Assembly (NCBI RefSeq): GCF_030287445.1
Contig: NZ_JASVWB010000002.1
Coordinates: 620,001 to 684,000, forward strand
Origin: Streptomyces sp. ALI-76-A
GTDB lineage: Bacteria > Actinomycetota > Actinomycetes > Streptomycetales > Streptomycetaceae
Direction: 5' to 3'
DNA: 64,000 nt
Below, piece after piece: positions 1 through 64,000 of the stretch. Position numbers and translations under genes: made by a program. The notes under the pieces were generated by a model. That model was not told the DNA's origin. It did not search any database and worked only from the letters and a program-made list of their open reading frames with translations. The first letter of the stretch is position 1, and the number at the start of each line of letters is the position of its first letter.

Positions 1-1
1 C

Positions 2-550
2 TCCGCCGACTATCTCGACGGCGCGATCATGACCACCCCGCCGGGAGTCGGCAGCCCCGAGATGATGTTCCTCTACAGCGGTTCCGCCGCCGCCTTCGAA
101 GCCCACCGCCCGACCTTGGCGGCCCTGGGCGACCCTCTGTACCTGGGTGCGGACCCGGGTTTGGCCTCCCTCTACGACGCCGCGCTGCTCGGCCTGATGT
201 GGTCCACCATGACCGGCTGGCTGCACGGCACCGCACTGGTCGGCGCCGACCAGACACCGGCCACCGCCTTCACCCCTGTCGCGATCCGCTGGCTGACCAC
301 CGTGGCCGGCTTCCTGACGACCTACGCTCCCCAGGTGGACGCCGGCCGCTACCCCGGCGACGACGCCACCGTCGACGTACAGATCGCCGCGATCGACCAT
401 CTCCTCCACGCCGCAACCTCCCGCGGCATCGACAACGCCCTGCCCCTCCTCCTCAAGTCCGCCATGGAACGGGCCAAGGCCGCAGGGCACGGCTCCGACA
501 GCTATGCGAGCGTGATCGAGGTCCTGAAGAACCCCGCAGTCGGCCAATGA
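2..550 (+). CDS. Imine-reductase-like NAD(P)-dependent oxidoreductase, 3' part
   Basis: The open frame enters from the left edge and encodes the last 182 residues of an NAD(P)-dependent enzyme of the 6-phosphogluconate dehydrogenase / beta-hydroxyacid dehydrogenase fold. The stretch YLDGAIM..P..G.PE.MFLYSGS, followed by an almost entirely helical C-terminal part, matches the dimerising half of Streptomyces imine-reductase-type proteins. The N-terminal Rossmann domain lies outside the window. These enzymes reduce cyclic imines or related carbonyl/imine substrates with NADPH in the cytoplasm; the true substrate cannot be told. The in-frame ATG at 29 is internal. Family assignment is fairly secure, precise activity is inference. 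Confidence 0.8.
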   Translation, partial: SADYLDGAIMTTPPGVGSPEMMFLYSGSAAAFEAHRPTLAALGDPLYLGADPGLASLYDAALLGLMWSTMTGWLHGTALVGADQTPATAFTPVAIRWLTTVAGFLTTYAPQVDAGRYPGDDATVDVQIAAIDHLLHAATSRGIDNALPLLLKSAMERAKAAGHGSDSYASVIEVLKNPAVGQ

Positions 551-710
551 TCGTCACACCCGCCGTTCGCCGCCACCTGGCACGGGGGCTGGACGACCGT
601 CGCTGCCACGGCGTCCTGGACGGGCCTTGCCGGAGCACCCGGGGTGCCCGATGCCAACCACCCTGGCCGCATTGCCTGTTCGCTGGCTGCTCACTGGAAC
701 AGTACGGGGA

Positions 711-1507
711 TCACTGAGGCACCGCGGGGACCAGCAGGTACAGGATGATGCCGGTCGTGGCCTTGCGGGTGGTGACCGGAAGTACCGGAACGGACCAGAC
801 CTGCGCTATCGCCCGCGTCCCGCTCGTCGCTCGGCAGACCGCTCTCGTACAGCGAGGCGGCGTACGCCTGCTTGACGGCCAACGCCCAGTGATACCCGAT
901 CGAGGAGGGATACACGATCACGAGCATGTCGACCAGCATGACCCCCAGCACGATGAACACCATCCAGTGCGAGTTCGCGGTGGGTGTGCCAGTTGGCCCA
1001 CCAGCCTGAGTAGACCTTGGAGCGCCAGACCGAGTCGGGGAGTTGGGTCGGATTCCACGTCTCCATGAGGCCATGGTTGTCGACGAAGGCATACAGCGCG
1101 GCTGTGCCCATGGCCATGACCAGCATGATGCAGGCTGAGACGTCTCAGCGGCCCAGGCGACGAAACCATGCGTTGATCCAGCGGGTCGGACATCGAGTTG
1201 GCGGGCCTGTTCGTCGGGTCGCCGGAGTATGCCTTCGTCGCGCTCGTTTCATCTGCACGAAGAGCGAGACGGCCAGCACTTGCTGGCAGCAGAAGACGGG
1301 CGTGACGAGTATGACCGCCAGCTGCACCACCTTGGTCTTGGCCGTCGGCGGCCAGTAGATCCACAGACGGAACAGCAGACGAGTCGCCCGTCGAAACGGC
1401 CGCGGCGCCCTGCGCAGCCGACGCATCGCGGCGCGGCGATCGACCTGTGCGGACGACCGGAACGCTCCCGCGATCAGTTGTGGTTCCAAGGCCTTGAGCT
1501 GCTCCAT
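711..1507 (-). pseudogene. Membrane-protein gene broken by multiple frameshifts
   Basis: Joining pieces from three minus-strand frames gives one continuous membrane protein. It begins MEQLKALEPQ at 1507 and has a hydrophobic segment around VVQLAVILVTPVFCCQQ. It then shifts frame near 1255 (SATKAYSGDPTNRPANSMSD), near 1140 (IMLVMAMGTAALYAFVDNH), near 985 (WMVFIVLGVMLVDMLVIVYP) and near 800 (VWSVPVLPVTTRKATTG), ending at a TGA at 711-713. At least four frameshifts separate recognisable helices, so it is a decayed gene unless the assembly is poor here. I do not recognise the family; about three transmembrane helices remain. A G-rich stretch before the ATG may be the old ribosome-binding site. 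Confidence 0.6.
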
Positions 1508-2101
1508 CCCCGCCCCCGATGCTGAGACCCCGCAATGACCCTGGAAGCCGGCGGTTTCCAAGCCGACGCGACCGGAGTCGCACAGCCGACCCCACGACGA
1601 TCCACGGCGACCCACGACGACCCAGCGGGTACACCCCGCCGGTCACTCCGTCGCCTCCGCGCGGCGATGACGGCCCAACACCGGTTCACTCCGCGGAAGT
1701 CGGCGCGCGACACAAGACAGTTCACCGCCCAGAACCCGTGTGGCCAGCCCGACGACCGACCTCAGCGTTCACCGATGCCCACCGCACCCCGCCAGACGTC
1801 GGCGGCCGCGGTCGATGGCTGCTCAGCACCCACTCCACGCGTGCGCGGCGGAGACACGACGGTGCGGCCACCTCAGGAGTACCGTCGGCGCGCCCAGTGC
1901 GCAGTGCCCAGCACTCGGACCGTCGGCCACCTGTCCGGCTGGGTCCCTGACAGATGTCAGGGACCGGTGATCCGCCTGTGTTTCTAGAGTGCTGACGTCA
2001 GCGCGAGTGCCGAACGCCGGTGAGGCGCCCGGCCTCACCACGGTGACACGTCACAGTTCACAGGTCATGGAGCGAGGCTCGACAGAGGGACAGGGACACG
2101 A
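1508..2101. other. Intergenic stretch without a convincing gene
   Basis: Open frames here lack recognisable domains and overlap each other in several frames. The stretch holds a run of inverted repeats (1942-1965, 1991-2002, 2019-2039 and GTGAC-ac-GTCAC near 2042) and a -10-like TAGAGT at 1985-1990, so it looks regulatory. The 8-bp stem at 2019-2039 (GGTGAGGC/GCCTCACC, 5-nt loop) has no T-run. Confidence 0.4.
1942..2002. promoter_or_regulatory. 24-bp palindromic operator-like site plus second palindrome
   Basis: Positions 1942-1965 form a perfect inverted repeat, GGTCCCTGACA-ga-TGTCAGGGACC, with 11-bp arms. A -10-like TAGAGT lies at 1985-1990, and a perfect 12-bp palindrome GCTGACGTCAGC spans 1991-2002, where transcription would start. 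Both palindromes share a CTGAC/GTCAG core, as expected for two sites of one dimeric repressor or response regulator flanking a promoter. The nearest plausible target is the small ORF at 2102 and the SH3 gene behind it. The regulator is not identifiable from the sequence. Confidence 0.45.
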
Positions 2102-2269
2102 ATGCTCAGTCGCGCCACGCCCTGCGCGGGCTGCACCGACGCCATCCGTGGCCCGCTCGCCGCCACCGGGGCGCCGACCAGCGGGGCCATGTCCGACATG
2201 ACGGTCACCGAGCACTCGCCGACGACGTACCGCAGTTTCTCCCGGCGGACGCACGACTTCGTCCGCTGA
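2102..2269 (+). CDS. Possible 55-residue CxxC small protein
   Basis: This short frame starts MLSRATPCAGC and ends HDFVR. About 93% of its third codon positions are G or C, which fits a real Streptomyces gene and not a shadow. A purine-rich GAGGGACAGGGA lies just upstream of the ATG. It carries a CAGC (CxxC) pair near the N terminus and no signal peptide or membrane segment. I do not recognise the product. It stops 28 bases before the secreted SH3-like gene, so the two may be cotranscribed from the palindrome-flanked promoter region upstream. Confidence 0.4.
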   Translation: MLSRATPCAGCTDAIRGPLAATGAPTSGAMSDMTVTEHSPTTYRSFSRRTHDFVR

Positions 2270-2297
2270 GACCATCCACCACATGGGGGGACCCCAC

Positions 2298-2690
2298 ATG
2301 CACAAGCTTCTGCGCCGCTCCGCCACCGCCGTCGCCGCCACCGCCCTCGCGTTCGGTACCCTCGCCGCCACGGCCGAGGCCGCCCCGGCCCAGTCCGTCA
2401 GTGCCGCCAGTGCCGGTGACCCCGCCCTCACCGACATCTACATCTGGGCCACCGACGTCAACCTCCGCAGCCAGCCCACCTCCGCGTCGCCGCGTCTGGC
2501 CGTCCGCTCGCAGCACCACATGGACGCGGTGTGCCAGAAGCAGGGCCAGTACGTGTACGACCCCGCCGTCGGCGGCAACAGCTGGTGGACCGCGGTCATG
2601 GAGTTCTCCGGCAGTGACGTCGCCTGGGTGAGCAACCTCTACATCCAGGGCGGCGAGAAGATCGCCGGTGTCCCGGACTGCACCTTCTGA
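2298..2690 (+). CDS. Secreted SH3-like domain protein
   Basis: The 130-residue product begins MHKLLRRSATAVAATALAFG and has a classical Sec signal peptide: basic n-region, Ala/Leu-rich core, likely cleavage after AEA near residue 28. The mature part contains DVNLRSQPTSASP, typical of bacterial SH3-like (SH3b) folds, then two cysteines (AVCQKQ and PDCTF) that could form a disulfide, and a WW-V-N-LY pattern. Streptomyces secrete many such single-domain proteins, usually of unknown cell-wall or peptide-binding role. The ATG at 2298 is chosen over that at 2283 because GGGGGGACC lies at the right distance from it. Confidence 0.8.
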   Translation: MHKLLRRSATAVAATALAFGTLAATAEAAPAQSVSAASAGDPALTDIYIWATDVNLRSQPTSASPRLAVRSQHHMDAVCQKQGQYVYDPAVGGNSWWTAVMEFSGSDVAWVSNLYIQGGEKIAGVPDCTF

Positions 2691-3472
2691 CCGACGGCCG
2701 GTCCAACCCTGCGAGAGGACCGCTGGAGAAGACTCCGGTACGCAGCACCATCACCGCACTCGCGGTGATGGTGACGGCCGCCCCCGGCACCGGCTTCGGC
2801 CCCGCCGACATCACAGAGCCCTACCGGGAGTTGCACACGCGGCCTCGCCACCTGTCGGACCGGGCGGCGCGGTCCGCCGGCCGCTCCTGACGGCGGGCTG
2901 CCCGCGGACCGCGATCGGCAGACCGTGATCCGCGGCCCGTGCCCCGAGGCCCGAAGCCCGTGATCCGAGGCCAGCAGGCCGAGCCCGGCACCGGTCTGCG
3001 CCTGCCGAGGGCTGGGACCTCCGTCCTCACCTACCCCTGTCCATCCGCGCGCCGACGCCCACAAGCCGGAAGCAGGACGGCTGTTCGGCGCGAAGAACCG
3101 GCGGCTGCGACCCACAACAACGTCGGGACGGCCGAACGTCGCGCCGTCCCGCCGTCCCGCCAGCGACACTCGACGCCTCCGGAAAGAGGTCGGCCGTCTC
3201 GTCGGCGAGTGCTCGGCAGGCCGGGATTTCACCAGGCAGGCCATCCAGCGCCCTGCGCGCGAGCCGGTCGCGCTTGCCTGTTTCCTCTTTCAGCGGCCGA
3301 TGGTGCCGGGTTCCGCGACCGCCTCGGTCCACGGACGGCTCCACCTCCGTCGCGGCGACACCTCTGGCACATGCGGGCGCCGTAGGAGCCGCCTTCGCAC
3401 GCCAGGGTGTCGAGGCGGGCCGTCGCACCCGCCCCGCAGCAGGCCGAGGCAGCCTCGGGCTGCCGAGCGGGA
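2691..3472. other. Intergenic stretch, no supported gene
   Basis: No frame here has a recognisable domain. From about 2723 a short plus-strand frame reads TPVRSTITALAVMVTAAPGT and stops at 2890, resembling a clipped signal peptide with no mature protein; it has only a CTG start. A minus-strand frame around 3170-3310 looks weakly coding (charged, helical) but has no start. Both may be remnants. Confidence 0.35.
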
Positions 3473-4399
3473 TCAGGGGGTGATGTAGCAGCGGATGGCC
3501 GTGCCACCGGGGGCGGTGTGGATGCGTACGAGGTCGGCGAGGTAGTGCACCAGCATCAGCCCCCGGCCGCCGAGCTGGCCCGGTGCGGGTGGGCGACGGC
3601 CGGCGAGCGGATCCTTCAGGTATCCGCCGTCGCGGACCTCGCACACCATCTGGCCGTCGTCGGCCCATACCCGCAGAGTGCCCGAACCCCCGCCGTGCAG
3701 AACGCTGTTGGTGGTCAGCTCGGCCACGACCAGGGCCACGTTCTCCAGGCGGAGACCCGACAGGCCGAACCGCTCGGCCCGTTCGACCGCGAAGTGCCGG
3801 GCGCCCGGCAGCCGTTCGGCGTCGAAGACGAGCTCCTCGGCCGTCTCCGCGTGCTCCAGCGGCTCGTTGTAGCGAGCGACCACCTGTTCGGGCGCGTAGG
3901 CGGTGCTGTGCTGTTCCTGGCCGTCGGAGATGACGAGGGGATGGGTCGCGTACGCGTCGGTGAGAACCTGTTCGTCGAGGCGGCCGGCGTCGTACGGGCA
4001 GAGGATGGTGACGTCCCGGCCCTGGAACGCCGGGTTGATCAGCGCCTCGTGCTGGGCGCACGCCGGGTACTCCACGCTGCTGCGACCGGCCCAGACCGGC
4101 TCACCGATGATCCGCACCCGCGTCCGGGGATGGGCGTCCGCGAAGGCGCGCAGCACCTTGGGGATGATCCGTCCGGGGTTGCGCCCCGCCTCGCTCATGT
4201 CGAGGAGCCGTACGTCCGCCGCGTCCTCGCCCAGGGCCGTCCTGAGGACCGCCAGATTCGGCCCGGGCACGGCGACCGCCACCGGCTCCCCGGCCTTCAG
4301 ACCGTCGCGGATGAAAGGCACCGTGCCGTGCAGGTACTCCTGCTCGTCCCGGTAGAACAGGGCGGGATGCAGGAACGGTTCGTCGGTCAGTGTGGTCAT
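3473..4399 (-). CDS. RsbA-type regulator: MEDS domain plus anti-sigma HATPase
   Basis: The 308-residue protein starts MTTLTDEPFLHPALFY. Residues 1-165 form a MEDS (DcmR sensory) domain, including LHGTVPFIRDGL and the conserved ILCPYDAGRL. Residues 180-308 form an RsbW-like GHKL ATPase with the N-box ALVVAELTTNSVLHG and a glycine-rich GGRGLMLVHYLAD. Such proteins sense an unknown input and act as serine kinases or anti-sigma factors on STAS partners in the cytoplasm. The start overlaps the stop of the upstream STAS gene as TGATG, so the two are translationally coupled and probably work as a pair. The ligand of the MEDS domain is unknown. Confidence 0.88.
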   Translation of the reverse strand: MTTLTDEPFLHPALFYRDEQEYLHGTVPFIRDGLKAGEPVAVAVPGPNLAVLRTALGEDAADVRLLDMSEAGRNPGRIIPKVLRAFADAHPRTRVRIIGEPVWAGRSSVEYPACAQHEALINPAFQGRDVTILCPYDAGRLDEQVLTDAYATHPLVISDGQEQHSTAYAPEQVVARYNEPLEHAETAEELVFDAERLPGARHFAVERAERFGLSGLRLENVALVVAELTTNSVLHGGGSGTLRVWADDGQMVCEVRDGGYLKDPLAGRRPPAPGQLGGRGLMLVHYLADLVRIHTAPGGTAIRCYITP

Positions 4400-4755
4400 C
4401 ACGCCGCCACCTCGACGGTGGGCGGATCCGGCCGGAAGGTGTCCCGCACGCGCCGCGGAGCGGCAGGCGGTTCCTCGCGCACGATCCGTCGCTCCTCCAG
4501 GAGGCCCTGGGCGGCGGCAAGCGCCGGGACCCGGACACTGCCGGCATCGACGAAGGTGACCGCGGACAGTTCCAAGTGGCACGCCTCTTCGTCGCTCAGG
4601 AAAAGCTGGTGCAAAGTCTGTTCCCGGGCCGGGCGCGCCGGCGAGCCGACCTCGCCGACCGCATACCGACCTGGCCGACCCGCCGACGGGTGCACGCGCG
4701 AAGCGTCCGTGAACCAGGTCGACGATGCTGTGCGCGCATCCGCCTCCCCCGCCAT
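4399..4755 (-). CDS. STAS-domain anti-sigma factor antagonist
   Basis: The C-terminal half is a clear STAS domain: LHQLFLSDEEACHLELSAV, then TFVDAGSVR, where the phosphorylatable position of the usual D-S-S/T-G motif reads D-A-G-S. The N-terminal 45 residues match the family poorly, so a small upstream frameshift or divergence is possible. The 118-residue length is normal. The ATG at 4755 is preceded by GGAG at good distance; another ATG exists at 4779. Its stop overlaps the ATG of the RsbA-like gene. It is expected to bind that partner in a phosphorylation-dependent way. Confidence 0.7.
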   Translation of the reverse strand: MAGEADARTASSTWFTDASRVHPSAGRPGRYAVGEVGSPARPAREQTLHQLFLSDEEACHLELSAVTFVDAGSVRVPALAAAQGLLEERRIVREEPPAAPRRVRDTFRPDPPTVEVAA

Positions 4756-5040
4756 GCTCACTCCATCACCCCAGATCACCCGTCGGCTCGGTTCCTATTA
4801 TCCCCCACGGCCGAAATCGGGTGAACGCGCCGCCGTGGGAGGCCGCCTTCGCATTCCGCTGCGGGTGTGGCACACGCCGTCGGCATCCGGACACGGGTAC
4901 GGAACGGGGAGGAGCAACCGGCCCGCACGGGGCTGAGGGCTCCGGGCGGGTGGCCACCGGCGTGGCCAAGTCCTTAGGCTCTGTGACGGCCGGGCGTTCG
5001 CACGGTGCGGGCAGTGGGCACAGGAGGAGGGGCGTTCGCC

Positions 5041-5595
5041 ATGGAGCACCCGGTGGACGTGAAGATCGACCTGGACCGTGACCTGTTCCTGCGGACGTTG
5101 GTGCGGGAACTGGCGACGTCGCTGGAGTCGGTGATCGGTCTGGACGAGGCTTCCGGGTACATCAGCCTGGTGGGCCAGGCGGTCGGCACGCAGATCGACG
5201 AGATGTACCTCAAGGCGCTCGGCCAGGATCACCTGTCCCCGGAGCAGGTCGCTGAGGCACTGGTGGACCTCAAGCGCCGCATCAAGGGCGACTTCTTCGT
5301 CATCGAACAGGACGACACCAAGATCGTGCTCGGCAACCGGGCGTGCCCGTTCGCCGAGAAGGTCCTGGGCCGTGAGTCCATGTGCATGATGACCTCGAAC
5401 GTCTTCGGGACGATCGCCGCCCGCAACCTCGGCTACGCGAGCGTCGAACTGCAGGAGACCATCGCCCGCGGCGACTCCGGCTGCCGTGTCGTCGTGCACC
5501 TCGTGCCCGGCGCCGGACCGTCGACCGGACGCGAGTACTTCGTCGCCACCGATCTGCCCCTCGGCGGCCCGGACACCGGTACGGTGCCTGCGTGA
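5041..5595 (+). CDS. Methanogen output domain 1 (MOD1) protein
   Basis: The 184-residue product starts [20 protein letters not shown] after a strong AGGAGGAGGGG site. It has the MOD1 pattern: an N-terminal helical stretch, then [22 protein letters not shown] with a conserved cysteine, [12 protein letters not shown], and a C-terminal [14 protein letters not shown]1 proteins often sit beside signalling phosphatases and resemble cysteine-bearing sensor domains. Its stop overlaps the GTG of the following SpoIIE-type phosphatase gene (GTGA), so it is likely a sensor or partner subunit for that phosphatase. The three conserved cysteines suggest redox or metal sensing, which is inference. Confidence 0.78.
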
Positions 5596-7193
5596 GCCTT
5601 GGCCTGTTCGAGGCCATCACCAAACCCCTGCCCCACCCCGTCGTGCTCTGCGCGGGGGACGGCAGGATCCTGGCGGCCAACCCCGCCGCCACCGCCTCGA
5701 TCCCCCAGCTGCAAGCAGGCGCCAGCCTGTACGCCCTCGCCCAGGACGACCCGGGCGCCCTGCGGGCCCACCTGGGCAACTGGCTGCGCAGCGGCAGCCC
5801 GCTGCCGGGGGCGCTCGTGATCAAGGACAGCGACGGCAGCCGGACCCGTTTCCGCTGCCACGGGGTGCGCGCCACCTGGTGGCAGGGCGCTGAGCCAGTG
5901 GTGCAACTGCACCTGCACCGCCTGGACCACGCCGACCGGTTCACCGTCCTCAGTCAGCAGGTCAGCGCGTTGAACCGGGAGATCGCCATCCGGCGTACCG
6001 CGGAAGCCCAGCGCGAGGAACTGCTGCTCGCCGAGCAGGCCGCCCGTGCCCGTCTGCAACGCCTGTACCAGCTCACCGCGGCACTGGCCTCGTCCGCGAC
6101 GCTCGCCCAGGTCGCCGAGGCCGTGGCGACCACGGCCGCACGTGTGCTGGAGGTCGACGGCGTGACGCTGGAGCTGCACTCCCAGCGCCTGGTGCCCGCC
6201 CTGGAACCGGGCGAGGATCTGCGCGTCCTGACGGAGACCGCCTGGAAGGACCTCGACCAACCCTGCGACATCGCGCGCACCATGGCCGTGGGGGCGGTAC
6301 GGATCGCGCTGGAGGCCGACGGTGTCGTCCTGGGCGCCCTGACCGTGCACCCCGGGTCGGGCGGAGTGCCGGAGCCGGAGCACCTGACGGCGGTGGGCCA
6401 GCAGATCGCCCAGGCGGTGCGCCGCGCCGGGCTGTACGAACACGAACACCGCGTCGCCGAACGCCTCCAGCTCAGCCTGCTGCCCCGACTGCCCGGCGTG
6501 GCCGGTCTGGAGGTGGCGACCTGCTACGCGCCCGGCAGCGACATGGTGATGGTCGGCGGCGACTGGTACGACCTGTACGACCTCGACGAGGACCACATCG
6601 GCCTGTCGACCGGTGACGTCGCCGGGCACGGCCTCCCCCAGGCCGCGGTCATGGCCCAGATCATCGCCGCCCTGCGCGGCATCGTCCTGCGCTGCGGCAC
6701 CCACCCTCAAGCGGTCCTCACCGAGCTGAACGAGTACCTGCACCTGTACCACCGGGGCCAGATGGCCACCGCCGCGTACCTGCTCTACCACCGGCCCACC
6801 CGCGCCCTCACCTACGTCAAGGCCGGACATCCCCCGCCGCTCGTGGTCCGCCCCGACGGCTCCAGCCGCTATCTGGACGGCCCGATCTCCCCGCCGGTGG
6901 GGCCCGTGCCCGGCGCCCACTACCGCCAGGGGGAAACCGTCCTGGCGGAAGGCGAGGCGGTCCTGCTGTACACCGACGGGCTCATCGAACGCCGCGGGGA
7001 ACCCCTGGACACCGGCTTCGACCGCCTCACCGCGACAGCCCGCCGGGGCGCCGGCCTGAACGTACCCGACCTGTGCGAGCTGTTCCTGAACCACCAGCCC
7101 GGCGCCGACTACCCCGACGACCGGGCCCTGCTGCTCGCCCGGCCGGACCCACCCGGCCCACCCGGTCGGTCGGGAGACTGCCGGGACGGCTGA
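5592..7193 (+). CDS. PAS-GAF-SpoIIE (PP2C) serine phosphatase
   Basis: This 533-residue protein begins at GTG 5592, overlapping the MOD1 gene. Residues 1-110 are PAS-like ([18 protein letters not shown]), 120-165 a coiled coil rich in Glu/Arg/Gln, 165-310 a GAF-like domain, and 320-520 a PP2C/SpoIIE catalytic domain. The last contains [35 protein letters not shown] and a C-terminal DDRALL, the usual Mn2+/Mg2+-binding aspartates. RsbU/RsbP-type enzymes of this kind dephosphorylate STAS proteins to free a sigma factor. The STAS/RsbA pair transcribed in the opposite direction is the obvious candidate partner. Confidence 0.9.
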
Positions 7194-7233
7194 CCGCGCG
7201 GATACGGGCCGCCTGGCCGGGCTCAGATCCACA

Positions 7234-7752
7234 ATGGGGGAACAGCGCCGCCTACTGAATCCGGCAGGTCGCGCGGATGAGTTCCGATTCGTTATGTGCC
7301 GGGCCGGGGTGGAATCCCCGCCTCCATGGTGCAGTCGAACAGTGGCTTGGTGGGAGAGGGTCCGCAGAGGCATCCGCACGCGTCGGCGATCCGGCAGGCG
7401 GGGCGGCACAACCGAGGGCACCGGGCGGCGCCGGCCCTCCCGGCTGACGGACGCCGCGATCGCGCTGCTGTTCGTGGCAGCCGATGCCGTGGCCCTCGCG
7501 GGAGTGGTCCTGATGATGTTCCTGCTCGAGATGTCGCACTCCGAACCGTCGGAGAACCCGTCGACGACCGACCAGGACGTGCCGTTGATTCCCCTGGTCC
7601 TGGTCTGGTTCGTCCCCGGTGCGCTCGGTCTGTCGTCCTACGTCCACGCCCGGCTGCGCATGCCCGCCACCAGTGTCGTCCAAGGACTGTTCTGCGTCAT
7701 CGGCACAGCGCTCGCCATCGGAGCGACGGGCAAGCTGCTGGCCCTCGGCTGA
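7234..7752 (+). CDS. Small integral membrane protein, start uncertain
   Basis: The frame gives up to 172 residues, but only the part from about residue 65 looks like protein: an Arg-rich stretch followed by two or three hydrophobic helices (AIALLFVAADAVALAGVVLMM, IPLVLVWFVPGALGLSSYV and LFCVIGTALAIGATG). The first 60 residues are unlike the rest, and the true start may be a GTG near 7309. It has the look of Streptomyces small membrane proteins of the DUF6234 kind, but I cannot confirm the family. No operon partner is evident; the next gene is convergent. Confidence 0.6.
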   Translation: MGEQRRLLNPAGRADEFRFVMCRAGVESPPPWCSRTVAWWERVRRGIRTRRRSGRRGGTTEGTGRRRPSRLTDAAIALLFVAADAVALAGVVLMMFLLEMSHSEPSENPSTTDQDVPLIPLVLVWFVPGALGLSSYVHARLRMPATSVVQGLFCVIGTALAIGATGKLLALG

Positions 7753-7798
7753 AGTGCCGGACGCGACACGGCTGTTCCGTCGGCCACCCGTGACGGGA

Positions 7799-9046
7799 TC
7801 ACACGGGTGCACGCTCGACGGCGGCGACCGGTGCCTGCCTCCGCGCACGGTTGCGGTCCCGTCGGAGCACAGGCCGTTCGACGAGGACGTACGAGGCGAG
7901 GGCCGCCGCCACCGTCGCCGCGCCGCCGACCGGGAGCAGCCGGTCGTCGTCCACGCCGAGGTCGGAGAGCAGCCGGATGACGGGGTAGTGCCACAGGTAC
8001 ATCCCGTAGCTGAGGTTGCGTCCGACCCACGCCAGCGCGGACACCGACAACAGGCGGGATGCCCACGACTGCGGGCACTGGTCCAGCGCGGCCACCACCG
8101 TGGCCGACAGGACGGCGGCGGCGAGAAGCCCGACCGTGAACCACACGGGGTTCCACCCGCTCGCCTCGGTGATCGGGATCTGCCAGGCGATGAGCCCCAA
8201 CAGCGCGAGCGCGGGCCAGCACAGCCGTCCCGCCCATCGTCGCAGCAGTGCCAGCCGTGGGTCGTCGGCGCGCAGTCGCGCCAGGACGACGGCCAGCAGG
8301 GCGCCGACGAGGAGCTGGTCGGCGCGGGTGTCGGGGCCGTTGTAGATGCGGTGCGCCGCCGTGGGATCCCAGAGCACCATGCGCCAGAGCACCGGCAGGA
8401 CGCACAGGACCGCGACCCCGCACAGCACCGTCCGCGCGGTCGCGCGCCGCAGCAGCACCAGCAGCAGGAGGGGCCAGGCCAGATAGAACTGCTCCTCCAC
8501 CCCCAGCGACCAGGTGTGGCTGAGTGGCGCGGTGAGGTCCGAGTACGGCCCGGCCTCCCCGGCCCGTACGAGGTTGACCACCGACACCGCGGCCAGCCCG
8601 GCCGCCATCCACGCACCGTCGAACAGGGGCAGCGGGAGTGCCACGGACAGCAAGGCGGTGACCGCGCACATCGTCAGCATGGCCGGTCCCAGCCGCAGCC
8701 ACCGCCGCCGGTAGAACGACCGCAGGCCGATGCGACCGGTGCGGGCGTACTCGGCGATCAGCAGCCGGGTGATGACGAAGCCGCTGAGCGTGAAGAAGAC
8801 GTCCACGGCCACGGAGCCCCCGGGCACCAGGTCCGGCTCGACGTGGTACACGATCACCAACACCACCGCGAGCGTACGCAGCCCGTCCAACCCCGCCACC
8901 CGCCCGCCACCCAGTGCCGACGGGAAGCCCCGCCCGCCGGGTCCGCGTGGCTGAACCGACGCGGGCACGAGCAGCGGTGCCGCTCGCACGCCCGCGTTCT
9001 GCTGCTCCGCGGCCTCGTCTACCGTGCTCCGGGTGGGGGTGCTCAT
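7799..9046 (-). CDS. Acyltransferase 3 (OafA/YrhL-type) membrane enzyme
   Basis: The 415-residue protein has a cytoplasmic N-terminal tail of about 45 residues, then the acyltransferase-3 signature GLDGLRTLAVVLVIVYHVE with the catalytic-type His after the first helix. A conserved RRRWLRLGPA loop follows in the next section, and about ten transmembrane helices in all, with GVEEQFYLAWPLLL and YGMYLWHYPV near the end. These integral inner-membrane enzymes transfer acetyl or other acyl groups from acyl-CoA onto surface glycans, lipids or antibiotics. The substrate cannot be inferred because neighbours are unrelated. There is no C-terminal SGNH domain. Confidence 0.92.
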   Translation of the reverse strand: MSTPTRSTVDEAAEQQNAGVRAAPLLVPASVQPRGPGGRGFPSALGGGRVAGLDGLRTLAVVLVIVYHVEPDLVPGGSVAVDVFFTLSGFVITRLLIAEYARTGRIGLRSFYRRRWLRLGPAMLTMCAVTALLSVALPLPLFDGAWMAAGLAAVSVVNLVRAGEAGPYSDLTAPLSHTWSLGVEEQFYLAWPLLLLVLLRRATARTVLCGVAVLCVLPVLWRMVLWDPTAAHRIYNGPDTRADQLLVGALLAVVLARLRADDPRLALLRRWAGRLCWPALALLGLIAWQIPITEASGWNPVWFTVGLLAAAVLSATVVAALDQCPQSWASRLLSVSALAWVGRNLSYGMYLWHYPVIRLLSDLGVDDDRLLPVGGAATVAAALASYVLVERPVLRRDRNRARRQAPVAAVERAPV

Positions 9047-9284
9047 AACAGCGGCGTCTGCCCGGGCCGGCGGAGATCACACAATTTCTGACGTACCTCA
9101 CATGCCCGTCGCCGCTTCCGGGCGGGCCGTGCCGCCCTCGGCCCTGGTGCGGTCAGAGCTGAGCACCGCCGCCCGCGGCCGGGCGGCGGTCGTGCGTACC
9201 CGACCTGATCGGGCACAGGATGTCGGGTCCGGCAGGACGCGTGCTGCCTAGCGTGGTGATCACAATGAGGAAGGGGACCGGAGC

Positions 9285-10151
9285 GTGCTGGAGCGGCTCA
9301 ACCAGACCATGGAGCACATCGAGCGCCACCTCGACCAGTCCATCGACGTGGCCGAGCTGGCGCGCGGGGCGGCCACCTCGGAGTACCACCTGCGGCGGAT
9401 GTTCTCCGCGCTCGCGGGCATGCCGCTGTCGGAGTACATCCGACGCCGCCGGCTCACCGTCGCGGGTGCCGAGGTACTCGCACGGCGCGAGTCGCTGCTG
9501 GAGATCGCGGTCCGCTACGGCTACGGGTCGGGTGAGGCCTTCGCACGGGCGTTCCGCGCCATGCACGGTGTCGGTCCGGGCGAGGCCCGGCGCACCGGCA
9601 CCGCGCTCGTCTCCCAGCCCCGGTTGTCCTTCCGTCTCACCGTCGAAGGGAGCAGCAGCATGCGTTATCGCGTCGTGGACAAGCCGGCCTTCACCGTCGT
9701 CGGCCTCAAGGCCCGGGTACCGCTGGTGCACTTGGGGCCGAACCAGGCGATCATCGATTTCGTCCGTGGGATCGAACCGCACACCCTGGAGCGCCTGGAG
9801 CAGCTGTCGGACCAGGAGCCGCAGGGCATCGTCGCGGTCTGCGACGACCTGGACCCCAGCCGTGCCGAGGGCACCACGCTCGACTACTACCACGGGGTGA
9901 TCACGACGGCGGCGGCCCCTGACGGAACGGCCGTCCTGCCTGTACCGGCGGGGACCTGGGCGGTCTTCACCACCTCCGGACCGGCGCCGCACGCCATCCA
10001 GACGCTGTGGGGGGACGTGTTCACGCAGTGGTTCCCGTCCAACCCGTACCGCAGCCGACCCGGCCCCGAGATCCTGCGCACCCGCCTGTCACCCGACAGG
10101 ACCGAGGCCGACGCCGAGCTGTGGCTTCCGGTGGAGCGGGAACAGGGCTGA
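9285..10151 (+). CDS. AraC-family regulator with GyrI-like effector domain
   Basis: The 288-residue product, started by GTG after a GGGGACCGGAG site, has an N-terminal AraC DNA-binding domain. Two helix-turn-helix units span residues 5-105: DVAELARGAATSEYHLRRMF and IAVRYGYGSGEAFARAF. It is followed by a GyrI-like small-molecule-binding domain (residues 125-285, beginning YRVVDKPAFTVVGLKARV). This Rob/SoxS-like architecture with N-terminal HTH is typical of multidrug- or stress-responsive activators. No target gene is adjacent. A strong hairpin terminator follows ten bases after the stop. Confidence 0.92.
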   Translation: MLERLNQTMEHIERHLDQSIDVAELARGAATSEYHLRRMFSALAGMPLSEYIRRRRLTVAGAEVLARRESLLEIAVRYGYGSGEAFARAFRAMHGVGPGEARRTGTALVSQPRLSFRLTVEGSSSMRYRVVDKPAFTVVGLKARVPLVHLGPNQAIIDFVRGIEPHTLERLEQLSDQEPQGIVAVCDDLDPSRAEGTTLDYYHGVITTAAAPDGTAVLPVPAGTWAVFTTSGPAPHAIQTLWGDVFTQWFPSNPYRSRPGPEILRTRLSPDRTEADAELWLPVEREQG

Positions 10152-10160
10152 CCGCGCAGC

Positions 10161-10190
10161 GCGCAGAGACGCCGTTCGGCGTCTCTGCGC
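10161..10190. terminator. Perfect 13-bp stem terminator
   Basis: GCGCAGAGACGCC and its exact complement flank a GTTC loop, starting ten bases after the AraC-type stop codon. There is no T-run, as is usual for Streptomyces. Since the next gene is convergent, it can serve both strands. Confidence 0.88.
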
Positions 10191-10259
10191 GTCCGGTCGG
10201 TCGAGTCCCGTGTTCTCGCGTCGGTGACACGGCGCGGGCGGGTGCGGTGAGCGCGGCCG

Positions 10260-10706
10260 CTACTGGGGGCCGAGTCCGGTGATGTCTCCGCCGGGATCGT
10301 CGGGCAGGGCGATGCGGGCGGTGATGCGTTTGCCGACCGATTCACGCTGGACCTCGAAGCCCTGGGCGACGGCCATGACGATCTCCAGCCCGTGCTGGCC
10401 GACTCTGCCCGGGTCGGCGGCCCGGGCCACCGGCAGGACGGGATCGCTGTCCCACACCACCACTTCCACGACGGCGCCCGTGATGCGCAGTTCCATCAGC
10501 ACCGGCCCGGGAGCGTACTTACGCGCGTTGGTGACCAGCTCGCTGACCACCAGCTGCGTCAGGTCCATCGCGCGGGCCGAGACCGGCAGGCCGTGTTCGG
10601 CCTGCACGCGGGCCAGGAAGTCCACCGCACGACGACGCGCGTGAGCGATACAGGCACCGTCTCCGTCCAGGGCGACGGTGTCCCACACCGGAGGGGCACC
10701 AGGCAT
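10260..10706 (-). CDS. RsbW-like anti-sigma ATP-binding protein
   Basis: The 148-residue protein is a single GHKL/HATPase_c_2 domain. It has the N-box TQLVVSELVTNARKYAPGP, the G1 box VVWDSDPVLP and the G2-like GQHGLEIVMAVA. Such small serine kinases bind and phosphorylate STAS antagonists and may sequester a sigma factor. GTG at 10709 and ATG at 10706 are both possible; ATG is favoured because GGTGAGGG lies seven bases before it. It is divergent from the STAS gene at 10918, which is a plausible partner, and is preceded by a SigB-type promoter motif at 10778-10802. Confidence 0.88.
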   Translation of the reverse strand: MPGAPPVWDTVALDGDGACIAHARRRAVDFLARVQAEHGLPVSARAMDLTQLVVSELVTNARKYAPGPVLMELRITGAVVEVVVWDSDPVLPVARAADPGRVGQHGLEIVMAVAQGFEVQRESVGKRITARIALPDDPGGDITGLGPQ

Positions 10707-10777
10707 CACGTCGCCCTCACCATCGGAGACTGATTCCGCCGGGCCCGCCTTTGTTTCCCCTGTTCACACGGCTGCGC

Positions 10778-10802
10778 GTACCCAGCGCCGTCGCTCACAT
10801 GC
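10778..10802 (-). promoter_or_regulatory. SigB-type promoter motif GCAT-N15-GGGTAC
   Basis: On the minus strand GCAT (10802-10799) and GGGTAC (10783-10778) are 15 bases apart, fitting the GNNT-N14-16-GGGTA(C/T) consensus I recall for Streptomyces SigB. Transcription would start about 65 bases before the anti-sigma kinase gene ending at 10260. Confidence 0.5.
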
Positions 10803-10917
10803 CCCTTGGGTCCGGGTTGGGGGGCTGATGGGTATACGCCGTGGCCCCGGGGGAGGCTGTCGGCGCATATCGTGTCGGGACCCGAGCACCCCAACAGCGA
10901 GCGCAGTCGAGGAAACG

Positions 10918-11283
10918 GTGACAGACTCCCAGAAACCAGCCACGCCCGGCCAACTGTCCATCGACCACACCGCCGTCGACGACGTTCAGGTCGTCACCCT
11001 GCGCGGCGAGATCGATCACACCGTCACGAAGGAACTCAGCGAGGTCCTGCTGTCCCACGACGGCGCGACGCCACCGCGGACGGTGGTGGACCTCAGCGGT
11101 GTGACCTTCATGGACTCCAGCGGCATCAACGTCCTCATCACCGTCCACCGGACCGCGCGTGACGCCCAGGGGTGGCTGCGGCTCGCCGGCACGCAGGAAC
11201 CGGTACTGCGCGTCCTTCAACTGGTCGGCCTGGACGGGGTCATCCCCCGCCATCCCACCGTCGAGCAGGCCATGAGCGCCTGA
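10918..11283 (+). CDS. STAS-domain anti-sigma factor antagonist
   Basis: The 121-residue protein starts with GTG 10918 (VTDSQKPATPG) after GAGGAAACG, and consists of one STAS domain: VVTLRGEIDHTVTKELSEVL, then VVDLSGVTFMDSSGINVLI with the phosphorylatable serine in DSSG, and a C-terminal LQLVGLDGVIPRHP. It should compete with a sigma factor for an RsbW-like kinase, reversed by phosphorylation. A SigB-like -10 GGGTAT lies at 10830-10835 but the nearest GNNT is only 12 bases away, so promoter evidence is partial. Its divergent neighbour encodes a suitable kinase. Confidence 0.9.
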   Translation: MTDSQKPATPGQLSIDHTAVDDVQVVTLRGEIDHTVTKELSEVLLSHDGATPPRTVVDLSGVTFMDSSGINVLITVHRTARDAQGWLRLAGTQEPVLRVLQLVGLDGVIPRHPTVEQAMSA

Positions 11284-11702
11284 CCCGTTCGGTGACGTTC
11301 CGTGCCGGCCACGCCGGGTGGCGCAGGAGTCCGTGGCGGGCGGCCGTCGAGGGTTCTGCGGTGAGGCCGCCATCCGGCGGGGATCGCGCGTGGAGGCGGG
11401 GATCCGGCGTGGAGACGAGAGTCCCGCGACGGCACGGACTGCGTCTACGTCGGCATGCGGTGCAGCCCCAGAACCGCGTGCCACGGCTGTGCCCCGCGGA
11501 GCCCGGGTCGCCGTTCGCTGCCAGGGCGCCCTCCGTGGAGCCATCTGCGTCGTCGGCACCGCGCACCGCCGACGTACCTCGGCTGACAGACCGCGAAACC
11601 GGCTTCGCCGTATGCCCCTGCCCGCCTACGCGTCCGGCGGACGTACGGCCCTCTCGGCGCCGCCCGCTCATGCCGGGGACTTCTGGGCCCACCCGGTGCC
11701 GG
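11284..11702. other. Spacer between convergent STAS genes, nothing seen
   Basis: All frames in this stretch are low-complexity Arg/Pro-rich shadows without domains. No clear hairpin terminator, repeat or promoter was noticed. Confidence 0.4.
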
Positions 11703-12083
11703 TCAGGCCGTCGGTGTCCTCCCGATGCTGTCGTCCGTGTCCGCGCTCGGCCGGGTGGCAGCGACGCTGTCGGGATGGAGGGGGAAGACCTGGTCGAGGC
11801 CGACCATACGCAGAACGCGGAGGGTACGGGCGGGGACGGCGGCGAGCGCGACGTCGGCCTGGGCGGCGTCGGCGTGATGGCGGGCCGCGATCAGGGCGGT
11901 GATGCCGCTGGAGTCACAGAAGTCCATGCCCGCCAGGTCCAGGACGAGGCGCTGGCCCGGCTGGAGCGTGAGCGTGGTGAGCAGGTCCCGCAGCTCGGCG
12001 GCGTGGGCGTAGTCGAGTTCGCCGTGGATCTCCAGAACCGGACCGGTCACGGCCTCTCGGGAGGTGATCTTGAGTGGACTCAT
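11703..12083 (-). CDS. STAS-domain antagonist of the RsbQ/PAS-phosphatase operon
   Basis: This 126-residue protein is a STAS domain (VLEIHGELDYAHAAELRDLL; VLDLAGMDFCDSSGITALI; LRMVGLDQVFPLHPDS) with the conserved DSSG phosphorylation motif and a short disordered tail. Its ATG overlaps the stop of the upstream PAS-phosphatase gene by four bases (ATGA), so it is the third gene of a coupled operon: hydrolase, phosphatase, STAS. It is the natural substrate candidate for the phosphatase: dephosphorylated, it would free a sigma factor from an RsbW-like kinase encoded elsewhere. Confidence 0.92.
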   Translation of the reverse strand: MSPLKITSREAVTGPVLEIHGELDYAHAAELRDLLTTLTLQPGQRLVLDLAGMDFCDSSGITALIAARHHADAAQADVALAAVPARTLRVLRMVGLDQVFPLHPDSVAATRPSADTDDSIGRTPTA

Positions 12084-13369
12084 GCGGTGCTTCTCGTCGT
12101 CGGGCCGGGGGCGGGGACGCCCAGGGCGAGCAAGGCCGTGTCGTCGTCGAGGCCGTCACCGAAGCCGTCCAGCAGGCCGGTCAGCGCCTGGATGACGGCC
12201 TGCGGGGTCCTGCCGGCGTGTTCGGCCGCGAAGTCCCGCAATGCGTCCTCCCCGTACAGGCTGGTGCGTTCGGTGCCGGTGCGCGCCTCGGTGAGGCCGT
12301 CGGTGTAGAGCAGGAGGGTGTCGCCGGGGCCGAGGGTGGTGGTGGCGGTGACGAAGTGCGCGGCGGGCAGGACGCCGACGAGGAGGCCGCCCGGGGTGGG
12401 CAGGAAGTCGGCGCCACCGTCGGCGCGCAGGACGAGGGCCGGGGGGTGACCGCCTGAGGCGAGGCGGACGCTGACCCGCCGGGTCGCGGGGTCGGGTTCG
12501 AGCATGCCGAAGATGGCGGTGCAGTAGCGGGGATCGCCGCTCCCGGTGTAACGCTCGTGGAGCACCGTGTTCAGGGTGGTGAGGGCGGCGACGGGGTCGG
12601 AGCCGTGCACGGCGGCGGCGCGCAGGGTGTAGCGAGTCAGTGAGGTCAGCGCGGCGGCCTGGGGGCCCTTGCCGCAGACGTCGCCGAGGAAGAAGGCGAA
12701 ACACGTGCCGTCGACGGGGAAGAGATCGTAGAAGTCGCCGCCGAGCCGGTCGGGGGCGGCGGTGCGGTAGTGGGCGGCCGCCTCCATTCCGGGTACCGGC
12801 GTCAGCGTGGCGGGCAGCAGCGACTGCTGGAGCACGCCGAGGGCGTCCTGCAGCCGGGCACGATCGGTCTCCGACTGCCTGCGTGCTTCCTCGGCTGCCT
12901 TCCGGGCTCGCAGGAGTTCCTCTTCGTAGGCACGGCGGTCCCGGGCGTCGAAGACCGTGGTGCGGATCAGCAGCGGCTCGCCGGTACTGCCGCGTTTGAC
13001 GACGGACGAGATCAGCACCGGCATCCGGGCCCCGTCGGCCTGTTTGATCTCGAGCGCTATGCCGCCGATCTCGCCCTGCATCCGCAGCAGCGGCGCGAAG
13101 TGCGTCTCGTGATACAGCTTGCCGCCCACGGTCAGCAGGTCGGTGAACCGCATCCGGCCCACCACCGCCTCCCGCTCCAGTCCGAGCCAGCCGAGCAGCG
13201 TGGCGTTGATCTTCGCGATGGTGCCGTCCATCAGCGTGGAGAGGTAACCGCACGGCGCGCTCTCGTACAGCTCCTCGGCGCTGTCCTCCAGCAGCGCGGC
13301 GAACGCCGCCCCCGGCGTTCGCCCGTCGCCGGCTCCGTGCGGGTCGGGCTGCCGCCCGGTGCCGCACAT
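12080..13369 (-). CDS. RsbP-like PAS-SpoIIE phosphatase
   Basis: The 429-residue protein starts MCGTGRQPDPHG. A PAS domain (about residues 25-150: YESAPCGYLSTLMDGTIAKI) and a short coiled coil (residues 155-185, EEELLRARKAAEEARRQ) precede a PP2C/SpoIIE domain. The latter carries RLGGDFYDLFPV, LGDVCGKGPQAAAL, ASGGHPPALV, LLLYTDGLTEA and DDDTALL. Bacillus RsbP has the same PAS-coiled coil-PP2C layout. The start overlaps the stop of an RsbQ-type hydrolase gene (TGATG) and its stop overlaps the STAS gene. Energy-stress input through the hydrolase, as in Bacillus, is inferred from homology and gene order. Confidence 0.92.
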   Translation of the reverse strand: MCGTGRQPDPHGAGDGRTPGAAFAALLEDSAEELYESAPCGYLSTLMDGTIAKINATLLGWLGLEREAVVGRMRFTDLLTVGGKLYHETHFAPLLRMQGEIGGIALEIKQADGARMPVLISSVVKRGSTGEPLLIRTTVFDARDRRAYEEELLRARKAAEEARRQSETDRARLQDALGVLQQSLLPATLTPVPGMEAAAHYRTAAPDRLGGDFYDLFPVDGTCFAFFLGDVCGKGPQAAALTSLTRYTLRAAAVHGSDPVAALTTLNTVLHERYTGSGDPRYCTAIFGMLEPDPATRRVSVRLASGGHPPALVLRADGGADFLPTPGGLLVGVLPAAHFVTATTTLGPGDTLLLYTDGLTEARTGTERTSLYGEDALRDFAAEHAGRTPQAVIQALTGLLDGFGDGLDDDTALLALGVPAPGPTTRSTA

Positions 13370-14172
13370 CACCGCAGGCCTGCCAGGAAGCCGGTGATCG
13401 CCTCGTTCGTGGCTTCGGGTGCGGACAGGTGCGGGCAGTGCCCGGTCGCATCGAGAGTGACCAGTGTCGAGCCGGGTATCGCCTGGTGGACGAAGGCACC
13501 GACCTCCCGGGGCGCGATGACGTCCTGGGCGCACTCCAGCACCAGCGTCGGCACTCGCACGGTTTTCAGGTCGTCTCGTGAGTCGGACAGGAACGTGGTC
13601 CGGGCGAAGACGCGCGCCATCTCCGGGTCCGTGGCGCAGAAGCTGTTCCTCAGCTCCTCGCCGAGCTCCGGTCGGTCCGCGTTCCCCATGATCACCGGCG
13701 CCATGGCCGCCGACCAGCCCAGATAGTTCGACTCCAGTGAGACCAGCAGCTCGTCGATGTCCGGCGCGCTGAACCCGCCCCGGTAGCCCTCGTCGTCGAT
13801 GTACCGCGGAGACGGAGCGACCATCACCAGCGCGCCGATGCGCTCCGGGGCCATGTCGGCGGCGAGCACCCCGGTCATCGCGCTGACCGAGTGCCCCACG
13901 AACACCGCGTCGCGCAGGTCGAGCGCTTCGCACACCTCCACCGCGTCCCGCGCATAGCCGTGCAGCGAGGCGTAGCGGCTCTCGGAGAACGCGGACAGCT
14001 CCGAGCGGCCCGAGCCCACGTAGTCGAACAGCACCACCCGGTAGTCCTCGACCAGGGCAGGCACCGTCAGCCGCCACATGTTCTGATCACAGCCGAACCC
14101 GTGAGCCAGCACCACCGCCGGCCCCTGCGGGTTGCCGGTGACGAAGACGTTGTTCCTGCGGCCGATGTCCAT
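13369..14172 (-). CDS. rsbQ: RsbQ-like alpha/beta hydrolase
   Basis: The 267-residue protein closely resembles Bacillus RsbQ along its length, as I recall that sequence: HGFGCDQNMW, LFDYVGSGRSEL, GYARDAVEVCEALDL, VFVGHSVSAM, ECAQDVIAPREVG and GHCPHLS. The catalytic triad appears to be Ser95 (GHSVS), Asp217 (AQDVIAP) and His245 (GHCPH). RsbQ binds a small hydrophobic ligand and is needed to activate the RsbP phosphatase in energy stress. Here it is first in an operon with exactly that type of phosphatase. ATG 14172 is chosen because GGGAGA lies nine bases upstream; ATGs at 14181 and 14211 are alternatives. Confidence 0.9.
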   Translation of the reverse strand: MDIGRRNNVFVTGNPQGPAVVLAHGFGCDQNMWRLTVPALVEDYRVVLFDYVGSGRSELSAFSESRYASLHGYARDAVEVCEALDLRDAVFVGHSVSAMTGVLAADMAPERIGALVMVAPSPRYIDDEGYRGGFSAPDIDELLVSLESNYLGWSAAMAPVIMGNADRPELGEELRNSFCATDPEMARVFARTTFLSDSRDDLKTVRVPTLVLECAQDVIAPREVGAFVHQAIPGSTLVTLDATGHCPHLSAPEATNEAITGFLAGLR

Positions 14173-14754
14173 ACCCGCCATTCTCCCAAACCGGGCTCGC
14201 CACTTCTCCACGACCCAGGAGTGTCCATGAGGGGACCCGCGCGCCGCCGGGACACGACTTCACGCCGTCCCACAGCAGGTCAGCCACCCCGCCATGCTGC
14301 CCAGCCCGCCGACCCGACGCACCCCCTCTGTCGTCACCAAGGCAGAGGGACGCCCCGGAGCACCCCCGGCGCACCGGCTCCCCTGCACACCTGCTCCCGT
14401 ACCCTCGCTCCTCACCTCCCGTGGGAGGCGGTCCCGGCCCGGTGGTCGGTCAGGCGTGTGAAGACCTGGTGGCGGCGCGCGGCGGACCGGTGCGGACCGA
14501 GGGAAAGCGGGGCAGAAGGTGTGGCACCACTTCCCCGTGGCCTCCGCAGGGCCGACGGTGCCTGTTCTGGGGAGCGGCACCCGCGTGCTCACCGCTCCAG
14601 TCGGCTCTGCGGAGGACGTGGTGGCCCGGCATCGCGGGCTGCTCGGGCGCGGCCGGCGATCGGGCGGCTCGGGGTGGCCGGTCGGCAGAGGACGGCCTGC
14701 CGGGACGAACACCCCGCGCGGCCGGGACACTCCAGCTGGCGCGGTGAGTACGCG
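14173..14754. other. Intergenic stretch upstream of the RsbQ operon
   Basis: No frame shows a domain or plausible start. A GGGTAC hexamer (minus strand, 14404-14399) faces the operon but has no GNNT partner 14-16 bases away. The hydrolase promoter should lie here but was not identified. Confidence 0.35.
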
Positions 14755-14853
14755 TCAGAAGTTGTGCACGAGCTGGGTCGCCATCCAGAAGACAACCGCG
14801 AGCGCGGCAAGCAGCCCGATTCCCTGGACGATCCGGAGGGGCATCCTGCGCAT
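14755..14853 (-). CDS. Possible 32-residue membrane peptide
   Basis: The frame MRRMPLRIVQGIGLLAALAV... continues through a single hydrophobic helix and ends TQLVHNF with a TGA at 14755. A basic N terminus and one 20-residue helix give a typical small single-pass membrane protein. AAGGCGG lies about eight bases before the ATG. Nothing on either strand competes with it. I do not recognise the peptide; its role, for instance regulation of a membrane partner, is unknown. Confidence 0.45.
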   Translation of the reverse strand: MRRMPLRIVQGIGLLAALAVVFWMATQLVHNF

Positions 14854-15124
14854 GGCGTCATCCGCCTTCCTCGTTGGCGGACTCGGGTCAGTCCTGTCCG
14901 TGTTCTACCCCCCATCGACGGCTCTGCACCCGGCATGCCCGGGACACCGGTCACCGACTGTTTCAGGGAGCCTTGCGGGGGGTCCGATCCGGTCCGATCC
15001 GATTCAAACCCGAGGCGCCCCGGTTTCGCTCTGCCGGCCTACCCCGGTTGGCGGCATCCGCCGCGCGCCCTTTCGCTGGGAGCAAGGCCACTTCCCACCT
15101 GTCGAACGCGCAGAGAGGAACGCC

Positions 15125-15328
15125 ATGTACGAGATGCGGGCGGAGCCCGGAGGCGACCAGGGTGAGCTGGTCTGGCATGTCATGTCCAAGGACGCCAGCG
15201 GCCACCCCCTGTGCGGGCGCCGCCTCACCCGGGTCAACTCCGCCACGAGCGACGAGAAGACAGCCGAGCGGTACTGCGCCCCCTGTATGACCGCCTTTCG
15301 TGACGCGTTGCAGGACAGCCCTGCCTGA
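15125..15328 (+). CDS. Small conserved-looking protein with cysteine pairs
   Basis: The 67-residue product starts MYEMRAEPGGDQGELVWHV after an AGAGGAACGCC site. It contains one cysteine in HPLCGRRL and a CAPC pair in RYCAPCMTAF, which could bind a metal ion such as zinc. No membrane segment or signal is present. Codon use is typical. I believe similar short proteins occur across Streptomyces but know of no function. Upstream, the 10-mer GGTCCGATCC is repeated in tandem at 14981-15000, which may be regulatory. Confidence 0.7.
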   Translation: MYEMRAEPGGDQGELVWHVMSKDASGHPLCGRRLTRVNSATSDEKTAERYCAPCMTAFRDALQDSPA

Positions 15329-15421
15329 ACGCCCCGCGTGACCAGGGACGCCGGATCGGGGTGATCGACCCGTGACTGACTCCTCTTCTGAAATGCACCC
15401 TGTCACGGTCGATCGGCGACC

Positions 15422-15435
15422 TAGAGTCATGGTCA
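15422..15435 (+). promoter_or_regulatory. -10 element giving a leaderless cupin mRNA
   Basis: TAGAGT at 15422-15427 resembles a vegetative -10 hexamer and lies seven bases before the ATG at 15435; CTGTCA about 16 bases further upstream is a weak -35. Transcription would start at or within a base of the start codon, and no ribosome-binding site is present. Confidence 0.45.
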
Positions 15436-15950
15436 TGACGACGTCGAGGAACAACGAAAGCCCCGGGGACTTCGCCCCCGTACTCACCCGTGCCGCTGAA
15501 GCGGAGACCACCCGCGACCCCAGCAGTGTCATGGCACTCCTCGCGGACTCCGAGCACACCGGCGGACGGCTCACCAGCTACCGGTCCACGTTCGCCGAAG
15601 GGGCGGTGGGAGCGCCCGCCCATCTGCACAGGAAGGCGTCCGAACTGTTCTTCGTGATCGAGGGAGCGCTTCAGGTGCTGGTGGGTGAGGAGGTCACCGT
15701 CCTCGAACAGGGCGACTTCCTGGTCGTACCGCCCCACACCCCGCACGCCTTCGCCGCCGCGCCCGGCAGGACGGCCGACGTCCTGTTCGTCTTCACCCCG
15801 GGCGCCGACCGCTTCGACTATCTGCGGCTCCTCGGCCGGGTGATGCGCGGCGAAGCCGACCCGCAGGAGATCAAGGACTCCTCGGAGCGGTTCGACAACC
15901 ACTACGTCGACAGTCCCGCGTGGCGCGAGGCTCTCGCCGCGCGGAGCTGA
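15435..15950 (+). CDS. Cupin-domain protein
   Basis: The 171-residue protein holds one cupin beta-barrel: motif 1 around APAHLHRKASELFFVIEGAL supplies two histidines and a glutamate, and motif 2 around LVVPPHTPHAF supplies the last histidine. This is a complete metal-binding set. Such proteins are dioxygenases, isomerases or ligand-binding proteins; the substrate is not evident. ATG 15435 (MTTSRNN) is preferred to GTG 15372 because of the -10 element just upstream. Its last codons lie in a 14-bp sequence repeated at 16922, at the edge of a rearrangement. Confidence 0.85.
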   Translation: MTTSRNNESPGDFAPVLTRAAEAETTRDPSSVMALLADSEHTGGRLTSYRSTFAEGAVGAPAHLHRKASELFFVIEGALQVLVGEEVTVLEQGDFLVVPPHTPHAFAAAPGRTADVLFVFTPGADRFDYLRLLGRVMRGEADPQEIKDSSERFDNHYVDSPAWREALAARS

Positions 15951-16935
15951 GATCTGACGCCGTCGCGTCAAGGCATCCGCACGGGGCGGGGAGCCGTGTC
16001 ACTGCGGGCCGCCGGCTGGTGGGCGCGACCGCACGCGAACAGCGGCAGTTCGGCGGGCGGATCGCGGGGCCCGCCCGCCCGTCAGTCCGCCGAAGGAAGC
16101 CCCATACGGGTGTCCTCGGTCGGCGGTGCCTCGACGGTCACGGGCTGGTTGACGTCGAGGAAGGTGACGGTCAGATCGAGGGGACCGGGCGCGTTGGCGC
16201 CCTGCAGGGAAAAGGCCTGGCCCCGCACACGGAACTGCTTGGCGCGGTCGTCGCCGTCCACCCACAGGTCCATGGTGAGCGTGCGGTCGATCCTGAGCCC
16301 TGTGACGTACATGAGGGTCTTGATCAGGCGCTCGCGGGTCGCCCCGTCCGCGGCGGCACGTGCGTCGGACAGTCCCTTCGTGGTGACCGTTCCCGTGTAG
16401 TGCGTGGTCCCCGTGCCGTCGACCGTCTCCTCCCCGACCGTCCGCACATTCGGCGAGCCGGCCAGAACCGTCGACTGGACGGCCGGGCTTCCCTCCATCT
16501 GACGGGGCAGTACGCCGTAGGACTGCGTTTCCAACGCGTCACCGCCCCATGCGGCCGGGGCTACTCCCCACCAGCTCTTGCCGTCCAGCTTGGCGGGGTC
16601 GACCCCCTTTCCGCCGACGTACATCGTCTTGCCGACGAAGCGGACCTCCAGCGGGTGGCCCGGCTGGTCGGCCATGGTCATCTTCATGCGCATGGCCAGG
16701 GGCTTCGTGGTCATGCACGCCTCGGCCGACAGCCGGCCCATGTCCGGCACCGTGCCGGTGACCCGGTAGTGGAGGGACGTGACGCCCTCGGAGTTCTTCG
16801 CCGCCTCCGTCACGGCGGCCATGGCAGACGCCCCCGGCGTGTCCCCCTTCGCGGCCTCGGTCGCGGAATCCTTCGCCCCCTCGTTCGCGGCCTCGGTCGC
16901 GAAGCACTTCGCCCCCTCGTTCGCGCGGAGCTGAG
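15938..16935. repeat. 14-bp direct repeats flanking the lipoprotein remnant
   Basis: CGCGCGGAGCTGAG occurs at 15938-15951, over the cupin stop codon, and again at 16922-16935, exactly where the lipoprotein remnant meets the decarboxylase remnant. The 984-bp spacing and the position at the breakpoint suggest recombination or insertion between short homologies. Confidence 0.5.
16082..16921 (-). pseudogene. Lipoprotein-like gene lacking its 5' end
   Basis: The frame encodes a soluble extracytoplasmic domain of the LppX/LolA-like sort seen in Streptomyces lipoproteins: SLHYRVTGTVPDMG, MRMKMTMADQPG, VRFVGKTMYVGG, WWGVAPAAWGG and LTMDLWVDGDDRAKQFRV. It runs to a normal stop at 16082. Upstream it passes through a 12-residue duplication (ANEGAKxxATEA twice, 16838-16915) and then meets unrelated sequence. 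No signal peptide or lipobox is present, so the protein could not be exported as a lipoprotein. The ATG at 16822 is internal. The missing start lies at the junction with a decarboxylase fragment on the other strand. Confidence 0.65.
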
Positions 16936-16936
16936 G

Positions 16937-18451
16937 GCGGACTCGGTCGCGGCCCGGATCGCGGCCAACCCACTGGCGCGGCAGGCTTCGTCACCGGACG
17001 CCCAGTACGCCGTCTTCACCAACTCCACCTACGACGGCCTGTGTTACGACGCCCCGGCGGCGGCGCGGGCGTTCGCCGCGAGCACACCCCGGCTGCACTT
17101 CGACGAGGCCTGGTTCGCGTACGCCCGCTTCCACCCGCTCTACGCGGGCCGGTACGGCATGTCGGTGGACGAGGGCACCTTCCCCGGCCCGGACCGGCCG
17201 ACCGTCTTCGCGACCCAGTCCACGCACAAGCTGCTGGCCGCGCTCTCGCAGAGCGCGATGGTGCATGTCAGGCCCGCGCCCAGGGCGCCCGTGGAACACG
17301 ACCGGTTCAACGAGGCTCTGATGATGCACGGCACCACCTCTCCGCTCTACCCGATGATCGTCTCGCTGGACGTGGCGACGGCGATGATGGACGGGCCGCA
17401 GGGGCACTGGCTGCTCGACGAGGCCGTGACCGAGGCGGTCCGGTTCCGCCAGGAGATGGTGCGCATCCGGCGTCGTATCGAGGAGGCCGGCGACCGGCCG
17501 CCGTGGTTCTTCGGCGTGTGGCAGCCCGACACGGTCACCGACCCGGGCACCGGTGCCCGACTGCGGTTCGACGAGGCCTCCCCCGAGCTGCTGCGCACCG
17601 AGCCGTCCTGCTGGCACCTGGAACCCGGGGCGGCCTGGCACGGCTTCCCGGGACTCACCGACGGCTACTGCATGCTGGACCCGATCAAGGTCACCCTGAC
17701 CTGCCCGGGCATCGACGCGACCGGCGAGACGGCCGGGTGGGGCGTCCCGGCCCGGGTGCTCACCGCGTACCTGGCCACCCGCCACATCGTCGTGGAGAAG
17801 ACCGACAGCTACACCACACTGGTGCTGTTCTCCATGGGCATCACGAAGGGCAAGTGGGGCACTCTCCTCGACGCCCTGATGGACTTCAAGGCCCTCTACG
17901 ACGAGGACGCCCCGCTCGACCGCGTCCTGCCCGCGCTGGTCACCGAGCACCCGAGGCGCTACGCCGGCCTGACCCTGCGCGCGCTGTGCCAGGACATGCA
18001 CGACCACCTGAGTTCCGCCGGTCTCGTCGATCTGCTGGACACCGCGTTCCAGCAGTTGCCGGAGCCGGTCGCCCCGCCGCAGCTGTGCTACCAGCAGCTG
18101 ATCCGCGGCGGCACGCACCGCGTGCGGCTGGCCGACGCGCCGGGCCAGGTGGCCGCCGCCATGGTCACCGTCACCCCGCCCGGCATTCCCGTCCTGATGC
18201 CCGGTGAGAGCGTCGGCGCGTCCGACGGCCCGCTGCTGCGCTACCTCACCGCCCTGGAGTCCTTCGACCGCCGCTTCCCCGGGTTCCGCAGCGAGACCCA
18301 CGGGGTGACCCTCGAACCCGACACCGGTGACTACCTCATCGAGTGCCTGCGTCCGATGAAGAACCACCGGACCAACACCGCCGCGCAGGGGCGCCGCGCC
18401 ATGACACCGGCCCAGCGCAGTCACCCGAAGGAGAGCCGCAGGCGACCCTGA
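16937..18451 (+). pseudogene. Orn/Lys/Arg decarboxylase lacking its N-terminal part
   Basis: About 505 residues of a fold-type I PLP decarboxylase remain, compared with roughly 750 in full-length relatives. The PLP-binding half is recognisable: YAVFTNSTYDGLCYDA, LHFDEAWFAYARFHPLY and ATQSTHKLLAALSQ, in which the STHK lysine would bind PLP. The C-terminal domain (about residues 360-480, to DTGDYLIECLRP) is complete. The N-terminal wing domain and first part of the large domain are gone, and the frame runs upstream into foreign sequence at a 14-bp repeat. There is no plausible start codon, so I treat it as a remnant. The intact enzyme would make a polyamine or agmatine. Confidence 0.8.
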
Positions 18452-18516
18452 CCCCGATGGCCCGTTCAGGACCGGAACCCGCGCAGGCGTTGCACCTCGG
18501 TTCTAGGATCGGGGCC

Positions 18517-18993
18517 ATGGGAAGAACCGACCGCGCCAGCCAGGTGATCGCGGCGCCACCGTCGGCCGTCTACCACGCGCTCCTCGACCGGGAGTCCCTC
18601 GAGACCTGGCTGCCGCCGGCCGGCATGCGGGGACGGATCGAACGGTGGGATCCCCGGCCGGGAGGCGGATTCCGGATGGTGCTCACCTACCTCGACGCCT
18701 CCGACAGTCCCGGCAAGTCGTCGCAGGCGACGGATGTCGTCGACGTCGGGTTCGCCGACCTGACGCCACCGGAGCGTGTGGTGCAGCGGGCGGTGTTCGA
18801 GGCCGACGATCCGGCGTACTCGGGCACCATGACGATGACCTGGCAGCTCACTGCCCACGGCGAAGGAGGCGACGGAACCGAGGTGACGGTCATCGCCACC
18901 GACGTGCCACCCGGCATCGACCCGTCGGACCACGAGGCCGGGATGGCCTCCTCGTTGGCCAACCTGGCGTCCTACGTCGAAGCGGCCGACTGA
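18517..18993 (+). CDS. SRPBCC (START/AHSA1-like) protein
   Basis: The 158-residue protein begins MGRTDRASQVIAAPPSAVYH and has the AHSA1/polyketide-cyclase-like pattern: AVYHALLDRESLETWLPP, GGGFRMVLTYLD, a central beta region (TMTMTWQLTA) and a C-terminal helix with HEAGMASSLANL. Such helix-grip proteins bind hydrophobic ligands; no substrate is implied here. TAGGAT at 18504-18509 lies seven bases before the ATG and no ribosome-binding site is seen, so the mRNA is probably leaderless. A 23-bp minisatellite follows the gene. Confidence 0.85.
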   Translation: MGRTDRASQVIAAPPSAVYHALLDRESLETWLPPAGMRGRIERWDPRPGGGFRMVLTYLDASDSPGKSSQATDVVDVGFADLTPPERVVQRAVFEADDPAYSGTMTMTWQLTAHGEGGDGTEVTVIATDVPPGIDPSDHEAGMASSLANLASYVEAAD

Positions 18994-19044
18994 CTCGGGC
19001 CGACCGCGAACCGGGCCCGGCCGCGTCGTCCAGAGCGCGGCCGG

Positions 19045-19160
19045 ACGCCACGCCCGTCGCGGTCGGACGCTCACGCCCGTCGCGGTCCGGACGCTCACGC
19101 CCGTCGCGGTCCGGACGCTCACGCCCGTCGCGGTCGGACGCTCACGTCCGTCGCCGTCAG
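19045..19160. repeat. Five-copy minisatellite, 22-24 bp unit
   Basis: The unit is ACGCTCACGCCCGTCGCGGT plus CCGG or CGG. Copies run 19045-19066, 19067-19090, 19091-19114, 19115-19137 and 19138-19160, the middle ones nearly identical and the outer ones diverged. The last touches the 3' end of the TPR remnant. Confidence 0.85.
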
Positions 19161-19880
19161 ACCCGTGCCGTCAGCCGTTCCCTCGCGGCGCGCAGCTTGA
19201 CGATGTCAGGGGTCGAGCGGCATTCGAGGTGGAAGATGCGCTGCTCCTCCTCGACGATCGCCTGGTTCACGAGCCGAAGCGCTCCGCGGACATCACCGTC
19301 GCGTTCCAGCGCCTCGGCCAGGTATTCCCTGCACACGCGAGTGCCGTCGTCCTGCCGGCCGAAGAGGGACTCGCTCTCGGCGAGCAAGGAGGTCAGCGAC
19401 TTGACGGACTCGGCCGTCTGCCCGTTCCTGCCCCGGAGGTGGGCGGCGATGCGCAGCTGTGACTGGGTGTCCGGGTGCGCACGGCCGAGGGACGCGGTCA
19501 TGGCGGTGGCGAGGCTCTCCCGTTCGGCGATCGCCGCGTCCGGACGACCGTCCTTCGCCAGGTGGTCGGCGAGCGACTGCCGGTGCCTGAGGGGGACCGG
19601 GTGATGAGGGCCGCGCGCCGCTGTCAGCTGCGCGACAGCGCCTGGCTTCGAGCACCGCGTCGGCGTGGTCGCCGCGCTCCGAGAGCCAGAACGCGGCTCG
19701 CGACCGGGCGGCGACGACGTCGGGGTGATCCGGGCCGAGCACCCGGGCCAAGTGGTCCGTGCGCGATCTCATGTCCGCCGGTGTCATCCACAGCCGCCTT
19801 TCCAAGCGCCGGAACGGCCGCATGATCCACCAGGTACGCGGCGTGTGACGCCGGTGTGCCGAGCGCTCGTCCACAGTCAT
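19157..19880 (-). pseudogene. TPR-repeat gene with one frameshift
   Basis: Two frames join into one tetratricopeptide protein. The first gives DERSAHRR through MRSRTDHLARVLGPDHPD and GDHADAVLEARR. Near 19645 the reading frame changes to AVAQLTAARGPHHPVPLRHR, continuing LGRAHPDTQSQLRIAAHLRG, REYLAEALERDGDVRGALRL and ending ERLTARV. The LG..HPDT pattern is typical of Streptomyces TPR proteins. A small indel in the AGGCGCTGTCGC region explains the break, so it may be a pseudogene or a sequencing error. The intact protein would have about 240 residues and serve in protein-protein contact. Confidence 0.65.
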
Positions 19881-20095
19881 CCCCCGTGAGCCGTCCATGA
19901 AGTTGCCCGCCCTGGAACGAGGGGCAGCATGGCGGAGCGGACCTCTTCTGTACACCTCTGGCGCTCGCACACCGGTGCCCGCCAGGACCGCGCTGCACGG
20001 GCGCCCGCCCTGATCCCGCCGTCGCACGCGGCGCGTACCGGGGTCCGCCACCTGGGCGAGAGCCGGGTTACCCACATGGGGAGAGGGTAGACGCG

Positions 20096-20120
20096 GGGTC
20101 ACAGCGCGCTCACTGGGTAC
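20096..20120 (+). promoter_or_regulatory. SigB-type promoter motif GGGT-N15-GGGTAC
   Basis: GGGT at 20096-20099 and GGGTAC at 20115-20120 are 15 bases apart, matching GNNT-N14-16-GGGTA(C/T). A start near 20128 would leave a leader of about 32 bases before the kinase gene at 20160. Confidence 0.55.
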
Positions 20121-20159
20121 CGGATGTGACGCTCTGACTCAGCAACGAAGGGCACTCGC

Positions 20160-20636
20160 ATGGCCATCCCGCCTATCAAGCCTGCGTCGGAAGGGCACCA
20201 CCGCTCGTACCAGCGTGATCCTCTGCCCCGGCGGCTGACCTGGCACGACGGGTCGGCGACCAGCGCGGCGGCCCGTAAGGCGGCGCTCGCGTTCCTTGAC
20301 GAAGCAGAGTCCGCGGGCTGGGCCCGGCCGCCGGACTCCGCCACCGAGACAGCCGTCCAGCTGGTCGTCAGCGAACTGGTGACCAATGCCCGCCAGCACG
20401 CGCCGGGCCCCTGCGGCCTGCACCTGGAACTGGGCCTGGACAGGTTCGCCGCGGACCGCCGCCTGGCCCGGATCACGGTCTGGGACACCTCACCCCACCC
20501 ACCCGCTCCCCAGCCCGCCGACCCGCAGCGGGTCGGCGGACAGGGTCTTCGGGTCGTCCAGGCCGTCAGCCGGAGCGTCACGGTGGACGCCCACCCGGCG
20601 GGCAAGCAGGTCCGGGCGGAGATCGAACTGCCCTGA
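20160..20636 (+). CDS. RsbW-like anti-sigma ATP-binding protein
   Basis: The 158-residue protein is a GHKL ATPase of the HATPase_c_2 type: N-box AVQLVVSELVTNARQHAPGP, G1 box ITVWDTSPHPP, and GGQGLRVVQAVS. AAGGGCA precedes the ATG. The first 55 residues form the usual N-terminal helical cap. The likely role is serine kinase and anti-sigma factor. No STAS gene is adjacent, so its partner is elsewhere. The promoter at 20096-20120 looks SigB-like. Its TGA stop is the first base triplet of a 7-bp tandem repeat. Confidence 0.9.
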   Translation: MAIPPIKPASEGHHRSYQRDPLPRRLTWHDGSATSAAARKAALAFLDEAESAGWARPPDSATETAVQLVVSELVTNARQHAPGPCGLHLELGLDRFAADRRLARITVWDTSPHPPAPQPADPQRVGGQGLRVVQAVSRSVTVDAHPAGKQVRAEIELP

Positions 20637-20661
20637 GACCTGAGACCTGAGACCTGAGACC
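20634..20661. repeat. Heptamer TGAGACC repeated four times from the stop codon
   Basis: Four perfect copies of TGAGACC begin at the TGA of the kinase gene. As seven is not a multiple of three, the array places TGA in all three frames, so a change of copy number does not alter the protein. Confidence 0.9.
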
Positions 20662-21080
20662 TGACGGCACGGTCCCTCGGGGTCTGGGACGGTGCGGCAC
20701 TGGGCGAACAGAGCGCGGTGTGGCAGGAGATGCCCAACGCGGTGGCCCTCAAGGGGGACCACCGCGGCCTCGCGCCACTTGCCCGATCCTGCGACAGCCC
20801 GCTATCTCACGACGGATCCGCTTGGTCTGGAGCCCGCCCAATGGCGGTGCGCAGAAGGGCGTCGAATACAAATGCGTCGATCCCGGGACGGCCAACAAGG
20901 TGGGACGTCAAGTGCAGATATCGCCATTCGCCGCATTGGCGCCGTCCGGGGCGGTTCCGTCCTTGTCATGGCGTATCCCCCGGCCGGCCCAGTTCCCTCT
21001 TCCGTACTGGCGACGAACGGGTTGTTCGACGGCTGGCACTGAGCAGCACCTACCGACGGGCTCATCGCCCTGCTGCTGCT
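20662..21080. other. Intergenic stretch, nothing recognised
   Basis: GC content is visibly lower in parts (for example around 20860-20940, with AATACAAATGCG) than in neighbouring genes, but no frame has a recognisable domain or start. It may hold a remnant of foreign DNA. Confidence 0.35.
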
Positions 21081-21815
21081 TCAGGCTCGCTCCTTCGACG
21101 GGTTGGACCTGGCCTGCTCCAACCCGTCGAGGAGCAGACCCAGGCCGAACCAGAACTCGTCGTGCTGCGACACGGAGGTCAACTCGTCGGCCGCGGTGAT
21201 CGTGGCCGGATACGTGGCCGGGTCGAGCGAGTGGTAGTAGTCCCGCAGTTGCGCGTGGTCCTCGGGTTGTGGGACCCCGGGGCCGTGCTGCTGGATGGCG
21301 AAGCCGATCACGTAGTGGCCGATGGCCGTGAAGGCGCGGGCGGCCAGGCCGACCGGGAACCCGTGGCTCAGGAAGAGCGTGATGAGCCGCTCCCTGGCTC
21401 GGAGAGCGTTGGGGCCCACGGGGACCTGGGAGGCCAGCAACGACAGCGCGTTGGGGTGCCGGCACAGCGCGCCGTAGAGGGCCTCCGCTGCGGTGTTGAC
21501 GGCCTCCCGCCAGGGCAGGCCGTCCAACTCCTCCGGCGGCACAGGGACTTCGCCCAGGATCCGGTCGGCGACGAGGGCGAGGAGTTCGTCCTTGCCGTTG
21601 AAGTGCCGGTAGAGCGTCGCCGTTCCCGAGTCCAGGGCATCGGCGAGCATCCGCAGAGTCAGTGCCTGGATCCCGACGTCGTCGATGAGCTTCAGAGCCG
21701 TGTCGACGATCCGGCCGACGTCCATCGGGGGGCGCCCACGCCGGTAGGCGGGAGCAGGTGTCCGGCTCGCCCACCAGGCCGCACTGCCCGGAACGGGCTG
21801 GACCTCCGAAGCCAT
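21081..21815 (-). CDS. TetR/AcrR-family regulator
   Basis: The 244-residue protein has a TetR helix-turn-helix at residues 35-85: VDTALKLIDDVGIQALTLR, then LADALDSGTATLYRHFNGKDELL. It is followed by a TetR_C-type effector-binding domain to the C terminus (WREAVNTAAEALYGALCRHP, GFAIQQHGPG, FWFGLGLLLDGLE). ATG 21815 (MASEVQPVPG) is favoured by AAGGGG upstream. It probably represses its own or a nearby efflux or catabolic gene. The oxidoreductase at 22122 is on the same strand upstream and separated by about 300 bases, so a regulatory link is only possible. Confidence 0.88.
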   Translation of the reverse strand: MASEVQPVPGSAAWWASRTPAPAYRRGRPPMDVGRIVDTALKLIDDVGIQALTLRMLADALDSGTATLYRHFNGKDELLALVADRILGEVPVPPEELDGLPWREAVNTAAEALYGALCRHPNALSLLASQVPVGPNALRARERLITLFLSHGFPVGLAARAFTAIGHYVIGFAIQQHGPGVPQPEDHAQLRDYYHSLDPATYPATITAADELTSVSQHDEFWFGLGLLLDGLEQARSNPSKERA

Positions 21816-22121
21816 GAAACGGTCACCCCTTCGGCCACATCGACTGGGGACTGATGTCCTGGACAGGACTTTCGGCCTTAGCGTATCCGTTTTCCACAGC
21901 GGCACAGTGGGGCACCCTTGCACCGGGCGGGAGACGCCACCGTTTCGGATGCTCGCGCAGAGTCCGGGAGCGCATCACGCGCGGGGGTGCGCCCCGTGCG
22001 CGGTCGGCGATGATCCAAGGTGGCACCGCCCAGGCCGGCGACGTTTCTGGCGGGGCCCGCGGAAGCTTCAGCCGACCGGAGAGCCACGTCCCCGAGCGAT
22101 GCCGTGGCCGCTCCCGCTTCG
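21816..22121. other. Spacer between oxidoreductase and TetR genes
   Basis: No gene, clear terminator or palindromic operator was recognised in these 306 bases, although the TetR promoter must lie here. Confidence 0.35.
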
Positions 22122-23069
22122 TCAGTCGGTGGTCAGAACGGGCCGGGGGCCAGCGGGAGCCGTCCATGCCTGACCGACCTGGGAGAGGGAGTAGGCCTGC
22201 GCGTTCACCCTCACCTTGCCGTCGGCGATGAGCTGTACATAGGCGGCGACCTGGACGAAGTAGCGGCGCATGTCGAAGGAGCCGATTCCGCTGCCGCTCA
22301 GGCGGAAGGGACGGCTGCGCAGCAGCGAGGCGGGGACGGTGGCCTGCTCACCGGCCGCGCCGCCGATCTCCACATAACTGGTGGCACCGCCGGGCATGGC
22401 GGCCAGCGCCTGGAACACGGCCTCGGCGACGGAGCCCCACAGAAAGTCCAGGACGAGGTCGGGGGCCTTGCCGTCGAGGGCCGCGGCGATGGCCGCCGCG
22501 TCGGCGCCCTGGTCGCCGAAGATCTCGACGGTCTCGGCGCCGAGGCCCGCCACACGCTTGAGGTCGTCCGCGCCGCGGCCCACGCCGACGATGCGCCGCA
22601 CGCCGAGCGCCAGCGCGTTCTGCACGGCGAGACCCCCGGCCGCGCCGGTCACTCCGACGATCATCACGGTGTCCGGCGTGCCCTGTTCCTCGGCGTGGGC
22701 GGTGAGCGGCATCCAGGACGACATGCCCGGGTTCACGCCCGCCGCCACGGCGACCGGATCGATCCCCTCCGGGAGCGGGAGGGCCATGCCGACCGCCATC
22801 CGCTCGGCCAACGTGCCCCAGGGCTCCTCGACGTCGCCGGTGTACACGAGTGTGCCGTCGGCGGTGCGAGCGACCGCGTCCACGCCCGGAACCAGCGGGA
22901 ACCGCCCGGTGCTGCTGTAGTGCTCGCCGGACGCCTTGGCGCGCACCACGGGATGGACCGCGGTCGCGACCAGGGAGACGATCTGCTGGTCCGGGCCCGC
23001 CTCGGGCTCGGGGAAGTCCTGGTACTCGGGCACGGCACCGCCCGCCGTCGCCACCACTGCTGCCTTCAT
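22122..23069 (-). CDS. Zinc-less MDR / quinone-oxidoreductase-like enzyme
   Basis: The 315-residue protein starts MKAAVVATAGGAVPEYQDFP after AGAGGAGAGCAGCG. It has the GroES-like N-terminal domain (VPGVDAVARTADG) and a Rossmann domain with VIVGVTGAAGGLAVQNALALG and VGRGADDLKRV. The zinc-binding residues of alcohol dehydrogenases are missing, which places it among NADPH:quinone oxidoreductase-like MDR proteins. It probably reduces an enone or quinone using NADPH. The substrate is unknown. Upstream at 23170-23195 is an AT-richer stretch (TTTACGGTTACATCG) that is the likely promoter. Confidence 0.88.
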   Translation of the reverse strand: MKAAVVATAGGAVPEYQDFPEPEAGPDQQIVSLVATAVHPVVRAKASGEHYSSTGRFPLVPGVDAVARTADGTLVYTGDVEEPWGTLAERMAVGMALPLPEGIDPVAVAAGVNPGMSSWMPLTAHAEEQGTPDTVMIVGVTGAAGGLAVQNALALGVRRIVGVGRGADDLKRVAGLGAETVEIFGDQGADAAAIAAALDGKAPDLVLDFLWGSVAEAVFQALAAMPGGATSYVEIGGAAGEQATVPASLLRSRPFRLSGSGIGSFDMRRYFVQVAAYVQLIADGKVRVNAQAYSLSQVGQAWTAPAGPRPVLTTD

Positions 23070-23364
23070 CGCTGCTCTCCTCTGCCCCACACATCACTCG
23101 GCGCGCTCCGGGACCCCAGACCGCGGCAGGTCGCCAGGAAGCGGCCGACGGGTCGGGAGACGGTCGCGACCTCTTTACGGTTACATCGTATCCATAAAAG
23201 GCTTCGCGGTGCCACTTCCGGCCTGCCGCAGGTCTGGCCCAGGTCCTGCCGGCGTCCCAGGCCGTCGTCGGGCAGGTCCACGGCGGCCCGGGATGCAGGC
23301 GTGGGCGATGGTGACGGACACACCGCAGCCGACAACGGATCGGACGGGCACGCTCGGCCCGCGG

Positions 23365-23507
23365 GCGGGTGCGTACCGCGAACCTGGCCACGCACCACTT
23401 CCCGCCGCGGGACGTCGCCGAAGCGTTCGACGCGTGCGCCGAACGCTTGGAGCAATGCCGTCGAGGTCGTGCAGGACGTGGCCGATGACGTGCGGCCTGT
23501 CCGCTGA
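23365..23507 (+). pseudogene. C-terminal scrap of a zinc alcohol dehydrogenase
   Basis: Two frames together read RTANLATHHFPPRDVAEAF, then DACAERLEQ, and after a frameshift near 23460 NAVEVVQDVADDVRP followed by a stop. This is the usual tail of zinc-dependent MDR dehydrogenases (THRFPL..AAEAF...G.VKVV). Only about 45 residues survive, and the rest of the gene is absent. Confidence 0.5.
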
Positions 23508-23964
23508 CGGTCGGTGTCCGCGACGGCCCGGCGCCGGACGATCCGGTGCCCGGACGCGTGCGGGCGGCCACGGTCATGGCCACTGCCGCCGCCACCTGAC
23601 TGGGCACCCTGAGCCAGGACCGGACCCCCTCTTCGCTCTGTACGACTCACCACTCGTCGACCACATCGACCGCCGGGCCGAAGAAGGCAGCGGATACGCC
23701 GTGAAGGACCACGCGCGCCCGGCGATCACCGTGCCTCCCAGCGGCATCGGCGAACGTGACCTGGATGAGGAGCAAAGGGCCGGGATACGTCGGCCTCTCG
23801 CTCCGTACACCGGCAGGGCTCCGGAGGCACTCGCCAGGGCCCACGCCGCCCGCTTCGTCGACGACGACGTCAGGTCCATCCCGGCACCCACGTGTCGCAC
23901 CGAGCGGAAGGTGGGCGCAGGCGCACGGACGGGATGGACGCCGGCGCCTGTCGGGCCTTCCGAG
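23508..23964. other. Degraded coding-like DNA of unknown origin
   Basis: A plus-strand frame from about 23620 to 23920 reads FALYDSPLVDHIDRRAEEGS and continues with mixed charged and hydrophobic segments (PLAPYTGRAPEALARAHAAR) typical of real protein. It has no start and I cannot place it in a family. With the fragments on both sides it is most likely another remnant. Confidence 0.35.
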
Positions 23965-24007
23965 CGACTGGTGGCTCGCCCGGAGGGTCCGGGCGAGCCA
24001 CCAGTCG
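23965..24007. terminator. Perfect 19-bp stem terminator hairpin
   Basis: CGACTGGTGGCTCGCCCGG and its exact complement flank AGGGT. It begins one base after the stop codon of the rhamnosidase remnant on the minus strand and is probably that gene's original terminator, preserved although the gene is decayed. Confidence 0.85.
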
Positions 24008-24008
24008 T

Positions 24009-24480
24009 TCACTGCTCCGGCTCGGCTTCTCGGCGGCCTGCCTGGCCGAGGGTGGTGTCGACGCCGAAACGGTAGGACACCGACCCGACTTCGAACACGG
24101 CGGCTCCGCCTTCCATGCGGAGGAACCGGACTCCCTTGGCGGTGTCGGCCGGCCTGCCGCCCTCGGTGACCGCCGAGCGGGTTTCGACGGAACGTGGACC
24201 TCGGCGACGGTGTTGACCGGCACGGTGACCATCAGGTCGAGAGTGCCGTCGCGGGTGCTCCACTTCGACGACAGGGGGCCGTAGACGGTCTTGAGGCTTC
24301 CCGAGCCTTCCGTCAGGTTCCCGCCGGGCGCCGGCGCGACGCGGGAGCGCTTGTAGCCGGGGTCGATCGCGGACAGACCGCCGATGTTCTGGAACCTCCA
24401 GTCACCCACGGCGCCGTAGGCACAGTGGTTGAAGGAGTTCGTGTCGACCGGACCCAACGTGTTGCTCCAGGGCACCCGTC
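24009..24480 (-). pseudogene. C-terminal remnant of an alpha-L-rhamnosidase
   Basis: The minus strand reads TNSFNHCAYGAVGDWRFQNI, DPGYKRSRVAPAPGGNLT, SLKTVYGPLSSKWSTRDGTL and VPVNTVAEVHVPS. Near 24190 it changes frame to AVTEGGRPADTAKGVRFLRM, then EGGAAVFEVGSVSYRF and a stop. This order matches the end of the (alpha/alpha)6 domain and the C-terminal beta domain of GH78 rhamnosidases. The catalytic region and the first 80% of the gene are missing, and at least one frameshift is present. The gene is dead but keeps a perfect terminator hairpin. Confidence 0.7.
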
Positions 24481-25275
24481 GGCCGAGGGCCCGCCACGGG
24501 TGCGCGGCGCCGTCCTGCCGGCCGACCGCTGGACGCCGCGATCCGACGGCGACGGCCTGCTGACGGCGCACCGGCGCATCCCTACGGCAGACGGCACACT
24601 GGCGCATTCCTACGGCAGGGCGGCGCACCGGCGCATTCCTACAACGGGGCGGGCATGCGGGCCGGGCCGGGTCGACAGTCGGGCCGCTGACCCAGCGCGG
24701 GTCCCAGACGGTGGACCAGAGCACGCTCGGGATGTTCGGATCCGGTGGCGCGTTCCACCCGTTCCGCTACGAGCGCGAGGCCGGCCTCGACACCCTGGAC
24801 CGGGTGATCGGACACCTCTTGTCAGTCGAGCCGATGGCACTGCTCGGAATGAGCTACCTCGGTTTCGCGCGTGGGCGGTTATCGACAACTGCCGCCCCTG
24901 GTCGAGGCGATGGCCGACGGTGTACCGCTTCCGGAGCGGTCACCATCCGGATCCACATCCTCAGCGCGCCTCCCCCCTACGACCGCGATCCGGGCACCGG
25001 CGAACCCAGGGCGACCGCCACCGCGCTCCGCGCCGCCGACCGTGCGATGTTCCGCTGCCCCGCGCACCCGTCCACGGTGAGCCTGCCGGTCAGGCGGCCG
25101 ATCGACCGGCCGACGCCCGGATCGGCCCGACCCTCACGACCCACCCGCCGCGCGGACCGTCGTCCGCGACCGGACGGGGACGACCGGACGGGGATGACCG
25201 GACGGGGATGACCGGACGACCGCCCCGCGTCGCGGCAGCGCGTCCGTCCGAGCGGGCGCTGCCGACGCACCCGAC
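24481..25275. other. Remnant-rich stretch without an intact gene
   Basis: Around 24470-24650 a short CGGCGCATTCCTACGGCAG-like motif recurs several times with variation. From 24711 a plus-strand frame reads MFGSGGAFHPFRYEREAGL and DRVIGHLLSVEPMALLGMSY, and near 24870 it continues in another frame as YRQLPPLVEAMADGVPLPE, so it looks like a frameshifted gene end of unknown family. Short GACCGGACGGGGATGACCGG direct repeats occur at 25180-25215. Confidence 0.4.
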
Positions 25276-25305
25276 TTGATAGGCAAGCGATGACTTGCCT
25301 ATGGT
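25276..25305 (+). promoter_or_regulatory. ArsR-type operator over a leaderless promoter
   Basis: ATAGGCAAG (25279-25287) and its exact complement CTTGCCTAT (25294-25302) form an inverted repeat with a 6-base spacer. TTGATA (25276-25281) and TATGGT (25300-25305) fit -35 and -10 hexamers 18 bases apart, with transcription starting at the ATG of the ArsR-type gene. The operator covers both hexamers, as expected for autorepression. Confidence 0.7.
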
Positions 25306-25311
25306 GCCGTC

Positions 25312-25605
25312 ATGGCGGAGGATGTCTTCAAGGCACTGGCGGATCCGACCCGTCGGCGCATCCTCGACGAACTGGTGGAACGGAACGGCCAGACCCTGTT
25401 CGAGATCTGCGCACGGCTGGTGACCAAGCACGGTCTGGGGCTGTCCCGTCAGGCGATCAGCCAGCACCTGGCCGTCCTGGAATCCGCGGGGCTGGTCCTT
25501 TCGCGGCGCGAGGGCCGCTACAAGTTCCACGACCTCAACACCGAGCCTCTCGAGCAGATCGTGACCCGATGGCTCAGGCCCGACACACCGGAGAACAGCC
25601 CATGA
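25312..25605 (+). CDS. ArsR-family winged-helix repressor
   Basis: The 97-residue protein is a single winged helix: VFKALADPTRRRILDELVER, then LSRQAISQHLAVLESAGLV as the recognition helix, and a wing REGRYKFHDL. The metal-binding cysteine motif of ArsR/SmtB is absent, so it belongs to the group that accompanies AHSA1 or glyoxalase genes. An inverted repeat over its own promoter suggests autorepression. The TGA overlaps the ATG of a VOC gene (ATGA), so the pair is one operon; the inducer may be the substrate or ligand of the VOC protein. Confidence 0.92.
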   Translation: MAEDVFKALADPTRRRILDELVERNGQTLFEICARLVTKHGLGLSRQAISQHLAVLESAGLVLSRREGRYKFHDLNTEPLEQIVTRWLRPDTPENSP

Positions 25606-25988
25606 GGATTCACCTGCCCAGCGTCTTCGTCGACGACCAGGAGAAGGCCCTGCGCTTCTACACCGGCGTACTGGGCTTCGTGAAGAAGCACGACGTCCCC
25701 GTGGGCGAGGACCGATGGCTGACCGTGGTCTCACCGGAGGACCCGGACGGTACCGAACTGCTGCTGGAGCCCTCCGGCCATCCCGCGGTGCAGCCGTACA
25801 AGACGGCGCTGGTCGAGGACGGCATCCCGGCCACCGCCTTCGCCGTGGACGACGTACGCGCGGAGTTCGAGCGGCTGCGCGAGCTCGGGGTGCGCTTCAC
25901 CCAGGAACCGCTGGAGATGGGGCCCGTCACCACCGCGGTCCTGGACGACACCTGCGGCAACCTGATCCAGATCGTCCACAGTCAGTAG
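25602..25988 (+). CDS. VOC-superfamily (glyoxalase-like) protein
   Basis: The 128-residue protein consists of one vicinal-oxygen-chelate domain made of two beta-alpha-beta-beta-beta units: VFVDDQEKALRFYTGVLGF, WLTVVSPEDPDGTELLLEP, TAFAVDDVRAEFERLRELG and DDTCGNLIQIVH. The terminal glutamate metal ligand of the glyoxalase family is replaced by glutamine-isoleucine here, so resistance-binding or non-catalytic function is possible. It is translationally coupled to the ArsR-type repressor gene. Confidence 0.9.
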   Translation: MRIHLPSVFVDDQEKALRFYTGVLGFVKKHDVPVGEDRWLTVVSPEDPDGTELLLEPSGHPAVQPYKTALVEDGIPATAFAVDDVRAEFERLRELGVRFTQEPLEMGPVTTAVLDDTCGNLIQIVHSQ

Positions 25989-26409
25989 GGTCGAGGTACT
26001 GGGCACGACGGCCGTCTCACCGTGCACGGACCGGGGCCGCAGGTCAGCTCGCCGACCAGACGCTCACCGGCAGCGACGCCCAGAGCGCAGCGTGTCGCTG
26101 AGGTGGCTCGCCACGCCTCACCGGCGGGCTTGACGCGGTCGACGCGGCGGGCGAGGGCGGTCAACAGCACCTCGGCCTCAGTCCGTCTCGGACGCACCGC
26201 GTACGGAGACATCGTGAAGCGCCCGAACGGCAAGCCCACCACGACGAGCGCGCCCTCGGCCGCGAACGACCGCCGGGCTCGACCGGGGGCTGTGCGAGAG
26301 ACGCGCTGCTACGGCTTGTCCCGTGAATGACGCTCAGCGTGCCGGCTGACAGGCGGTGGGTAAGGATCCCCTGAACGCCTGTTTTCCCAGAAGGAGTTGG
26401 GGTCTTCGA
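25989..26409. other. Intergenic stretch, no supported gene
   Basis: Frames on both strands are Arg/Ala/Thr-rich and lack domains. AAGGAG at 26390 may be unrelated to the NUDIX start 15 bases later. No repeat or hairpin was seen. Confidence 0.35.
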
Positions 26410-26808
26410 GTGAGGTCGAACGCCGCCGTCGCAGGCGCGGTGATCGCCGACGCCGGCCGTGTCCTGCTCATTCGCCGTGCCTCCCCGGTCGGCTCCCTGC
26501 GGTGGACTTTCCCGTCAGGGAAGCTCGACCCGGACGAGACACCCTCCGACGCCGCGGCCCGGGAGGCCCTGGAAGAGGCCGGTGTGTGGGTGGCGCCGGT
26601 GGTGGTGCTCGGTTCCCGGGTGCATCCGGTGTCCGGCTGGCGGGTGGTGTACGTGGCATGCCGACTGTTGGGCGGCAAGGCGCGGGCGGCGTCGCCGCGG
26701 GAGGTGACAGAGGTGGCGTGGGTCGCGGCCGGGGAGCTTGCGGCACTGGTGCCGGGCGGGGTGTATCCGCCGGTGCGGCGTTACCTGGAAGGGCGGTTGT
26801 CTCAGTAG
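26410..26808 (+). CDS. NUDIX hydrolase
   Basis: The 132-residue protein has a full NUDIX box spread over residues 38-60: GKLDPDET, then AAREALEEAG, supplying the REXXEE metal ligands. It is preceded by AAVAGAVIADAGRVLLIRR. The pattern resembles small Streptomyces NUDIX proteins that hydrolyse nucleoside diphosphate derivatives; the substrate is not predictable. GTG 26410 is chosen because the protein similarity begins there, but its ribosome-binding site is poor, and an upstream in-frame start at 26356 cannot be excluded. A GATCCGGGT repeat lies just after the stop. Confidence 0.85.
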   Translation: MRSNAAVAGAVIADAGRVLLIRRASPVGSLRWTFPSGKLDPDETPSDAAAREALEEAGVWVAPVVVLGSRVHPVSGWRVVYVACRLLGGKARAASPREVTEVAWVAAGELAALVPGGVYPPVRRYLEGRLSQ

Positions 26809-27044
26809 ACGCGGCAGAAAAACCCCGATCCGGGTGATCCGGGTGATCCGGCGAGGGCTTCCTTGTCGTCCCAGGGGTTGCCGCCGGCTTCGTACCAGCG
26901 ATCTCGCCCCATGCCATCCCCATCCACATCCTTATCTCCACCCCCATCCGCTCGGAGCGCCGGCCGCTGAAGGTCGGTGCCTGCCGGAATGTCGCTGGGC
27001 GGTCTTCGTGTCGGGCGGTACCGTGCGGGTCAGAATCAGGGGGT

Positions 27045-27599
27045 GTGCTGGTGCGTCCGGTGCTGTTGGTGGATGTGGACGGACCGCTGAATCCGTATGC
27101 CGCGAAGCCGCATCGACGTCCCGCGGGATACGAGACGCACCGACTGCTGACGCCGCGCTGGGAAGCCGCCGAGCGGCGTCGGCTGACACAGTGGGGGCTG
27201 CCGAACAAGCCGGTGAAACCGCTGCGTGTCTGGCTCAATCCGAATCACGGCCCGGCACTGAGGGCGCTTCCCTTCGACCTGGTGTGGGCGACGACGTGGG
27301 AGGAGGAAGCCAACGCCTTCGTCGCACCGGTACTGGGACTGCCCGAACTGCCCTTCATCGCCTGGTCCTCGCCGCGCGTCGAGCCGGGCGGCGGCGTGTT
27401 CTGGAAGACGCCGGAGATCGTCGCGTGGGCGAATGGCCGGGCGTTCGCCTGGATCGACGACGAGATCACAGAGGCGGATCGGGCCTGGGTGAACGAGCAC
27501 CACGACGGTCCCGCGCTTCTGCACCGGGTCGACCCCCGAATCGGCCTTTCCCACGACGACTTCGCCGCGCTGACGGCATGGGCTACCGGTCTGGACTGA
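27045..27599 (+). CDS. HAD-like hypothetical protein
   Basis: The 184-residue product starts with GTG and reads VLLVDVDGPLNPYAAKPHRR, in which LLVDVDGPLNP resembles HAD motif I (DxDG). Later segments include LVWATTWEEEANAF, and a C-terminal FAWIDDEITEADRAWV that resembles the second acidic motif (DDE). These features suggest a compact phosphatase-like protein acting in the cytoplasm, and similar proteins are common in Streptomyces. CAGAAT lies nine bases before the GTG, suggesting a leaderless or nearly leaderless mRNA. Substrate unknown. Confidence 0.78.
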   Translation: MLVRPVLLVDVDGPLNPYAAKPHRRPAGYETHRLLTPRWEAAERRRLTQWGLPNKPVKPLRVWLNPNHGPALRALPFDLVWATTWEEEANAFVAPVLGLPELPFIAWSSPRVEPGGGVFWKTPEIVAWANGRAFAWIDDEITEADRAWVNEHHDGPALLHRVDPRIGLSHDDFAALTAWATGLD

Positions 27600-27654
27600 T
27601 TCCAGGACCGATCGGCAGAGCCTGCAATGCGGTTCCGCACCGTCAGCACGGGGC

Positions 27655-27990
27655 GCCTAGCGTGTCCGGCGGATCTTGTGGCTGCCGCAACCTTGGTTCG
27701 TTGGCATGCTCATGGGGCGCGGAGATCTCACAAATGAAGAATGGGCCCGGCTGAAGCCGCAGCTGCCGAAGTCCAGTCAGCGCTGGGGCCGTTGGGAGAG
27801 CCATCGCAGTGTGATCAACGGGATTCTGTTCCGGCAGCGCACCGGGGTACCGTGGCGGGATCTGCCTGCGCGTTTCGGTCGGTGGAAGACCTACAGCCCG
27901 GCAGCGGCCGCGGGCCCGCTCAGCCAGCGACGGCGCCGGGCGGTGCTCCTCGCCGCCATCAGGAAATTCACGGATCGTGCGGGACTGTGC
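27655..27990 (+). mobile_element. IS5-like element remnant (5' end of transposase)
   Basis: From ATG 27706 the frame reads MGRGDLTNEEWARLKPQLP, SHRSVINGILFRQRTGVPWR and DLPARFGRWKT. This is the DUF4096/N-terminal part of IS5-family (IS427-like) transposases. After about residue 75 the similarity decays into Ala/Arg-rich sequence, and the DDE catalytic region is missing. Sequence from 27655 (GGCGCCTAGCGTGTCCGGCG) is the probable left end; no matching right inverted repeat was found before the next gene. The element is inactive and adjoins the STM401x-like locus. Confidence 0.7.
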
Positions 27991-28196
27991 CGCGGCACCG
28001 GCAGGGGGCCGAGGCGAAGGACGTGCCGGGACGTGGACCCCCGCGGGCGTCGCGGACATCACCCGGTACCGCCGACGCCGCGGGCGGCGTCACCCCGTAT
28101 GGCCGGCGCCGCGTCCCAGGTGATCGCCTTCCAGCCCCGCGGGCGTAGACACCACCGGCCCAGCTCCCCCGCCGGTGACGCCCGGCCGCGTCCGCG

Positions 28197-29390
28197 TCAG
28201 GTCTCCCGGACCGGCGCGTACACCTCGGGATCCACTCCGAACGTCCAGGCGACGCCCGCCTTCGCGGTCCGGGTGGTGGGCGGTACGCGCAGCCAGTACG
28301 TGCGCCGGGTGCCGTCCGGTTCCGGTGTGGAGTTGAGCACCTCCACCATCGCGACCGGCTCGTCGTCCGGCAGATCGATGCGCCACAGGGTGCCCGTCAC
28401 GTCCCGGTGCACGGGCTGGGCTCGGGAGTCCGTCAGATAGCGGTCGTAACCGTAGTACTCCAGCATGACCCGGCGCAGCTCGGCGTTCTCCTCGGACCGG
28501 ATCCGCTCCGGTGTCAGGGAGGGCAGTTCGGCGAGGAACTCGGCCGGTACGGGCATGCCGCGCCATGCGTGGAGGGCGAAACCGTCCGGATAGGCGAGCG
28601 CCGGACCGTCTCCGCGGTCGAGCCGGCCGGCCTCGTCCCGGTGCAGGGCCACGGGCCGCTCGCACACGACCGCCACCCGGGCGTACGGCCACCACCAGCC
28701 CGCGCTGCGGCACACCGCGGCCACCGCGTCGAGCGGACCGCCGTCCGCGGACACCGCGTCGAGGGGACCGTCGTCCGTGGCGAACGCGGCGAGCCAGGGG
28801 GCGTCGTGCTGTCCGAGCACGGCGTCCAGGAGGAGCAGCCGGACCTCCGCGGCCTCCGCTCCCGTCTCCCGGCCCACCAGCTCGTCGAGAACGCCGGTGC
28901 GGATCCGGTCCACGAGTGCCTGGGTGGACTCCCACAACCGTCCACCGGTCGCCGCCCAGTGCGCCGACCAGCCCCCCGCTCCCAACTCCTCGTGCAGTCG
29001 ACGCCGTTCCAGCGCCCAGGGCGTGCTGCGGACCGCGTCGCGCACGCTGGGGCCCCGGTCCGCGAGTTCCCGGAGCAGCGTGACGGCCGCGCGCGGGGAA
29101 CCGGCCCACACCACGCGCTCCGGTTCGGCGAGTCCGGCCCGCCGGTACGCCCGCCGGACACCGTCCTCGGCGGCCGCCCGGTCGGCGGGAACGGTCGCCG
29201 ACGCCCACGCCCGCCACGCGCCCAGGCCGTCGGAGGCGCTGTCCTCCGCCGCCAGCGCGTCCATGTCCGCCGTGGTCAGGTGCTCCTCCGGCGCGTCCGT
29301 GTCCGCCCCGGTCGGATGCTCCTCCGTCACGTGCCCGCCCGTCATGTGGCCCTCCGCCATGTGCTGCTCCGTCATGTGCCCGCCCCTCAT
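28197..29390 (-). CDS. DUF6745-like protein
   Basis: The 397-residue protein has a variable N-terminal tail made of imperfect HMT/HMAEGH-like repeats (residues 1-25). A mainly helical domain follows (AEPERVVWAGSPRAAVTLLR; LHEELGAGGWSAHWAATGG). The C-terminal third contains HRDEAGRLDRGDGPALAYPD, FALHAWRGMPVPAEFL and EVLNSTPEPDG. I associate this C-terminal pattern with DUF6745, often found beside leucine-rich-repeat proteins; biochemical function is unknown. Five in-frame ATG/GTG codons in the first 25 codons make the start uncertain. It is second in a two-gene unit driven by a damage-type promoter shared divergently with the STM4015-like operon. Confidence 0.75.
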   Translation of the reverse strand: MRGGHMTEQHMAEGHMTGGHVTEEHPTGADTDAPEEHLTTADMDALAAEDSASDGLGAWRAWASATVPADRAAAEDGVRRAYRRAGLAEPERVVWAGSPRAAVTLLRELADRGPSVRDAVRSTPWALERRRLHEELGAGGWSAHWAATGGRLWESTQALVDRIRTGVLDELVGRETGAEAAEVRLLLLDAVLGQHDAPWLAAFATDDGPLDAVSADGGPLDAVAAVCRSAGWWWPYARVAVVCERPVALHRDEAGRLDRGDGPALAYPDGFALHAWRGMPVPAEFLAELPSLTPERIRSEENAELRRVMLEYYGYDRYLTDSRAQPVHRDVTGTLWRIDLPDDEPVAMVEVLNSTPEPDGTRRTYWLRVPPTTRTAKAGVAWTFGVDPEVYAPVRET

Positions 29391-29414
29391 GTCCGCCCGT
29401 TGCCCCGCGCTGTG

Positions 29415-29741
29415 TCAGTCCGCCACGATCCGCACGGACCCGGGCACGTACTCCCGCTGTCTGATCACGCGGTACCACCCCTTGGGCAGCGGGATCGCCG
29501 CGTGCTCCTCGTGCACCACCCGCCCGCCCTGGGGGAGGTGCAGCAGGAACGGCCCGAACGGCCCCGGCTCACGCACCAACTCCCCCGGTCCGACGACCGC
29601 GTGGGCATGCCCGGTGACCTCGCCGAGCGCCAGCACGAGCCGGCCCCGCGCGTCGCGCCGCTCCCTCGGCGCGTGGGCCACCTGCGCGGGCACCGCCTCC
29701 TCCGTCACGGGCACGATCAGCACGTCTCCCTGCCGGTACAT
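29415..29741 (-). CDS. 108-residue companion of the DUF6745-like protein
   Basis: The protein starts MYRQGDVLIVPVTEEAVP after GAGGGGAGAGCC. It is predicted all-beta, with two histidine clusters, TGHAHAVVGPGE and VVHEEHAAIPLPKGWY, and a C-terminal VIRQREYVPGSVR. The histidines could form a metal site, as in cupins; no known family can be named with confidence. It ends 24 bases before the DUF6745-like gene, so the two form one transcription unit. TTGTCAGTG-N8-TACGGT lies about 50 bases upstream, pointing to induction by DNA damage. Confidence 0.8.
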   Translation of the reverse strand: MYRQGDVLIVPVTEEAVPAQVAHAPRERRDARGRLVLALGEVTGHAHAVVGPGELVREPGPFGPFLLHLPQGGRVVHEEHAAIPLPKGWYRVIRQREYVPGSVRIVAD

Positions 29742-29790
29742 GGCTCTCCCCTCACCGCCGGGTGCCCCTCGCACCGGCCTCATGTCGAGA

Positions 29791-29813
29791 ACCGTACGGG
29801 CCGCCACTGACAA
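29791..29813 (-). promoter_or_regulatory. RecA-independent DNA-damage promoter (PafBC-type), leftward
   Basis: On the minus strand TTGTCAGTG (29813-29805), eight bases, then TACGGT (29796-29791) match the TTGTCRGTG-N8-TANNNT consensus exactly. Transcription would start about 40 bases before the 108-residue protein gene. The TTGTCAGTG box is one arm of an 11-bp inverted repeat with the rightward promoter. Confidence 0.78.
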
Positions 29814-29844
29814 CGCCCCTCGATCCCGCACCCCCCGGCGGACG

Positions 29845-29867
29845 TTGTCAGTGCCTGTTGGTACAAC
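29845..29867 (+). promoter_or_regulatory. RecA-independent DNA-damage promoter (PafBC-type), rightward
   Basis: TTGTCAGTG (29845-29853), eight bases, then TACAAC (29862-29867) match TTGTCRGTG-N8-TANNNT except for the last base. A start near 29874 gives a 40-base leader before the STM4015-like gene. CACTGACAACG (29805-29815) and CGTTGTCAGTG (29843-29853) make the two promoters mirror images. Confidence 0.72.
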
Positions 29868-29913
29868 TGCCGTCATCACGGACCGCGCACCTTTTCCACT
29901 CTGGAGCAGCCGC

Positions 29914-30873
29914 ATGACCATCGGTGACCACCTGCACGAGCTGTACCGGCTGCCCGCCTACGACTTCCCGGGGCCCGACGCGAAGACGGACGGCCTGCCC
30001 GATCCGGAGTCCGTCGCCTGGCGCGTCAAGGCCGACGTGTACGACTCCGACGAGGGTTGGACGGATGCCTTCGCGCGCTTCCGCGGCACCGTCGACACCA
30101 CCCGCCTCCGGGCCCTGATCGTCGGGGCCTGGTCGGAGGCCTACGAAACGGGCCCGTCCGACGTCATCGAGGCCCTCCTCGCGGCCCGGGAGCACCTCCC
30201 CGCGCTGCGCGCGCTGTTCCTCGGCGACATGGTGATGGAGGAGTGCGAGATCTCCTGGATCAACCAGTCCGACGTCACCCCGCTGCTGACCGGCTTCCCC
30301 GCCCTGGAGGAGTTCGGTGTGCGCGGCGGGACGGGGCTGGAGTTCCCCGCACTGAGCCACGGCGCGCTGCGCAAGCTCGTCGTGGAGACCGGTGGCCTGC
30401 CCGCCGACGTGGTGCGCGGCATCGGCGGCAGCGACCTGCCCGCCCTGGAACACCTCGACCTGTGGCTGGGCACCCCCGACTACGGCGGCGACAGCGAGGC
30501 CGCCGATCTGGAGCCCATCCTGTCCGGAGCCCGGCTGCCGCGCCTGCGTCACCTGTCCCTGCGCAACAGCGAGATGCAGGACGCCGTCGCCGCGGCCGTC
30601 GCCTCCGCGCCCGTCGTGGCCCGGCTGGAGGTGCTGGACCTGTCCATGGGCGTCCTGACCGACGAGGGTGCCGGCGCGCTGCTGAGCGGTCAGCCGCTCA
30701 CCCACCTCAGGAAGCTCGACCTGCACCACCACTACCTCAGCAAGCCCTTCGAGGACCGCGTCCGGCAGACCCTGGAACCGGCGGGCGTGGAGGTGGACCT
30801 CGACCGTGACGACGCGGAGGAGGAGACGGAAGGCGACGGCACGGTCTGGCGCTACGTCGCCGTGGGCGAGTGA
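29914..30873 (+). CDS. STM4015-family leucine-rich-repeat protein
   Basis: The 319-residue protein starts MTIGDHLHELYRLPAYDFPG. Residues 70-300 form a ribonuclease-inhibitor-like LRR fold with repeated L..L.L...... units: LPALRALFLGDMVMEE, FPALEEFGVRGGTGLEF, LPALEHLDLWLGTPDYG, LPRLRHLSLRNSEMQD, ARLEVLDLSMGVLTDEG and LTHLRKLDLHHHYLS. The acidic C-terminal tail is EEETEGDGT-like. It is probably a protein-binding scaffold. Its stop overlaps the GTG of the next gene (GTGA), and the five following genes are nearly all overlapping, so it heads a tightly coupled operon. A DNA-damage-type promoter lies 47 bases upstream. Confidence 0.88.
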   Translation: MTIGDHLHELYRLPAYDFPGPDAKTDGLPDPESVAWRVKADVYDSDEGWTDAFARFRGTVDTTRLRALIVGAWSEAYETGPSDVIEALLAAREHLPALRALFLGDMVMEECEISWINQSDVTPLLTGFPALEEFGVRGGTGLEFPALSHGALRKLVVETGGLPADVVRGIGGSDLPALEHLDLWLGTPDYGGDSEAADLEPILSGARLPRLRHLSLRNSEMQDAVAAAVASAPVVARLEVLDLSMGVLTDEGAGALLSGQPLTHLRKLDLHHHYLSKPFEDRVRQTLEPAGVEVDLDRDDAEEETEGDGTVWRYVAVGE

Positions 30874-32036
30874 CCACGTCGTCCACGGTCCGGCCGGCGG
30901 CAGCCTCCCGGCCGCGCTTCGCGGTGGTCGGCAACCCGGAGAACCGCCGGGTTTCCCTCTTCGGCGACGCGGTGCGCGCGGCCGGCCTGCCCGGCCCGCG
31001 CGTCGTCCCCTGGGTGGACGTCCTGCGCGCCCGGGGGGCCGAGTTCGCCGCTGACGAGTTCGTCCGCGTCGACTCACCCGGCGAGAACCCTGCGGTCGAC
31101 CGTCTGTTGCGGGGCGCCCAGGAACCCACCCGGGTGGAGGGCTCGGCCCGTTGGTACGCCGCGTTCACCGCCGCGCTGCGCGGTCTGCGCGGCGGCGTCC
31201 GGCTGGACGACCCCGACGACCTCGCCGTGCTGTTCGACAAGCGCCGCTGTCACGCCGTGCTCGACGCGGCGGGCGTACCCGTCCCCTCCTCCCCCACCTC
31301 GGGACCGCTGGGCGCGCCGGTGCGCGGCTGGGACGACGTACGGGCGCTGATGCGCGCGCACCGGATGCCGCGGCTGTTCGTCAAACCCGCGCACGGCTCG
31401 TCCGCGTCGGGAGTGCTCGCCGTCGAGACGGGCGGTGGCGGCCGGATCAGGGCCACCACCTCCGTGGAACGCGCCCCCGACGGCCGTCTGCACAACTCCC
31501 TCAAGGTGCGCCGCTACGAGCGGGAACAGGACATCGCCGCCATCGTCGACGCGCTCGCCCCCGACGGCCTGCACGTCGAGCGCTGGCTGCCCAAGGCATC
31601 CCAGCAGGGCCGCGCCGCGGACCTGAGAGTGGTCGTGGTGGCCGGCCGGGCCACCCACGCGGTGGTCCGCACCAGCCGCTCGCCCCTGACCAACCTCCAC
31701 CTCGGCGGCAGCCGCGGCGACCTCGACGCGGCCCGGCAGGCGGTGGAGGCGGCGGGCGCCCGCTGGGCCGACGTGCTCGGCGTGTGCGAGCGGGCCGCGG
31801 CCTGCTTCCCGCGCACGCTCTGCGTCGGCGTGGACCTGTTGCCGGCCGTGGGCTGGCGCCGCGCCTTCGTCGGCGAGGTCAACGCCTTCGGCGATCTGCT
31901 GCCCCGGCTCACCGGCCTGCCCGGCAGCGGCGCCGAGGGCCTGGACACCTATGCCGCGCAGGTGGCGGCCGTGCTGAACGGTCACGCCCGGTCCGGCCCG
32001 CTCGCCCTGTACAGAACAAGGACACCGTATGCCTGA
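30870..32036 (+). CDS. STM4014-family protein, ATP-grasp-like
   Basis: The 388-residue protein has features of an ATP-grasp ligase. An N-terminal preATP-like part is RFAVVGNPENRRVSLFGDAV. The ATP-binding half includes VLFDKRRCHAVLDAAGVPVP and RLFVKPAHGSSASGVLAVE, whose lysine and glycine-rich loop would hold ATP. RVVVVAGRATHAVVRTS and GEVNAFGDLLP follow, the last with the metal-binding Glu/Asn pair. ATP-grasp enzymes join a carboxylate to an amine or thiol through an acyl phosphate. The substrate is unknown; a peptide is plausible given the radical-SAM partners. Starts at GTG 30870 and overlaps both neighbours. Confidence 0.8.
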   Translation: MTTSSTVRPAAASRPRFAVVGNPENRRVSLFGDAVRAAGLPGPRVVPWVDVLRARGAEFAADEFVRVDSPGENPAVDRLLRGAQEPTRVEGSARWYAAFTAALRGLRGGVRLDDPDDLAVLFDKRRCHAVLDAAGVPVPSSPTSGPLGAPVRGWDDVRALMRAHRMPRLFVKPAHGSSASGVLAVETGGGGRIRATTSVERAPDGRLHNSLKVRRYEREQDIAAIVDALAPDGLHVERWLPKASQQGRAADLRVVVVAGRATHAVVRTSRSPLTNLHLGGSRGDLDAARQAVEAAGARWADVLGVCERAAACFPRTLCVGVDLLPAVGWRRAFVGEVNAFGDLLPRLTGLPGSGAEGLDTYAAQVAAVLNGHARSGPLALYRTRTPYA

Positions 32037-32859
32037 GCCGGACATGAACGAGGTCGTCGGCAGTCACGACATCCTCCTCGTCACCCTCGACACGCTGCGC
32101 CACGACGTGGCCGTCGAACTGGCGGCGGAGGGCCGGATCCCGCATCTCGCCCGCCATCTGCCCGACGGCCGCTGGGAGCAGCGCCACGCGCCGGGCAGTT
32201 TCACCTACGCCTCCCACCAGGCGATCTTCGCGGGCTTCCTGCCGACGCCCGCCGCTCCCGGGCCTCATCCGCGGCTGTTCGCGGCGAGCTTCGCGGGCAG
32301 CGAGACCACCGCCGGCGGCACCTTCGTGTACGACACCCCGGATCTCGTGTCCGGGCTGGCCGGGGCCGGCTACCACACCGTGTGCGTGGGAGGTGTGGGC
32401 TTCTTCAACAAGCAGGGCCCGCTCGGCTCGGTGCTGCCCGGCCTCTTCGACGAGTCCCACTGGGAGCCGGAGTTCGGCGTCACCTCACCGCGCTCCTTCG
32501 AGCGCCAGATCGACCGCGCGGAATCCGTCATCGGCCGACTGCCCGCCGAGCAGCGGCTGTTCCTGTTCGTGAACGTCTCCGCCCTGCACCAGCCGAACTG
32601 GTTCCACCTGCCCGGCGCGACCCGGGAGGCCGGAGACACCCGCCGGACGCACGCCGCCGCGCTGGAGTACGTCGACCGGCACATCGGCCGGCTCTTCGCC
32701 GCCGCGAGCAGCCGCCGCCGCTGCTTCACCATCGTCTGCTCCGACCATGGCACCGCCTACGGCGACGACGGCTACACCGGCCACCGCCTGGGCCACGAGT
32801 CCGTGTGGACCGTGCCCTACGCCCACTTCTTCCTCGACCCCGCCGAGGCCGCCGTATGA
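32029..32859 (+). CDS. STM4013/SEN3800-family hydrolase (alkaline-phosphatase fold)
   Basis: The 276-residue protein resembles the sulfatase/phosphopentomutase superfamily. It has a first metal-binding strand ILLVTLDTLRHDVA, a nucleophile-region-like SFTYASHQAIFAGFLPT and the second metal motif TIVCSDHGTAYGDD with GHRLGHES following. A cysteine in the sulfatase CxPxR position is absent, so a Thr/Ser nucleophile and a phosphatase or phosphodiesterase activity are more likely. No signal peptide: it acts in the cytoplasm with its partners. Its ATG lies eight bases inside the preceding gene and its stop overlaps the next (ATGA). Confidence 0.85.
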   Translation: MPEPDMNEVVGSHDILLVTLDTLRHDVAVELAAEGRIPHLARHLPDGRWEQRHAPGSFTYASHQAIFAGFLPTPAAPGPHPRLFAASFAGSETTAGGTFVYDTPDLVSGLAGAGYHTVCVGGVGFFNKQGPLGSVLPGLFDESHWEPEFGVTSPRSFERQIDRAESVIGRLPAEQRLFLFVNVSALHQPNWFHLPGATREAGDTRRTHAAALEYVDRHIGRLFAAASSRRRCFTIVCSDHGTAYGDDGYTGHRLGHESVWTVPYAHFFLDPAEAAV

Positions 32860-34193
32860 CCACCGCCCAGTTGACCAGCCCCTACCAGCACTACGTCTAC
32901 GCCTACCCGCACAAGACCGCCTACCGCGGCCTGCCCGACCGCCCCTCGCTCGTCTCCCTGTGGGCGGCCGAAGCCAAGGACGCCCTCTCCCTCTACCTGC
33001 ACATACCGTTCTGTGAGGTCCGCTGCGGCTTCTGCAACCTGTTCACCCGCATCGGCGCCCCCGACGGCCTGACCGGCGCCTACCTGGACGCCCTGGAACG
33101 GCAGGCCGACGCCGTACGGAACGCGCTGGGTCACGAGGAGGACGTACGGTTCGCCACCGCGGCGTTCGGCGGCGGCACGCCCACCTTCCTCACCGCGGCC
33201 GAGCTGGAGCGTCTCTGCGACATCGCGGAGCACCGCATGGGCGCCGGCCTGCGCGCGATCCCGCTGTCGGTGGAGGCCTCACCGGCCACGGCCACCGCCG
33301 ACCGCCTCGCCGTCCTGGCGGACCGCGGGACGACCCGGCTGAGTCTGGGCGTCCAGAGCTTCGTCGACGCCGAGGCCCGGTCCGCCGTACGTCCGCAACG
33401 CCGCGCCGACGTCGAGGCCGCCCTCGCCCGCATCCGTGACACCCGCATCCCGGTCCTCAACATCGACCTCATCTACGGCATCGACGGCCAGACCGAACAG
33501 AGCTGGCGGCACTCCCTGGACGCGGCCCTCGCCTGGCGACCCGAGGAGCTGTACCTCTATCCGCTCTACGTCCGCCCGCTGACCGGCCTCGGCCGCCGCG
33601 GTGCCGACCACCTGCCCGACCCGGCCTGGGACGGGCAACGGCTGCGCCTGTACCGCGCGGGCCGCGACCACCTCCTCGCACACGGCTACACCCAGCAGTC
33701 CATGCGCATGTTCCGCCGCGCCGACGCCCCGCCGCAGGGCGCCGACGACTACGCCTGCCAGACCGACGGCATGATCGGCCTGGGCTGCGGCGCCCGCTCC
33801 TACACCTCCACCGTGCACTACTCCTTCGACTACGCCGTGGGCATGCACGAGATCCGCGGCATCATCGACGACTACGTCGCCACGTCCGACTTCAGCCGCG
33901 TCGAGGTCGGTTACCGCATGGACGGCCAGGAAGCGCGCCGCCGCCACCTGCTGCAGTCGCTCCTCCAGGCCGAGGGGCTTTCCGTCGGCGACTACCGCGC
34001 CCGCTTCGGCAGCGCCCCCGCCGACGAGTTCGGCCCGGAACTGCACCGCCTCGCCGACCGCGGCTGGCTGACCGGGACCGACTCCACGACCCTGCGGCTC
34101 ACACCCGAGGGCCTGGCGCACTCCGACGCCATCGGCCCGGAGCTGTTCTCCCCGACCGTACGGGCGGCCATGTCCGCCTACGAGAGGAAGTGA
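32856..34193 (+). CDS. STM4012-family radical SAM protein (HemW-like)
   Basis: The 445-residue protein carries the radical-SAM cluster motif CEVRCGFCN (Cys53, Cys57, Cys60) after LSLYLHIPF. It also has a GGGTPTFL glycine motif, LSLGVQSFVDAE and LNIDLIYGIDGQT. These are the coproporphyrinogen-dehydrogenase-like/HemW arrangement. The C-terminal HemN-type domain is present (YRMDGQEARRRHLLQSLL) and ends in a winged-helix-like region. HemN-like radical-SAM enzymes can act on porphyrins, transfer methyl groups or move heme; which applies is not known. Translationally coupled to the hydrolase gene upstream. Confidence 0.9.
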   Translation: MTTAQLTSPYQHYVYAYPHKTAYRGLPDRPSLVSLWAAEAKDALSLYLHIPFCEVRCGFCNLFTRIGAPDGLTGAYLDALERQADAVRNALGHEEDVRFATAAFGGGTPTFLTAAELERLCDIAEHRMGAGLRAIPLSVEASPATATADRLAVLADRGTTRLSLGVQSFVDAEARSAVRPQRRADVEAALARIRDTRIPVLNIDLIYGIDGQTEQSWRHSLDAALAWRPEELYLYPLYVRPLTGLGRRGADHLPDPAWDGQRLRLYRAGRDHLLAHGYTQQSMRMFRRADAPPQGADDYACQTDGMIGLGCGARSYTSTVHYSFDYAVGMHEIRGIIDDYVATSDFSRVEVGYRMDGQEARRRHLLQSLLQAEGLSVGDYRARFGSAPADEFGPELHRLADRGWLTGTDSTTLRLTPEGLAHSDAIGPELFSPTVRAAMSAYERK

Positions 34194-34203
34194 CCGTCCC
34201 GCC

Positions 34204-35142
34204 ATGGACCTGACCCTCCTCTACCGGGGCCCGCTCGCCTCCTGCGACTACGACTGCCCCTACTGCCCGTTCGCCAAGCGGCGCGACTCGACCGCGCGAC
34301 TCCGCGCCGACCGCGCCGCCCTGGAACGCTTCGCCCAGTGGGCCGGCGACCGGACCGACGACCGGCTCTCCCTCCTCTTCACCCCCTGGGGCGAGGGCCT
34401 GGTCCGCTCCTGGTACCGGCGCACCCTCGCGGAGCTGTCCCATCTCCCGCACATCCGCCGGGTGGCCATCCAGACGAACCTCAGCTGCCGCACCGACTGG
34501 CTGGCCGAGGCGGACGCCGACACCCTCGCCCTGTGGTGCACCTACCACCCGGGCCAGACGCCGTACGACCGCTTCCTCGCCAAGTGCCATGACCTGGCCG
34601 ACCGGGGGGTCCGCTTCAGTGTCGGCGTCGTCGGCCTGCCCGAGCACCTGGAGGCGGCCCGCCGCCTGCGCGCCGATCTGCCGGAACACGTCTACCTGTG
34701 GATCAACGCGGCCGAGGGGCACACCTACCAGGACGCCGACGCCGACACGTGGACCGCGCTCGACCCGCTGTTCCCCTACAGCCGCACCCCGCACACCAGC
34801 GCCGGTCTGCCCTGCCGCACCGGCGACTCGGTGATCTCGGTCGACGGCGACGGCACCGTCCGCCGCTGCCACTTCGTCCGCGCCGAACTGGGCAACCTCT
34901 ACGACGGCTCCTACCGGGCCGCCCTACGCCCCCGCCCCTGCCCCCTGACCACCTGTGACTGCCACATCGGCTACGTCCACCTCGAGACCCTGCCGCTGTA
35001 CGACGTCTTCGCGGGCGGAGTCCTGGAACGCGTCCCGGCCGCCCCACCCGAACGACGCCCGGTCGCCATCGGGCTGACTGCGACGAGCACGGTCGCCGGA
35101 GTGGCCAGCGCCACGGGGGAGGCGTGCGCCGCCGCGCGGTGA
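34204..35142 (+). CDS. STM4011-family radical SAM protein
   Basis: The 312-residue protein has the motif CDYDCPYCPF (Cys14, Cys18, Cys21) very near the N terminus. The usual TIM-barrel segments follow (LLFTPWGEGLVRSWY, RRVAIQTNLS and LWCTYHPGQT). Its C-terminal part contains further cysteines (LPCRTGDSVISVDGDG, RRCHFV, CPLTTCDCHIGYVHL), like the auxiliary-cluster region of SPASM or twitch proteins that modify peptides. The last 45 residues are low-complexity. It closes the operon; a 10-base gap separates it from the HemN-like gene. Peptide or protein modification is inferred, not shown. Confidence 0.9.
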   Translation: MDLTLLYRGPLASCDYDCPYCPFAKRRDSTARLRADRAALERFAQWAGDRTDDRLSLLFTPWGEGLVRSWYRRTLAELSHLPHIRRVAIQTNLSCRTDWLAEADADTLALWCTYHPGQTPYDRFLAKCHDLADRGVRFSVGVVGLPEHLEAARRLRADLPEHVYLWINAAEGHTYQDADADTWTALDPLFPYSRTPHTSAGLPCRTGDSVISVDGDGTVRRCHFVRAELGNLYDGSYRAALRPRPCPLTTCDCHIGYVHLETLPLYDVFAGGVLERVPAAPPERRPVAIGLTATSTVAGVASATGEACAAAR

Positions 35143-35177
35143 ACACACCGGGCGCCCGTCCCTGACCAGGTATGCCC

Positions 35178-35801
35178 TCAGATCCGGAGGCCGGAGGGGA
35201 AGCCGGTCCAGCGGAGCTCCTCGGGAAGGTGCCCCAGGTCGTTGTAGAAGAGGACGGAAGCGGGCCGGCCGGGGGCGTAGCGGATGACGGTCAGGGCGGC
35301 GTTGGCGTGGTCGAGGCCCATCCACCGCCACTTCGGCGCGTCAAGGGCGTCCCGGACGAGCCAGCCGATGAGGAAGTTGTGGGTGACGACGAGTTCGTGG
35401 CGAGGTTCGGCGGCGCGCACTGGTCCCGTGAACCGGGTGAGGGCTCTCCGGGCCAGCTCCGGACCGTCTTCCCGTTCCTCGGCCGGGAACTGGAGCAGAC
35501 GGCTGAGCATCGCGTCGGCCGACTGTGCAGGCAGTTCCTCCTTCTGAGGCATGTAGGGGATGTAGTCACCGGCCGACTCCGACGACCGGATGGACACGTT
35601 GTCCAGCTGGTCACGGATCAGCCGTGCCGTCTCGGCCGCTCGCGGGAGTGGGCCGTGACAGATCGCCGAGATCGGGCCGCGTTGAAGCCGTGCGTCGAGC
35701 AGCGCGGCCTGACGACGACCCTTGTCGGTCAGCTGCTTCTCGTCCGGCGAAGCCTCGGCGTGCCGTGCCAGGTAGAGGTAACGCGTGGCTGTGCCTGTCA
35801 C
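35178..35801 (-). CDS. Histidine phosphatase family protein
   Basis: The 207-residue protein starts with GTG 35801 (VTGTATRYLYLARHAEASP), preceded by GGAGGACC. The catalytic RHAE motif, ICHGPLPRAAETARLI and the second-histidine segment HELVVTHNFLIGWLV are all present, so it should be an active phosphoglycerate-mutase-like phosphatase. The residues around the active site do not single out a substrate. It is convergent with the STM401x-like operon and unrelated to its promoters. Confidence 0.88.
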   Translation of the reverse strand: MTGTATRYLYLARHAEASPDEKQLTDKGRRQAALLDARLQRGPISAICHGPLPRAAETARLIRDQLDNVSIRSSESAGDYIPYMPQKEELPAQSADAMLSRLLQFPAEEREDGPELARRALTRFTGPVRAAEPRHELVVTHNFLIGWLVRDALDAPKWRWMGLDHANAALTVIRYAPGRPASVLFYNDLGHLPEELRWTGFPSGLRI

Positions 35802-35957
35802 GGGCGAGGTCCTCCAGCAGGTCGATCTTGCGGATGCCCACACGGACGGTCCACGGCGCCGCACGGTTCCGCCGTCGAGGGGGAGGACAGCCCACTGACC
35901 ACGGGCTCGGCCGGAGACCGATCGTGCCGGTCCACTGCCAGGGCCCAGGGAGTTCTC

Positions 35958-36176
35958 ATGTCGGCCGGCGGGGCCTCGCTGACATCCGTCGCCGCCTTCG
36001 TGGTGATCGTGCTCGGTGCGATCACTGTGCTGAAGCTGCTCAGTGTTTCGCGCGGAGGCAACTGGCAGCGCCCCGAGGTGGCTTGCCCGCCAGGCGAGAC
36101 AGCATGGCGGGCTCCGCGTGCCGTGAACACCGGCTGGAGGAGTCTGCACGAGGTCGGATCAGGACTGCGTGTCTGA
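35958..36176 (+). CDS. Small single-pass membrane protein
   Basis: The 72-residue frame starts MSAGGASLTSVAAFVVIVLG after a GGGAG site. One hydrophobic helix (residues 8-30) is followed by a basic, soluble tail. Its last 18 bases overlap the 3' end of the convergent lipoprotein gene. Codon use is normal up to the helix and less so in the tail, so the real stop may have been displaced. Function unknown. Confidence 0.45.
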   Translation: MSAGGASLTSVAAFVVIVLGAITVLKLLSVSRGGNWQRPEVACPPGETAWRAPRAVNTGWRSLHEVGSGLRV

Positions 36177-36899
36177 GGCGTCGACGATCTCGCTCCGGGG
36201 CGGCTGCTGCACCGTGACCTTCTCGCCGTAGTCGTCGAAGGTCACGCTGCTGTCCTCGGAGCCCTTGGTCGCGGCCTTCAGGATGTAGGGCTCTCCCTCG
36301 GTGGCGACCTGCATGCTGATGTGGCTGCCTTCTTGGTCCTTCTCCAGGGTGAGGGCGTCCTCGCCGTCCACCTCGGTCGTTTCCCCGCGTTTCAGGCCCT
36401 GCCGTTCGGTCTTGTCCTGGTCCATGGAGGCGAGGAACCGCTTCTTGTCGCAGAAGGCGGCATCCGGCCCGTCCGCGGGCGCCGCGACCCACTTGCCCGC
36501 CAGCTTGCCGGCGAGCCGCTCGCCCCGCTTGACGTCACCGCCGCTCGCGCGTGCCGAGTTGGTCCAGAAGGCCCGGTCACCCTTGATCAGGACGTCACCG
36601 CCCTCACTGCGCAGCAACTCCGCGCGGCCGCCGTCCCCGCTGATGGTCCCGGTGCAGTTGCCCTGGTCGTCCACTCGGATGTCGAGTTCGACGGTGCTCG
36701 ACCCGTTGGCCTGCGCGGTCCCCTTCATGTGGACGGAGGAGGCCTTCTCGGTAGCAGTCACCGCCCTGGCCGCGATGTCATCGGCCTTCTGCCCCGAGAA
36801 GGCCTCCTCGTCGGAGTCACCTCCGCACCCGCAGACGAGCAGCACCCCAGCGGAGAGCGCACCGAGTAATGAGGAGGTCCGCATCCTGGACATCACCAT
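36159..36899 (-). CDS. Putative lipoprotein
   Basis: The 246-residue protein begins MVMSRMRTSSLLGALSAG and has a lipobox-like LLVCGC at residues 20-26, so it should be lipidated and anchored outside the membrane. The mature part has DDIAARAVTATEKASSVHMK and several beta strands as in LppX/LolA-like Streptomyces lipoproteins of unknown role; the lipoprotein remnant at 16082 belongs to the same broad type. Two starts fit: ATG 36899, with AAGGGG, and ATG 36947, with AGGAG. The former gives a standard signal length. Confidence 0.82.
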   Translation of the reverse strand: MVMSRMRTSSLLGALSAGVLLVCGCGGDSDEEAFSGQKADDIAARAVTATEKASSVHMKGTAQANGSSTVELDIRVDDQGNCTGTISGDGGRAELLRSEGGDVLIKGDRAFWTNSARASGGDVKRGERLAGKLAGKWVAAPADGPDAAFCDKKRFLASMDQDKTERQGLKRGETTEVDGEDALTLEKDQEGSHISMQVATEGEPYILKAATKGSEDSSVTFDDYGEKVTVQQPPRSEIVDASDTQS

Positions 36900-37210
36900 G
36901 TTCCAGCCCCTTCCGGCCGGCCTGCGCCGGCCATGCATGCCGTTCATGTCCTGCTCCTGCCTTGCCCTGTGACGCCCGCGCGTTCCGGACGCAGTAGCCC
37001 GGATACCCCCAAGTCCCGCTTGTGCACGGCCACTTCGCAGGGCGTGGCCACACGACCGCGGACGCCGACAGCGCGGCCCCAGCCGAGTCGAATGCCTCTC
37101 CGGCCCGGACGCGTGAGGTCCCACCGTGGGGAACCGGATTCCCGCGACCGGCGAAGTACAGGTGAAAGCCCAAGCCGTCAGAGCGTTCGCATCAAACGAA
37201 AGGAGCCCCG

Positions 37211-37828
37211 ATGACCGTCGAACCAGGCGTCAGGATGGGGCAGGACAGTGACGCCTCGGTGATCGAACGGTCGTGGGATGAGCCCGAGGCATTCGCCGTG
37301 CTCTTCGACCGCCACGCTGACTCGGTGCACAGATACGCCGCTCGCCGACTCGGTGCGGAGGCGGCCGAGGACGTGATGGCGGAGACGTTCACCACCGCGT
37401 TCCAGCAGCGCTTCCGGTACAACACGGTGCTGGCCGACGCACGCCCATGGCTGTTCGGTATCGCGACCAACCTCATAGGCCGTCACCGGCGCGCCGAAGC
37501 CCGGCGGCTGAAGGCGCTCGGACGGCTGCCTTCGGCAGCCCCTGGCGACCAGGCCGAGGAGACGGTCGCGGACCGGGTGGCAGCGCGGGTCAGCGCACAG
37601 GCGGTGGGCCGCCAACTGGCAGGCGCCCTGGGGAGGTTGCCCCCCCGGCACCGGGACGTGCTGTTGCTGGTCGCCTGGGCCGACCTCGGCTACGAGGAGG
37701 TCGCCCGCGCCCTCGGGGTGCCGGTGGGGACGGTCCGGTCGCGGCTGCACAGGGCTCGCAGAAAGGTTCGTGAGGCATTGGGCGGATCCGATCCGACTGC
37801 TCTCCGAGAGGAATCCGACGATGAATGA
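37211..37828 (+). CDS. ECF-family RNA polymerase sigma factor
   Basis: The 205-residue protein has sigma region 2 (AFAVLFDRHADSVHRYAARR, EDVMAETFTTAFQ, ARPWLFGIATNLIGRHRR) and region 4 (ALGRLPPRHRDVLLLVAWAD, YEEVARALGVPVGTVRSRL). Region 3 is missing, as in extracytoplasmic-function sigma factors. It is coupled by an 8-base overlap to a membrane protein gene that resembles the partners of such sigma factors, so the pair is expected to form a sigma/anti-sigma-like unit responding to an envelope signal. The promoter it recognises was not identified. Confidence 0.93.
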   Translation: MTVEPGVRMGQDSDASVIERSWDEPEAFAVLFDRHADSVHRYAARRLGAEAAEDVMAETFTTAFQQRFRYNTVLADARPWLFGIATNLIGRHRRAEARRLKALGRLPSAAPGDQAEETVADRVAARVSAQAVGRQLAGALGRLPPRHRDVLLLVAWADLGYEEVARALGVPVGTVRSRLHRARRKVREALGGSDPTALREESDDE

Positions 37829-38762
37829 CCTCAAGCTCCTGAGGGAGTGGGACGGGGACGCGCCGCCCCTGGCGGACGACGTCCGCGCCCGGGCCCGCCT
37901 GCGCCTGCACCAGGCGATGCGGGCTCCCGCCGCTCCCGCGTCCGTTCGCCGCCGTCCGCTGCTGCGGATGGCGGTGGCCGGTGTGGCCGCGGCCGCGGTC
38001 GCCACCACCGTGGTGATCGCCGACGACCCGGGGACCTCGCCGCCCACCCGGCCGGTGAGCGCGACCACCGTGCTGCGGGGGGCGGCGGCCGAGGAACGCA
38101 GGCTCGAGAAGCCGATCGCGCCGCGCGACGACCAGTTCATCTACACCAAGGAGATCATCGAGGAAACCCCGGTCGGTGGCGGGCGGAGCAAGACGTACGT
38201 CGACGAGAGCTGGAACTCGGTCGACGGCTCCAAGAGGTCCTACGTCAGCGAGCTGGGTCACACCCAGTGGGTCCCGCCGGACAAGCCCGGTGCGCGCGCC
38301 TGGCCGCCGCGCAGGTGGTCGCTGCTGAAGCAGCTGCCCACCGATCCGGACAAGCTGTCGATCGCTCTGCGCGACGTGAGCGGGAAGCCGGACTACGGTC
38401 GGCCGATGAAGGCCGACGACTGGCCGATGGTCCACACCTTCCTCTCCGGCCTGCTCCACGCCCCGGCCCTGCCGAAGGGACTGCGCCCCGCCGCGTTCGA
38501 AGCCCTCGCCGCCGTACCGGGGGTCAAGGTGCTGCCCGGCCGGCCGGACGTGGACGGCCGCCCCGGCATCGGCATCCAGTACGTGGGCCCGCCCGGGACT
38601 CCCTGGGAGGACGGTGAACAGGTGCTGATCTTCGACGCGAAGACGTACCAGTACCTCGGCACGCGTGACCAGCGCAAGGAGAAGCTGGGATCGACGACCT
38701 ACAAGCAGTGGTCGTACGTGGCCGCCCACGGCGTGGTGGACCGAGTGGGGCAACGCCCCTGA
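37821..38762 (+). CDS. CU044_5270-family membrane-anchored protein
   Basis: The 313-residue protein starts MNDLKLLREWDGDAPPLADD, a cytoplasmic N-terminal part of about 45 residues. One transmembrane helix follows (LLRMAVAGVAAAAVATTVVI), then a large extracellular domain containing QFIYTKEIIEETPVGGG, SYVSELGHTQWVPPD and VLIFDAKTYQYLGTR. These are hallmarks of the CU044_5270 family, regularly encoded next to ECF sigma factors in actinobacteria and likely to act as anti-sigma factors. It begins inside the sigma gene. A perfect bidirectional hairpin follows. Confidence 0.88.
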   Translation: MNDLKLLREWDGDAPPLADDVRARARLRLHQAMRAPAAPASVRRRPLLRMAVAGVAAAAVATTVVIADDPGTSPPTRPVSATTVLRGAAAEERRLEKPIAPRDDQFIYTKEIIEETPVGGGRSKTYVDESWNSVDGSKRSYVSELGHTQWVPPDKPGARAWPPRRWSLLKQLPTDPDKLSIALRDVSGKPDYGRPMKADDWPMVHTFLSGLLHAPALPKGLRPAAFEALAAVPGVKVLPGRPDVDGRPGIGIQYVGPPGTPWEDGEQVLIFDAKTYQYLGTRDQRKEKLGSTTYKQWSYVAAHGVVDRVGQRP

Positions 38763-38788
38763 GCGACTGCCCGCAGCGGGCCCTCGCA

Positions 38789-38825
38789 CCGCTCGGTGCC
38801 CGGTGACTCACCGGGCACCGAGCGG
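38789..38825. terminator. Perfect 16-bp stem bidirectional terminator
   Basis: CCGCTCGGTGCCCGGT and its exact complement flank GACTC. It lies between the convergent ends of the ECF operon and the gene at 38913, so it can stop both. Confidence 0.88.
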
Positions 38826-38912
38826 TCGGGCGGGCTCCCGCGGCGCCATCGCCGAACCGGCTCCAGCGGCACCCGGTACGGCACCCCGCTGTCCCTGCTC
38901 GGCCGTCCCCGC

Positions 38913-39338
38913 TCAGCCACCGGTCGCGGCCGTCACCGTCGCGGGGTCCTCGCCGGTCAGTTCCACGATGCGGTGCGGCGGTACGCCCGCGGCCAGGGCG
39001 CGCGCGATCAGGCCGTCCCGGTCGTCCGCGTAGTCGCGGTAGGCGAGCAGCTCTTCCTCGACCCGGGCGATCGTCTCCGGGGCGAGCCGGTGACGCACCC
39101 GGATTAGTTCCTCGTCACTCAGCGGGACCGGCAGGCGCTCCGCGCCCTCGGGGACGGATCCCCTCTCCTCCGGTGGCAGCACCCGCAGCTCCGGGGATGT
39201 GGGGGTGCTTCCCTGAGCGTCCAGCCATGCCCGCACCGCGGGAGTCTCCATGCAGGCGAGGTCGCCCACGGCGGCCGGAGGCACACCGAGGGGCATGGCC
39301 GCGTCGTCAAGCAGGAACAGGTAGGCGTCGTCGGTCAT
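38913..39338 (-). CDS. Hypothetical cytoplasmic protein (DUF6003-like)
   Basis: The 141-residue product starts MTDDAYLFLLDDAAMPLGVP after AAGGAG. It is mostly helical with no membrane segment, and ends with a helix-turn-helix-like segment AAGVPPHRIVELTGEDPATV that could bind DNA or protein. I associate the N-terminal pattern with DUF6003, a Streptomyces family of unknown function, but only with moderate certainty. It stands alone on the minus strand. Confidence 0.7.
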   Translation of the reverse strand: MTDDAYLFLLDDAAMPLGVPPAAVGDLACMETPAVRAWLDAQGSTPTSPELRVLPPEERGSVPEGAERLPVPLSDEELIRVRHRLAPETIARVEEELLAYRDYADDRDGLIARALAAGVPPHRIVELTGEDPATVTAATGG

Positions 39339-39486
39339 CCTCGGCTCCTTCTCAACGGGATCGATCGACGTCCCTTTACCCCACCGCACCCGGATTACCG
39401 CCCCCACCGAGCCGAGTCACTCCGACGGACCGCCGGCGCCGCGCGGCCACCCGACCGTCTCTCCCCCGGTCACCCGGGATCGCGGT

Positions 39487-39521
39487 GCGAGGAGCGAGGA
39501 GCGAGGAGCGAGGAGCGAGGA
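39487..39521. repeat. Heptamer GCGAGGA repeated five times
   Basis: Five perfect tandem copies of GCGAGGA lie between two convergently or divergently read genes, outside any coding frame. It is the second 7-bp array in the window after TGAGACC at 20634. Confidence 0.9.
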
Positions 39522-39568
39522 GCAGCAGAGGGTCGGAGGGGCTTCCTGCCCCTCCGGTCAGGGCGCGC

Positions 39569-39970
39569 TCAACCGGCACCCCAGAAAGCGTCCTCGGCGT
39601 GCTGGTCGGCGGAGAAGAGCCACACCTCCATGATCTTGTCGCCTTCCACCCTGAGCAGGTCGACGCCGTCCATCGCCATCTCGGCGCCGTCGCGCCGCGC
39701 CGAGAAGCGGACGGGCATGGCGGCCAGCGCGCCGTTGACCATGGGGTCGCCCGTCAGTCTGAGTTCGAAGGTTCCCTGCGTGGCGGCCATCTGGGCACCG
39801 AGCATCCCGTTGACCGCGGCCATGCCGCGGTAGGTGCCGGACACCGCGTTGTCGCCGGGCTGGTGCCACACGATGTCCTCGGCGAACATGCCCGCCACCG
39901 CGGCGAAGTCCTTGGCCGACACCGCGTCGGCGTACCGACGGGCCACCGTGAGCGTGGTAATGGACTCCAT
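39569..39970 (-). CDS. NTF2/SnoaL-like ester-cyclase-fold protein
   Basis: The 133-residue protein starts MESITTLTVARRYADAVSAK. It is a SnoaL/NTF2-like alpha+beta barrel: FAAVAGMFAEDIVWHQPGDN, YRGMAAVNGMLGAQMAATQG, FELRLTGDPMVNGALAAMPV and KIMEVWLFSADQHAEDAFW. Such proteins can be isomerases, cyclases or ligand-binding proteins; the conserved WHQPGDN segment is frequent in those beside HxlR regulators. ATG 39970 is favoured by AAGGAG upstream. It is divergent from an HxlR repressor gene with a shared operator. Confidence 0.85.
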   Translation of the reverse strand: MESITTLTVARRYADAVSAKDFAAVAGMFAEDIVWHQPGDNAVSGTYRGMAAVNGMLGAQMAATQGTFELRLTGDPMVNGALAAMPVRFSARRDGAEMAMDGVDLLRVEGDKIMEVWLFSADQHAEDAFWGAG

Positions 39971-40017
39971 CTCGATCTTCTCCTTCATAGATTCTTGCTG
40001 GTGGAGACCTATACTCA

Positions 40018-40052
40018 CCATCGGTAACCAGTCACCTCAACGTAACCGATGG
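40018..40052. promoter_or_regulatory. Operator between NTF2-like and HxlR genes
   Basis: CCATCGGT (40018-40025) and ACCGATGG (40045-40052) form an inverted repeat over a 19-base spacer, which also holds two copies of GTAAC. This fits an HxlR dimer controlling both divergent genes. Confidence 0.6.
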
Positions 40053-40056
40053 AAGA

Positions 40057-40434
40057 ATGTGGCGCGTGTCACAACACCCGGAACTCAATGTCCTCACGGC
40101 GACCTGCCCCTCCCGCACGTCACTGGCCCGCATCGCCAACAAATGGACGGCGATGGTGGTGATCGCACTGAGCGGGGGCAGCATGCGCTTCGGTGACCTG
40201 CGCACCACGGTCGAGGGCATCAGCGCCAAGGTCCTCACCGAGACCCTGCGGGACCTGGAACGCGACGGGCTGGTCGCCCGGCACGCCTACGCCGAGATGC
40301 CGCCAAGGGTGGAGTACGAACTCACCGATCTGGGACGCACCCTGGACGCGCCTCTGCGGGCGTTGGGCCGCTGGGCCGAGGAACACGCTGTCGAGGTGAT
40401 CGCGGCACGCGAGACCTACGACGCGCGCCCCTGA
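40057..40434 (+). CDS. HxlR-family winged-helix regulator
   Basis: The 125-residue protein has the HxlR pattern: a cysteine near the N terminus (LTATCPSRTSLARIANKW), the recognition region RFGDLRTTVEGISAKVLTET, and LRDLERDGLVARHAYAEMPP with the wing VEYELTDLG. HxlR proteins often sense electrophiles or oxidants through that N-terminal cysteine and control a divergent redox or detoxification gene. Here the divergent gene encodes an NTF2-like protein. The short leader suggests a start at or near the operator edge. Confidence 0.92.
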   Translation: MWRVSQHPELNVLTATCPSRTSLARIANKWTAMVVIALSGGSMRFGDLRTTVEGISAKVLTETLRDLERDGLVARHAYAEMPPRVEYELTDLGRTLDAPLRALGRWAEEHAVEVIAARETYDARP

Positions 40435-40513
40435 CCCCCGCGCGCCGCGGCGACATCGGCACGGAGCCCTGACCGCAACCGCGGGCGACGACGGGACCGG
40501 CCGGACAGCACAC

Positions 40514-42796
40514 CTAGCGGCGCGTCCCCTCCTGGGCCGCCGGGGCGGTCGCCGCGGCGGCCGTTCCCTCCCCTTCGGTGTCCACGTGCGGCAGGAGCCG
40601 GTCCAGCCAACGCGGGGTCCACCAGGCGGAGTTGCCGAGCAGTGTCATGGCCGCCGGCACGAGCAGCAGCCGCACGAGCGTGGCGTCGATGAGCACACTG
40701 GCAGCGAGTCCCAGGCCGAGCATCTTGACGACGATGTTGTCGCTCAGGACGAAGGCCGCGAAGACGCTGACCATGATGAGCGCCGCGCAGGTGATGACCC
40801 GCGCGGTGATCTCCAGCGCGTGGGCGACGCTCGTCCTCGGGTCCCCGGTGCGCAGCCACGCCTCGCGGACGCGGGACAGGAGGAAGATCTCGTAGTCCAT
40901 GCTGAGCCCGAAGACGATGGCGAACATCATCATCGGCACGTAGCTCTCGATCGGCACCTCGCCGGAGACACCGAGCGCCGGACCGCCCCAGCCCCACTGG
41001 AAGACGGCCACCACGACGCCGTACGAGGCGGCGATGGACAGCACGTTGAGCACGGCCGCCTTGACGGCGACCAGCACGCCGCGGAAGACGATGAGGATGA
41101 TGAGGAAGGCCAGGCCGACGACCACCGCGATGATCAGGGGCAGCCTGCTGGAGACGATGTCCAGGAAGTCGACCTGGGCCGCGGTCGTGCCGGTCACGTA
41201 CGTGCGGGCGTCGGTGCCGGACACCGCTTCGGGCAGGACGTCGTCCACGAGCCGGTTCACCAGGGCGGTGGTGCTCTCGTCCTGTGGGGCAGCTGCCGAA
41301 TACGCGGTGCCGATCAGCACATCGCCGTCCGAGGTCGGCGTGAGAGGGGTGATCGTCGCCGCGCCCTCCACGTCGGCCAGGGCTTTCTGCGCGGCGGTGG
41401 CGAGCGCGGCGCGGTCGGCCTGCGGGACGTCGCTCTGGTCGACGACCAGCGTCATCGGGCCGTTGGACCCCGGCCCGAAGGCCGAGGACATCAGGTCGAA
41501 GGCTCGCCGGTCCGTGAAGGACTTCGGATCGGCGCCGTCGCCGATGTGCCCGAGCTGGATGGAGAAGAGGGGGACGGCGAGGACGGCGAGGACCACGGCA
41601 CCGGACGCCAGGAACCACCACGGGCGGCGCTCCACCCGTTGCGCGTAACGATGCCAGGTGCCCTGGGCCTCCTCGCCGGGTTCGGCGTCGGTCTCGGCGA
41701 AGGGTCTGCGCACCCGCACCCGGTCGATCCGCCGGCCGATCAGTCCGAGTGCCGCCGGAACCAGGGTGAGGGCGCCGAGCACGGCGGTGACCACGGTGAC
41801 GGCGGCGGCCAGGCCGAGCTTGCCGATGAAACTGATCCCCGAGACCCACAGACCCGACAGGGCGATGACGACCGTGCAGCCGGAGACCAGCACGGCACGG
41901 CCGCTGGTGGCAACCGCCAGACCCGCCGCAGTCACGGGACCGCGGCCGTTCATGAGGTTCTGGCGGTGGCGGGTGATCAGGAAGAGGGAGTAGTCGATGC
42001 CGACACCGAGACCGATCATCGTGGCGAGCGTCGGCGAGACCGTGGCGAAGGTGAAAGCGGCGGCCAGCAGGCCGAGCAGGGCCAGTCCACAGATCACGGC
42101 GATGAGCGCGGCCACCAGGGGCAGCACCGCCGCCACGACGCTGCCGAAACCCACGAGCAGGACCATGATCGCCACCCCGAAGCCGATCGCCTCGCTGGTG
42201 CGGTCGTCGGTCTCGGGCCGGGCCAGTTCGCCGAGCGGGCCGCCGTACTCCACCGTCACGCCGGCCGATCGCAGCGGCTGGACGGCCGTGTCGACTCCGT
42301 CCAGGTAGGACGGCCCCAGCGTGGAGGGCTGGACGTCGAACTTGACGGTGATGTAGGCCGTCTTGCCGTCGGTGGAGAGCGGGCCGACGTTCGGGGTCCC
42401 GGTGGACGGCGTGGTGCCCGGCGCGGGAAGCGGGTTCTGCGCGCTCAGCACATGGGGCAGCTTCCCCAGGTCGGTCACCGCGGTGCCGATCGGACCGCTG
42501 ACATCGGTGAGCGGCTTCGAAGCGTCCCTCAGGACGATCTGGGCCCCGTATCCCCCGGCCCCCGGTTCATGTGCCTTCAGTACGTCGAGGCCGTCCTGCG
42601 ACTGGGAGCCGGGCAGGGTGAAGTCGTCCGAGTAGTCGCCGCCGCGCGTCCGGTCGAGTACCTGGAGTCCCATGAGCGCGGCCAGCCAGAGCACCAGGAC
42701 GGTCACGCAGTGGCGGGCGCACCACTCACCGATGCCGCGCAGCGTCCCTCGGCGAAGGGCGGTGGCGCGCTCGGCTTCGGGCTGCGGCGTTGGCAT
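40514..42796 (-). CDS. MMPL/RND-family transporter
   Basis: The 760-residue protein is a two-repeat RND permease with about twelve transmembrane helices. An N-terminal helix ([16 protein letters not shown]) leads into a large extracytoplasmic loop (residues 55-190), helices 2-6 with [20 protein letters not shown], a second loop (residues 400-540), and a second half with [20 protein letters not shown]. The acidic and tyrosine residues of these helices are the proton-relay positions typical of MmpL proteins. It likely exports a lipid or drug with the proton-motive force. ATG 42796 is preceded by GGGAGAGTACGC. No adjacent regulator is transcribed with it. Confidence 0.93.
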
Positions 42797-43047
42797 GCGT
42801 ACTCTCCCGACAGCCGTCGGGGTTGCCGCGGCCATGGTCCGTCCGGGCGCGCGGGCTCCCGAGAAAGTCGTACCGGACTACCGCCATTGAAGGAGCCCGC
42901 GAGCGCCCCGGCACGTCGACGCGGGGGAACGGGTGACAGGGGTACGGATGACGAGGGGCAGCCGAGCATGCCCGGACCGCGGTTTCACCGTGCCCGGATT
43001 TCGATTGAGCGTGCGAGCCGGCCGTGGCATCACTGCGAGGTTCGCAA

Positions 43048-43605
43048 ATGATCACGAGACGCATCAAGGGGTCGGTGAGGGTGGCGCTCGGAGAGCTGGT
43101 GAGACTGCGGGCGATGGGGCCCGCGGACGCCGACGCGCTGTGGCGCTGGAACCACGATCCCGAGGTCATGCGGTGGATGGACGACACCTACGCCCAGCCG
43201 GTGGAGCGCGTCCGCGCGTGGCTGGAGGAGCGCCCCCGCAACACCTATGCCGACCTGCTCCTCGGCATCGAGGCACTCGCCGACGGCCAGCTCATCGGCC
43301 TGGTCACGCTGCACGAGGCGGAGCCGGAGAAGGGCATCGCGAAACTCGACCTCTACCTGGGCGAGAAGCCCTACTGGGGCCGTGGATACGCCACCGACGC
43401 CGTGCGGACGGTCTGCCGCTACGGCTTCGACGACATGCGCCTGCACAAGGTGACGCTGACCGTGGTCACGGAGAACCACGCCGCGCGCAAGGTCTACGAG
43501 AAGGCGGGCTTCGTCGAGGAGGGCCGTCTTCGTCAGGTCTTCCGACGTGACGGCCAGTGGTACGACATGTTCACGATGGGGCTGCTGGCGGGCGAACTGC
43601 GCTGA
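43048..43605 (+). CDS. GNAT-family N-acetyltransferase
   Basis: The 185-residue protein has the GNAT fold of the RimJ/RimL-like type: VRLRAMGPADADALWRWNHD, LIGLVTLHEAEPEKGIAKLD, then the acetyl-CoA loop WGRGYATDAVRTVCRYGFDD and VVTENHAARKVYEKAGFVEE. It transfers an acyl group, usually to an amine of a small molecule or protein N terminus. Start could be ATG 43048 (GCGAGG upstream) or GTG 43081, which better fits the beginning of similarity. It stands alone and overlaps a pseudogene on the other strand at its end. Confidence 0.88.
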   Translation: MITRRIKGSVRVALGELVRLRAMGPADADALWRWNHDPEVMRWMDDTYAQPVERVRAWLEERPRNTYADLLLGIEALADGQLIGLVTLHEAEPEKGIAKLDLYLGEKPYWGRGYATDAVRTVCRYGFDDMRLHKVTLTVVTENHAARKVYEKAGFVEEGRLRQVFRRDGQWYDMFTMGLLAGELR

Positions 43606-44060
43606 GTCCCACGCGTCGGCGGCGGATGATGACCGGGGTACCGGAGACGGACGCGGTGCCGATGTCGCCCGCCTGGTCGGAGGCGGGCATGGACCATGCC
43701 GTGGCCGCGCCGGACTTGGTGGTGTGATGCGCGCCGGTGATCGTCGGACCGTACGTCGCGCCGAGCGGAGCCGTCAGCGCTGACGGCCTTCAACGCCGTG
43801 TTGTCGGCGGCCTCCCAACTGAGCTTCACGGGAACGGCGATGCTGTTCACCGTTCCGATGCGCAGGACCAGGGCCGGCTTGGTCGTGAACGTCGGGGCCG
43901 TCGTCTCGGCGACGACCGTGGCGGCCGCGGAGGTGGTGGTCCTGCCGGACTGGTGTGTGACACGGACCTGCACCTGGTGCGTGCCGGAGCTCCCTCGTCC
44001 CCGGAGGCCGCAGGCCCTCAGGACCGGGCTCAGCCCGCAGCCCCGTCCCGGACCCCACCG
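43571..44060 (-). pseudogene. C-terminal remnant of a secreted Ig-like repeat protein
   Basis: The minus strand reads GTHQVQVRVTHQSGRTTTSA, VVAETTAPTFTTKPALVLR, and SIAVPVKLSWEAADNTALKA. After a frameshift near 43775 it reads LTAPLGATYGPTITGAHHT, then AATAWSMPASDQAGDIGTAS and SGTPVIIRR. This is the alternating beta pattern of Big/fibronectin-like surface repeats. No start or signal remains and the N-terminal part is gone, so only the tail of a surface or secreted protein is left. Its end overlaps the GNAT gene. Confidence 0.55.
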
Positions 44061-44107
44061 CAAGGTGGCTGCCCGACCGGAATGCGCCCGGAGCCACTCC
44101 CCTGCCA

Positions 44108-44126
44108 GGTACCAAGTAGGTACCAT
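44108..44126 (+). promoter_or_regulatory. Toxin-antitoxin promoter with two GGTACC operators
   Basis: GGTACC at 44108-44113 and 44119-44124 are spaced by 11 bases, one helical turn. TACCAT (44121-44126), overlapping the second, is a -10 hexamer six bases from the antitoxin ATG, giving a leaderless mRNA. The antitoxin, alone or with the toxin, is expected to bind here. Confidence 0.55.
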
Positions 44127-44132
44127 GCTGGC

Positions 44133-44372
44133 ATGCCGTCCTTGAACATCAGCTACAGCGACGAGGAGATGGAGGAACTGCGCGCCGCGGCCGCGGCCGC
44201 GGGTACCTCCCTCAAGCAGTACGTCCACGACCTGTCCCTGCGTGAGCGGCTGCGCCAGCAGTTCGTGCGCTATGCGGTCTCCTGGGGCGAGCGGCACCGC
44301 GAGGAGTTCGACGAGGCCTTTCCCGACGAGATCCCTCCGGCCGGCCGCCACCAGGGAGCCGAAGCCGCCTGA
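44133..44372 (+). CDS. Antitoxin of a Fic-like toxin pair
   Basis: The 79-residue protein starts MPSLNISYSDEEMEELRAAA and has a ribbon-helix-helix-like N-terminal part (SLNISYSDEEMEELRAAAAA, GTSLKQYVHDLSLRERL). An acidic C-terminal tail follows (EEFDEAFPDEIPP) that would cover the toxin. No Shine-Dalgarno is seen; a -10 element six bases before the ATG indicates a leaderless transcript. The stop overlaps the toxin start (TGATG). Two GGTACC sites at its promoter suggest autorepression. Confidence 0.82.
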   Translation: MPSLNISYSDEEMEELRAAAAAAGTSLKQYVHDLSLRERLRQQFVRYAVSWGERHREEFDEAFPDEIPPAGRHQGAEAA

Positions 44373-44746
44373 TGGTGCTCCACGTCGACATTCCCTGGCT
44401 GCTCGACATCCAGGAGCAGTCCGTGCCCGAGGACGTCACGGTCGCGGACTACTCCGCCCTCGTCGCCGCGGTCGCCCGCCACAAGACCCGCATCCCCCGG
44501 CCCGGTGTCGCCACGCCGGATGCCGCCTGGCGGGCCGGAGCCCTGCTGCACACGCTCGTCCGGCTCGAACCGCTGCCGTACCGCAACTCGCTGTACGCCT
44601 GCCAGGTCGTCGTGGCGTACATGCATGCCTCGGGCGAGGGCATCGACCCGCCTTACGGCGCCCTGGTGGAACTGGTGCGCGACATCCAGGCCCGCAAGAC
44701 CACCGTCTACCAGGCCGCCGACCGGATCCGCGGCTGGCGGATCTGA
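44372..44746 (+). CDS. Fic/Doc-like toxin without the canonical catalytic motif
   Basis: The 124-residue protein starts MVLHVDIPWLLDIQEQSVPE. It has the Doc-like helical core: VADYSALVAAVARHKTRIPR, AAWRAGALLHTLVRLEPLPY, then RNSLYACQVVVAYMHASGEG. The classical HxFxDGNKR motif is replaced by LEPLPYRNSLYACQV, retaining an Arg-Asn pair but not the histidine. Streptomyces proteins of this type are usually called Fic-family toxins. Whether it transfers AMP or phosphate, or acts in another way, is unknown. It is translationally coupled to its antitoxin. Confidence 0.82.
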   Translation: MVLHVDIPWLLDIQEQSVPEDVTVADYSALVAAVARHKTRIPRPGVATPDAAWRAGALLHTLVRLEPLPYRNSLYACQVVVAYMHASGEGIDPPYGALVELVRDIQARKTTVYQAADRIRGWRI

Positions 44747-44752
44747 GCCGGG

Positions 44753-45118
44753 TCAACCGAGCCGGTCTCCGTCCGCGTCGGCACGGCTCGGACCGACATG
44801 ACCCTGGACCGAGCGGTCGACTTCGTCCTGCGCCAGCAGCGAGAGCAGCGAGGCCACGGTGAGGCCGGCCTCGGCGGGGTGGCGCAGGACCTTGCCGGGC
44901 TCGATCCGGTAGGTGTTGCCGCGTCCCTCCCGGGTGTGCGACAGATAGCCGTCCTGCTCCAGGTCGGCGATGATCTTCTGGACGGCGCGCTCCGTCAGCC
45001 GGCAGTGCGCGGCGATGTCCCGGATGCGCGCGGTCGGATCATCTGCGATGACCGCCAGCACGCGCGCGTGATTGGTGAGAAACGTCCATCCGTTGTGCGG
45101 CTCAGGCACTCCACCCAT
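44753..45118 (-). CDS. Winged-helix regulator
   Basis: The 121-residue protein starts MGGVPEPHNGWTFLTNHARV and has a MarR/ArsR-like winged helix: ARVLAVIADDPTARIRDIAA, HCRLTERAVQKIIADLEQ and the wing GYLSHTREGRGNTYRI. The C-terminal 45 residues are helical, probably for dimerisation. No ribosome-binding site precedes the ATG; TATGAT lies six bases away and TTGTGT 17 bases further, a near-ideal leaderless promoter. It ends six bases from the toxin gene on the opposite strand. Target unknown, possibly itself. Confidence 0.85.
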   Translation of the reverse strand: MGGVPEPHNGWTFLTNHARVLAVIADDPTARIRDIAAHCRLTERAVQKIIADLEQDGYLSHTREGRGNTYRIEPGKVLRHPAEAGLTVASLLSLLAQDEVDRSVQGHVGPSRADADGDRLG

Positions 45119-45124
45119 GCACGC

Positions 45125-45153
45125 ATCATACGACGAAGTTTTCACGCACACAA
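45125..45153 (-). promoter_or_regulatory. Vegetative promoter for a leaderless regulator mRNA
   Basis: TTGTGT (45153-45148), 17 bases, TATGAT (45130-45125), then six bases to the ATG at 45118. This matches the housekeeping sigma consensus well and puts the first transcribed base at the start codon. Confidence 0.72.
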
Positions 45154-45246
45154 ATGCGCGAACTCAATTTCGTGTATCTATTGACGTATCCGTGCGCAGG
45201 CGTGACCGTGGAGAGGCAAGTGGACGAGAGACCGTGGGAGAGTGTC

Positions 45247-46062
45247 ATGCCGCAGTCGGCGTACTCCGCGCGCCCCGGGTCGGAAGACGCCGACGCCTGC
45301 GCGGGGCCGGTGGGCCGCACCGGGGCACACCGCTCCACCGACATGAGCGTCAAAGCCACCCGTCACGGCGACCGTGTGGCCGTGACCGTGTGCGGTGAAC
45401 TCGACCTTCGAGCGGAGGAGCCGTTGCGGCGCGCGCTGCGCTCGGCTCTCGCCGAGTCGGCCCGGGGTGTCGAACTGGACCTCAGCGGGGTGGAGTTCTG
45501 TGACTGCTCCACCCTCAACGTCCTCCTGTGCATCCGGCAACAGGCCCTTTCGGAAGCCAAGTACGTCACTCTCGGTGCCACCAGCCCCGTCGTCGACCGG
45601 GTGCTCGAACTCACCGACACGCGCTCCCTGTTCACGGCTCCTGACGACGACGCTCCCGGCCACGGGGCGGCACCCCCGGCCGGAAGACCGGGAGCGGACC
45701 TGACCGCTCCGGCAGACCCCGGTGACGGCACTCAGGACCCGTCCGCGCGGAATGCGTCCGCGCAGGGCAAGCACGCGCGGGACCCGCGGATCGAGCTGGC
45801 GCAGCTACGGCGAGCGATGCGGACCCGGCCGACGATCGACCTGGCCCGTGGCATCCTGATGGCCCGTTTCGGGCTCAGTCCCGAGGACGCCTGGACCACT
45901 TTGGTCGTGACCTCCCAGAACACCAACAGCAAGATGCACCACCTGGCTCAGGAGCTGGTGGACACGGTCGACGGCGACTCGCTGCCGGAGGACGTGTGCG
46001 AACAGCTGACCGCCGCGGTCGGCCGGCTCAGGCACCAGGCAGCCACCACCGACGACGAGTGA
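45247..46062 (+). CDS. STAS-ANTAR two-domain regulator
   Basis: The 271-residue protein starts [20 protein letters not shown] after GGGAGAGTGTC. Residues 30-130 form a STAS domain ([40 protein letters not shown]), whose phosphorylation site reads DCST instead of DSSG. After a disordered linker, residues 190-265 form an ANTAR RNA-binding domain ([40 protein letters not shown]). ANTAR proteins prevent transcription termination by binding paired RNA hexaloops, so this protein may link a partner-switch signal to antitermination. That fusion is known in actinobacteria; the RNA target is not visible here. Confidence 0.9.
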
Positions 46063-46111
46063 CACCACCGAACGGGGGCGGCGGCCGCCCCGCGCACCAG
46101 CGCGCGGGGCG

Positions 46112-46134
46112 TTGTCAGTGGTGGCAGGCAGGAT
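46112..46134 (+). promoter_or_regulatory. RecA-independent DNA-damage-type promoter of the ligase gene
   Basis: TTGTCAGTG (46112-46120), eight bases, then CAGGAT (46129-46134) match TTGTCRGTG-N8-TANNNT except for the first T of the -10. The ATG at 46142 lies seven bases downstream, so the mRNA is probably leaderless. Confidence 0.65.
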
Positions 46135-46141
46135 GAGCGGT

Positions 46142-48229
46142 ATGACGACACCAGCTGCTCGGATCGTGGATGCCGCCGCCTACGCCCAGGCGGTCGAGGA
46201 CGCGGTGAAGGCCGCGGCCGCCTACTACGCGGACGGCGCCTCCCCGCTGGACGACGACACCTACGACCGGCTGGTGCGCGGCATCGCGGCATGGGAGGCC
46301 GACCACCCCGATCAGGTGCTGCCCGACTCCCCCACCGGGAAGGTCGCCGGCGGTGCGGTGGAGGGGGACGTACCGCACACGGTGGCGATGCTGAGCCTGG
46401 ACAACGTCTTCTCCCCGGAGGAGTTCACCGCCTGGACCGCCTCACTGGCCCGCAGGACCGGTCACGACGTCACCCGCTTCAGCGTGGAGCCGAAGCTGGA
46501 CGGACTGGCGATCGCCGCCCGCTACCGCCACGGCCGGCTGAGACAGCTGGTCACGCGTGGCGACGGGACCGCCGGTGAGGACGTCTCGCACGCGATCGGC
46601 ACCATCGAGGGCCTCCCCGAGCAGCTGGCCGAGCCGGTCACCGTGGAGGTCCGCGGTGAAGTCCTGATGACCACCGCCCAGTTCGAGCACGCGAACGAGG
46701 TGCGCACCGCGCACGGCGGACAACCCTTCGCGAACCCGCGCGGCGCCTCGGCCGGCAGCCTGCGCGCCCGGGAACGGGCCTACACCGTGCCGATGACGTT
46801 CTTCGGTTACGGGCTCCTCCCGGTGCCCGGCACCGAAACGGCACTGGCCGGGCAGCTGAGCGACCTCGCGCACAGCGACCTGATGGTGCGGGCCGCCGGA
46901 TACGGGGTGAACACCACCGCCTCCACCGCCGTCCCGGGCGTCACCGCCGACACCGCCGAACAGGTCCTGCGCCGCGTCGACGAGATCGCCGCGCTGCGCG
47001 CCGAGCTGCCGTTCGGGATCGACGGGGTCGTCATCAAGGCCGACCTCGCGGCCGACCAGCGGGCCGCCGGATCGGGCTCGCGCGCCCCGCGCTGGGCGAT
47101 CGCCTACAAACTGCCCGCCGTGGAGAAGATCACCCGGCTGCTGGAGGTGGAGTGGAACGTCGGTCGCACCGGCATCATCGCTCCTCGGGCGGTCCTGGAA
47201 CCCGTCCAGATCGACGGCGCCACCATCACCTACGCCACCCTTCACAACCCCGGCGACATCACCCGCCGGGACCTGCGCCTGGGCGACCACGTCATGGTCC
47301 ACCGGGCCGGCGACGTCATCCCCCGCGTCGAGGCACCGGTCGCCCACCTGCGCACCGGTGACGAGCAGCCCATCGCCTTCCCCGAGGTCTGCCCGCGCTG
47401 CGGTTCCGGCATCGACACCGGCGAGCAGCGCTGGCGGTGCGAGAACGGCCGCAACTGCCATCTGGTCGCAGCCCTCTCCTATGCGGCCGGCCGCGACCAG
47501 CTCGACATCGAAGGCCTCGGCCACACCCGCGTCGTCCAGCTCGTCGACGCCGGGCTGGTCGCCGACCTCGCCGACCTGTTCACCCTCACCCGCGAGCAGC
47601 TCCTCGGTCTGGAGCGGATGGGTGAGACCAGCACCGACAATCTCCTCGCCGCGCTCGGCCGGGCCAAGGACCAGCCGTTGTCGCGGGTGCTGTGCGCGCT
47701 CGGCGTGCGGGGTACCGGCCGGTCCATGTCCCGCCGCATCGCCCGCCACTTCGCCACCATGGACCACCTCCGGGCCGCCGACACCACGGCGATGCAGCAG
47801 GTCGAAGGCATCGGCACCGAGAAAGCGCCGTCCATCGTCGCCGAGCTCGCCGAACTGGCCCCGCTCATCGACAAACTCGCCGCGGCCGGGGTGAACATGA
47901 CCGAACCCGGTGCCACCCCGCCCGCTCCGGCGGACACCGGCGCGGACGGTGCCACGGCGGACGCGGAGGCCGTGAGCGGGCCGTTGGCGGGGATGACGGT
48001 GGTCGTCACCGGCGCGATGACCGGCCCTCTGGAGAAGCTCAGCCGCAACCAGATGAACGAACTCGTCGAGCGCGCCGGCGGCCGCTCCTCCTCCAGCGTC
48101 TCCAAGAGAACCAGCCTGGTCGTCGCGGGAGAGGGGGCCGGTTCCAAACGCGCCAAGGCCGAAGACCTGGGCATTCGTCTGGCAGCACCCGACGAGTTCG
48201 CCGCCCTCGTCGCCGACTTTCTCGACTGA
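46142..48229 (+). CDS. ligA: NAD+-dependent DNA ligase
   Basis: The 695-residue protein has the full LigA layout. It has an Ia-like N-terminal part with [17 protein letters not shown], the nucleotidyltransferase domain with active lysine Lys118 in [10 protein letters not shown], then an OB fold with [17 protein letters not shown] Cys4 zinc finger follows ([20 protein letters not shown], then NC), helix-hairpin-helix repeats ([35 protein letters not shown]) and a C-terminal BRCT domain ([13 protein letters not shown]). It seals nicks with NAD+. ATG 46142 is used because the promoter lies seven bases upstream. Streptomyces carry a housekeeping ligA elsewhere, so this is probably a second, damage-responsive copy, which is inference. 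Confidence 0.95.
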
Positions 48230-48542
48230 CCCCGTCGGACGCGCCCCGGTGACCCGTCGGACGCCCCCGGCGGAAGCCGCGCTCGGGGCGGCTCCTCCCC
48301 CGACGCCGGTCCCGTGAGTGCCCGCGCGGCCCGTGACCCGTCACCCGGGCGATCAGGGCGGGCGACCCCGTCGCGAATCGACGGCATGGCGGTGTACACC
48401 GTGCCGGGCACTCGGTGGCCGCCCGGTGGCGATGCCCTCCGACGGGCGACACACGCTCCGATGGCCGGCCCCCGCCGGGCCGTTTTCGTGGCTTCGTCGG
48501 AGGGAACCCGGCGAGACCGTAAGGGCGACCGGAGGAACTGAC
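48230..48542. other. Intergenic stretch after the ligase gene
   Basis: CCCGTCGGACGC occurs twice near 48232 and 48257. No gene is supported; frames are Arg/Pro-rich. The promoter of the small acidic gene must lie in its right part but is not evident. Confidence 0.35.
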
Positions 48543-48809
48543 ATGACTGGTGACCACGACCGACACGGTGACGCGCACGACCGGGCCCGTAGCGCCGACG
48601 AGCCCGGCGCCCACTCGGGAGCGGAGCGGCAGGCACAGGAGCGGTCGATACCGGGGACGGCGAGCGCGAAGGAGGGCTACCAGACGGATCAGGGCACCGT
48701 GGCGGGCAAGCCCCTGGAGGGCGTCGAGAAGGAGGACCGGGCCGAGAACGAGCGGACTGCCGAGGCCCCCGAGGAGCGCGGGTCAGGCAGCGGTCCCACC
48801 GGGGCCTGA
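48543..48809 (+). CDS. Small hydrophilic, probably disordered protein
   Basis: The 88-residue product starts MTGDHDRHGDAHDRARSADE after a strong GGAGGAACTGAC site. It is dominated by Glu, Asp, Gly, Ala and Arg, with no hydrophobic core, cysteine or predicted fold, like stress-protective or desiccation-related hydrophilic proteins that Streptomyces encode in numbers. No family is recognised. It ends about 30 bases from a convergent anti-sigma kinase gene. Confidence 0.7.
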   Translation: MTGDHDRHGDAHDRARSADEPGAHSGAERQAQERSIPGTASAKEGYQTDQGTVAGKPLEGVEKEDRAENERTAEAPEERGSGSGPTGA

Positions 48810-48840
48810 TCGCCGGCCGCCACCGGGGGACGACACCCGT

Positions 48841-49344
48841 TCACCTCGGTGTTCTGCCGGAGATGGAAGCCGGCAGAACACTCCGGCGGGCGGGGGCGGT
48901 GACGCCGTGGGGTGCCTTGCGGAGACAGGCGGTGATCTGTTTCCCCCGGGTGTGGAGTGCGACGACGACCTCGTCACTGACGGCGTGCACGAGGCGGAGT
49001 CCATGGCCGCCGACACGACGCCGGTCGTCCTCGCGCACCGTCGGGGCCTCGGTGGAGGTGTCCCACACCGTGATCGTCAGTTCTTCTCCGGACAGCTGCA
49101 CGATCAGCCCGCAGGGGCCGGGGGCGTGCCGGACGGCGTTGGTGACCAGTTCGCTGACAGTGAGCTCCGCGTCCCGGGCCCGTGGGGCCGGGACACGGTG
49201 GCGGCCGGTATGCCGGGCGTAGGCGAGAAAGGCGCGCAGTGACTGGCGCGCGTCGGCGGCGCGGGCCGCGCCCTCGTCCCACACCGCGCTACAGCGCAGC
49301 GTGGCGTGCTCGTCCATGCCCGGCTCATCTGCCGCCTGCTTCAT
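48841..49344 (-). CDS. RsbW-like anti-sigma ATP-binding protein
   Basis: The 167-residue protein starts MKQAADEPGMDEHATLRCSA. Its GHKL domain has the N-box ELTVSELVTNAVRHAPGP, the G1 box ITVWDTSTEAPT, and GGHGLRLVHAVSDEV. The C-terminal 20 residues are Arg/Pro-rich. It should phosphorylate or bind a STAS partner, but none is adjacent. Start codons at 49359, 49344 and 49317 all fit; ribosome-binding sites are weak. A SigB-type promoter motif, GCGT-N15-GGGTAT, lies about 65 bases upstream. Confidence 0.88.
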   Translation of the reverse strand: MKQAADEPGMDEHATLRCSAVWDEGAARAADARQSLRAFLAYARHTGRHRVPAPRARDAELTVSELVTNAVRHAPGPCGLIVQLSGEELTITVWDTSTEAPTVREDDRRRVGGHGLRLVHAVSDEVVVALHTRGKQITACLRKAPHGVTAPARRSVLPASISGRTPR

Positions 49345-49409
49345 AAGCGGGATGACCATGTGGGTTCTTTCGTTGCAGTCGCCGCTCGAAGCGGCTTTCG
49401 GTCGTGCGT

Positions 49410-49434
49410 ATACCCGGATGCCGACCGCGCACGC
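49410..49434 (-). promoter_or_regulatory. SigB-type promoter motif GCGT-N15-GGGTAT
   Basis: On the minus strand GCGT (49434-49431) and GGGTAT (49415-49410) are 15 bases apart. Transcription would begin around 49402 and lead into the anti-sigma kinase gene ending at 48841. Confidence 0.55.
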
Positions 49435-49845
49435 CATGAGCGTCCGAGGAGACGCGCCCGGCAGGGTGCCCGGGTGCCTACGGTGAGCGGGGGGTCGCGT
49501 CGAGTGCGCGGCCGCTCGTGGCCGTGCGGCCGTGCGGGTGGTGGGGCACTCACTCGGGCGCGGCCCGCACACGTGACGAGGAGAAGCTCCATGACGGCGC
49601 TCGCGGCCCGCTACGCCGACGACAGCGGACCGACTGCCCGGACGCGGTGCTGGACAGGCCGCGGCCGACCGGGTCCCGTCCGCGTTGGACGTCCCGGCCT
49701 GAACGGCGTACCGCACGGGGTGCCGACGGCGAGCACACCGGCCCGCCGGGCGGCCCTGGTGCACGCGGACCTGACCTCCGCCACGGCGAACCGGCTGGAG
49801 CACACCTGGACCCTCGCCCGACCGACGGCCGGGGGGCTGAGCCCC
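49435..49845. other. Spacer with a weakly coding segment before the kinase gene
   Basis: From ATG 49591, preceded by GAGGAGAAGC, an open frame MTALAARYADDSGPTARTRC runs without a stop into the AAA kinase gene. Its composition changes after about 12 codons and another frame reads LPGRGAGQAAADRVPSALDV, so a frameshifted small gene is more likely than an N-terminal extension. Confidence 0.35.
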
Positions 49846-50319
49846 GTGGTGGAACTGGTGGTGCTGGTGGGACTCCAGGCATCCGGTAAGTCCACGTTCT
49901 GGGAGCGGTGTCTGCGGGACGGCCATGTACGGGTGAGCAAGGACCTCTTCCCGCGCTCGGCCCGGCACAAGCAGGCCCGGCAGATGCGGCTGGTCGAGGA
50001 GGCCCTGGCCGCGGGCCGTTCCGTGACGGTGGACAACACCAACCCCTCGCCCGAGGAGTGGCGTCCGCTGGTGGCCGCGGCCCGCGCGCACGGCGCCGCC
50101 GTCACCGCGTACTGGTTCCCACCGGACCTGGCGGGCACGCTGCGCCGCAACGCCGGGCGCACGGGCCGCGCCCGCGTGCCCGACGTCGGCATCCATGCCA
50201 CGCTGCGGCGGCTGCGCCGGCCTACGCCCGCCGACGGTTTCGACGCCGTGTACGACGTACGGTTCGACGGGCGTGGCGGCTTCGAGGTACGGCCGGCGGA
50301 CGGCTCACCCGGCTCTTGA
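49846..50319 (+). CDS. AAA/P-loop kinase (polynucleotide-kinase-like)
   Basis: The 157-residue product starts VVELVVLVGLQASGKSTFWE. The Walker A motif is GLQASGKST, the core includes RQMRLVEEALAAGRSVTVDN and NTNPSPEEWRPLVAAARAHG with the conserved T4-kinase-like V-DNTN, and RKN-type residues follow (FPPDLAGTLRRNAGRTGRAR). This is the pattern of AAA_33/Pnkp-like small kinases. The substrate may be a nucleic-acid end, nucleotide or small metabolite. GTG 49846 is used; an upstream in-frame ATG at 49591 has a better ribosome-binding site but poorer coding character. Confidence 0.8.
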   Translation: MVELVVLVGLQASGKSTFWERCLRDGHVRVSKDLFPRSARHKQARQMRLVEEALAAGRSVTVDNTNPSPEEWRPLVAAARAHGAAVTAYWFPPDLAGTLRRNAGRTGRARVPDVGIHATLRRLRRPTPADGFDAVYDVRFDGRGGFEVRPADGSPGS

Positions 50320-50391
50320 GGAACTGGGCTCCCGCGGGACTGGTTGTGTCGGTGTGTCGCGGCTCCCGGCTCCTGAGAGGCCGGCGTGTCG

Positions 50392-51663
50392 TCACACGGC
50401 CGTCAGCACGCGCTCACTCGGCACCCGTACGTCCCGAACGGCGAAGCCGCTGCGCACCCGCGCCGGGATCCGCCGCAGGGAGATCCGCAGGTCCTGGTCG
50501 GGGACGGTGTAGTCGAGTCCGGCCAGGCGGAACGCGAGGGTTTCCAACAGCCCGATGGTGAGACCCTCACCGGGGCAACGGTGGCCGGTGCGCGGCTCGC
50601 CACCGCCCTGCGGGATCAGTTCGTCCCGCTCGACCGCGTGTTCCAGGAACCGCTCCGGGCGGAAGACGTACGGGTCGCCCCACAGCTTCTCGTCGTGGTT
50701 CTGCCCGAAGACGTCGAGCAGCACCATCCCGCCGGCCGGCACCGAGATGCCCTGCCAGGTCAGGTCCCGTACGGCGAGGCCGCCGAGGAACGGGGCGAAC
50801 GGGTAGAAGCGGCGCACCTCGTGCACGAACGCGGCGGTGTAGGCGGTGTCGCCGCCCCGCAGTCGTTCGCGCTGGTTCGGCTGTAGGTGCAGCGCGTGTG
50901 CCGTGTAGGCGACGAACCAGCAGACGGCGACGGTGGGCCGGATGACGTTCAGCAGCTCGACGGCGGCCGTGTGCGGGTGCAGCAGTTCGCCGTCGGCCTC
51001 GCGGTGCCGGCACGCGGCGGCGAGCACCGACTCCTCGGGGGCGTCGACGCGGCCCGAGCGGACGTCCTCGACCAGCCGGGTGAAGCGCTCCTCCTGCCGG
51101 CTGCGGGCGCGCCGGGCCCGCCAGTGCCGTGGCCCGGCGGTGGCGAAGCCGTCGACCATGGCGACCAGGTCCCGGGCCAGAAGCTCCGGCTCCCCGGCGT
51201 CCTCGTCGAGCGGAACGCCCGCCCAGCGGCACACACCGCGGGTGAGCACCACGGAGGCCGCGTCGAACAGCACGACTTCTTCGGCCCCGCTCCACTCCCG
51301 TACCGCCTCGTCCCAGACGGGGACGACATGTTCGACGAGGCCGGCGATCCGGTCGGCGTGCAGCAACGGCAGGAAGAACTCCTTGCGGGCGCGGTGGGCG
51401 CCCCTGTCGAGGGTGTGAACGGCGTCGTGGCCGAACAGGGTGCTCAGCACGGGCCCCGGAAGGGCGCCGCCGCGGCGCACGTTCTCCTCGTCGTAGAAGA
51501 ACCGCACCGCCTCGGGGCCGCGCACGGCCAGCGCGGGCTTGCCCATCACGCGGGTGCGCGCCACGCCGTCGGGGTGCTCGCGCAACAGGCCGGGCAGCCA
51601 GCTGTAGCCCTGGGCGAGAGCGGGCAGGGAACGATCGATCACGGGCGAACTCCGTACGTCCAT
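50392..51663 (-). CDS. CYP152-like cytochrome P450 (fatty-acid peroxygenase type)
   Basis: The 423-residue protein has the heme signature GGGEPRTGHRCPGEG with Cys363 as thiolate. In place of the acid-alcohol pair of ordinary P450s its I-helix reads ELLNVIRPTVAVCWFVAYTA, the Arg-Pro form seen in CYP152 enzymes that use H2O2 and the substrate carboxylate. His83 in DAVHTLDRG aligns with the position I recall as His85 of OleT, which favours decarboxylation to terminal alkenes, instead of Gln as in P450BSbeta. The enzyme should act on fatty acids in the cytoplasm without a redox partner. No other fatty-acid gene is adjacent. Confidence 0.88.
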   Translation of the reverse strand: MDVRSSPVIDRSLPALAQGYSWLPGLLREHPDGVARTRVMGKPALAVRGPEAVRFFYDEENVRRGGALPGPVLSTLFGHDAVHTLDRGAHRARKEFFLPLLHADRIAGLVEHVVPVWDEAVREWSGAEEVVLFDAASVVLTRGVCRWAGVPLDEDAGEPELLARDLVAMVDGFATAGPRHWRARRARSRQEERFTRLVEDVRSGRVDAPEESVLAAACRHREADGELLHPHTAAVELLNVIRPTVAVCWFVAYTAHALHLQPNQRERLRGGDTAYTAAFVHEVRRFYPFAPFLGGLAVRDLTWQGISVPAGGMVLLDVFGQNHDEKLWGDPYVFRPERFLEHAVERDELIPQGGGEPRTGHRCPGEGLTIGLLETLAFRLAGLDYTVPDQDLRISLRRIPARVRSGFAVRDVRVPSERVLTAV

Positions 51664-51937
51664 GGCCGCCCAGTGCCCACGCTCACGGCTGGGACACGTG
51701 CGGGCGGTTCACAAGGCTGGGTCAGGTGGTCAAGGGTGCGCGGCGGCTCGTGCTGCTCGGCGGTCAGGTTCTTGAAGCCGAGTGCCGGGGGCCTGGGGGC
51801 CGGGGCGAGTGCCTCGCACGCCCCCGCCTCGGACTCGTCGCTCCCCTGGGATCGGTGCTGCGGCGTGCCCCCGGGCCCGCGCCCGCGTCACGGTGGTGCC
51901 GGACGGTCGGTGCGGGCCTGGGGCGTGGTGGTCCGTC

Positions 51938-52354
51938 TCAGTCGGTGGAGAGGGCCTGGACCAGGTCGCCGACCTTGGGGTCGGGCAGGGAGCGGGCGAC
52001 ATCGGCCTGGGCGACCATGCCGACCAGGTCGTGTCCGTCGATCACCGGCAGGCGGCGCACCTTGTGCTCGGACATGGTGCGCAGGATCTCCTCCACGTCG
52101 TCGTCGGCGCCGATGGTGACGGCTTCGCCCTGGGCGAGCTCACCGGCCTGACAGGAAGCGGGGTCCTTGCCCGCCCCGAGGACCTTCACCACGATGTCCC
52201 GGTCGGTCAGCATGCCCTTGAGCTTGTTGTCGGTGCCGCAGATCGGCAGGGCGCCGACACCGAGGTCCTTCATCTTGCGAGCGGCCTCCAGCACCGTCTC
52301 CTCGGCGCCGATGCACTCGGTCCCGCCGGTCATGATGTCCCGCGCCTTCGTCAT
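51938..52354 (-). CDS. Two-CBS-domain protein
   Basis: The 138-residue protein starts MTKARDIMTGGTECIGAEET after AGGAAAGGAAACGCG. It is two CBS motifs: ARKMKDLGVGALPICGTDNK with MLTDRDIVVKV, and ILRTMSEHKVRRLPVIDGHD with VGMVAQADVARS. Bateman modules bind adenine nucleotides and regulate partners according to energy state. Stand-alone CBS proteins of this type are numerous in Streptomyces and often lie among stress genes. No partner is adjacent. Confidence 0.92.
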   Translation of the reverse strand: MTKARDIMTGGTECIGAEETVLEAARKMKDLGVGALPICGTDNKLKGMLTDRDIVVKVLGAGKDPASCQAGELAQGEAVTIGADDDVEEILRTMSEHKVRRLPVIDGHDLVGMVAQADVARSLPDPKVGDLVQALSTD

Positions 52355-52632
52355 CGCGTTTCCTTTCCTGGCGTTTTCTGGCGTTGCGTGCCGCGCCCAG
52401 GCACCCGTGCGAGGGCCGGGGCGGACACGCGCTCGGTGGATGTGGCATGTGTTCCCAGACAGCACGGGCCATAACGGAACGGTTCGCGGCTGCTCCCGAC
52501 AGCCCACCGGCCCGCGCGAACCGGTGCGGAGCACAGCCGAGGCCATGCACGGATTCTTCACATCCGGGGGTCGATGACCCGGGGCGGCACGGGCACCCGG
52601 CAACGGCTGTCTGCCGTGAGGGAGCCCGAACC

Positions 52633-52830
52633 GTGGTCATCGTTGCGTGCCTGCTGCTGCCGAGCGTGGGCGTGATGCTGTACGGCATGATCCTCGTCGA
52701 GGACTGGCTGGCGCGCACCTCCCAGCCGCCCCGTCATGCCCGCGCCCGGCACCTGCGCCTGATCCAGGGCGGCGGGCAGGGGTCCGGCGCGCATGCGCGG
52801 ACCGGCCGGCGGGGTGCCGACGCCGCCTGA
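52633..52830 (+). CDS. Small single-pass membrane protein
   Basis: The 65-residue frame starts with GTG and reads VVIVACLLLPSVGVMLYGMI, one transmembrane helix near the N terminus, followed by a basic cytoplasmic tail ending GAHARTGRRGADAA. GAGGGAG precedes the GTG by nine bases. Codon use is typical. The gene stands alone between a CBS gene and a STAS gene, both on the other strand, and no function is known. Confidence 0.6.
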   Translation: MVIVACLLLPSVGVMLYGMILVEDWLARTSQPPRHARARHLRLIQGGGQGSGAHARTGRRGADAA

Positions 52831-53056
52831 TCGCGCGCTGATCGCACCCGGGTCACGCCCATCCGCCCATCCGCCCATCCGCCCGGCCGACCGGGCAGCA
52901 GCCGGGCACTGGCGAGCATGCGGCTGTGCCACCACGACCGGTACGGCCATCGGGAACGCGACGGCCGCCATGGCGGCCGGAACCGCGCACGCGCCGTATG
53001 ACGGCGGCACCGCGCAGGGACCCCGGCGGGCACTGGTGTGCGCGACCACCAGGACG

Positions 53057-53428
53057 TCAGTCGCGGAAGCTGTCCAGCGTCGGATGGCTGGGCAGCACCT
53101 GGTCCGTGCCGGTCAGCGCCAGCATGTGCCGCACGCGTTCGCTGGGTGCGATCAGCGCCAGGTGGGCGCCGGTGCTCCTGGCCGTGCGGTAGGCCCCGAT
53201 CAGGCAGGTCAGGCCGGTGGAGTCCATGAACGTGACGCCGGACAGGTCGGCGAGCACGGTATGGCCCCTCGCGCGCAGGAGTGGCTGCAGAGCGTCGGAG
53301 AGGCGCACGGCGGTGCGTACGTCGAGGGCGCCCGTGGCCGTCACGAGGGAGCGGTCGGCGGCCAGAGCGCGGACGTGCACCTCCAGCGTGTTCTGCCGGT
53401 CCTGGGAGGCGGGCCGGTCGGTGCTCAT
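53057..53428 (-). CDS. STAS-domain anti-sigma factor antagonist
   Basis: The 123-residue protein is one STAS domain: SLVTATGALDVRTAVRLSDA, then VLADLSGVTFMDSTGLTCLI with the phosphorylatable Ser/Thr in DSTG, and LTGTDQVLPSHPTL. It lies 25 bases downstream of a SpoIIE-type phosphatase gene in the same transcription unit, which would dephosphorylate it. The unit is preceded by a SigB-type motif, so it may form part of a feedback loop on a sigma factor encoded outside the window. Confidence 0.92.
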   Translation of the reverse strand: MSTDRPASQDRQNTLEVHVRALAADRSLVTATGALDVRTAVRLSDALQPLLRARGHTVLADLSGVTFMDSTGLTCLIGAYRTARSTGAHLALIAPSERVRHMLALTGTDQVLPSHPTLDSFRD

Positions 53429-53453
53429 CTCCGCTCCTGTCCGTCGGGGCCGC

Positions 53454-54674
53454 TCACGGGGTCAGTCTCCGCTGATGGCCGGCGCGCCACTCGGTGAGCA
53501 GGACGGTGGCGTCGTCGTCGAGCTTGCCGTCGTGGTGTTCCAGCACGGCGGCCATGAGCCGGCGCAGCGTCTCGTGCAGGGTGTGCTCTCCGGAGTGGTG
53601 ACGCAGGATGAAGTCGGTGAACCGCTCCCGGCCGAACTGCGTGCCCTGGGCGTCGCGGGCCTCGACGACGCCGTCGGTGTACAGCAACAGCCGGTCTCCG
53701 GGCTCCAGTGGCTCGCTGCGTTCGATGACCGGCAGGCCGAGTTCCGCGCCCATGGGGCCGGCCGGTGGGCAGACCAGCTCGGTGGTCCACCGATTGCGGC
53801 GCAGCAGGATCGGCAGATGGTGGCCGCGGTTGATCCAGGTGAGCCGTCCGGTCTTCATGTCGAGGTCGGCGAGGATCCCGGTGACGTACCGGCTGGTTCC
53901 GAACTGCTGGACCAGGGTGTCCTCCACCTGCCGGCTGGTCTCGGTCAGCGACGCGCCCTGGCGGCGGGCGTTACGGCAGGCGGCCACGGCGACGTTGGCC
54001 GTGATCCCGGCGGTGGTGTCATGGCCCATGGCGTCGAAGACACCCAGGTGGAGTGTGCTGCCGGCCACGGCGTAGTCGAAGGCGTCCCCGCCGATCTCGT
54101 AGGCGGGCTCCATCACGGCGCCCACGGTGGCGCCGTGTCCGGCGTAGGCGGGCGGCGGGGTGAGGTTCCACTGCATCTCGGCGGCCACGTTCATCGGCTC
54201 GGTGCGCACCAGACGGGCGTAGGAGTCGCTGAAGGACCGCTTGCTGAGCAGCAGCAGGGCCGTCATCGACGCCAGATCACGCAGCGCCTGACGCATCGGT
54301 TCCTCGTCGGCGTCGGTGTCGCCCCGCAGCACGCCCAGCCGCTCCACGCCGTCGGTGATCGCCACCCACCACCGCCAACCGCACGCACGATCACCCGTTT
54401 TGATCTGCTCGGCGAGCAGGTCCACCCGCTGGTAGGCCTGGCCGGGCAGGCTGCCCTGCACGGTGAACTCCTGTCCGCCGGCGCCCGCGTCCAGCCCTTC
54501 GCCGGTGAGCTGGCGCAGCACCGTCTCACGAAGGTCGACGATGAAGACAGCCGTGTCCCGCACACCCACCGCGGCGGCATGTTCGGCGATCATCCTGGGC
54601 AGTTGTTCCAGCGTGCCGATGTGGCTGGCTTGCATCAGCCGGATCAGCGACGCCGCCCCGACCCTCTCCGTCAT
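53454..54674 (-). CDS. GAF-like plus SpoIIE (PP2C) phosphatase
   Basis: The 406-residue protein starts MTERVGAASLIRLMQASHIG after GAGGGGTGTGCGGC. Residues 1-165 are a degenerate GAF-like sensory part with TAVFIVDLRETVLRQLTGEG. Residues 180-400 are the phosphatase: EIGGDAFDYAVAGSTL, GVFDAMGHDTTAGITANVAV, INRGHHLPILLRR, RLLLYTDGVVEARD and DDDATVLLTEW. The metal-binding aspartates are present. It should act on STAS proteins, most directly the one encoded next. The sensed signal is unknown. Confidence 0.92.
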   Translation of the reverse strand: MTERVGAASLIRLMQASHIGTLEQLPRMIAEHAAAVGVRDTAVFIVDLRETVLRQLTGEGLDAGAGGQEFTVQGSLPGQAYQRVDLLAEQIKTGDRACGWRWWVAITDGVERLGVLRGDTDADEEPMRQALRDLASMTALLLLSKRSFSDSYARLVRTEPMNVAAEMQWNLTPPPAYAGHGATVGAVMEPAYEIGGDAFDYAVAGSTLHLGVFDAMGHDTTAGITANVAVAACRNARRQGASLTETSRQVEDTLVQQFGTSRYVTGILADLDMKTGRLTWINRGHHLPILLRRNRWTTELVCPPAGPMGAELGLPVIERSEPLEPGDRLLLYTDGVVEARDAQGTQFGRERFTDFILRHHSGEHTLHETLRRLMAAVLEHHDGKLDDDATVLLTEWRAGHQRRLTP

Positions 54675-54781
54675 GCCGCACACCCCTCACCCGGCGGTCC
54701 CGCACACCGCCGCTCCCGGGCACGACGGCACGCCTCACGGACGGTCGACCAAGCCGGGCCCCCACCCGGCCGCTGTAGCGC

Positions 54782-54806
54782 GTACCCGTCCTCACGCATC
54801 ACACGC
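54782..54806 (-). promoter_or_regulatory. SigB-type promoter motif GCGT-N15-GGGTAC
   Basis: On the minus strand GCGT (54806-54803) and GGGTAC (54787-54782) are 15 bases apart, about 100 bases upstream of the phosphatase-STAS operon. Confidence 0.52.
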
Positions 54807-54984
54807 GCTCCGGCGGCGGACCGGGCCCCGGCCGGCGAAGGCACCGTTCGGGGTCCGTCCGTACGGCGTCCTGTTGCTCCAGCCGTGTGGCCGTGCTGCT
54901 TTTTCCCGTGAACCCGCTGGTGTTCCCGGCATCGGGGGGAGACGGCTGACCTAACGGTCACAGCTCAGGAAGCGGGCGGATCGC

Positions 54985-55122
54985 ATGGACGAGGCTGCTC
55001 CGCAGGACAGCCCGCTGGCGCACGAGGAGCTGATCAAGGTTTCGGCGGCCTATGAAGTCGTTCCCGGCGACATCGCCCAGGGGTGCGAGATGGCCCGTAC
55101 GTTCCTGGTGCGTCAGGGGTGA
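54985..55122 (+). CDS. Possible 45-residue protein overlapping the SPFH gene end
   Basis: The frame MDEAAPQDSPLAHEELIKVS continues to TFLVRQG and a TGA. It is helical and soluble, with AGGAAGCGGGCGG upstream of the ATG. Codon third positions fit Streptomyces less strictly than in longer genes but better than in shadows. Ten bases of its 3' end overlap the end of the convergent SPFH gene. Family and function unknown; it could be the N-terminal leftover of a longer gene. Confidence 0.4.
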   Translation: MDEAAPQDSPLAHEELIKVSAAYEVVPGDIAQGCEMARTFLVRQG

Positions 55123-56225
55123 CGCGCGGGCGACGGGTCCTCCGGCACGGCTGCTTCCAGGATGTCCGGTGGGGGTGAACCGCCGTCGGCGAGGGGGCGG
55201 GCCGGGAGGTCGCCGGTGGCGAAGCCGTCGGCCTTGGCCGCGTCGGCGACGGCCTCTGCGGCGGCCTCCTCGGCCCGCGCCGCGTCGTCGGCGGCCTTGG
55301 TGGCCCGCTCGTCGTCCGAGGGCTTCTCGCGGGTGGCCGGTGACTGGGGCAGCACCTCGCTGAAGGCGCGGGACACACCCTGGAGGGCCGAGGTCATCTC
55401 ACTGGGGATCACCCAGAAGGTGCTGCCCGGGCCCTGCGCGAGCTGGGGCAGCATCTGGAGGTACTGGTAGGCGAGCAGCTTGGGGTCGGGGTCGTTGCGG
55501 TGCACGGCCTGGAACACCTCGTCGATGGCCCGGGACTGGCCCTCCGCCTGGAGGATCGCGGCGGTTCGGTTGCCCTCCGCCCGGAGGACGGCGGCCTGCT
55601 TGTCGCCTTCCGCGGTGAGGATCTGCGACTGCCGCTGCCCCTCGGCTCCGAGGATCGCGGCCCGCTTGTCCCGCTCGGCCCGCATCTGCTTCTGCATCGC
55701 GTCCTTGATGGACTGCGGCGGGTCGATGGCCTTGATCTCCACCCGGTTGACCCTGAGCCCCCACTTGCCTGTGGCCTCGTCCAGCACACCGCGGAGCTGA
55801 CTGTTGATGGTGTCACGTGAGGTGAGGGTCTTCTCCAGGTCCATGGAACCCACGACGTTGCGCAGGGTGGTGACGGTGAGCTGTTCGACCGCCTGGAGGA
55901 AATTGGCGATCTCGTAGAAAGCCGCCCGGGGATCGGTCACCTGGAAGTACAGGACCGTGTCGATCTCGACGACCAGATTGTCCTCGGTGATCACCGGCTG
56001 CGGTTTGAAGGAGACCACTTGTTCCCGGAGGTCGATCACCGGATGAACGCGGTCGATATAGGGGATCACCAGGCTGAGGCCGGGTTTGAGTGTCCGGTGG
56101 TAACGGCCGAGCCGTTCGACATTCCGGGCGCGCGCCTGCGGCACGATGCGTACCGCCCGCACCACGGTGAACACCGCGATCAGCGCGACGATCAGACCGG
56201 CGATGAGGAACGCCGAAACTTCCAT
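55113..56225 (-). CDS. SPFH/band-7 membrane scaffold protein
   Basis: The 370-residue protein has one N-terminal helix (VSAFLIAGLIVALIAVFTVV). An SPFH domain follows (VPQARARNVERLGRYHRTLK; VVSFKPQPVITEDNLVVEID; DPRAAFYEIANFLQAVEQLT), then a long coiled coil with RAERDKRAAILGAEGQRQSQ and IDEVFQAVHRND, and an Ala/Glu-rich tail. It matches stomatin/paraslipin-like proteins that assemble membrane microdomains. The NfeD-type gene just upstream (three bases apart) is its usual partner. Together they are thought to organise membrane proteases or fluidity. Confidence 0.93.
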   Translation of the reverse strand: MEVSAFLIAGLIVALIAVFTVVRAVRIVPQARARNVERLGRYHRTLKPGLSLVIPYIDRVHPVIDLREQVVSFKPQPVITEDNLVVEIDTVLYFQVTDPRAAFYEIANFLQAVEQLTVTTLRNVVGSMDLEKTLTSRDTINSQLRGVLDEATGKWGLRVNRVEIKAIDPPQSIKDAMQKQMRAERDKRAAILGAEGQRQSQILTAEGDKQAAVLRAEGNRTAAILQAEGQSRAIDEVFQAVHRNDPDPKLLAYQYLQMLPQLAQGPGSTFWVIPSEMTSALQGVSRAFSEVLPQSPATREKPSDDERATKAADDAARAEEAAAEAVADAAKADGFATGDLPARPLADGGSPPPDILEAAVPEDPSPARHP

Positions 56226-56228
56226 GGT

Positions 56229-56660
56229 TCACTCCCGGGGGTAGACGAGTGCGGTCGTTCCGCTGATCTCCATGACGTCGACGGTCGTTCCCGGAGAAAT
56301 CACCAGCGTCTCGTCGTAGGCGCGGGCCGTCCATTCCTCCCCGTCGATCCGGACCCTGCCGCCCCGGCCCGTCACCTCGGAGACGACATAGGCCGCTTTG
56401 CCGACCAGCGCGTCCACGCCGAACCGCGCCACCTGGGGCTGCAGCACGTGACGCAGCGCGAGCGGACGCAGGAACAGCACGCTGGCGGTGGCGACGATGG
56501 TGAACACGACGAACTGCAGGGGCAGCGGCAGCCCGACCGCCGCGAATCCCGCCGTGACCAGTGCGGCCGCGCCCAGCATTCCGAGGGCGGCGGTGAGCGT
56601 GCAGATCTCCGCCACGACCAGCACCGCCGCGACGATCAACCAGATCAGCCATGGATCCAT
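56229..56660 (-). CDS. NfeD-like membrane protein
   Basis: The 143-residue protein starts MDPWLIWLIVAAVLVVAEIC after CAGGAGGGTCTCGGC. Two or three transmembrane helices (to VVFTIVATASVLFLRPLAL) precede a C-terminal OB fold (VGKAAYVVSEVTGRGGRVRI; VISPGTTVDVMEISG). This is the short form of NfeD, which pairs with SPFH proteins. It is the first gene of a two-gene operon and lies three bases before the SPFH gene. Confidence 0.93.
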   Translation of the reverse strand: MDPWLIWLIVAAVLVVAEICTLTAALGMLGAAALVTAGFAAVGLPLPLQFVVFTIVATASVLFLRPLALRHVLQPQVARFGVDALVGKAAYVVSEVTGRGGRVRIDGEEWTARAYDETLVISPGTTVDVMEISGTTALVYPRE

Positions 56661-56910
56661 GCCGAGACCCTCCTGACCGGTGCGGGTGCGCGAATGAACT
56701 GGACGATCACCCTCGGCCGCCGAGCGGGACAATCACGTATTCCCGAGAAATGAGATCCCGCCGGAAACCGGAAGAGCAGAGCCGTGCCGGCGAGACGACC
56801 CCCAGGGCGGCCGCGTCATCCCTTTGCGGTAATTTTACCCGCCACGAGAAAATAGGACCCTCCCGTGCGGGCGAAGCGTCAGGACGGTGCGCGTTTCCAG
56901 CGGGCCGGGT

Positions 56911-57497
56911 TCAGGAGGCGGACGGCCGTCCCAGAATGTCCGCGGTGATCTCGGACAGCGTCTGCCCCGTCCCGAACGCGCGGGCACGCATGAGGGCCAG
57001 GGCGTCATCAGGAGCCATCCCTCGGCGGGCGGCCAGCACGCCGATGGCGCGAAAGGTGTCGAACCAGTGGGCCCGGACGACCTCCGCGGGCTCCCAGCCG
57101 GGCTCCTCGTGTCCCTTGAGCAGCTTCGTGTGGACCGGCAGCAGAGCCTCCGCCACCGCGTCCGCCGCGTCCTGTCCCCGCGCCGCGTCCTCCTCGCTCA
57201 GCACGCGAGGACGGACGCCGAGCACGTCCAGTGTTCCGAGCACGTAGTCGCCGAAGTACAAGGGATACGCGTACACCGCCCTGACCTGCGGCAACTGCTC
57301 CCGCATAGTCGCGCCGAACAGCGGCCAGGGGGTCGGTTCCCCGTGCAGGTCGCGCACCACCACCATCTCGCCCTCGACCGCGGCGCTGACGCACGGGCCT
57401 TCGAGAACGGTGAACTGGATCTGTTCGAGCCGCAGTGCCCTGTCGTCGGAGGCGGCCAGCAGTTGGCGGGACGGCGTGTCGGTGAGCAGCGACAGTG
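56911..57497 (-). pseudogene. GAF-ANTAR regulator lacking its N terminus
   Basis: The frame reads TLSLLTDTPSRQLLAASDDR, QIQFTVLEGPCVSAAVEGEM and YAYPLYFGDYVLGTLDVLGV, a GAF domain. An ANTAR domain follows (residues from about WFDTFRAIGVLAARRGMAPD to LSEITADILGRPSA). The first part of the GAF domain is missing: at 57498 the frame meets a TGA and the remnant of a flavoprotein gene. An internal GTG/ATG at 57366 could still yield an ANTAR-only protein. Intact relatives sense a ligand and bind RNA to prevent termination. Confidence 0.65.
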
Positions 57498-57758
57498 TCG
57501 CTCACGCACCACGCGCCCCGGCAGGTGCGTCCTCAGTCGCACCGCGGGGTTGCCCCGGGCGACCAGCTCATCCGTCACCCCGAAGCCGGCGAGCGCCTCC
57601 AGCGTGCGGGGCTGGATACCGAGCGCGCGCGATTCGTGAACCCTGTCGAGGGAGCGGTCGACGATCCGGAAGGCAGCCCCGTAGCTGCTCAGTTGCGCGG
57701 CGAGCGCGAGCCCGGTGGGCCCCGCGCCGACCACGAGCACGTCCAAAGGCGGCGTCAT
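57498..57758 (-). pseudogene. N-terminal piece of an FAD-dependent monooxygenase
   Basis: From ATG 57758 the frame reads MTPPLDVLVVGAGPTGLALA, AQLSSYGAAFRIVDRSLD, ESRALGIQPRTLEALAGFGV and NPAVRLRTHLPGRVV. This is the FAD-binding GxGxxG region and the start of a PHBH-type aromatic hydroxylase. At 57498 it joins GAF-ANTAR sequence in another frame. About 80% of the flavoprotein is missing. TACCGT six bases before the ATG suggests its leaderless promoter survives. Confidence 0.7.
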
Positions 57759-57851
57759 GGATCCACGGTAGGGCTCGTCCCCCGCCCGCGATGGTCGTCG
57801 ACGAGGCCGGGGCGTCCGGCCATCGAGGGGACAGCCTGTCCGGCCGTCGAA

Positions 57852-57951
57852 GTGGTCGGGCTGCCCGGTCATCGAAGTGGCCGGGCTGCCCGGTCATCGG
57901 AGTGGTCGGGCTGCCCGGTCATCGGAGTGGCCGGGCTGCCCGGACCTCGAT
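57852..57951. repeat. Four-copy 25-bp minisatellite
   Basis: The unit GTGGTCGGGCTGCCCGGTCA plus TCGAA or TCGGA is repeated at 57852-57876, 57877-57901, 57902-57926 and 57927-57951, alternating GTGGTC and GTGGCC, with a diverged partial copy before it. It lies between the flavoprotein remnant and the RNase J gene. Confidence 0.88.
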
Positions 57952-58195
57952 CTCGCCGTCCCCATCGGTTTTCTGTCTCCGCCATCGATTCTCCGTCTCG
58001 GACGAAGCCAACCCCGGCGCGGACGATCTGGCCGGTAATGGCCTTGCCCATCGGGCTTCCGGGGCGGGACAGGGCAGCGCTCGGTGCTCCTGGTCACGAG
58101 ATGAGGTCAGACAGTCTCGGCGATACTCTGACAATCAGGACAAGAGAACGCCCAGGTAATGGATCACTGGTGAACCTCTCCGGTAGCGTCAAGGT

Positions 58196-59881
58196 ATGAG
58201 TCATCCACACCCCGAGCTGACCGCCGCCCCGCCTCTTCCCAAGGGAGGGCTGCGGGTCGTCGCGCTGGGCGGCCTCGGTGAGATCGGCCGCAACATGACA
58301 GTCTTCGAGCACGCCGGCAAGCTGCTCATCGTCGACTGCGGCGTGCTGTTCCCCGAGGAGAACCAGCCCGGCGTCGATGTGATCCTGCCCGACTTCACCT
58401 CGATCCGGGACCGCCTCGACGACATCGTCGCCGTGGTGCTCACCCACGGGCACGAGGACCACATCGGGGGCGTGCCGTACCTGCTGCGCGAGCGCTCCGA
58501 CATCCCCGTCGTCGGTTCGAAGCTGACCCTGGCGTTCCTGGAGGCCAAGCTCAAGGAGCACGGCATCAGGCCGCGCACGGTGCGGGTACGCGAGGGCGAC
58601 CGGCGCAAGTTCGGGCCCTTCGACTGCGAGTTCGTCGCGGTCAACCACTCCATCCCGGACGGTCTCGCGGTCGCGATCCGTACCGCCGCCGGAATGGTGC
58701 TGCACACCGGCGACTTCAAGATGGACCAGTTCCCGCTGGACGACCGCATCACCGACCTGCGGGCCTTCGCCCGCCTCGGCGAGGAAGGCGTCGACCTCTT
58801 CCTCACCGACTCGACCAACGCCGAGGTCCCCGGCTTCACCACGTCCGAGCGTGAGCTGAACCCGGCGATCGAACAGGTGATGCGTACCGCCCCTCGCCGG
58901 GTGATCGTGTCCAGTTTCGCCAGCCATGTGCACCGTATCCAGCAGGTCCTGGACGCCGCGCACCAGCACGGCCGCAAGGTCGCCTTCGTGGGCCGCTCCA
59001 TGGTCCGCAACATGGGCATCGCCCGCGACCTCGGATACCTGAAGGTGCCGAGCGGCCTGGTCGTCAGCACCAAGGAGCTGGAGAAGCTCCCCGATCACAA
59101 GATCACCCTGGTGTGCACCGGGTCCCAGGGCGAGCCGATGGCGGCGCTGTCCCGGATGGCCAACCGCGACCACGTGATCCGCGTCGGCAAGGGCGACACC
59201 GTCCTGCTCGCCAGCTCCCTCATCCCCGGCAACGAGAACGCCATCTACCGGGTGATCAACGGGCTGACCCGATGGGGCGCCAACGTCGTCCACAAGGGCA
59301 ACGCCAAGGTGCACGTCTCCGGGCACGCCAGCGCCGGTGAGCTGGTCTACTGCTACAACATCGTCAAGCCCCGCAACGTCATGCCCGTCCACGGCGAGTG
59401 GCGCCACCTCCGGGCCAACGGCGACCTGGCCATCCGTACCGGCGTCGATCCCGAGCGGGTGGTCATCGCCGAGGACGGCGTCGTCGTCGACCTCGTGAAC
59501 GGTCGGGCGACCATCACCGGCAAGGTGCCCGCGGGCAACGTGTACGTGGACGGCATGGAGGTCGGCGGCGCCACCGAGGCGTCCCTCAAGGACCGCCTCA
59601 CCCTCGCCGAGGAAGGCGTCGTCACGGTGGTGGCGATCGTCGACGCGGACACCGGAGCCCTGGCCGAGACCCCCGACTTCCTGGCTCGCGGATTCGTCCA
59701 CGACGACGCGACCTTCGAGCCGGTCATCCCCGTCATCGAGAAGACCCTGGCCACCGCGGCTCAGGAAGGCGTGGGGGACGCGCACCAGCTGGAGCAGCTC
59801 ATCGCCCGCGCCGTGGCGAACTGGGCGTTCCGGACCCACCGCCGCAGGCCGCTCATCATCCCCGTCATCATCGACGCCTGA
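58196..59881 (+). CDS. rnj: Ribonuclease J
   Basis: The 561-residue protein has the metallo-beta-lactamase/beta-CASP layout: LGGLGEIGRNMTVFEHAGKL, motif II LTHGHEDHIGG (His84, His86, Asp88, His89), VNHSIPDGLAV, HTGDFKM, the beta-CASP part with VFVGRSM-like AFVGRSMVRN and SSLIPGNENAIYRVINGLTR, and HVSGHASAGEL. A C-terminal domain follows. RNase J degrades and matures RNA as 5' exonuclease and endonuclease. No ribosome-binding site is seen and TAGCGT lies six bases before the ATG. Streptomyces usually keep rnj after dapA; that gene is not upstream here, so this may be a second copy. Confidence 0.93.
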   Translation: MSHPHPELTAAPPLPKGGLRVVALGGLGEIGRNMTVFEHAGKLLIVDCGVLFPEENQPGVDVILPDFTSIRDRLDDIVAVVLTHGHEDHIGGVPYLLRERSDIPVVGSKLTLAFLEAKLKEHGIRPRTVRVREGDRRKFGPFDCEFVAVNHSIPDGLAVAIRTAAGMVLHTGDFKMDQFPLDDRITDLRAFARLGEEGVDLFLTDSTNAEVPGFTTSERELNPAIEQVMRTAPRRVIVSSFASHVHRIQQVLDAAHQHGRKVAFVGRSMVRNMGIARDLGYLKVPSGLVVSTKELEKLPDHKITLVCTGSQGEPMAALSRMANRDHVIRVGKGDTVLLASSLIPGNENAIYRVINGLTRWGANVVHKGNAKVHVSGHASAGELVYCYNIVKPRNVMPVHGEWRHLRANGDLAIRTGVDPERVVIAEDGVVVDLVNGRATITGKVPAGNVYVDGMEVGGATEASLKDRLTLAEEGVVTVVAIVDADTGALAETPDFLARGFVHDDATFEPVIPVIEKTLATAAQEGVGDAHQLEQLIARAVANWAFRTHRRRPLIIPVIIDA

Positions 59882-60009
59882 CCGGCCGCCGCGGTCATCG
59901 GCTGTCCCGCCGCGGCCAGGACGCGCCGTCGGCCTGGCCGATGGCGCAGCGGGGGTCCTTCCGCACGGAGGCCGACGCTGCCGCGTCCGTCCCGGCCCCG
60001 GGTCCCGGG

Positions 60010-60867
60010 CTACGCCGTGGCCGCGGGGCCCGTCGACGTGAAGGCGTCCACGTGCCGCGCGGCCCACTGGGCGAAGGTGCGGGCCGGGTGGCCGGTGACC
60101 TTCTCGACGGTGTCGAGGACCGTGCGGCCCACTTCCGGGGTGTTGCCGTACGCCTCCAGCAGGAAGCCGATCACGTCCTCCGGATGGCCCGCCGCCCGCC
60201 ACCGTGTGACGGCCTCCTCCTCGGTCAGCTCGACCAGGGTGATCTCCCGGCCCCGGGCGGCGGCGATCGTCGCCACCTTGTCGCCGACGGTCAGCAGCTC
60301 GGGGCCGGTGATCACGTACTCCTGGCCCCCATGGCCCTCCTCGGTGAGCGCGACCGCGGCGACGGCGCCGATGTCCCCCTCGTGGACCATGGCGCTCAGC
60401 CGGGAGACGAACGGCTCGCGCACTTCGTCCGAGGCCACGATCCCGTCCGCCCACTCCAGCGCGTTGCCCATGAACTCGACCGGCATGAGCACGGTCCAGT
60501 CCACACCGTCGTCGGCACGGACGGCGTCCTCCAGCGGTGACGGCCCGCCGCCGTGCAGCACGGTGACCCGGCGTACGCCGGCCGCGCGGGCCAGTTCCAG
60601 GATCCTCGGGCCGGTCTCCAGCGGGGCGAAGTACGGGCCGCCGAAGGTGATCAGATGGACGCCGGTGACGCCCTCAAGGGCCGGGATCAGGCCGTCGGGT
60701 GCGGTGAGGTCACCCTGGACGGCCTCGACTCCGTCCGGGAGGGCGGCCGTCGACGCATCCCGGGTGAGGGCGCGGACCGCGTGGCCGCGGGCGAGCAGTT
60801 CGGCGACGACCTGACGGCCGACGGTTCCGGTGGCGCCGGTGACGAGGAACTTCTGCGTCTGAGTCAT
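60010..60867 (-). CDS. NmrA-like NAD(P)-binding protein
   Basis: The 285-residue protein starts MTQTQKFLVTGATGTVGRQV, a GxxGxxG Rossmann motif of the NmrA/atypical-SDR group. RALTRDASTAALPDGVEAVQ, VHEGDIGAVAAVALTEEGHG and ITGPELLTVGDKVATIAAAR follow. The catalytic Tyr-x-x-x-Lys of classical SDRs is absent, so it may sense the NADP(H) ratio or act as a reductase on a quinone-like substrate. It is divergent from the TOPRIM protein gene and stands alone. Confidence 0.9.
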   Translation of the reverse strand: MTQTQKFLVTGATGTVGRQVVAELLARGHAVRALTRDASTAALPDGVEAVQGDLTAPDGLIPALEGVTGVHLITFGGPYFAPLETGPRILELARAAGVRRVTVLHGGGPSPLEDAVRADDGVDWTVLMPVEFMGNALEWADGIVASDEVREPFVSRLSAMVHEGDIGAVAAVALTEEGHGGQEYVITGPELLTVGDKVATIAAARGREITLVELTEEEAVTRWRAAGHPEDVIGFLLEAYGNTPEVGRTVLDTVEKVTGHPARTFAQWAARHVDAFTSTGPAATA

Positions 60868-61136
60868 GACACGACCGTAGAAGGCCTTGCGGTCAGCTTC
60901 CGTCCGCGATGAGTGCCTCTTGGGTCGGTGGGACGCTGGAGCGGCTCAGCGGCATCGACCCCGCGGGGGAAGACCGGTGGCAGCCCCTGACCGGCTGATC
61001 CGCTCGGACGGCGGACCGGTGTCCGGAGCAGAGCAGGGGCTGCCCGGGTGAACAGCTGGGCAGGGCACGGGTCCTGACGAGCGAGGCCGGCGAATAATGC
61101 CATGCCCAGTCGTCGGCCGAGGTGCAGACTCGTCGC

Positions 61137-61754
61137 ATGGCGGACATGCGGGCGTTCCGGGACGAGGTGAGCGGCTGGGCGGCCGGTGGTCCCGGCGGAC
61201 CGGCGAGTGAGCTGGCCGTGCGACTGGGGGTGCGCACGGCGGTCCTGCTCGAAGGGCCGAGCGACTTCGCCGCCGTGGAGGCGCTGGCCGCGCAGCGCGG
61301 CCGGGACCTGGCCGCCGAGGGGGTGTGCGTGATGCCGATGGGCGGGGCGATGAGCGTCGGCCGTTACGCCGGCCTTCTGGGGCCGCCGGGCCTCGGCCTG
61401 CGCCTGGCGGGACTGTGCGACGAGGGCGAACAGCGCTTCTACGACCGCGGCCTGACCCGGGCACGGGCGTCGCGCCGGGACATCTTCGTGTGCGTGACCG
61501 ACCTGGAGGACGAACTCATCCGCGCGCTGGGCACCGCGCGGGTGGAGGAGATCGTCGAGGCCGAGGGCGACCTGCGCCCCTGGCAGACCTTCCTGCACCA
61601 GCCCGCACAGCACGGGCGGCCCCGGCACCGCCAGTTGCGGCGCTTCCTCGGCACCAAGAAGGGCCGCAAGATCCGTTACGGCCGTCTCCTCGTCGAGGCC
61701 CTCGGCCCCGAGCAGACGCCCGCCCCGCTCGACGAACTCCTCGCAAGCCTGTGA
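61137..61754 (+). CDS. Stand-alone TOPRIM (OLD-like) protein
   Basis: The 205-residue protein begins MADMRAFRDEVSGWAAGGPG. Its TOPRIM-like core is RTAVLLEGPSDFAAVEALAA with the conserved glutamate, then CVMPMGGAMSVGRYAGLLG and RLAGLCDEGEQRFYDRGL in place of the DxD pair. The C terminus is basic and helical (QLRRFLGTKKGRKIRYGRLL). These features are found in the nuclease part of OLD-family endonucleases, but the ATPase half is absent. It may act alone on nucleic acids or partner an ATPase encoded elsewhere. ATG 61137 is chosen; GTG 61122 is possible. Confidence 0.78.
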   Translation: MADMRAFRDEVSGWAAGGPGGPASELAVRLGVRTAVLLEGPSDFAAVEALAAQRGRDLAAEGVCVMPMGGAMSVGRYAGLLGPPGLGLRLAGLCDEGEQRFYDRGLTRARASRRDIFVCVTDLEDELIRALGTARVEEIVEAEGDLRPWQTFLHQPAQHGRPRHRQLRRFLGTKKGRKIRYGRLLVEALGPEQTPAPLDELLASL

Positions 61755-61934
61755 CGTCACGGATCCGGAGCGCATGGTGGGGTCCGCACGTGTGCGCGGC
61801 CGTTGATCAGTTGACCCGACGGCGCCCTGTGCGCAGGCTCCACCCCTTACCTGGATGACAGCCCTCTTGCCGGCGGACCGGCCTGCCCGAGCGGCGGGTG
61901 GGCCGGCGCGTCAGCGGATCGGAGACACCGGCAC

Positions 61935-62657
61935 ATGACGTCCCACCTCCACGCGCTCTCCTTCGACGCGCACGACCCGCTCGGACTCGCGCGCTTCTGG
62001 AGCGGCTTCCTGGGCTGGGAGCTGACCGACGGCTCCTCCGACGGCATCGCGCTCCTGCCCGGTGACGACACCGGGTTCCGGATCAGATTCCTCCAGACCG
62101 AGGAGCGAAAGACAGGCCCGAACCAGACGCACTTCGATCTGACGAGCACGTCCCTCGACGACCAGCGGGAGGTTGTCGCGCGGGCGCTCCGTCTCGGCGC
62201 CCGACACATCGACATCGGTCAACTCCCGGAGGAGGGGCATGTCGTGCTCGCGGACCCGGAGGGGAACGAGTTCTGCGTCATCGAGCCGGACAACAAGTTC
62301 CTCGCCGACTGCGGATTCATCGGGGCGCTCGCGTGCGACGGTTCGCAGGAGGTCGGGTACTTCTGGAGCCGAGCGCTGGGCTGGCCGCTGGTCTGGGACC
62401 AGGACCAGGAGACGGCGATCCGATCGCCGCACGGCGGTCCGAAGATAACGTGGGGCGGTCCGCCGGTGAGCCCGAAGAACGGGAGGAGCCGGCTGCACTT
62501 CGACCTCGCTCCCCCTGCCGACGGTGACCAGCGAGCGGAGGTGGAGCGGCTCGTCTCCCTCGGGGCGACGCGTCTCGACATCGGCCAGGGCGAGGCCAGT
62601 CGGGTGGTCATGGCCGACCCCGACGGCCAGGAGTTCTGTGTGCTGGCCCCCCGATGA
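61935..62657 (+). CDS. Two-domain VOC (glyoxalase-like) protein
   Basis: The 240-residue protein contains two vicinal-oxygen-chelate modules. Module one has LHALSFDAHDPLGLARFWSG, NQTHFDLTSTSLDDQREVVA and EGNEFCVIEP. Module two has GYFWSRALGWPLVWDQDQET, SRLHFDLAPPADGDQRAEVE and DGQEFCVLAP. Each keeps HFDL and EFCV, as in Streptomyces glyoxalase/bleomycin-resistance-like proteins. Substrate or ligand unknown. No operon partner. Confidence 0.9.
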   Translation: MTSHLHALSFDAHDPLGLARFWSGFLGWELTDGSSDGIALLPGDDTGFRIRFLQTEERKTGPNQTHFDLTSTSLDDQREVVARALRLGARHIDIGQLPEEGHVVLADPEGNEFCVIEPDNKFLADCGFIGALACDGSQEVGYFWSRALGWPLVWDQDQETAIRSPHGGPKITWGGPPVSPKNGRSRLHFDLAPPADGDQRAEVERLVSLGATRLDIGQGEASRVVMADPDGQEFCVLAPR

Positions 62658-62935
62658 CCTGACGGGTCCGCGGACGGTGTCGCTCCGCAGGCCGGTGTGC
62701 GTCGATCTCTGACGGCCCCCGGCGTTCCACCTACGGGGACGTCGTCGCCGATGCCGCGACCGAACGGGGAGGCCCGGGCGGAGTCGGCCGCGGATGTGCC
62801 GGAGCGGCTGCGTGACGGGCGCCCGCGGGGCAGCCGCCGGCCACGGTCCGGGCGCTGCCCCGCCCCGCGGGTTCGTGAGCGGTTCGAGGCGAGCCCGCTG
62901 ATACGCGCGGGGCGGCCGTCTGACACGCTGTGACC

Positions 62936-63499
62936 ATGACGGACATCCCCCTCTGGCGTCGGCCCACCCGCAGCGGCTGGCGCGTCGAGGCCGACGAGGC
63001 GCGCACCCGCGTCGATGTGATCGACGCCGCCGGCCAGGTTCGGGCGTCCGTCGCCACGGAGCCTGTCCAGTCCTTCACGGGCCGGTTCGCCGAGCGGATG
63101 AACGCGGACAAGAGCCGCGCCTTCGAGACGAACGGGCCCTCCTTGCCCGCCCCCGCCCGTGAACCCGCTCCCCTCTCCCTGCGATCCCACGACGATCAGG
63201 CCTTCGTCAGCGACGGCGCGGCGAGCGGACGCCGCCGGGAGAAGACCGGCCGGGCCCTCGTTCATGGCCGGCGCTACTCCTTCCTGCACACCGGGGGAAA
63301 GCGGGCCGAGGCTCTGCGGGACGGCACCCGTATCGCGTCCTTCCGCAAACACGGCTCCCGCCCCCACAACGGCCATGTCACCCGCACCGACCATGGCGTC
63401 CTCGACGAGACCGACGAACTGGTCCTGACCGTCTTCGAGAAGCTCCTCAGGCCAGGACGCCCCGGTGCCGTCTCCGACGCCTTCGCGAGTCTCGGCTGA
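62936..63499 (+). CDS. Hypothetical protein, possible LURP-one-like fold
   Basis: The 187-residue product starts MTDIPLWRRPTRSGWRVEAD. It is beta-rich with alternating charged strands (TRVDVIDAAGQVRASVATEP; GRALVHGRRYSFLHTGGKRA; LRDGTRIASFRKHGSRPHNG) and ends in a helix (ELVLTVFEKLLRPGRPG). The pattern resembles LURP-one/tubby-like domains, but this is a guess. A GTG two codons upstream (62930) is an alternative start. No neighbour suggests a role. Confidence 0.6.
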   Translation: MTDIPLWRRPTRSGWRVEADEARTRVDVIDAAGQVRASVATEPVQSFTGRFAERMNADKSRAFETNGPSLPAPAREPAPLSLRSHDDQAFVSDGAASGRRREKTGRALVHGRRYSFLHTGGKRAEALRDGTRIASFRKHGSRPHNGHVTRTDHGVLDETDELVLTVFEKLLRPGRPGAVSDAFASLG

Positions 63500-63599
63500 A
63501 CCGGCCTGGCCACCACGCCGCTCAGCGGGACGGGACACCGCCCTGGCGGCCGTCCCGCCCGGCGCCGTGGTCCTCCCCCTCCGCGAACCTGCGGACCTG

Positions 63600-64000
63600 T
63601 CATCGAGCGGCTTGGCCGCCTTGCCCGTGCTCGGTGAGGAATCGCCGTTGTCCGTCCAGGTATCCGTGCGCGAAGAGCGAGCGAGGGGCGAAGAGCACGG
63701 TGAGCGTGAGCTTGCTGTCCGACCGCTCGACGGACCGCCTGAGCAGGGAGTGGCTCGCGTCCGGGTAGCGCTCGACCGTCAGTGCGCCGTCCGCGTCCAG
63801 CACCTCGCGGTAGACGCGCTCCGTGTCGGCGGTGTCCACGTTGAGGTCGTGGCCGGCGAGGGTCAGCAGCACCGGTACGCCGCGCAGCGCGCGGAGGTCG
63901 TGCGTGGCGTCCGCGGTGTGGTTCCGCGAGATGAAGCCCCAGCGATCGGCGGTCATGCCGTCCGCGTCACCGCCCCTCGCCGCGACGTACTCCTCGAAGG
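63600..64000 (-). CDS. Alpha/beta hydrolase, C-terminal part (5' end beyond window)
   Basis: The frame runs off the right edge and gives 132 residues: VAARGGDADGMTADRWGFIS, then VPVLLTLAGHDLNVDTADTE with the catalytic-type aspartate, and TVERYPDASHSLLRRSVE with the catalytic histidine. These are the acid and base of the alpha/beta-hydrolase triad. The nucleophile serine and N-terminal half lie beyond position 64000. The enzyme class (esterase, peptidase or other) cannot be decided. The ATG at 63956 is internal. Confidence 0.78.
   Translation of the reverse strand, partial: FEEYVAARGGDADGMTADRWGFISRNHTADATHDLRALRGVPVLLTLAGHDLNVDTADTERVYREVLDADGALTVERYPDASHSLLRRSVERSDSKLTLTVLFAPRSLFAHGYLDGQRRFLTEHGQGGQAAR

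Follow-up and report, generated by a model that had tools for sequence, protein, structure and literature searches.

A divergent Streptomyces locus joining STM4015–STM4011 enzymes to a P108–DUF6745 pair, with predicted DNA-damage promoters

INTRODUCTION

What could bring a leucine-rich-repeat (LRR) protein, a set of putative modifying enzymes and two further proteins together behind promoters of a DNA-damage type? The question is raised by a seven-gene locus at positions 28197–35142 of a 64,000-nucleotide stretch (the window) from Streptomyces sp. ALI-76-A, for which an initial annotation had proposed two back-to-back damage promoters. We found no function for STM4011–STM4015 in the literature, and the names of the NCBIfam models give none. 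The signatures described below point to a testable role of this uncharacterised cluster in the DNA-damage response; a damage-type promoter in actinobacteria and a damage-type operator in Deinococcus would together define a condition in which STM4011–4015 and P108–DUF6745 could be studied.

RESULTS

Seven genes in two divergent groups

The locus encodes five members of the STM4015–STM4011 families, one DUF6745 protein and one unnamed 108-aa protein (P108). All seven genes were located where the initial annotation had placed them, in the divergent layout that it described:

28197..29390, minus strand: DUF6745 protein, 397 aa (PF20530, E 1.3e-114, 381 bits against a gathering cut-off of 27)
29415..29741, minus strand: P108, 108-aa beta protein (motif GExTGHxH ... 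HEEH ... RQREYxP; phrog_27831, E 1e-13)
29791..29813, minus strand: predicted RecA-NDp/PafBC-type promoter of P108–DUF6745 (exact match to TTGTCRGTG-N8-TANNNT)
29805-29815 and 29843-29853, no strand: 11-bp inverted arms (formed by the opposed −35-type elements and 2 further bp)
29845..29867, plus strand: predicted RecA-NDp/PafBC-type promoter of the STM4015–4011 operon (single mismatch, at the final T of the −10)
29914..30873, plus strand: STM4015 leucine-rich-repeat protein (NF038076, 405.9 bits, cut-off 275)
30870..32036, plus strand: STM4014 ATP-grasp-like protein (NF038074, 463.9 bits, cut-off 175)
32029..32859, plus strand: STM4013 alkaline-phosphatase/sulfatase-fold hydrolase (NF038075, 425.5 bits; PF00884, E 4.2e-9)
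32856..34193, plus strand: STM4012 HemN/HemW-like radical SAM protein (NF006067, 649.5 bits; PF04055, PF06969)
34204..35142, plus strand: STM4011 radical SAM protein (NF038073, 419.5 bits; CxxxCxxC, conserved C-terminal Cys/His)
46112..46134, plus strand: third box, one mismatch, overlapping the start of a NAD-dependent DNA ligase gene

Three of the four rightward junctions overlap (30870/30873, 32029/32036 and 32856/32859); the fourth, between STM4012 and STM4011, is a 10-bp gap (34193/34204), so that the overlapping order originally reported was slightly overstated. On the other strand, P108 and DUF6745 presumably form one operon, since they are separated by 24 bp.

All five STM4015–STM4011 proteins far exceed their NCBIfam cut-offs. 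STM4014 has a conserved EVNAFGD motif and reaches PF14398 with E 4e-4 only, under Pfam's cut-off; STM4011 scores only 20.5 bits against PF04055, under the cut-off of that model, and matches no SPASM family at E ≤ 1e-3, its C-terminal Cys residues being conserved nonetheless. The nearest solved chain to STM4012 is HemN (1olt, E 1.3e-22), and a sequence-based PDB search returned no informative relative of STM4014, STM4013, STM4011, P108 or DUF6745. The start codon of the DUF6745 gene is uncertain, the first ~55 residues of the protein lacking conservation; residues 60–397 are modelled by AlphaFold with a pLDDT of 90. The model of P108 (pLDDT 92) is mostly beta with one short five-residue helix, as expected of the 108-residue beta protein first described. 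P108 matched no Pfam or NCBIfam family at E ≤ 1e-3, and a fold comparison of its model, in which a cupin match was sought, gave no clear relative. Residues invariant among 107 P108 sequences include R3, G5, D6, G40, E41, T43, G44, H45, H47, H77, E79, H80, Q95, E97 and Y98, and the His/Glu cluster among them could bind a metal.

Predicted PafBC-type promoters

The mirror-image arms and the paired boxes, one exact and one with a single mismatch, are present as originally claimed: the left box is exact and the right one departs at the last T of its −10. With up to one mismatch allowed, the 64-kb window contains three such sites as compared with 0.02 in shuffled sequences. The third lies at the start of the ligase ORF (46112–48229), whose true start is probably a few codons inside; this ligase gene is the second seen in the genome, the other being in L082. 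LexA control of the locus was rejected, as the divergent region is without a GAAC-N4-GTTC box: no site with 0–1 mismatch was found between 28901 and 32463, and the whole window holds 23 such LexA-type sites against 17.3 expected.

The exact PafBC-type motif occurs at 31 sites in this genome and its reversed control at none. Eleven of the 29 sites that lie outside the locus and have a downstream frame precede repair or replication proteins, namely RecA, UvrA, UvrB, RuvC, Ung, DnaX, a RarA-like ATPase, DinG/YoaA-like, UvrD-like and Hel308-like helicases and a RecD2–HHH protein. The 18 other partners are no evident repair genes. The genome encodes PafB and PafC, a WYL/WCX pair, one with HTH_PafC, adjoining pafA. 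Boxes of the same type also precede JetA (Wadjet system) and a DUF2397 protein. The assignment of the two divergent boxes to the RecA-NDp/PafBC type was borne out at the level of sequence, the motif also marking recA and other repair genes and pafB and pafC being present. The two boxes resemble those of the mycobacterial and Streptomyces PafBC (RecA-NDp) regulon in motif, in spacing and in lying close to the gene, whereas the −10 on the LRR side departs from the consensus of that regulon, given in the section cited as tTGTCRgtg-8nt-TannnT (PMC5656591). Our literature search found no paper tying STM401x, DUF6745 or P108 to this regulon.

Conservation of the two boxes

On the P108 side, each of 36 actinobacterial loci outscores the 95% level set by 234 control upstream regions; 35 of them also pass the 99% level and 34 exceed every control. 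The starts of DUF6745, which served as an internal control, gave 0/36. Thirty-five of these loci are among the 80 top-scoring ones kept from at least 574 confirmed relatives, and one is a plasmid locus; because many are close kin (Actinomadura, Nonomuraea), they do not amount to 36 independent events. The weakest scores belong to two Paractinoplanes loci. In a second set, the box exceeds the 99% control level in 15/15 loci (window included). Across 51 P108 boxes, picked by score and including that of the window, TGTC, TA and the last T never vary.

The LRR side behaves differently beyond the genus. Within Streptomyces, TGTCRG and TA keep a constant spacing in 14/14 loci (window included), all above the 95% and 13 above the 99% control level; among actinobacteria, p<0.05 was reached in 23/53 loci. 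Four order relatives with the core genes (L076–L078 and L080) score 5.3, −1.2, −1.7 and −1.7, mostly at chance level, and three LRR orphans without them (L074, L075 and L079) −5.9, −6.0 and 12.1, the last being a degenerate site; these seven scores used start positions from alignment ends, and the loci were left out of the STM4015 set that was compared with the control levels. Judging from these comparisons, the LRR/radical SAM side has the box in Streptomyces and is weak in this respect elsewhere. The expected conservation in related loci was found in all 36 actinobacterial loci on the P108 side and, on the LRR side, in the genus and weakly beyond it. As boxes are conserved in related loci, the objection that neither would be does not hold.

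A distinct predicted damage-type operator in Deinococcus

The palindrome TTAYGYN5RCRTAA, which is RDRM-like (the DdrO operator type), occurs once per plasmid in four Deinococcus plasmids with P108–DUF6745 (1.77 Mb), each time before P108 (4/4); the fourth, from D. ficus, was found after the pattern had been fixed. The D. psychrotolerans site closely resembles the RDRMs of ddrB and ddrF in the portion cited of PMC8533742, so that the P108–DUF6745 promoter there is comparable to promoters of the DdrO/IrrE radiation-desiccation regulon. Unlike the PafBC-type boxes, this site pertains to the Deinococcus homologues rather than to the present genome, and it concerns the pair only, no RDRM having been seen before the core (LRR) side in Deinococcus. 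Two unrelated damage regulators would thus seem to converge on the P108–DUF6745 pair. A search ahead of P108 in Gemmataceae, Methylobacterium and Skermanella found no credible damage box. In Chloroflexi, recA of genome G456 has perfect GAAC-N4-GTTC boxes and P108 has a one-mismatch version in 2/4 loci only, a mere hint of LexA-type control; the genomes to which L123 and L147 belong yielded no recA.

A separable pair and a widespread core

P108 and DUF6745 occur together in 45/90 loci and singly in none. Strong DUF6745 matches (>270 bits) are present in 22/26 genomes with STM4015 and 0/35 without, in a count of 61 genomes comprising this one and 60 relatives. The pair is separable, also being found alone, and is frequent in viral contigs: DUF6745 lies near P108 in 71 of the 80 viral loci kept, none of which has a core gene, and the core was confirmed in only one viral contig. 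P108 and DUF6745 match phrog_27831 and phrog_31813, which are likewise adjacent in phages; the difference is that the viral loci read have no STM401x genes. Recognised viral neighbours, from a scan of 98 proteins chosen out of 145 listed, are often recombination or replication genes and include RecE, RecT, DnaB, Cas4 and methyltransferases, besides integrases, a transposase, a small terminase and sugar enzymes; their families were taken from the best 25 of 98 PHROG and 25 of 46 Pfam entries, each in 1–3 members. A recurrent phage neighbour was sought and rejected, the commonest cluster after DUF6745 and P108 occurring in 5/47 viral loci. The N-terminus of DUF6745 seems LRR-like in Deinococcus, Chloroflexi, Gemmataceae and Methylobacterium. 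In a tree on about 100 residues, P108 sequences from core loci form two separate clades; pair and core thus seem to have become associated, or reassociated, on more than one occasion.

The STM4015–4011 families span Salmonella, Streptomyces, cyanobacteria and Planctomycetes and keep the same gene order in most loci, with tandem STM4015 matches reaching six (L179). Pair and core occur together in four layouts, namely divergent, convergent, on the same strand with one downstream of the other and, in Methylobacterium, with all seven genes pointing the same way. The pair is found without the core in D. ficus, Skermanella and phages, and the core without the pair in Salmonella, Paenibacillus and Bacteroides, where the core is itself incomplete. 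The families are named after Salmonella, and the two Salmonella plasmid loci are without P108–DUF6745. No enterobacterial LexA box was found in the 300 bp upstream of the core in these two loci, nor one of that type before the core of Serratia L118; in Enterobacteriaceae L119, a single-mismatch box lies some 230 bp upstream. LexA-type hits before the core elsewhere are scattered, have one mismatch and occur at chance rate. A perfect alphaproteobacterial LexA pattern 249 bp upstream in Bacteroides L111 was not credited in that phylum.

DISCUSSION

On balance, we favour a DNA-damage-controlled locus built from separable modules. Damage control of P108–DUF6745 is very probable, and co-regulation of STM4015–4011 with it in Streptomyces is likely; the damage link first proposed is accordingly better supported for the pair (36/36 loci; Deinococcus 4/4) than for the enzymes. 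The pair would be made upon DNA damage, through PafBC sigma adaptation or DdrO de-repression, and its phage context suggests that it may act on DNA or nucleotide metabolism. In Streptomyces, the back-to-back promoters would turn on both modules jointly; elsewhere, mainly the pair would respond. The second operon would supply LRR protein(s), an ATP-grasp-like ligase, an alkaline-phosphatase-fold hydrolase and two radical SAM enzymes, and its enzymes may modify a protein or peptide, the simplest candidate substrates being either the LRR proteins, which often occur in tandem, or the partner DUF6745. Such a modification mechanism is put forward tentatively, as doubtful. Radical SAM and ATP-grasp-like enzymes beside possible protein substrates recall peptide-modification systems of the RiPP and graspetide-like kinds; to our knowledge, the addition of a hydrolase and LRR proteins is unlike any of them.

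Alternatively, the two groups may be mere neighbours, a phage-derived damage-induced pair beside unrelated STM401x enzymes serving, for example, cofactor or small-molecule synthesis or recycling. Each group does occur without the other in the taxa named above, the Deinococcus palindrome is on the pair side only and a single viral contig has the core. Against this, strong DUF6745 was never seen without STM4015 among the 61 genomes, pair and core remain associated in all four layouts, and the two P108 clades suggest that their association was repeatedly formed or rejoined. We regard this alternative as a serious contender, clearly less probable than a modular damage locus. That the boxes simply belong to ordinary sigma-70-type promoters, or are sites of another WYL regulator without a damage link, is very improbable: motif scans can return look-alikes, the LRR-side −10 is off consensus and 18/29 other partners have no evident repair role, yet 31 exact sites stand against no reversed ones, with the main repair genes included, the core positions are invariant in the 51 score-picked boxes (window included), and Deinococcus has an RDRM-like site independently.

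An unlikely further possibility is anti-phage or anti-plasmid defence, in which tandem divergent LRR proteins would act as sensors, the enzymes would make or attach an effector and the damage promoters would fire during infection. The tandem STM4015 matches, carriage of the pair by phages and the boxes before JetA and the DUF2397 protein would fit; set against them, PADLOC at E ≤ 0.01 recognised STM4012 alone among the seven proteins, by a partial match (E 2.4e-7, candidate PDC-M51A), and the clearest motif partners are repair genes. A bolder and rather improbable form of the modular damage locus would make P108–DUF6745 a phage-born DNA-metabolism module, captured repeatedly, placed under the host's damage regulator (PafBC or DdrO, and in Chloroflexi perhaps LexA) and linked to a radical SAM/ATP-grasp/phosphatase maturation operon. 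This would represent a new type of damage response, with chemical activation of an LRR protein, or of DUF6745 itself, against damaged or foreign DNA.

The motif counts also bear on whether the PafBC motif is conserved in Streptomyces. All 25 genomes of the genus (this one included) have 14–44 exact sites, as compared with 0–1 reversed. This agrees with what was reported earlier for the recA promoter of S. rimosus and in a motif list for S. coelicolor, in the part cited of PMC2375139, and contrasts with the S. venezuelae LexA paper, where, according to the passage cited, an initial motif search suggested that the M. smegmatis PafBC motif was not conserved there (PMC9380542). SCO6735 of S. coelicolor is described as UV-induced in the section cited of PMC5087735, and the box before it, taken from a primer printed there, is identical at 21/23 positions.

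Locus, proteins and promoters

The initial annotation had described a divergent seven-gene locus with back-to-back damage promoters, and it was correct as to both the sequence and the type of promoter. The genome holding the window measures 9.7 Mb, and the features concerned are the following.

Features of the locus
28197-35142: seven-gene locus; leftward, P108 (108 aa) and the DUF6745 protein; rightward, STM4015 (LRR), STM4014 (ATP-grasp-like), STM4013 (alkaline-phosphatase fold), STM4012 and STM4011 (both radical SAM)
29813-29791, minus strand: exact TTGTCRGTG-N8-TANNNT box, 49 bp to the start codon
29845-29867, plus strand: one-mismatch box, 46 bp to the start codon

The five STM families of the rightward core operon scored far above their NCBIfam cut-offs, and DUF6745 scored above its Pfam cut-off. 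Sequence conservation reveals the conserved motifs of the STM401x enzymes as well as invariant His and Glu residues in P108, which matched no Pfam or NCBIfam family at E ≤ 1e-3 and is matched by phrog_27831, a phage family of unknown function. The predicted structures of P108 and DUF6745 are of high confidence. A leucine-rich stretch, mostly read from repeats by eye, precedes the DUF6745 domain in Deinococcus, Methylobacterium, Chloroflexi and Gemmataceae members; a Pfam LRR match at this place was obtained only for L123 among four non-phage members scanned. STM4015 matches are often tandem (loci L179, L141, L162 and others), with a maximum of six in L179, split BLAST pieces each being counted singly, and in 76 of the 84 loci with STM4015 and STM4012 every STM4015 match precedes the remaining core genes in the same orientation.

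Distribution of the box in the genome

The consensus in print is tTGTCRgtg-8nt-TannnT (PMC5656591). PMC2375139 reports that the S. rimosus recA promoter carrying the motif is UV-inducible and that variants precede 67 S. coelicolor genes. SCO6735 is UV-induced according to PMC5087735, and its box, read from a primer printed there, differs from that of P108 at 2 of 23 positions.

The exact motif occurs 31 times in the genome, as against 0 for the reversed pattern. A downstream reading frame was sought for 30 exact sites, the locus's own included; several frames are truncated where the retrieved stretch ends and score under full-length cut-offs. Repair or replication proteins lie downstream of 11 of the 29 sites outside the locus (NCBIfam; Pfam for the RecD2 match), namely RecA, UvrA, UvrB, RuvC, Ung, DnaX, a RarA-like AAA ATPase, DinG/YoaA-like, UvrD-like and Hel308-like helicases and a RecD2-HHH protein. 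For the remaining 18, either no gene is convincing (L055, L047) or the partner has no obvious part in repair, examples being an MFS transporter, SUKH-4, DUF4253, MoaA, a sigma factor and a VWA-like protein. The GAC variant of the box, the form that P108 carries in most related genomes of the genus, is present at three sites, ahead of ligA, a SNF2-type (DUF3670) protein and Wadjet jetA. Both pafB and pafC adjoin pafA.

Conservation within the order

Exact boxes are present in 40 of 41 genomes, this one included (14-44 sites in each of 25 genomes of the genus, again counting this one, and 2-10 in 13 genomes of a second family of the order, with 0-1 reversed sites in either group); G037 has 0 and G052 has 2. 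An outlier in the second family, G045, carries 78, many near-identical (TTGTCGGTGGTGGCGTCTAGCAT), as if a repeated element or gene family had carried the promoter along as it multiplied.

Twenty related loci were fetched from 19 relative genomes. Thirteen from the genus hold the core (one ends at a contig edge), 10 of them together with P108-DUF6745; four from the second family hold the core and a convergent pair, and three hold an LRR copy only. Upstream regions were scored with a matrix built solely from the 29 sites outside the locus, with 153 further upstream regions serving as control. The P108 side exceeded the 99% control level in 15/15 loci, the window included; the STM4015 side exceeded the 95% level in 14/14 genus loci, likewise with the window, and the 99% level in 13/14. 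Four order relatives outside this 14-locus set, scored separately, gave poor values on the STM4015 side (5.3, -1.2, -1.7 and -1.7).

Conservation beyond the order

Species genomes were scanned with an STM4012 alignment, and the best 80 of 574 confirmed relatives were combined with ten plasmid loci. P108 and DUF6745 occur together in 45 of these 90 loci and one without the other in none. The arrangement is divergent in Streptomyces and Nocardia and convergent in Actinomadura, Nonomuraea, Deinococcus and Chloroflexi; in Paractinoplanes the pair follows downstream in the same orientation, and the seven genes of Methylobacterium are all co-directional.

In this 90-locus set, the best box upstream of P108 reached p<0.05 in 36/36 actinobacterial loci and p<0.01 in 35/36 against 5400 random windows, as compared with 23/53 and 11/53 on the LRR side. 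Against 234 other upstream regions, with GAC sites excluded from the matrix, P108 boxes exceeded the 95% level in 36/36, the 99% level in 35/36 and every control in 34/36; the DUF6745 start, an internal control, gave 0/36. Of 61 genomes (our own and 60 others), 26 have STM4015, and 22 of these also encode a strong-type DUF6745 (>270 bits); none of the 35 that lack STM4015 does (Fisher p 7e-13, kinship ignored), one of them having a weaker DUF6745.

Both core and pair are found on three Deinococcus plasmids, where the P108 promoters carry the palindromes TTATGTTATAGACGTAA, TTATGTTGCTAACATAA and TTACGCTAATTACGTAA. These fit RDRMs, the DdrO operators, such as those of ddrB (TGTTATGTTATTTACGTAAG) and ddrF (TGTTATGTTATATACGTAAA) given in PMC8533742. 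From the three palindromes the pattern TTAYGYN5RCRTAA was fixed; each plasmid has one site for it, at the P108 promoter, and none when it is reversed; no RDRM was seen upstream of STM4015 in the three loci. A fourth plasmid, D. ficus pDFI2, found later, has P108-DUF6745 without an adjoining core, and its sole site, TTATGCTATTTACGTAA, lies 64 bp ahead of P108: an out-of-sample match. Since RDRM-like palindromes precede P108 in Deinococcus, the same pair appears to be governed there by an unrelated regulator.

The pair as a module, and its possible role

P108-DUF6745 is a module in its own right. A total of 356 P108 relatives were confirmed in viral contigs; of the 80 viral loci kept, 71 have a DUF6745 match within 1.5 kb of P108 and none yielded a core gene, and the core was confirmed in only one viral contig. 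Microcystis phages encode the pair next to a uracil-DNA glycosylase, with DNA polymerase and dUTPase genes close by; one other named phage has it in opposite order. Among 98 phage neighbours, hand-picked from 145, two or three proteins each matched RecE-like exonuclease, DNA methyltransferases, DnaB-like helicase, primase/helicase, Cas4 exonuclease, integrases and two further families whose function is a different one or not stated; among the families matched once are RecT, SSB and topoisomerase, but likewise a small terminase, a transposase and sugar enzymes. In the P108 tree, core-linked sequences fall into two clades, with three changes by parsimony: one of 37 sequences (support 0.96) and one of Deinococcus, Chloroflexi, Gemmataceae and Methylobacterium, D. 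ficus included (support 0.80).

The damage link proposed initially centres on P108-DUF6745 more than on the radical-SAM operon. DNA damage would induce the pair, which may act in DNA metabolism, and the STM401x enzymes might modify the LRR or DUF6745 protein, some such modification chemistry having already been suggested. A search of the open-access literature yielded nothing on STM401x function or DUF6745 beyond mentions of single STM401x locus tags.

Other genes associated with the box

In our genome, a TTGTCAGAC-N8-TANNNT box (L081, G000:C2:1900424-1900446, minus strand) is followed within a few bases by the Wadjet JetA gene start (PADLOC E 3e-185), so PafBC-type damage control may extend to this plasmid-defence system. 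At 46112-48229 the window encodes a further NAD-dependent DNA ligase, in addition to the ligA of L082, and a one-mismatch box marks the start of this gene. Exact boxes precede a DUF2397 protein on another contig (L031, G000:C1:20136-20158, plus strand) and, directly, a MoaA-like molybdenum-cofactor radical SAM gene (L040, G000:C2:2390071-2390093, minus strand), an unexpected damage-regulon partner. VWA-domain proteins adjoin P108-DUF6745 in D. ficus (L198:7363-9219) and STM4015 in D. taeanensis (L107:1174-3192), and a VWA-like protein follows an exact box in our genome (L032:1564-2619).
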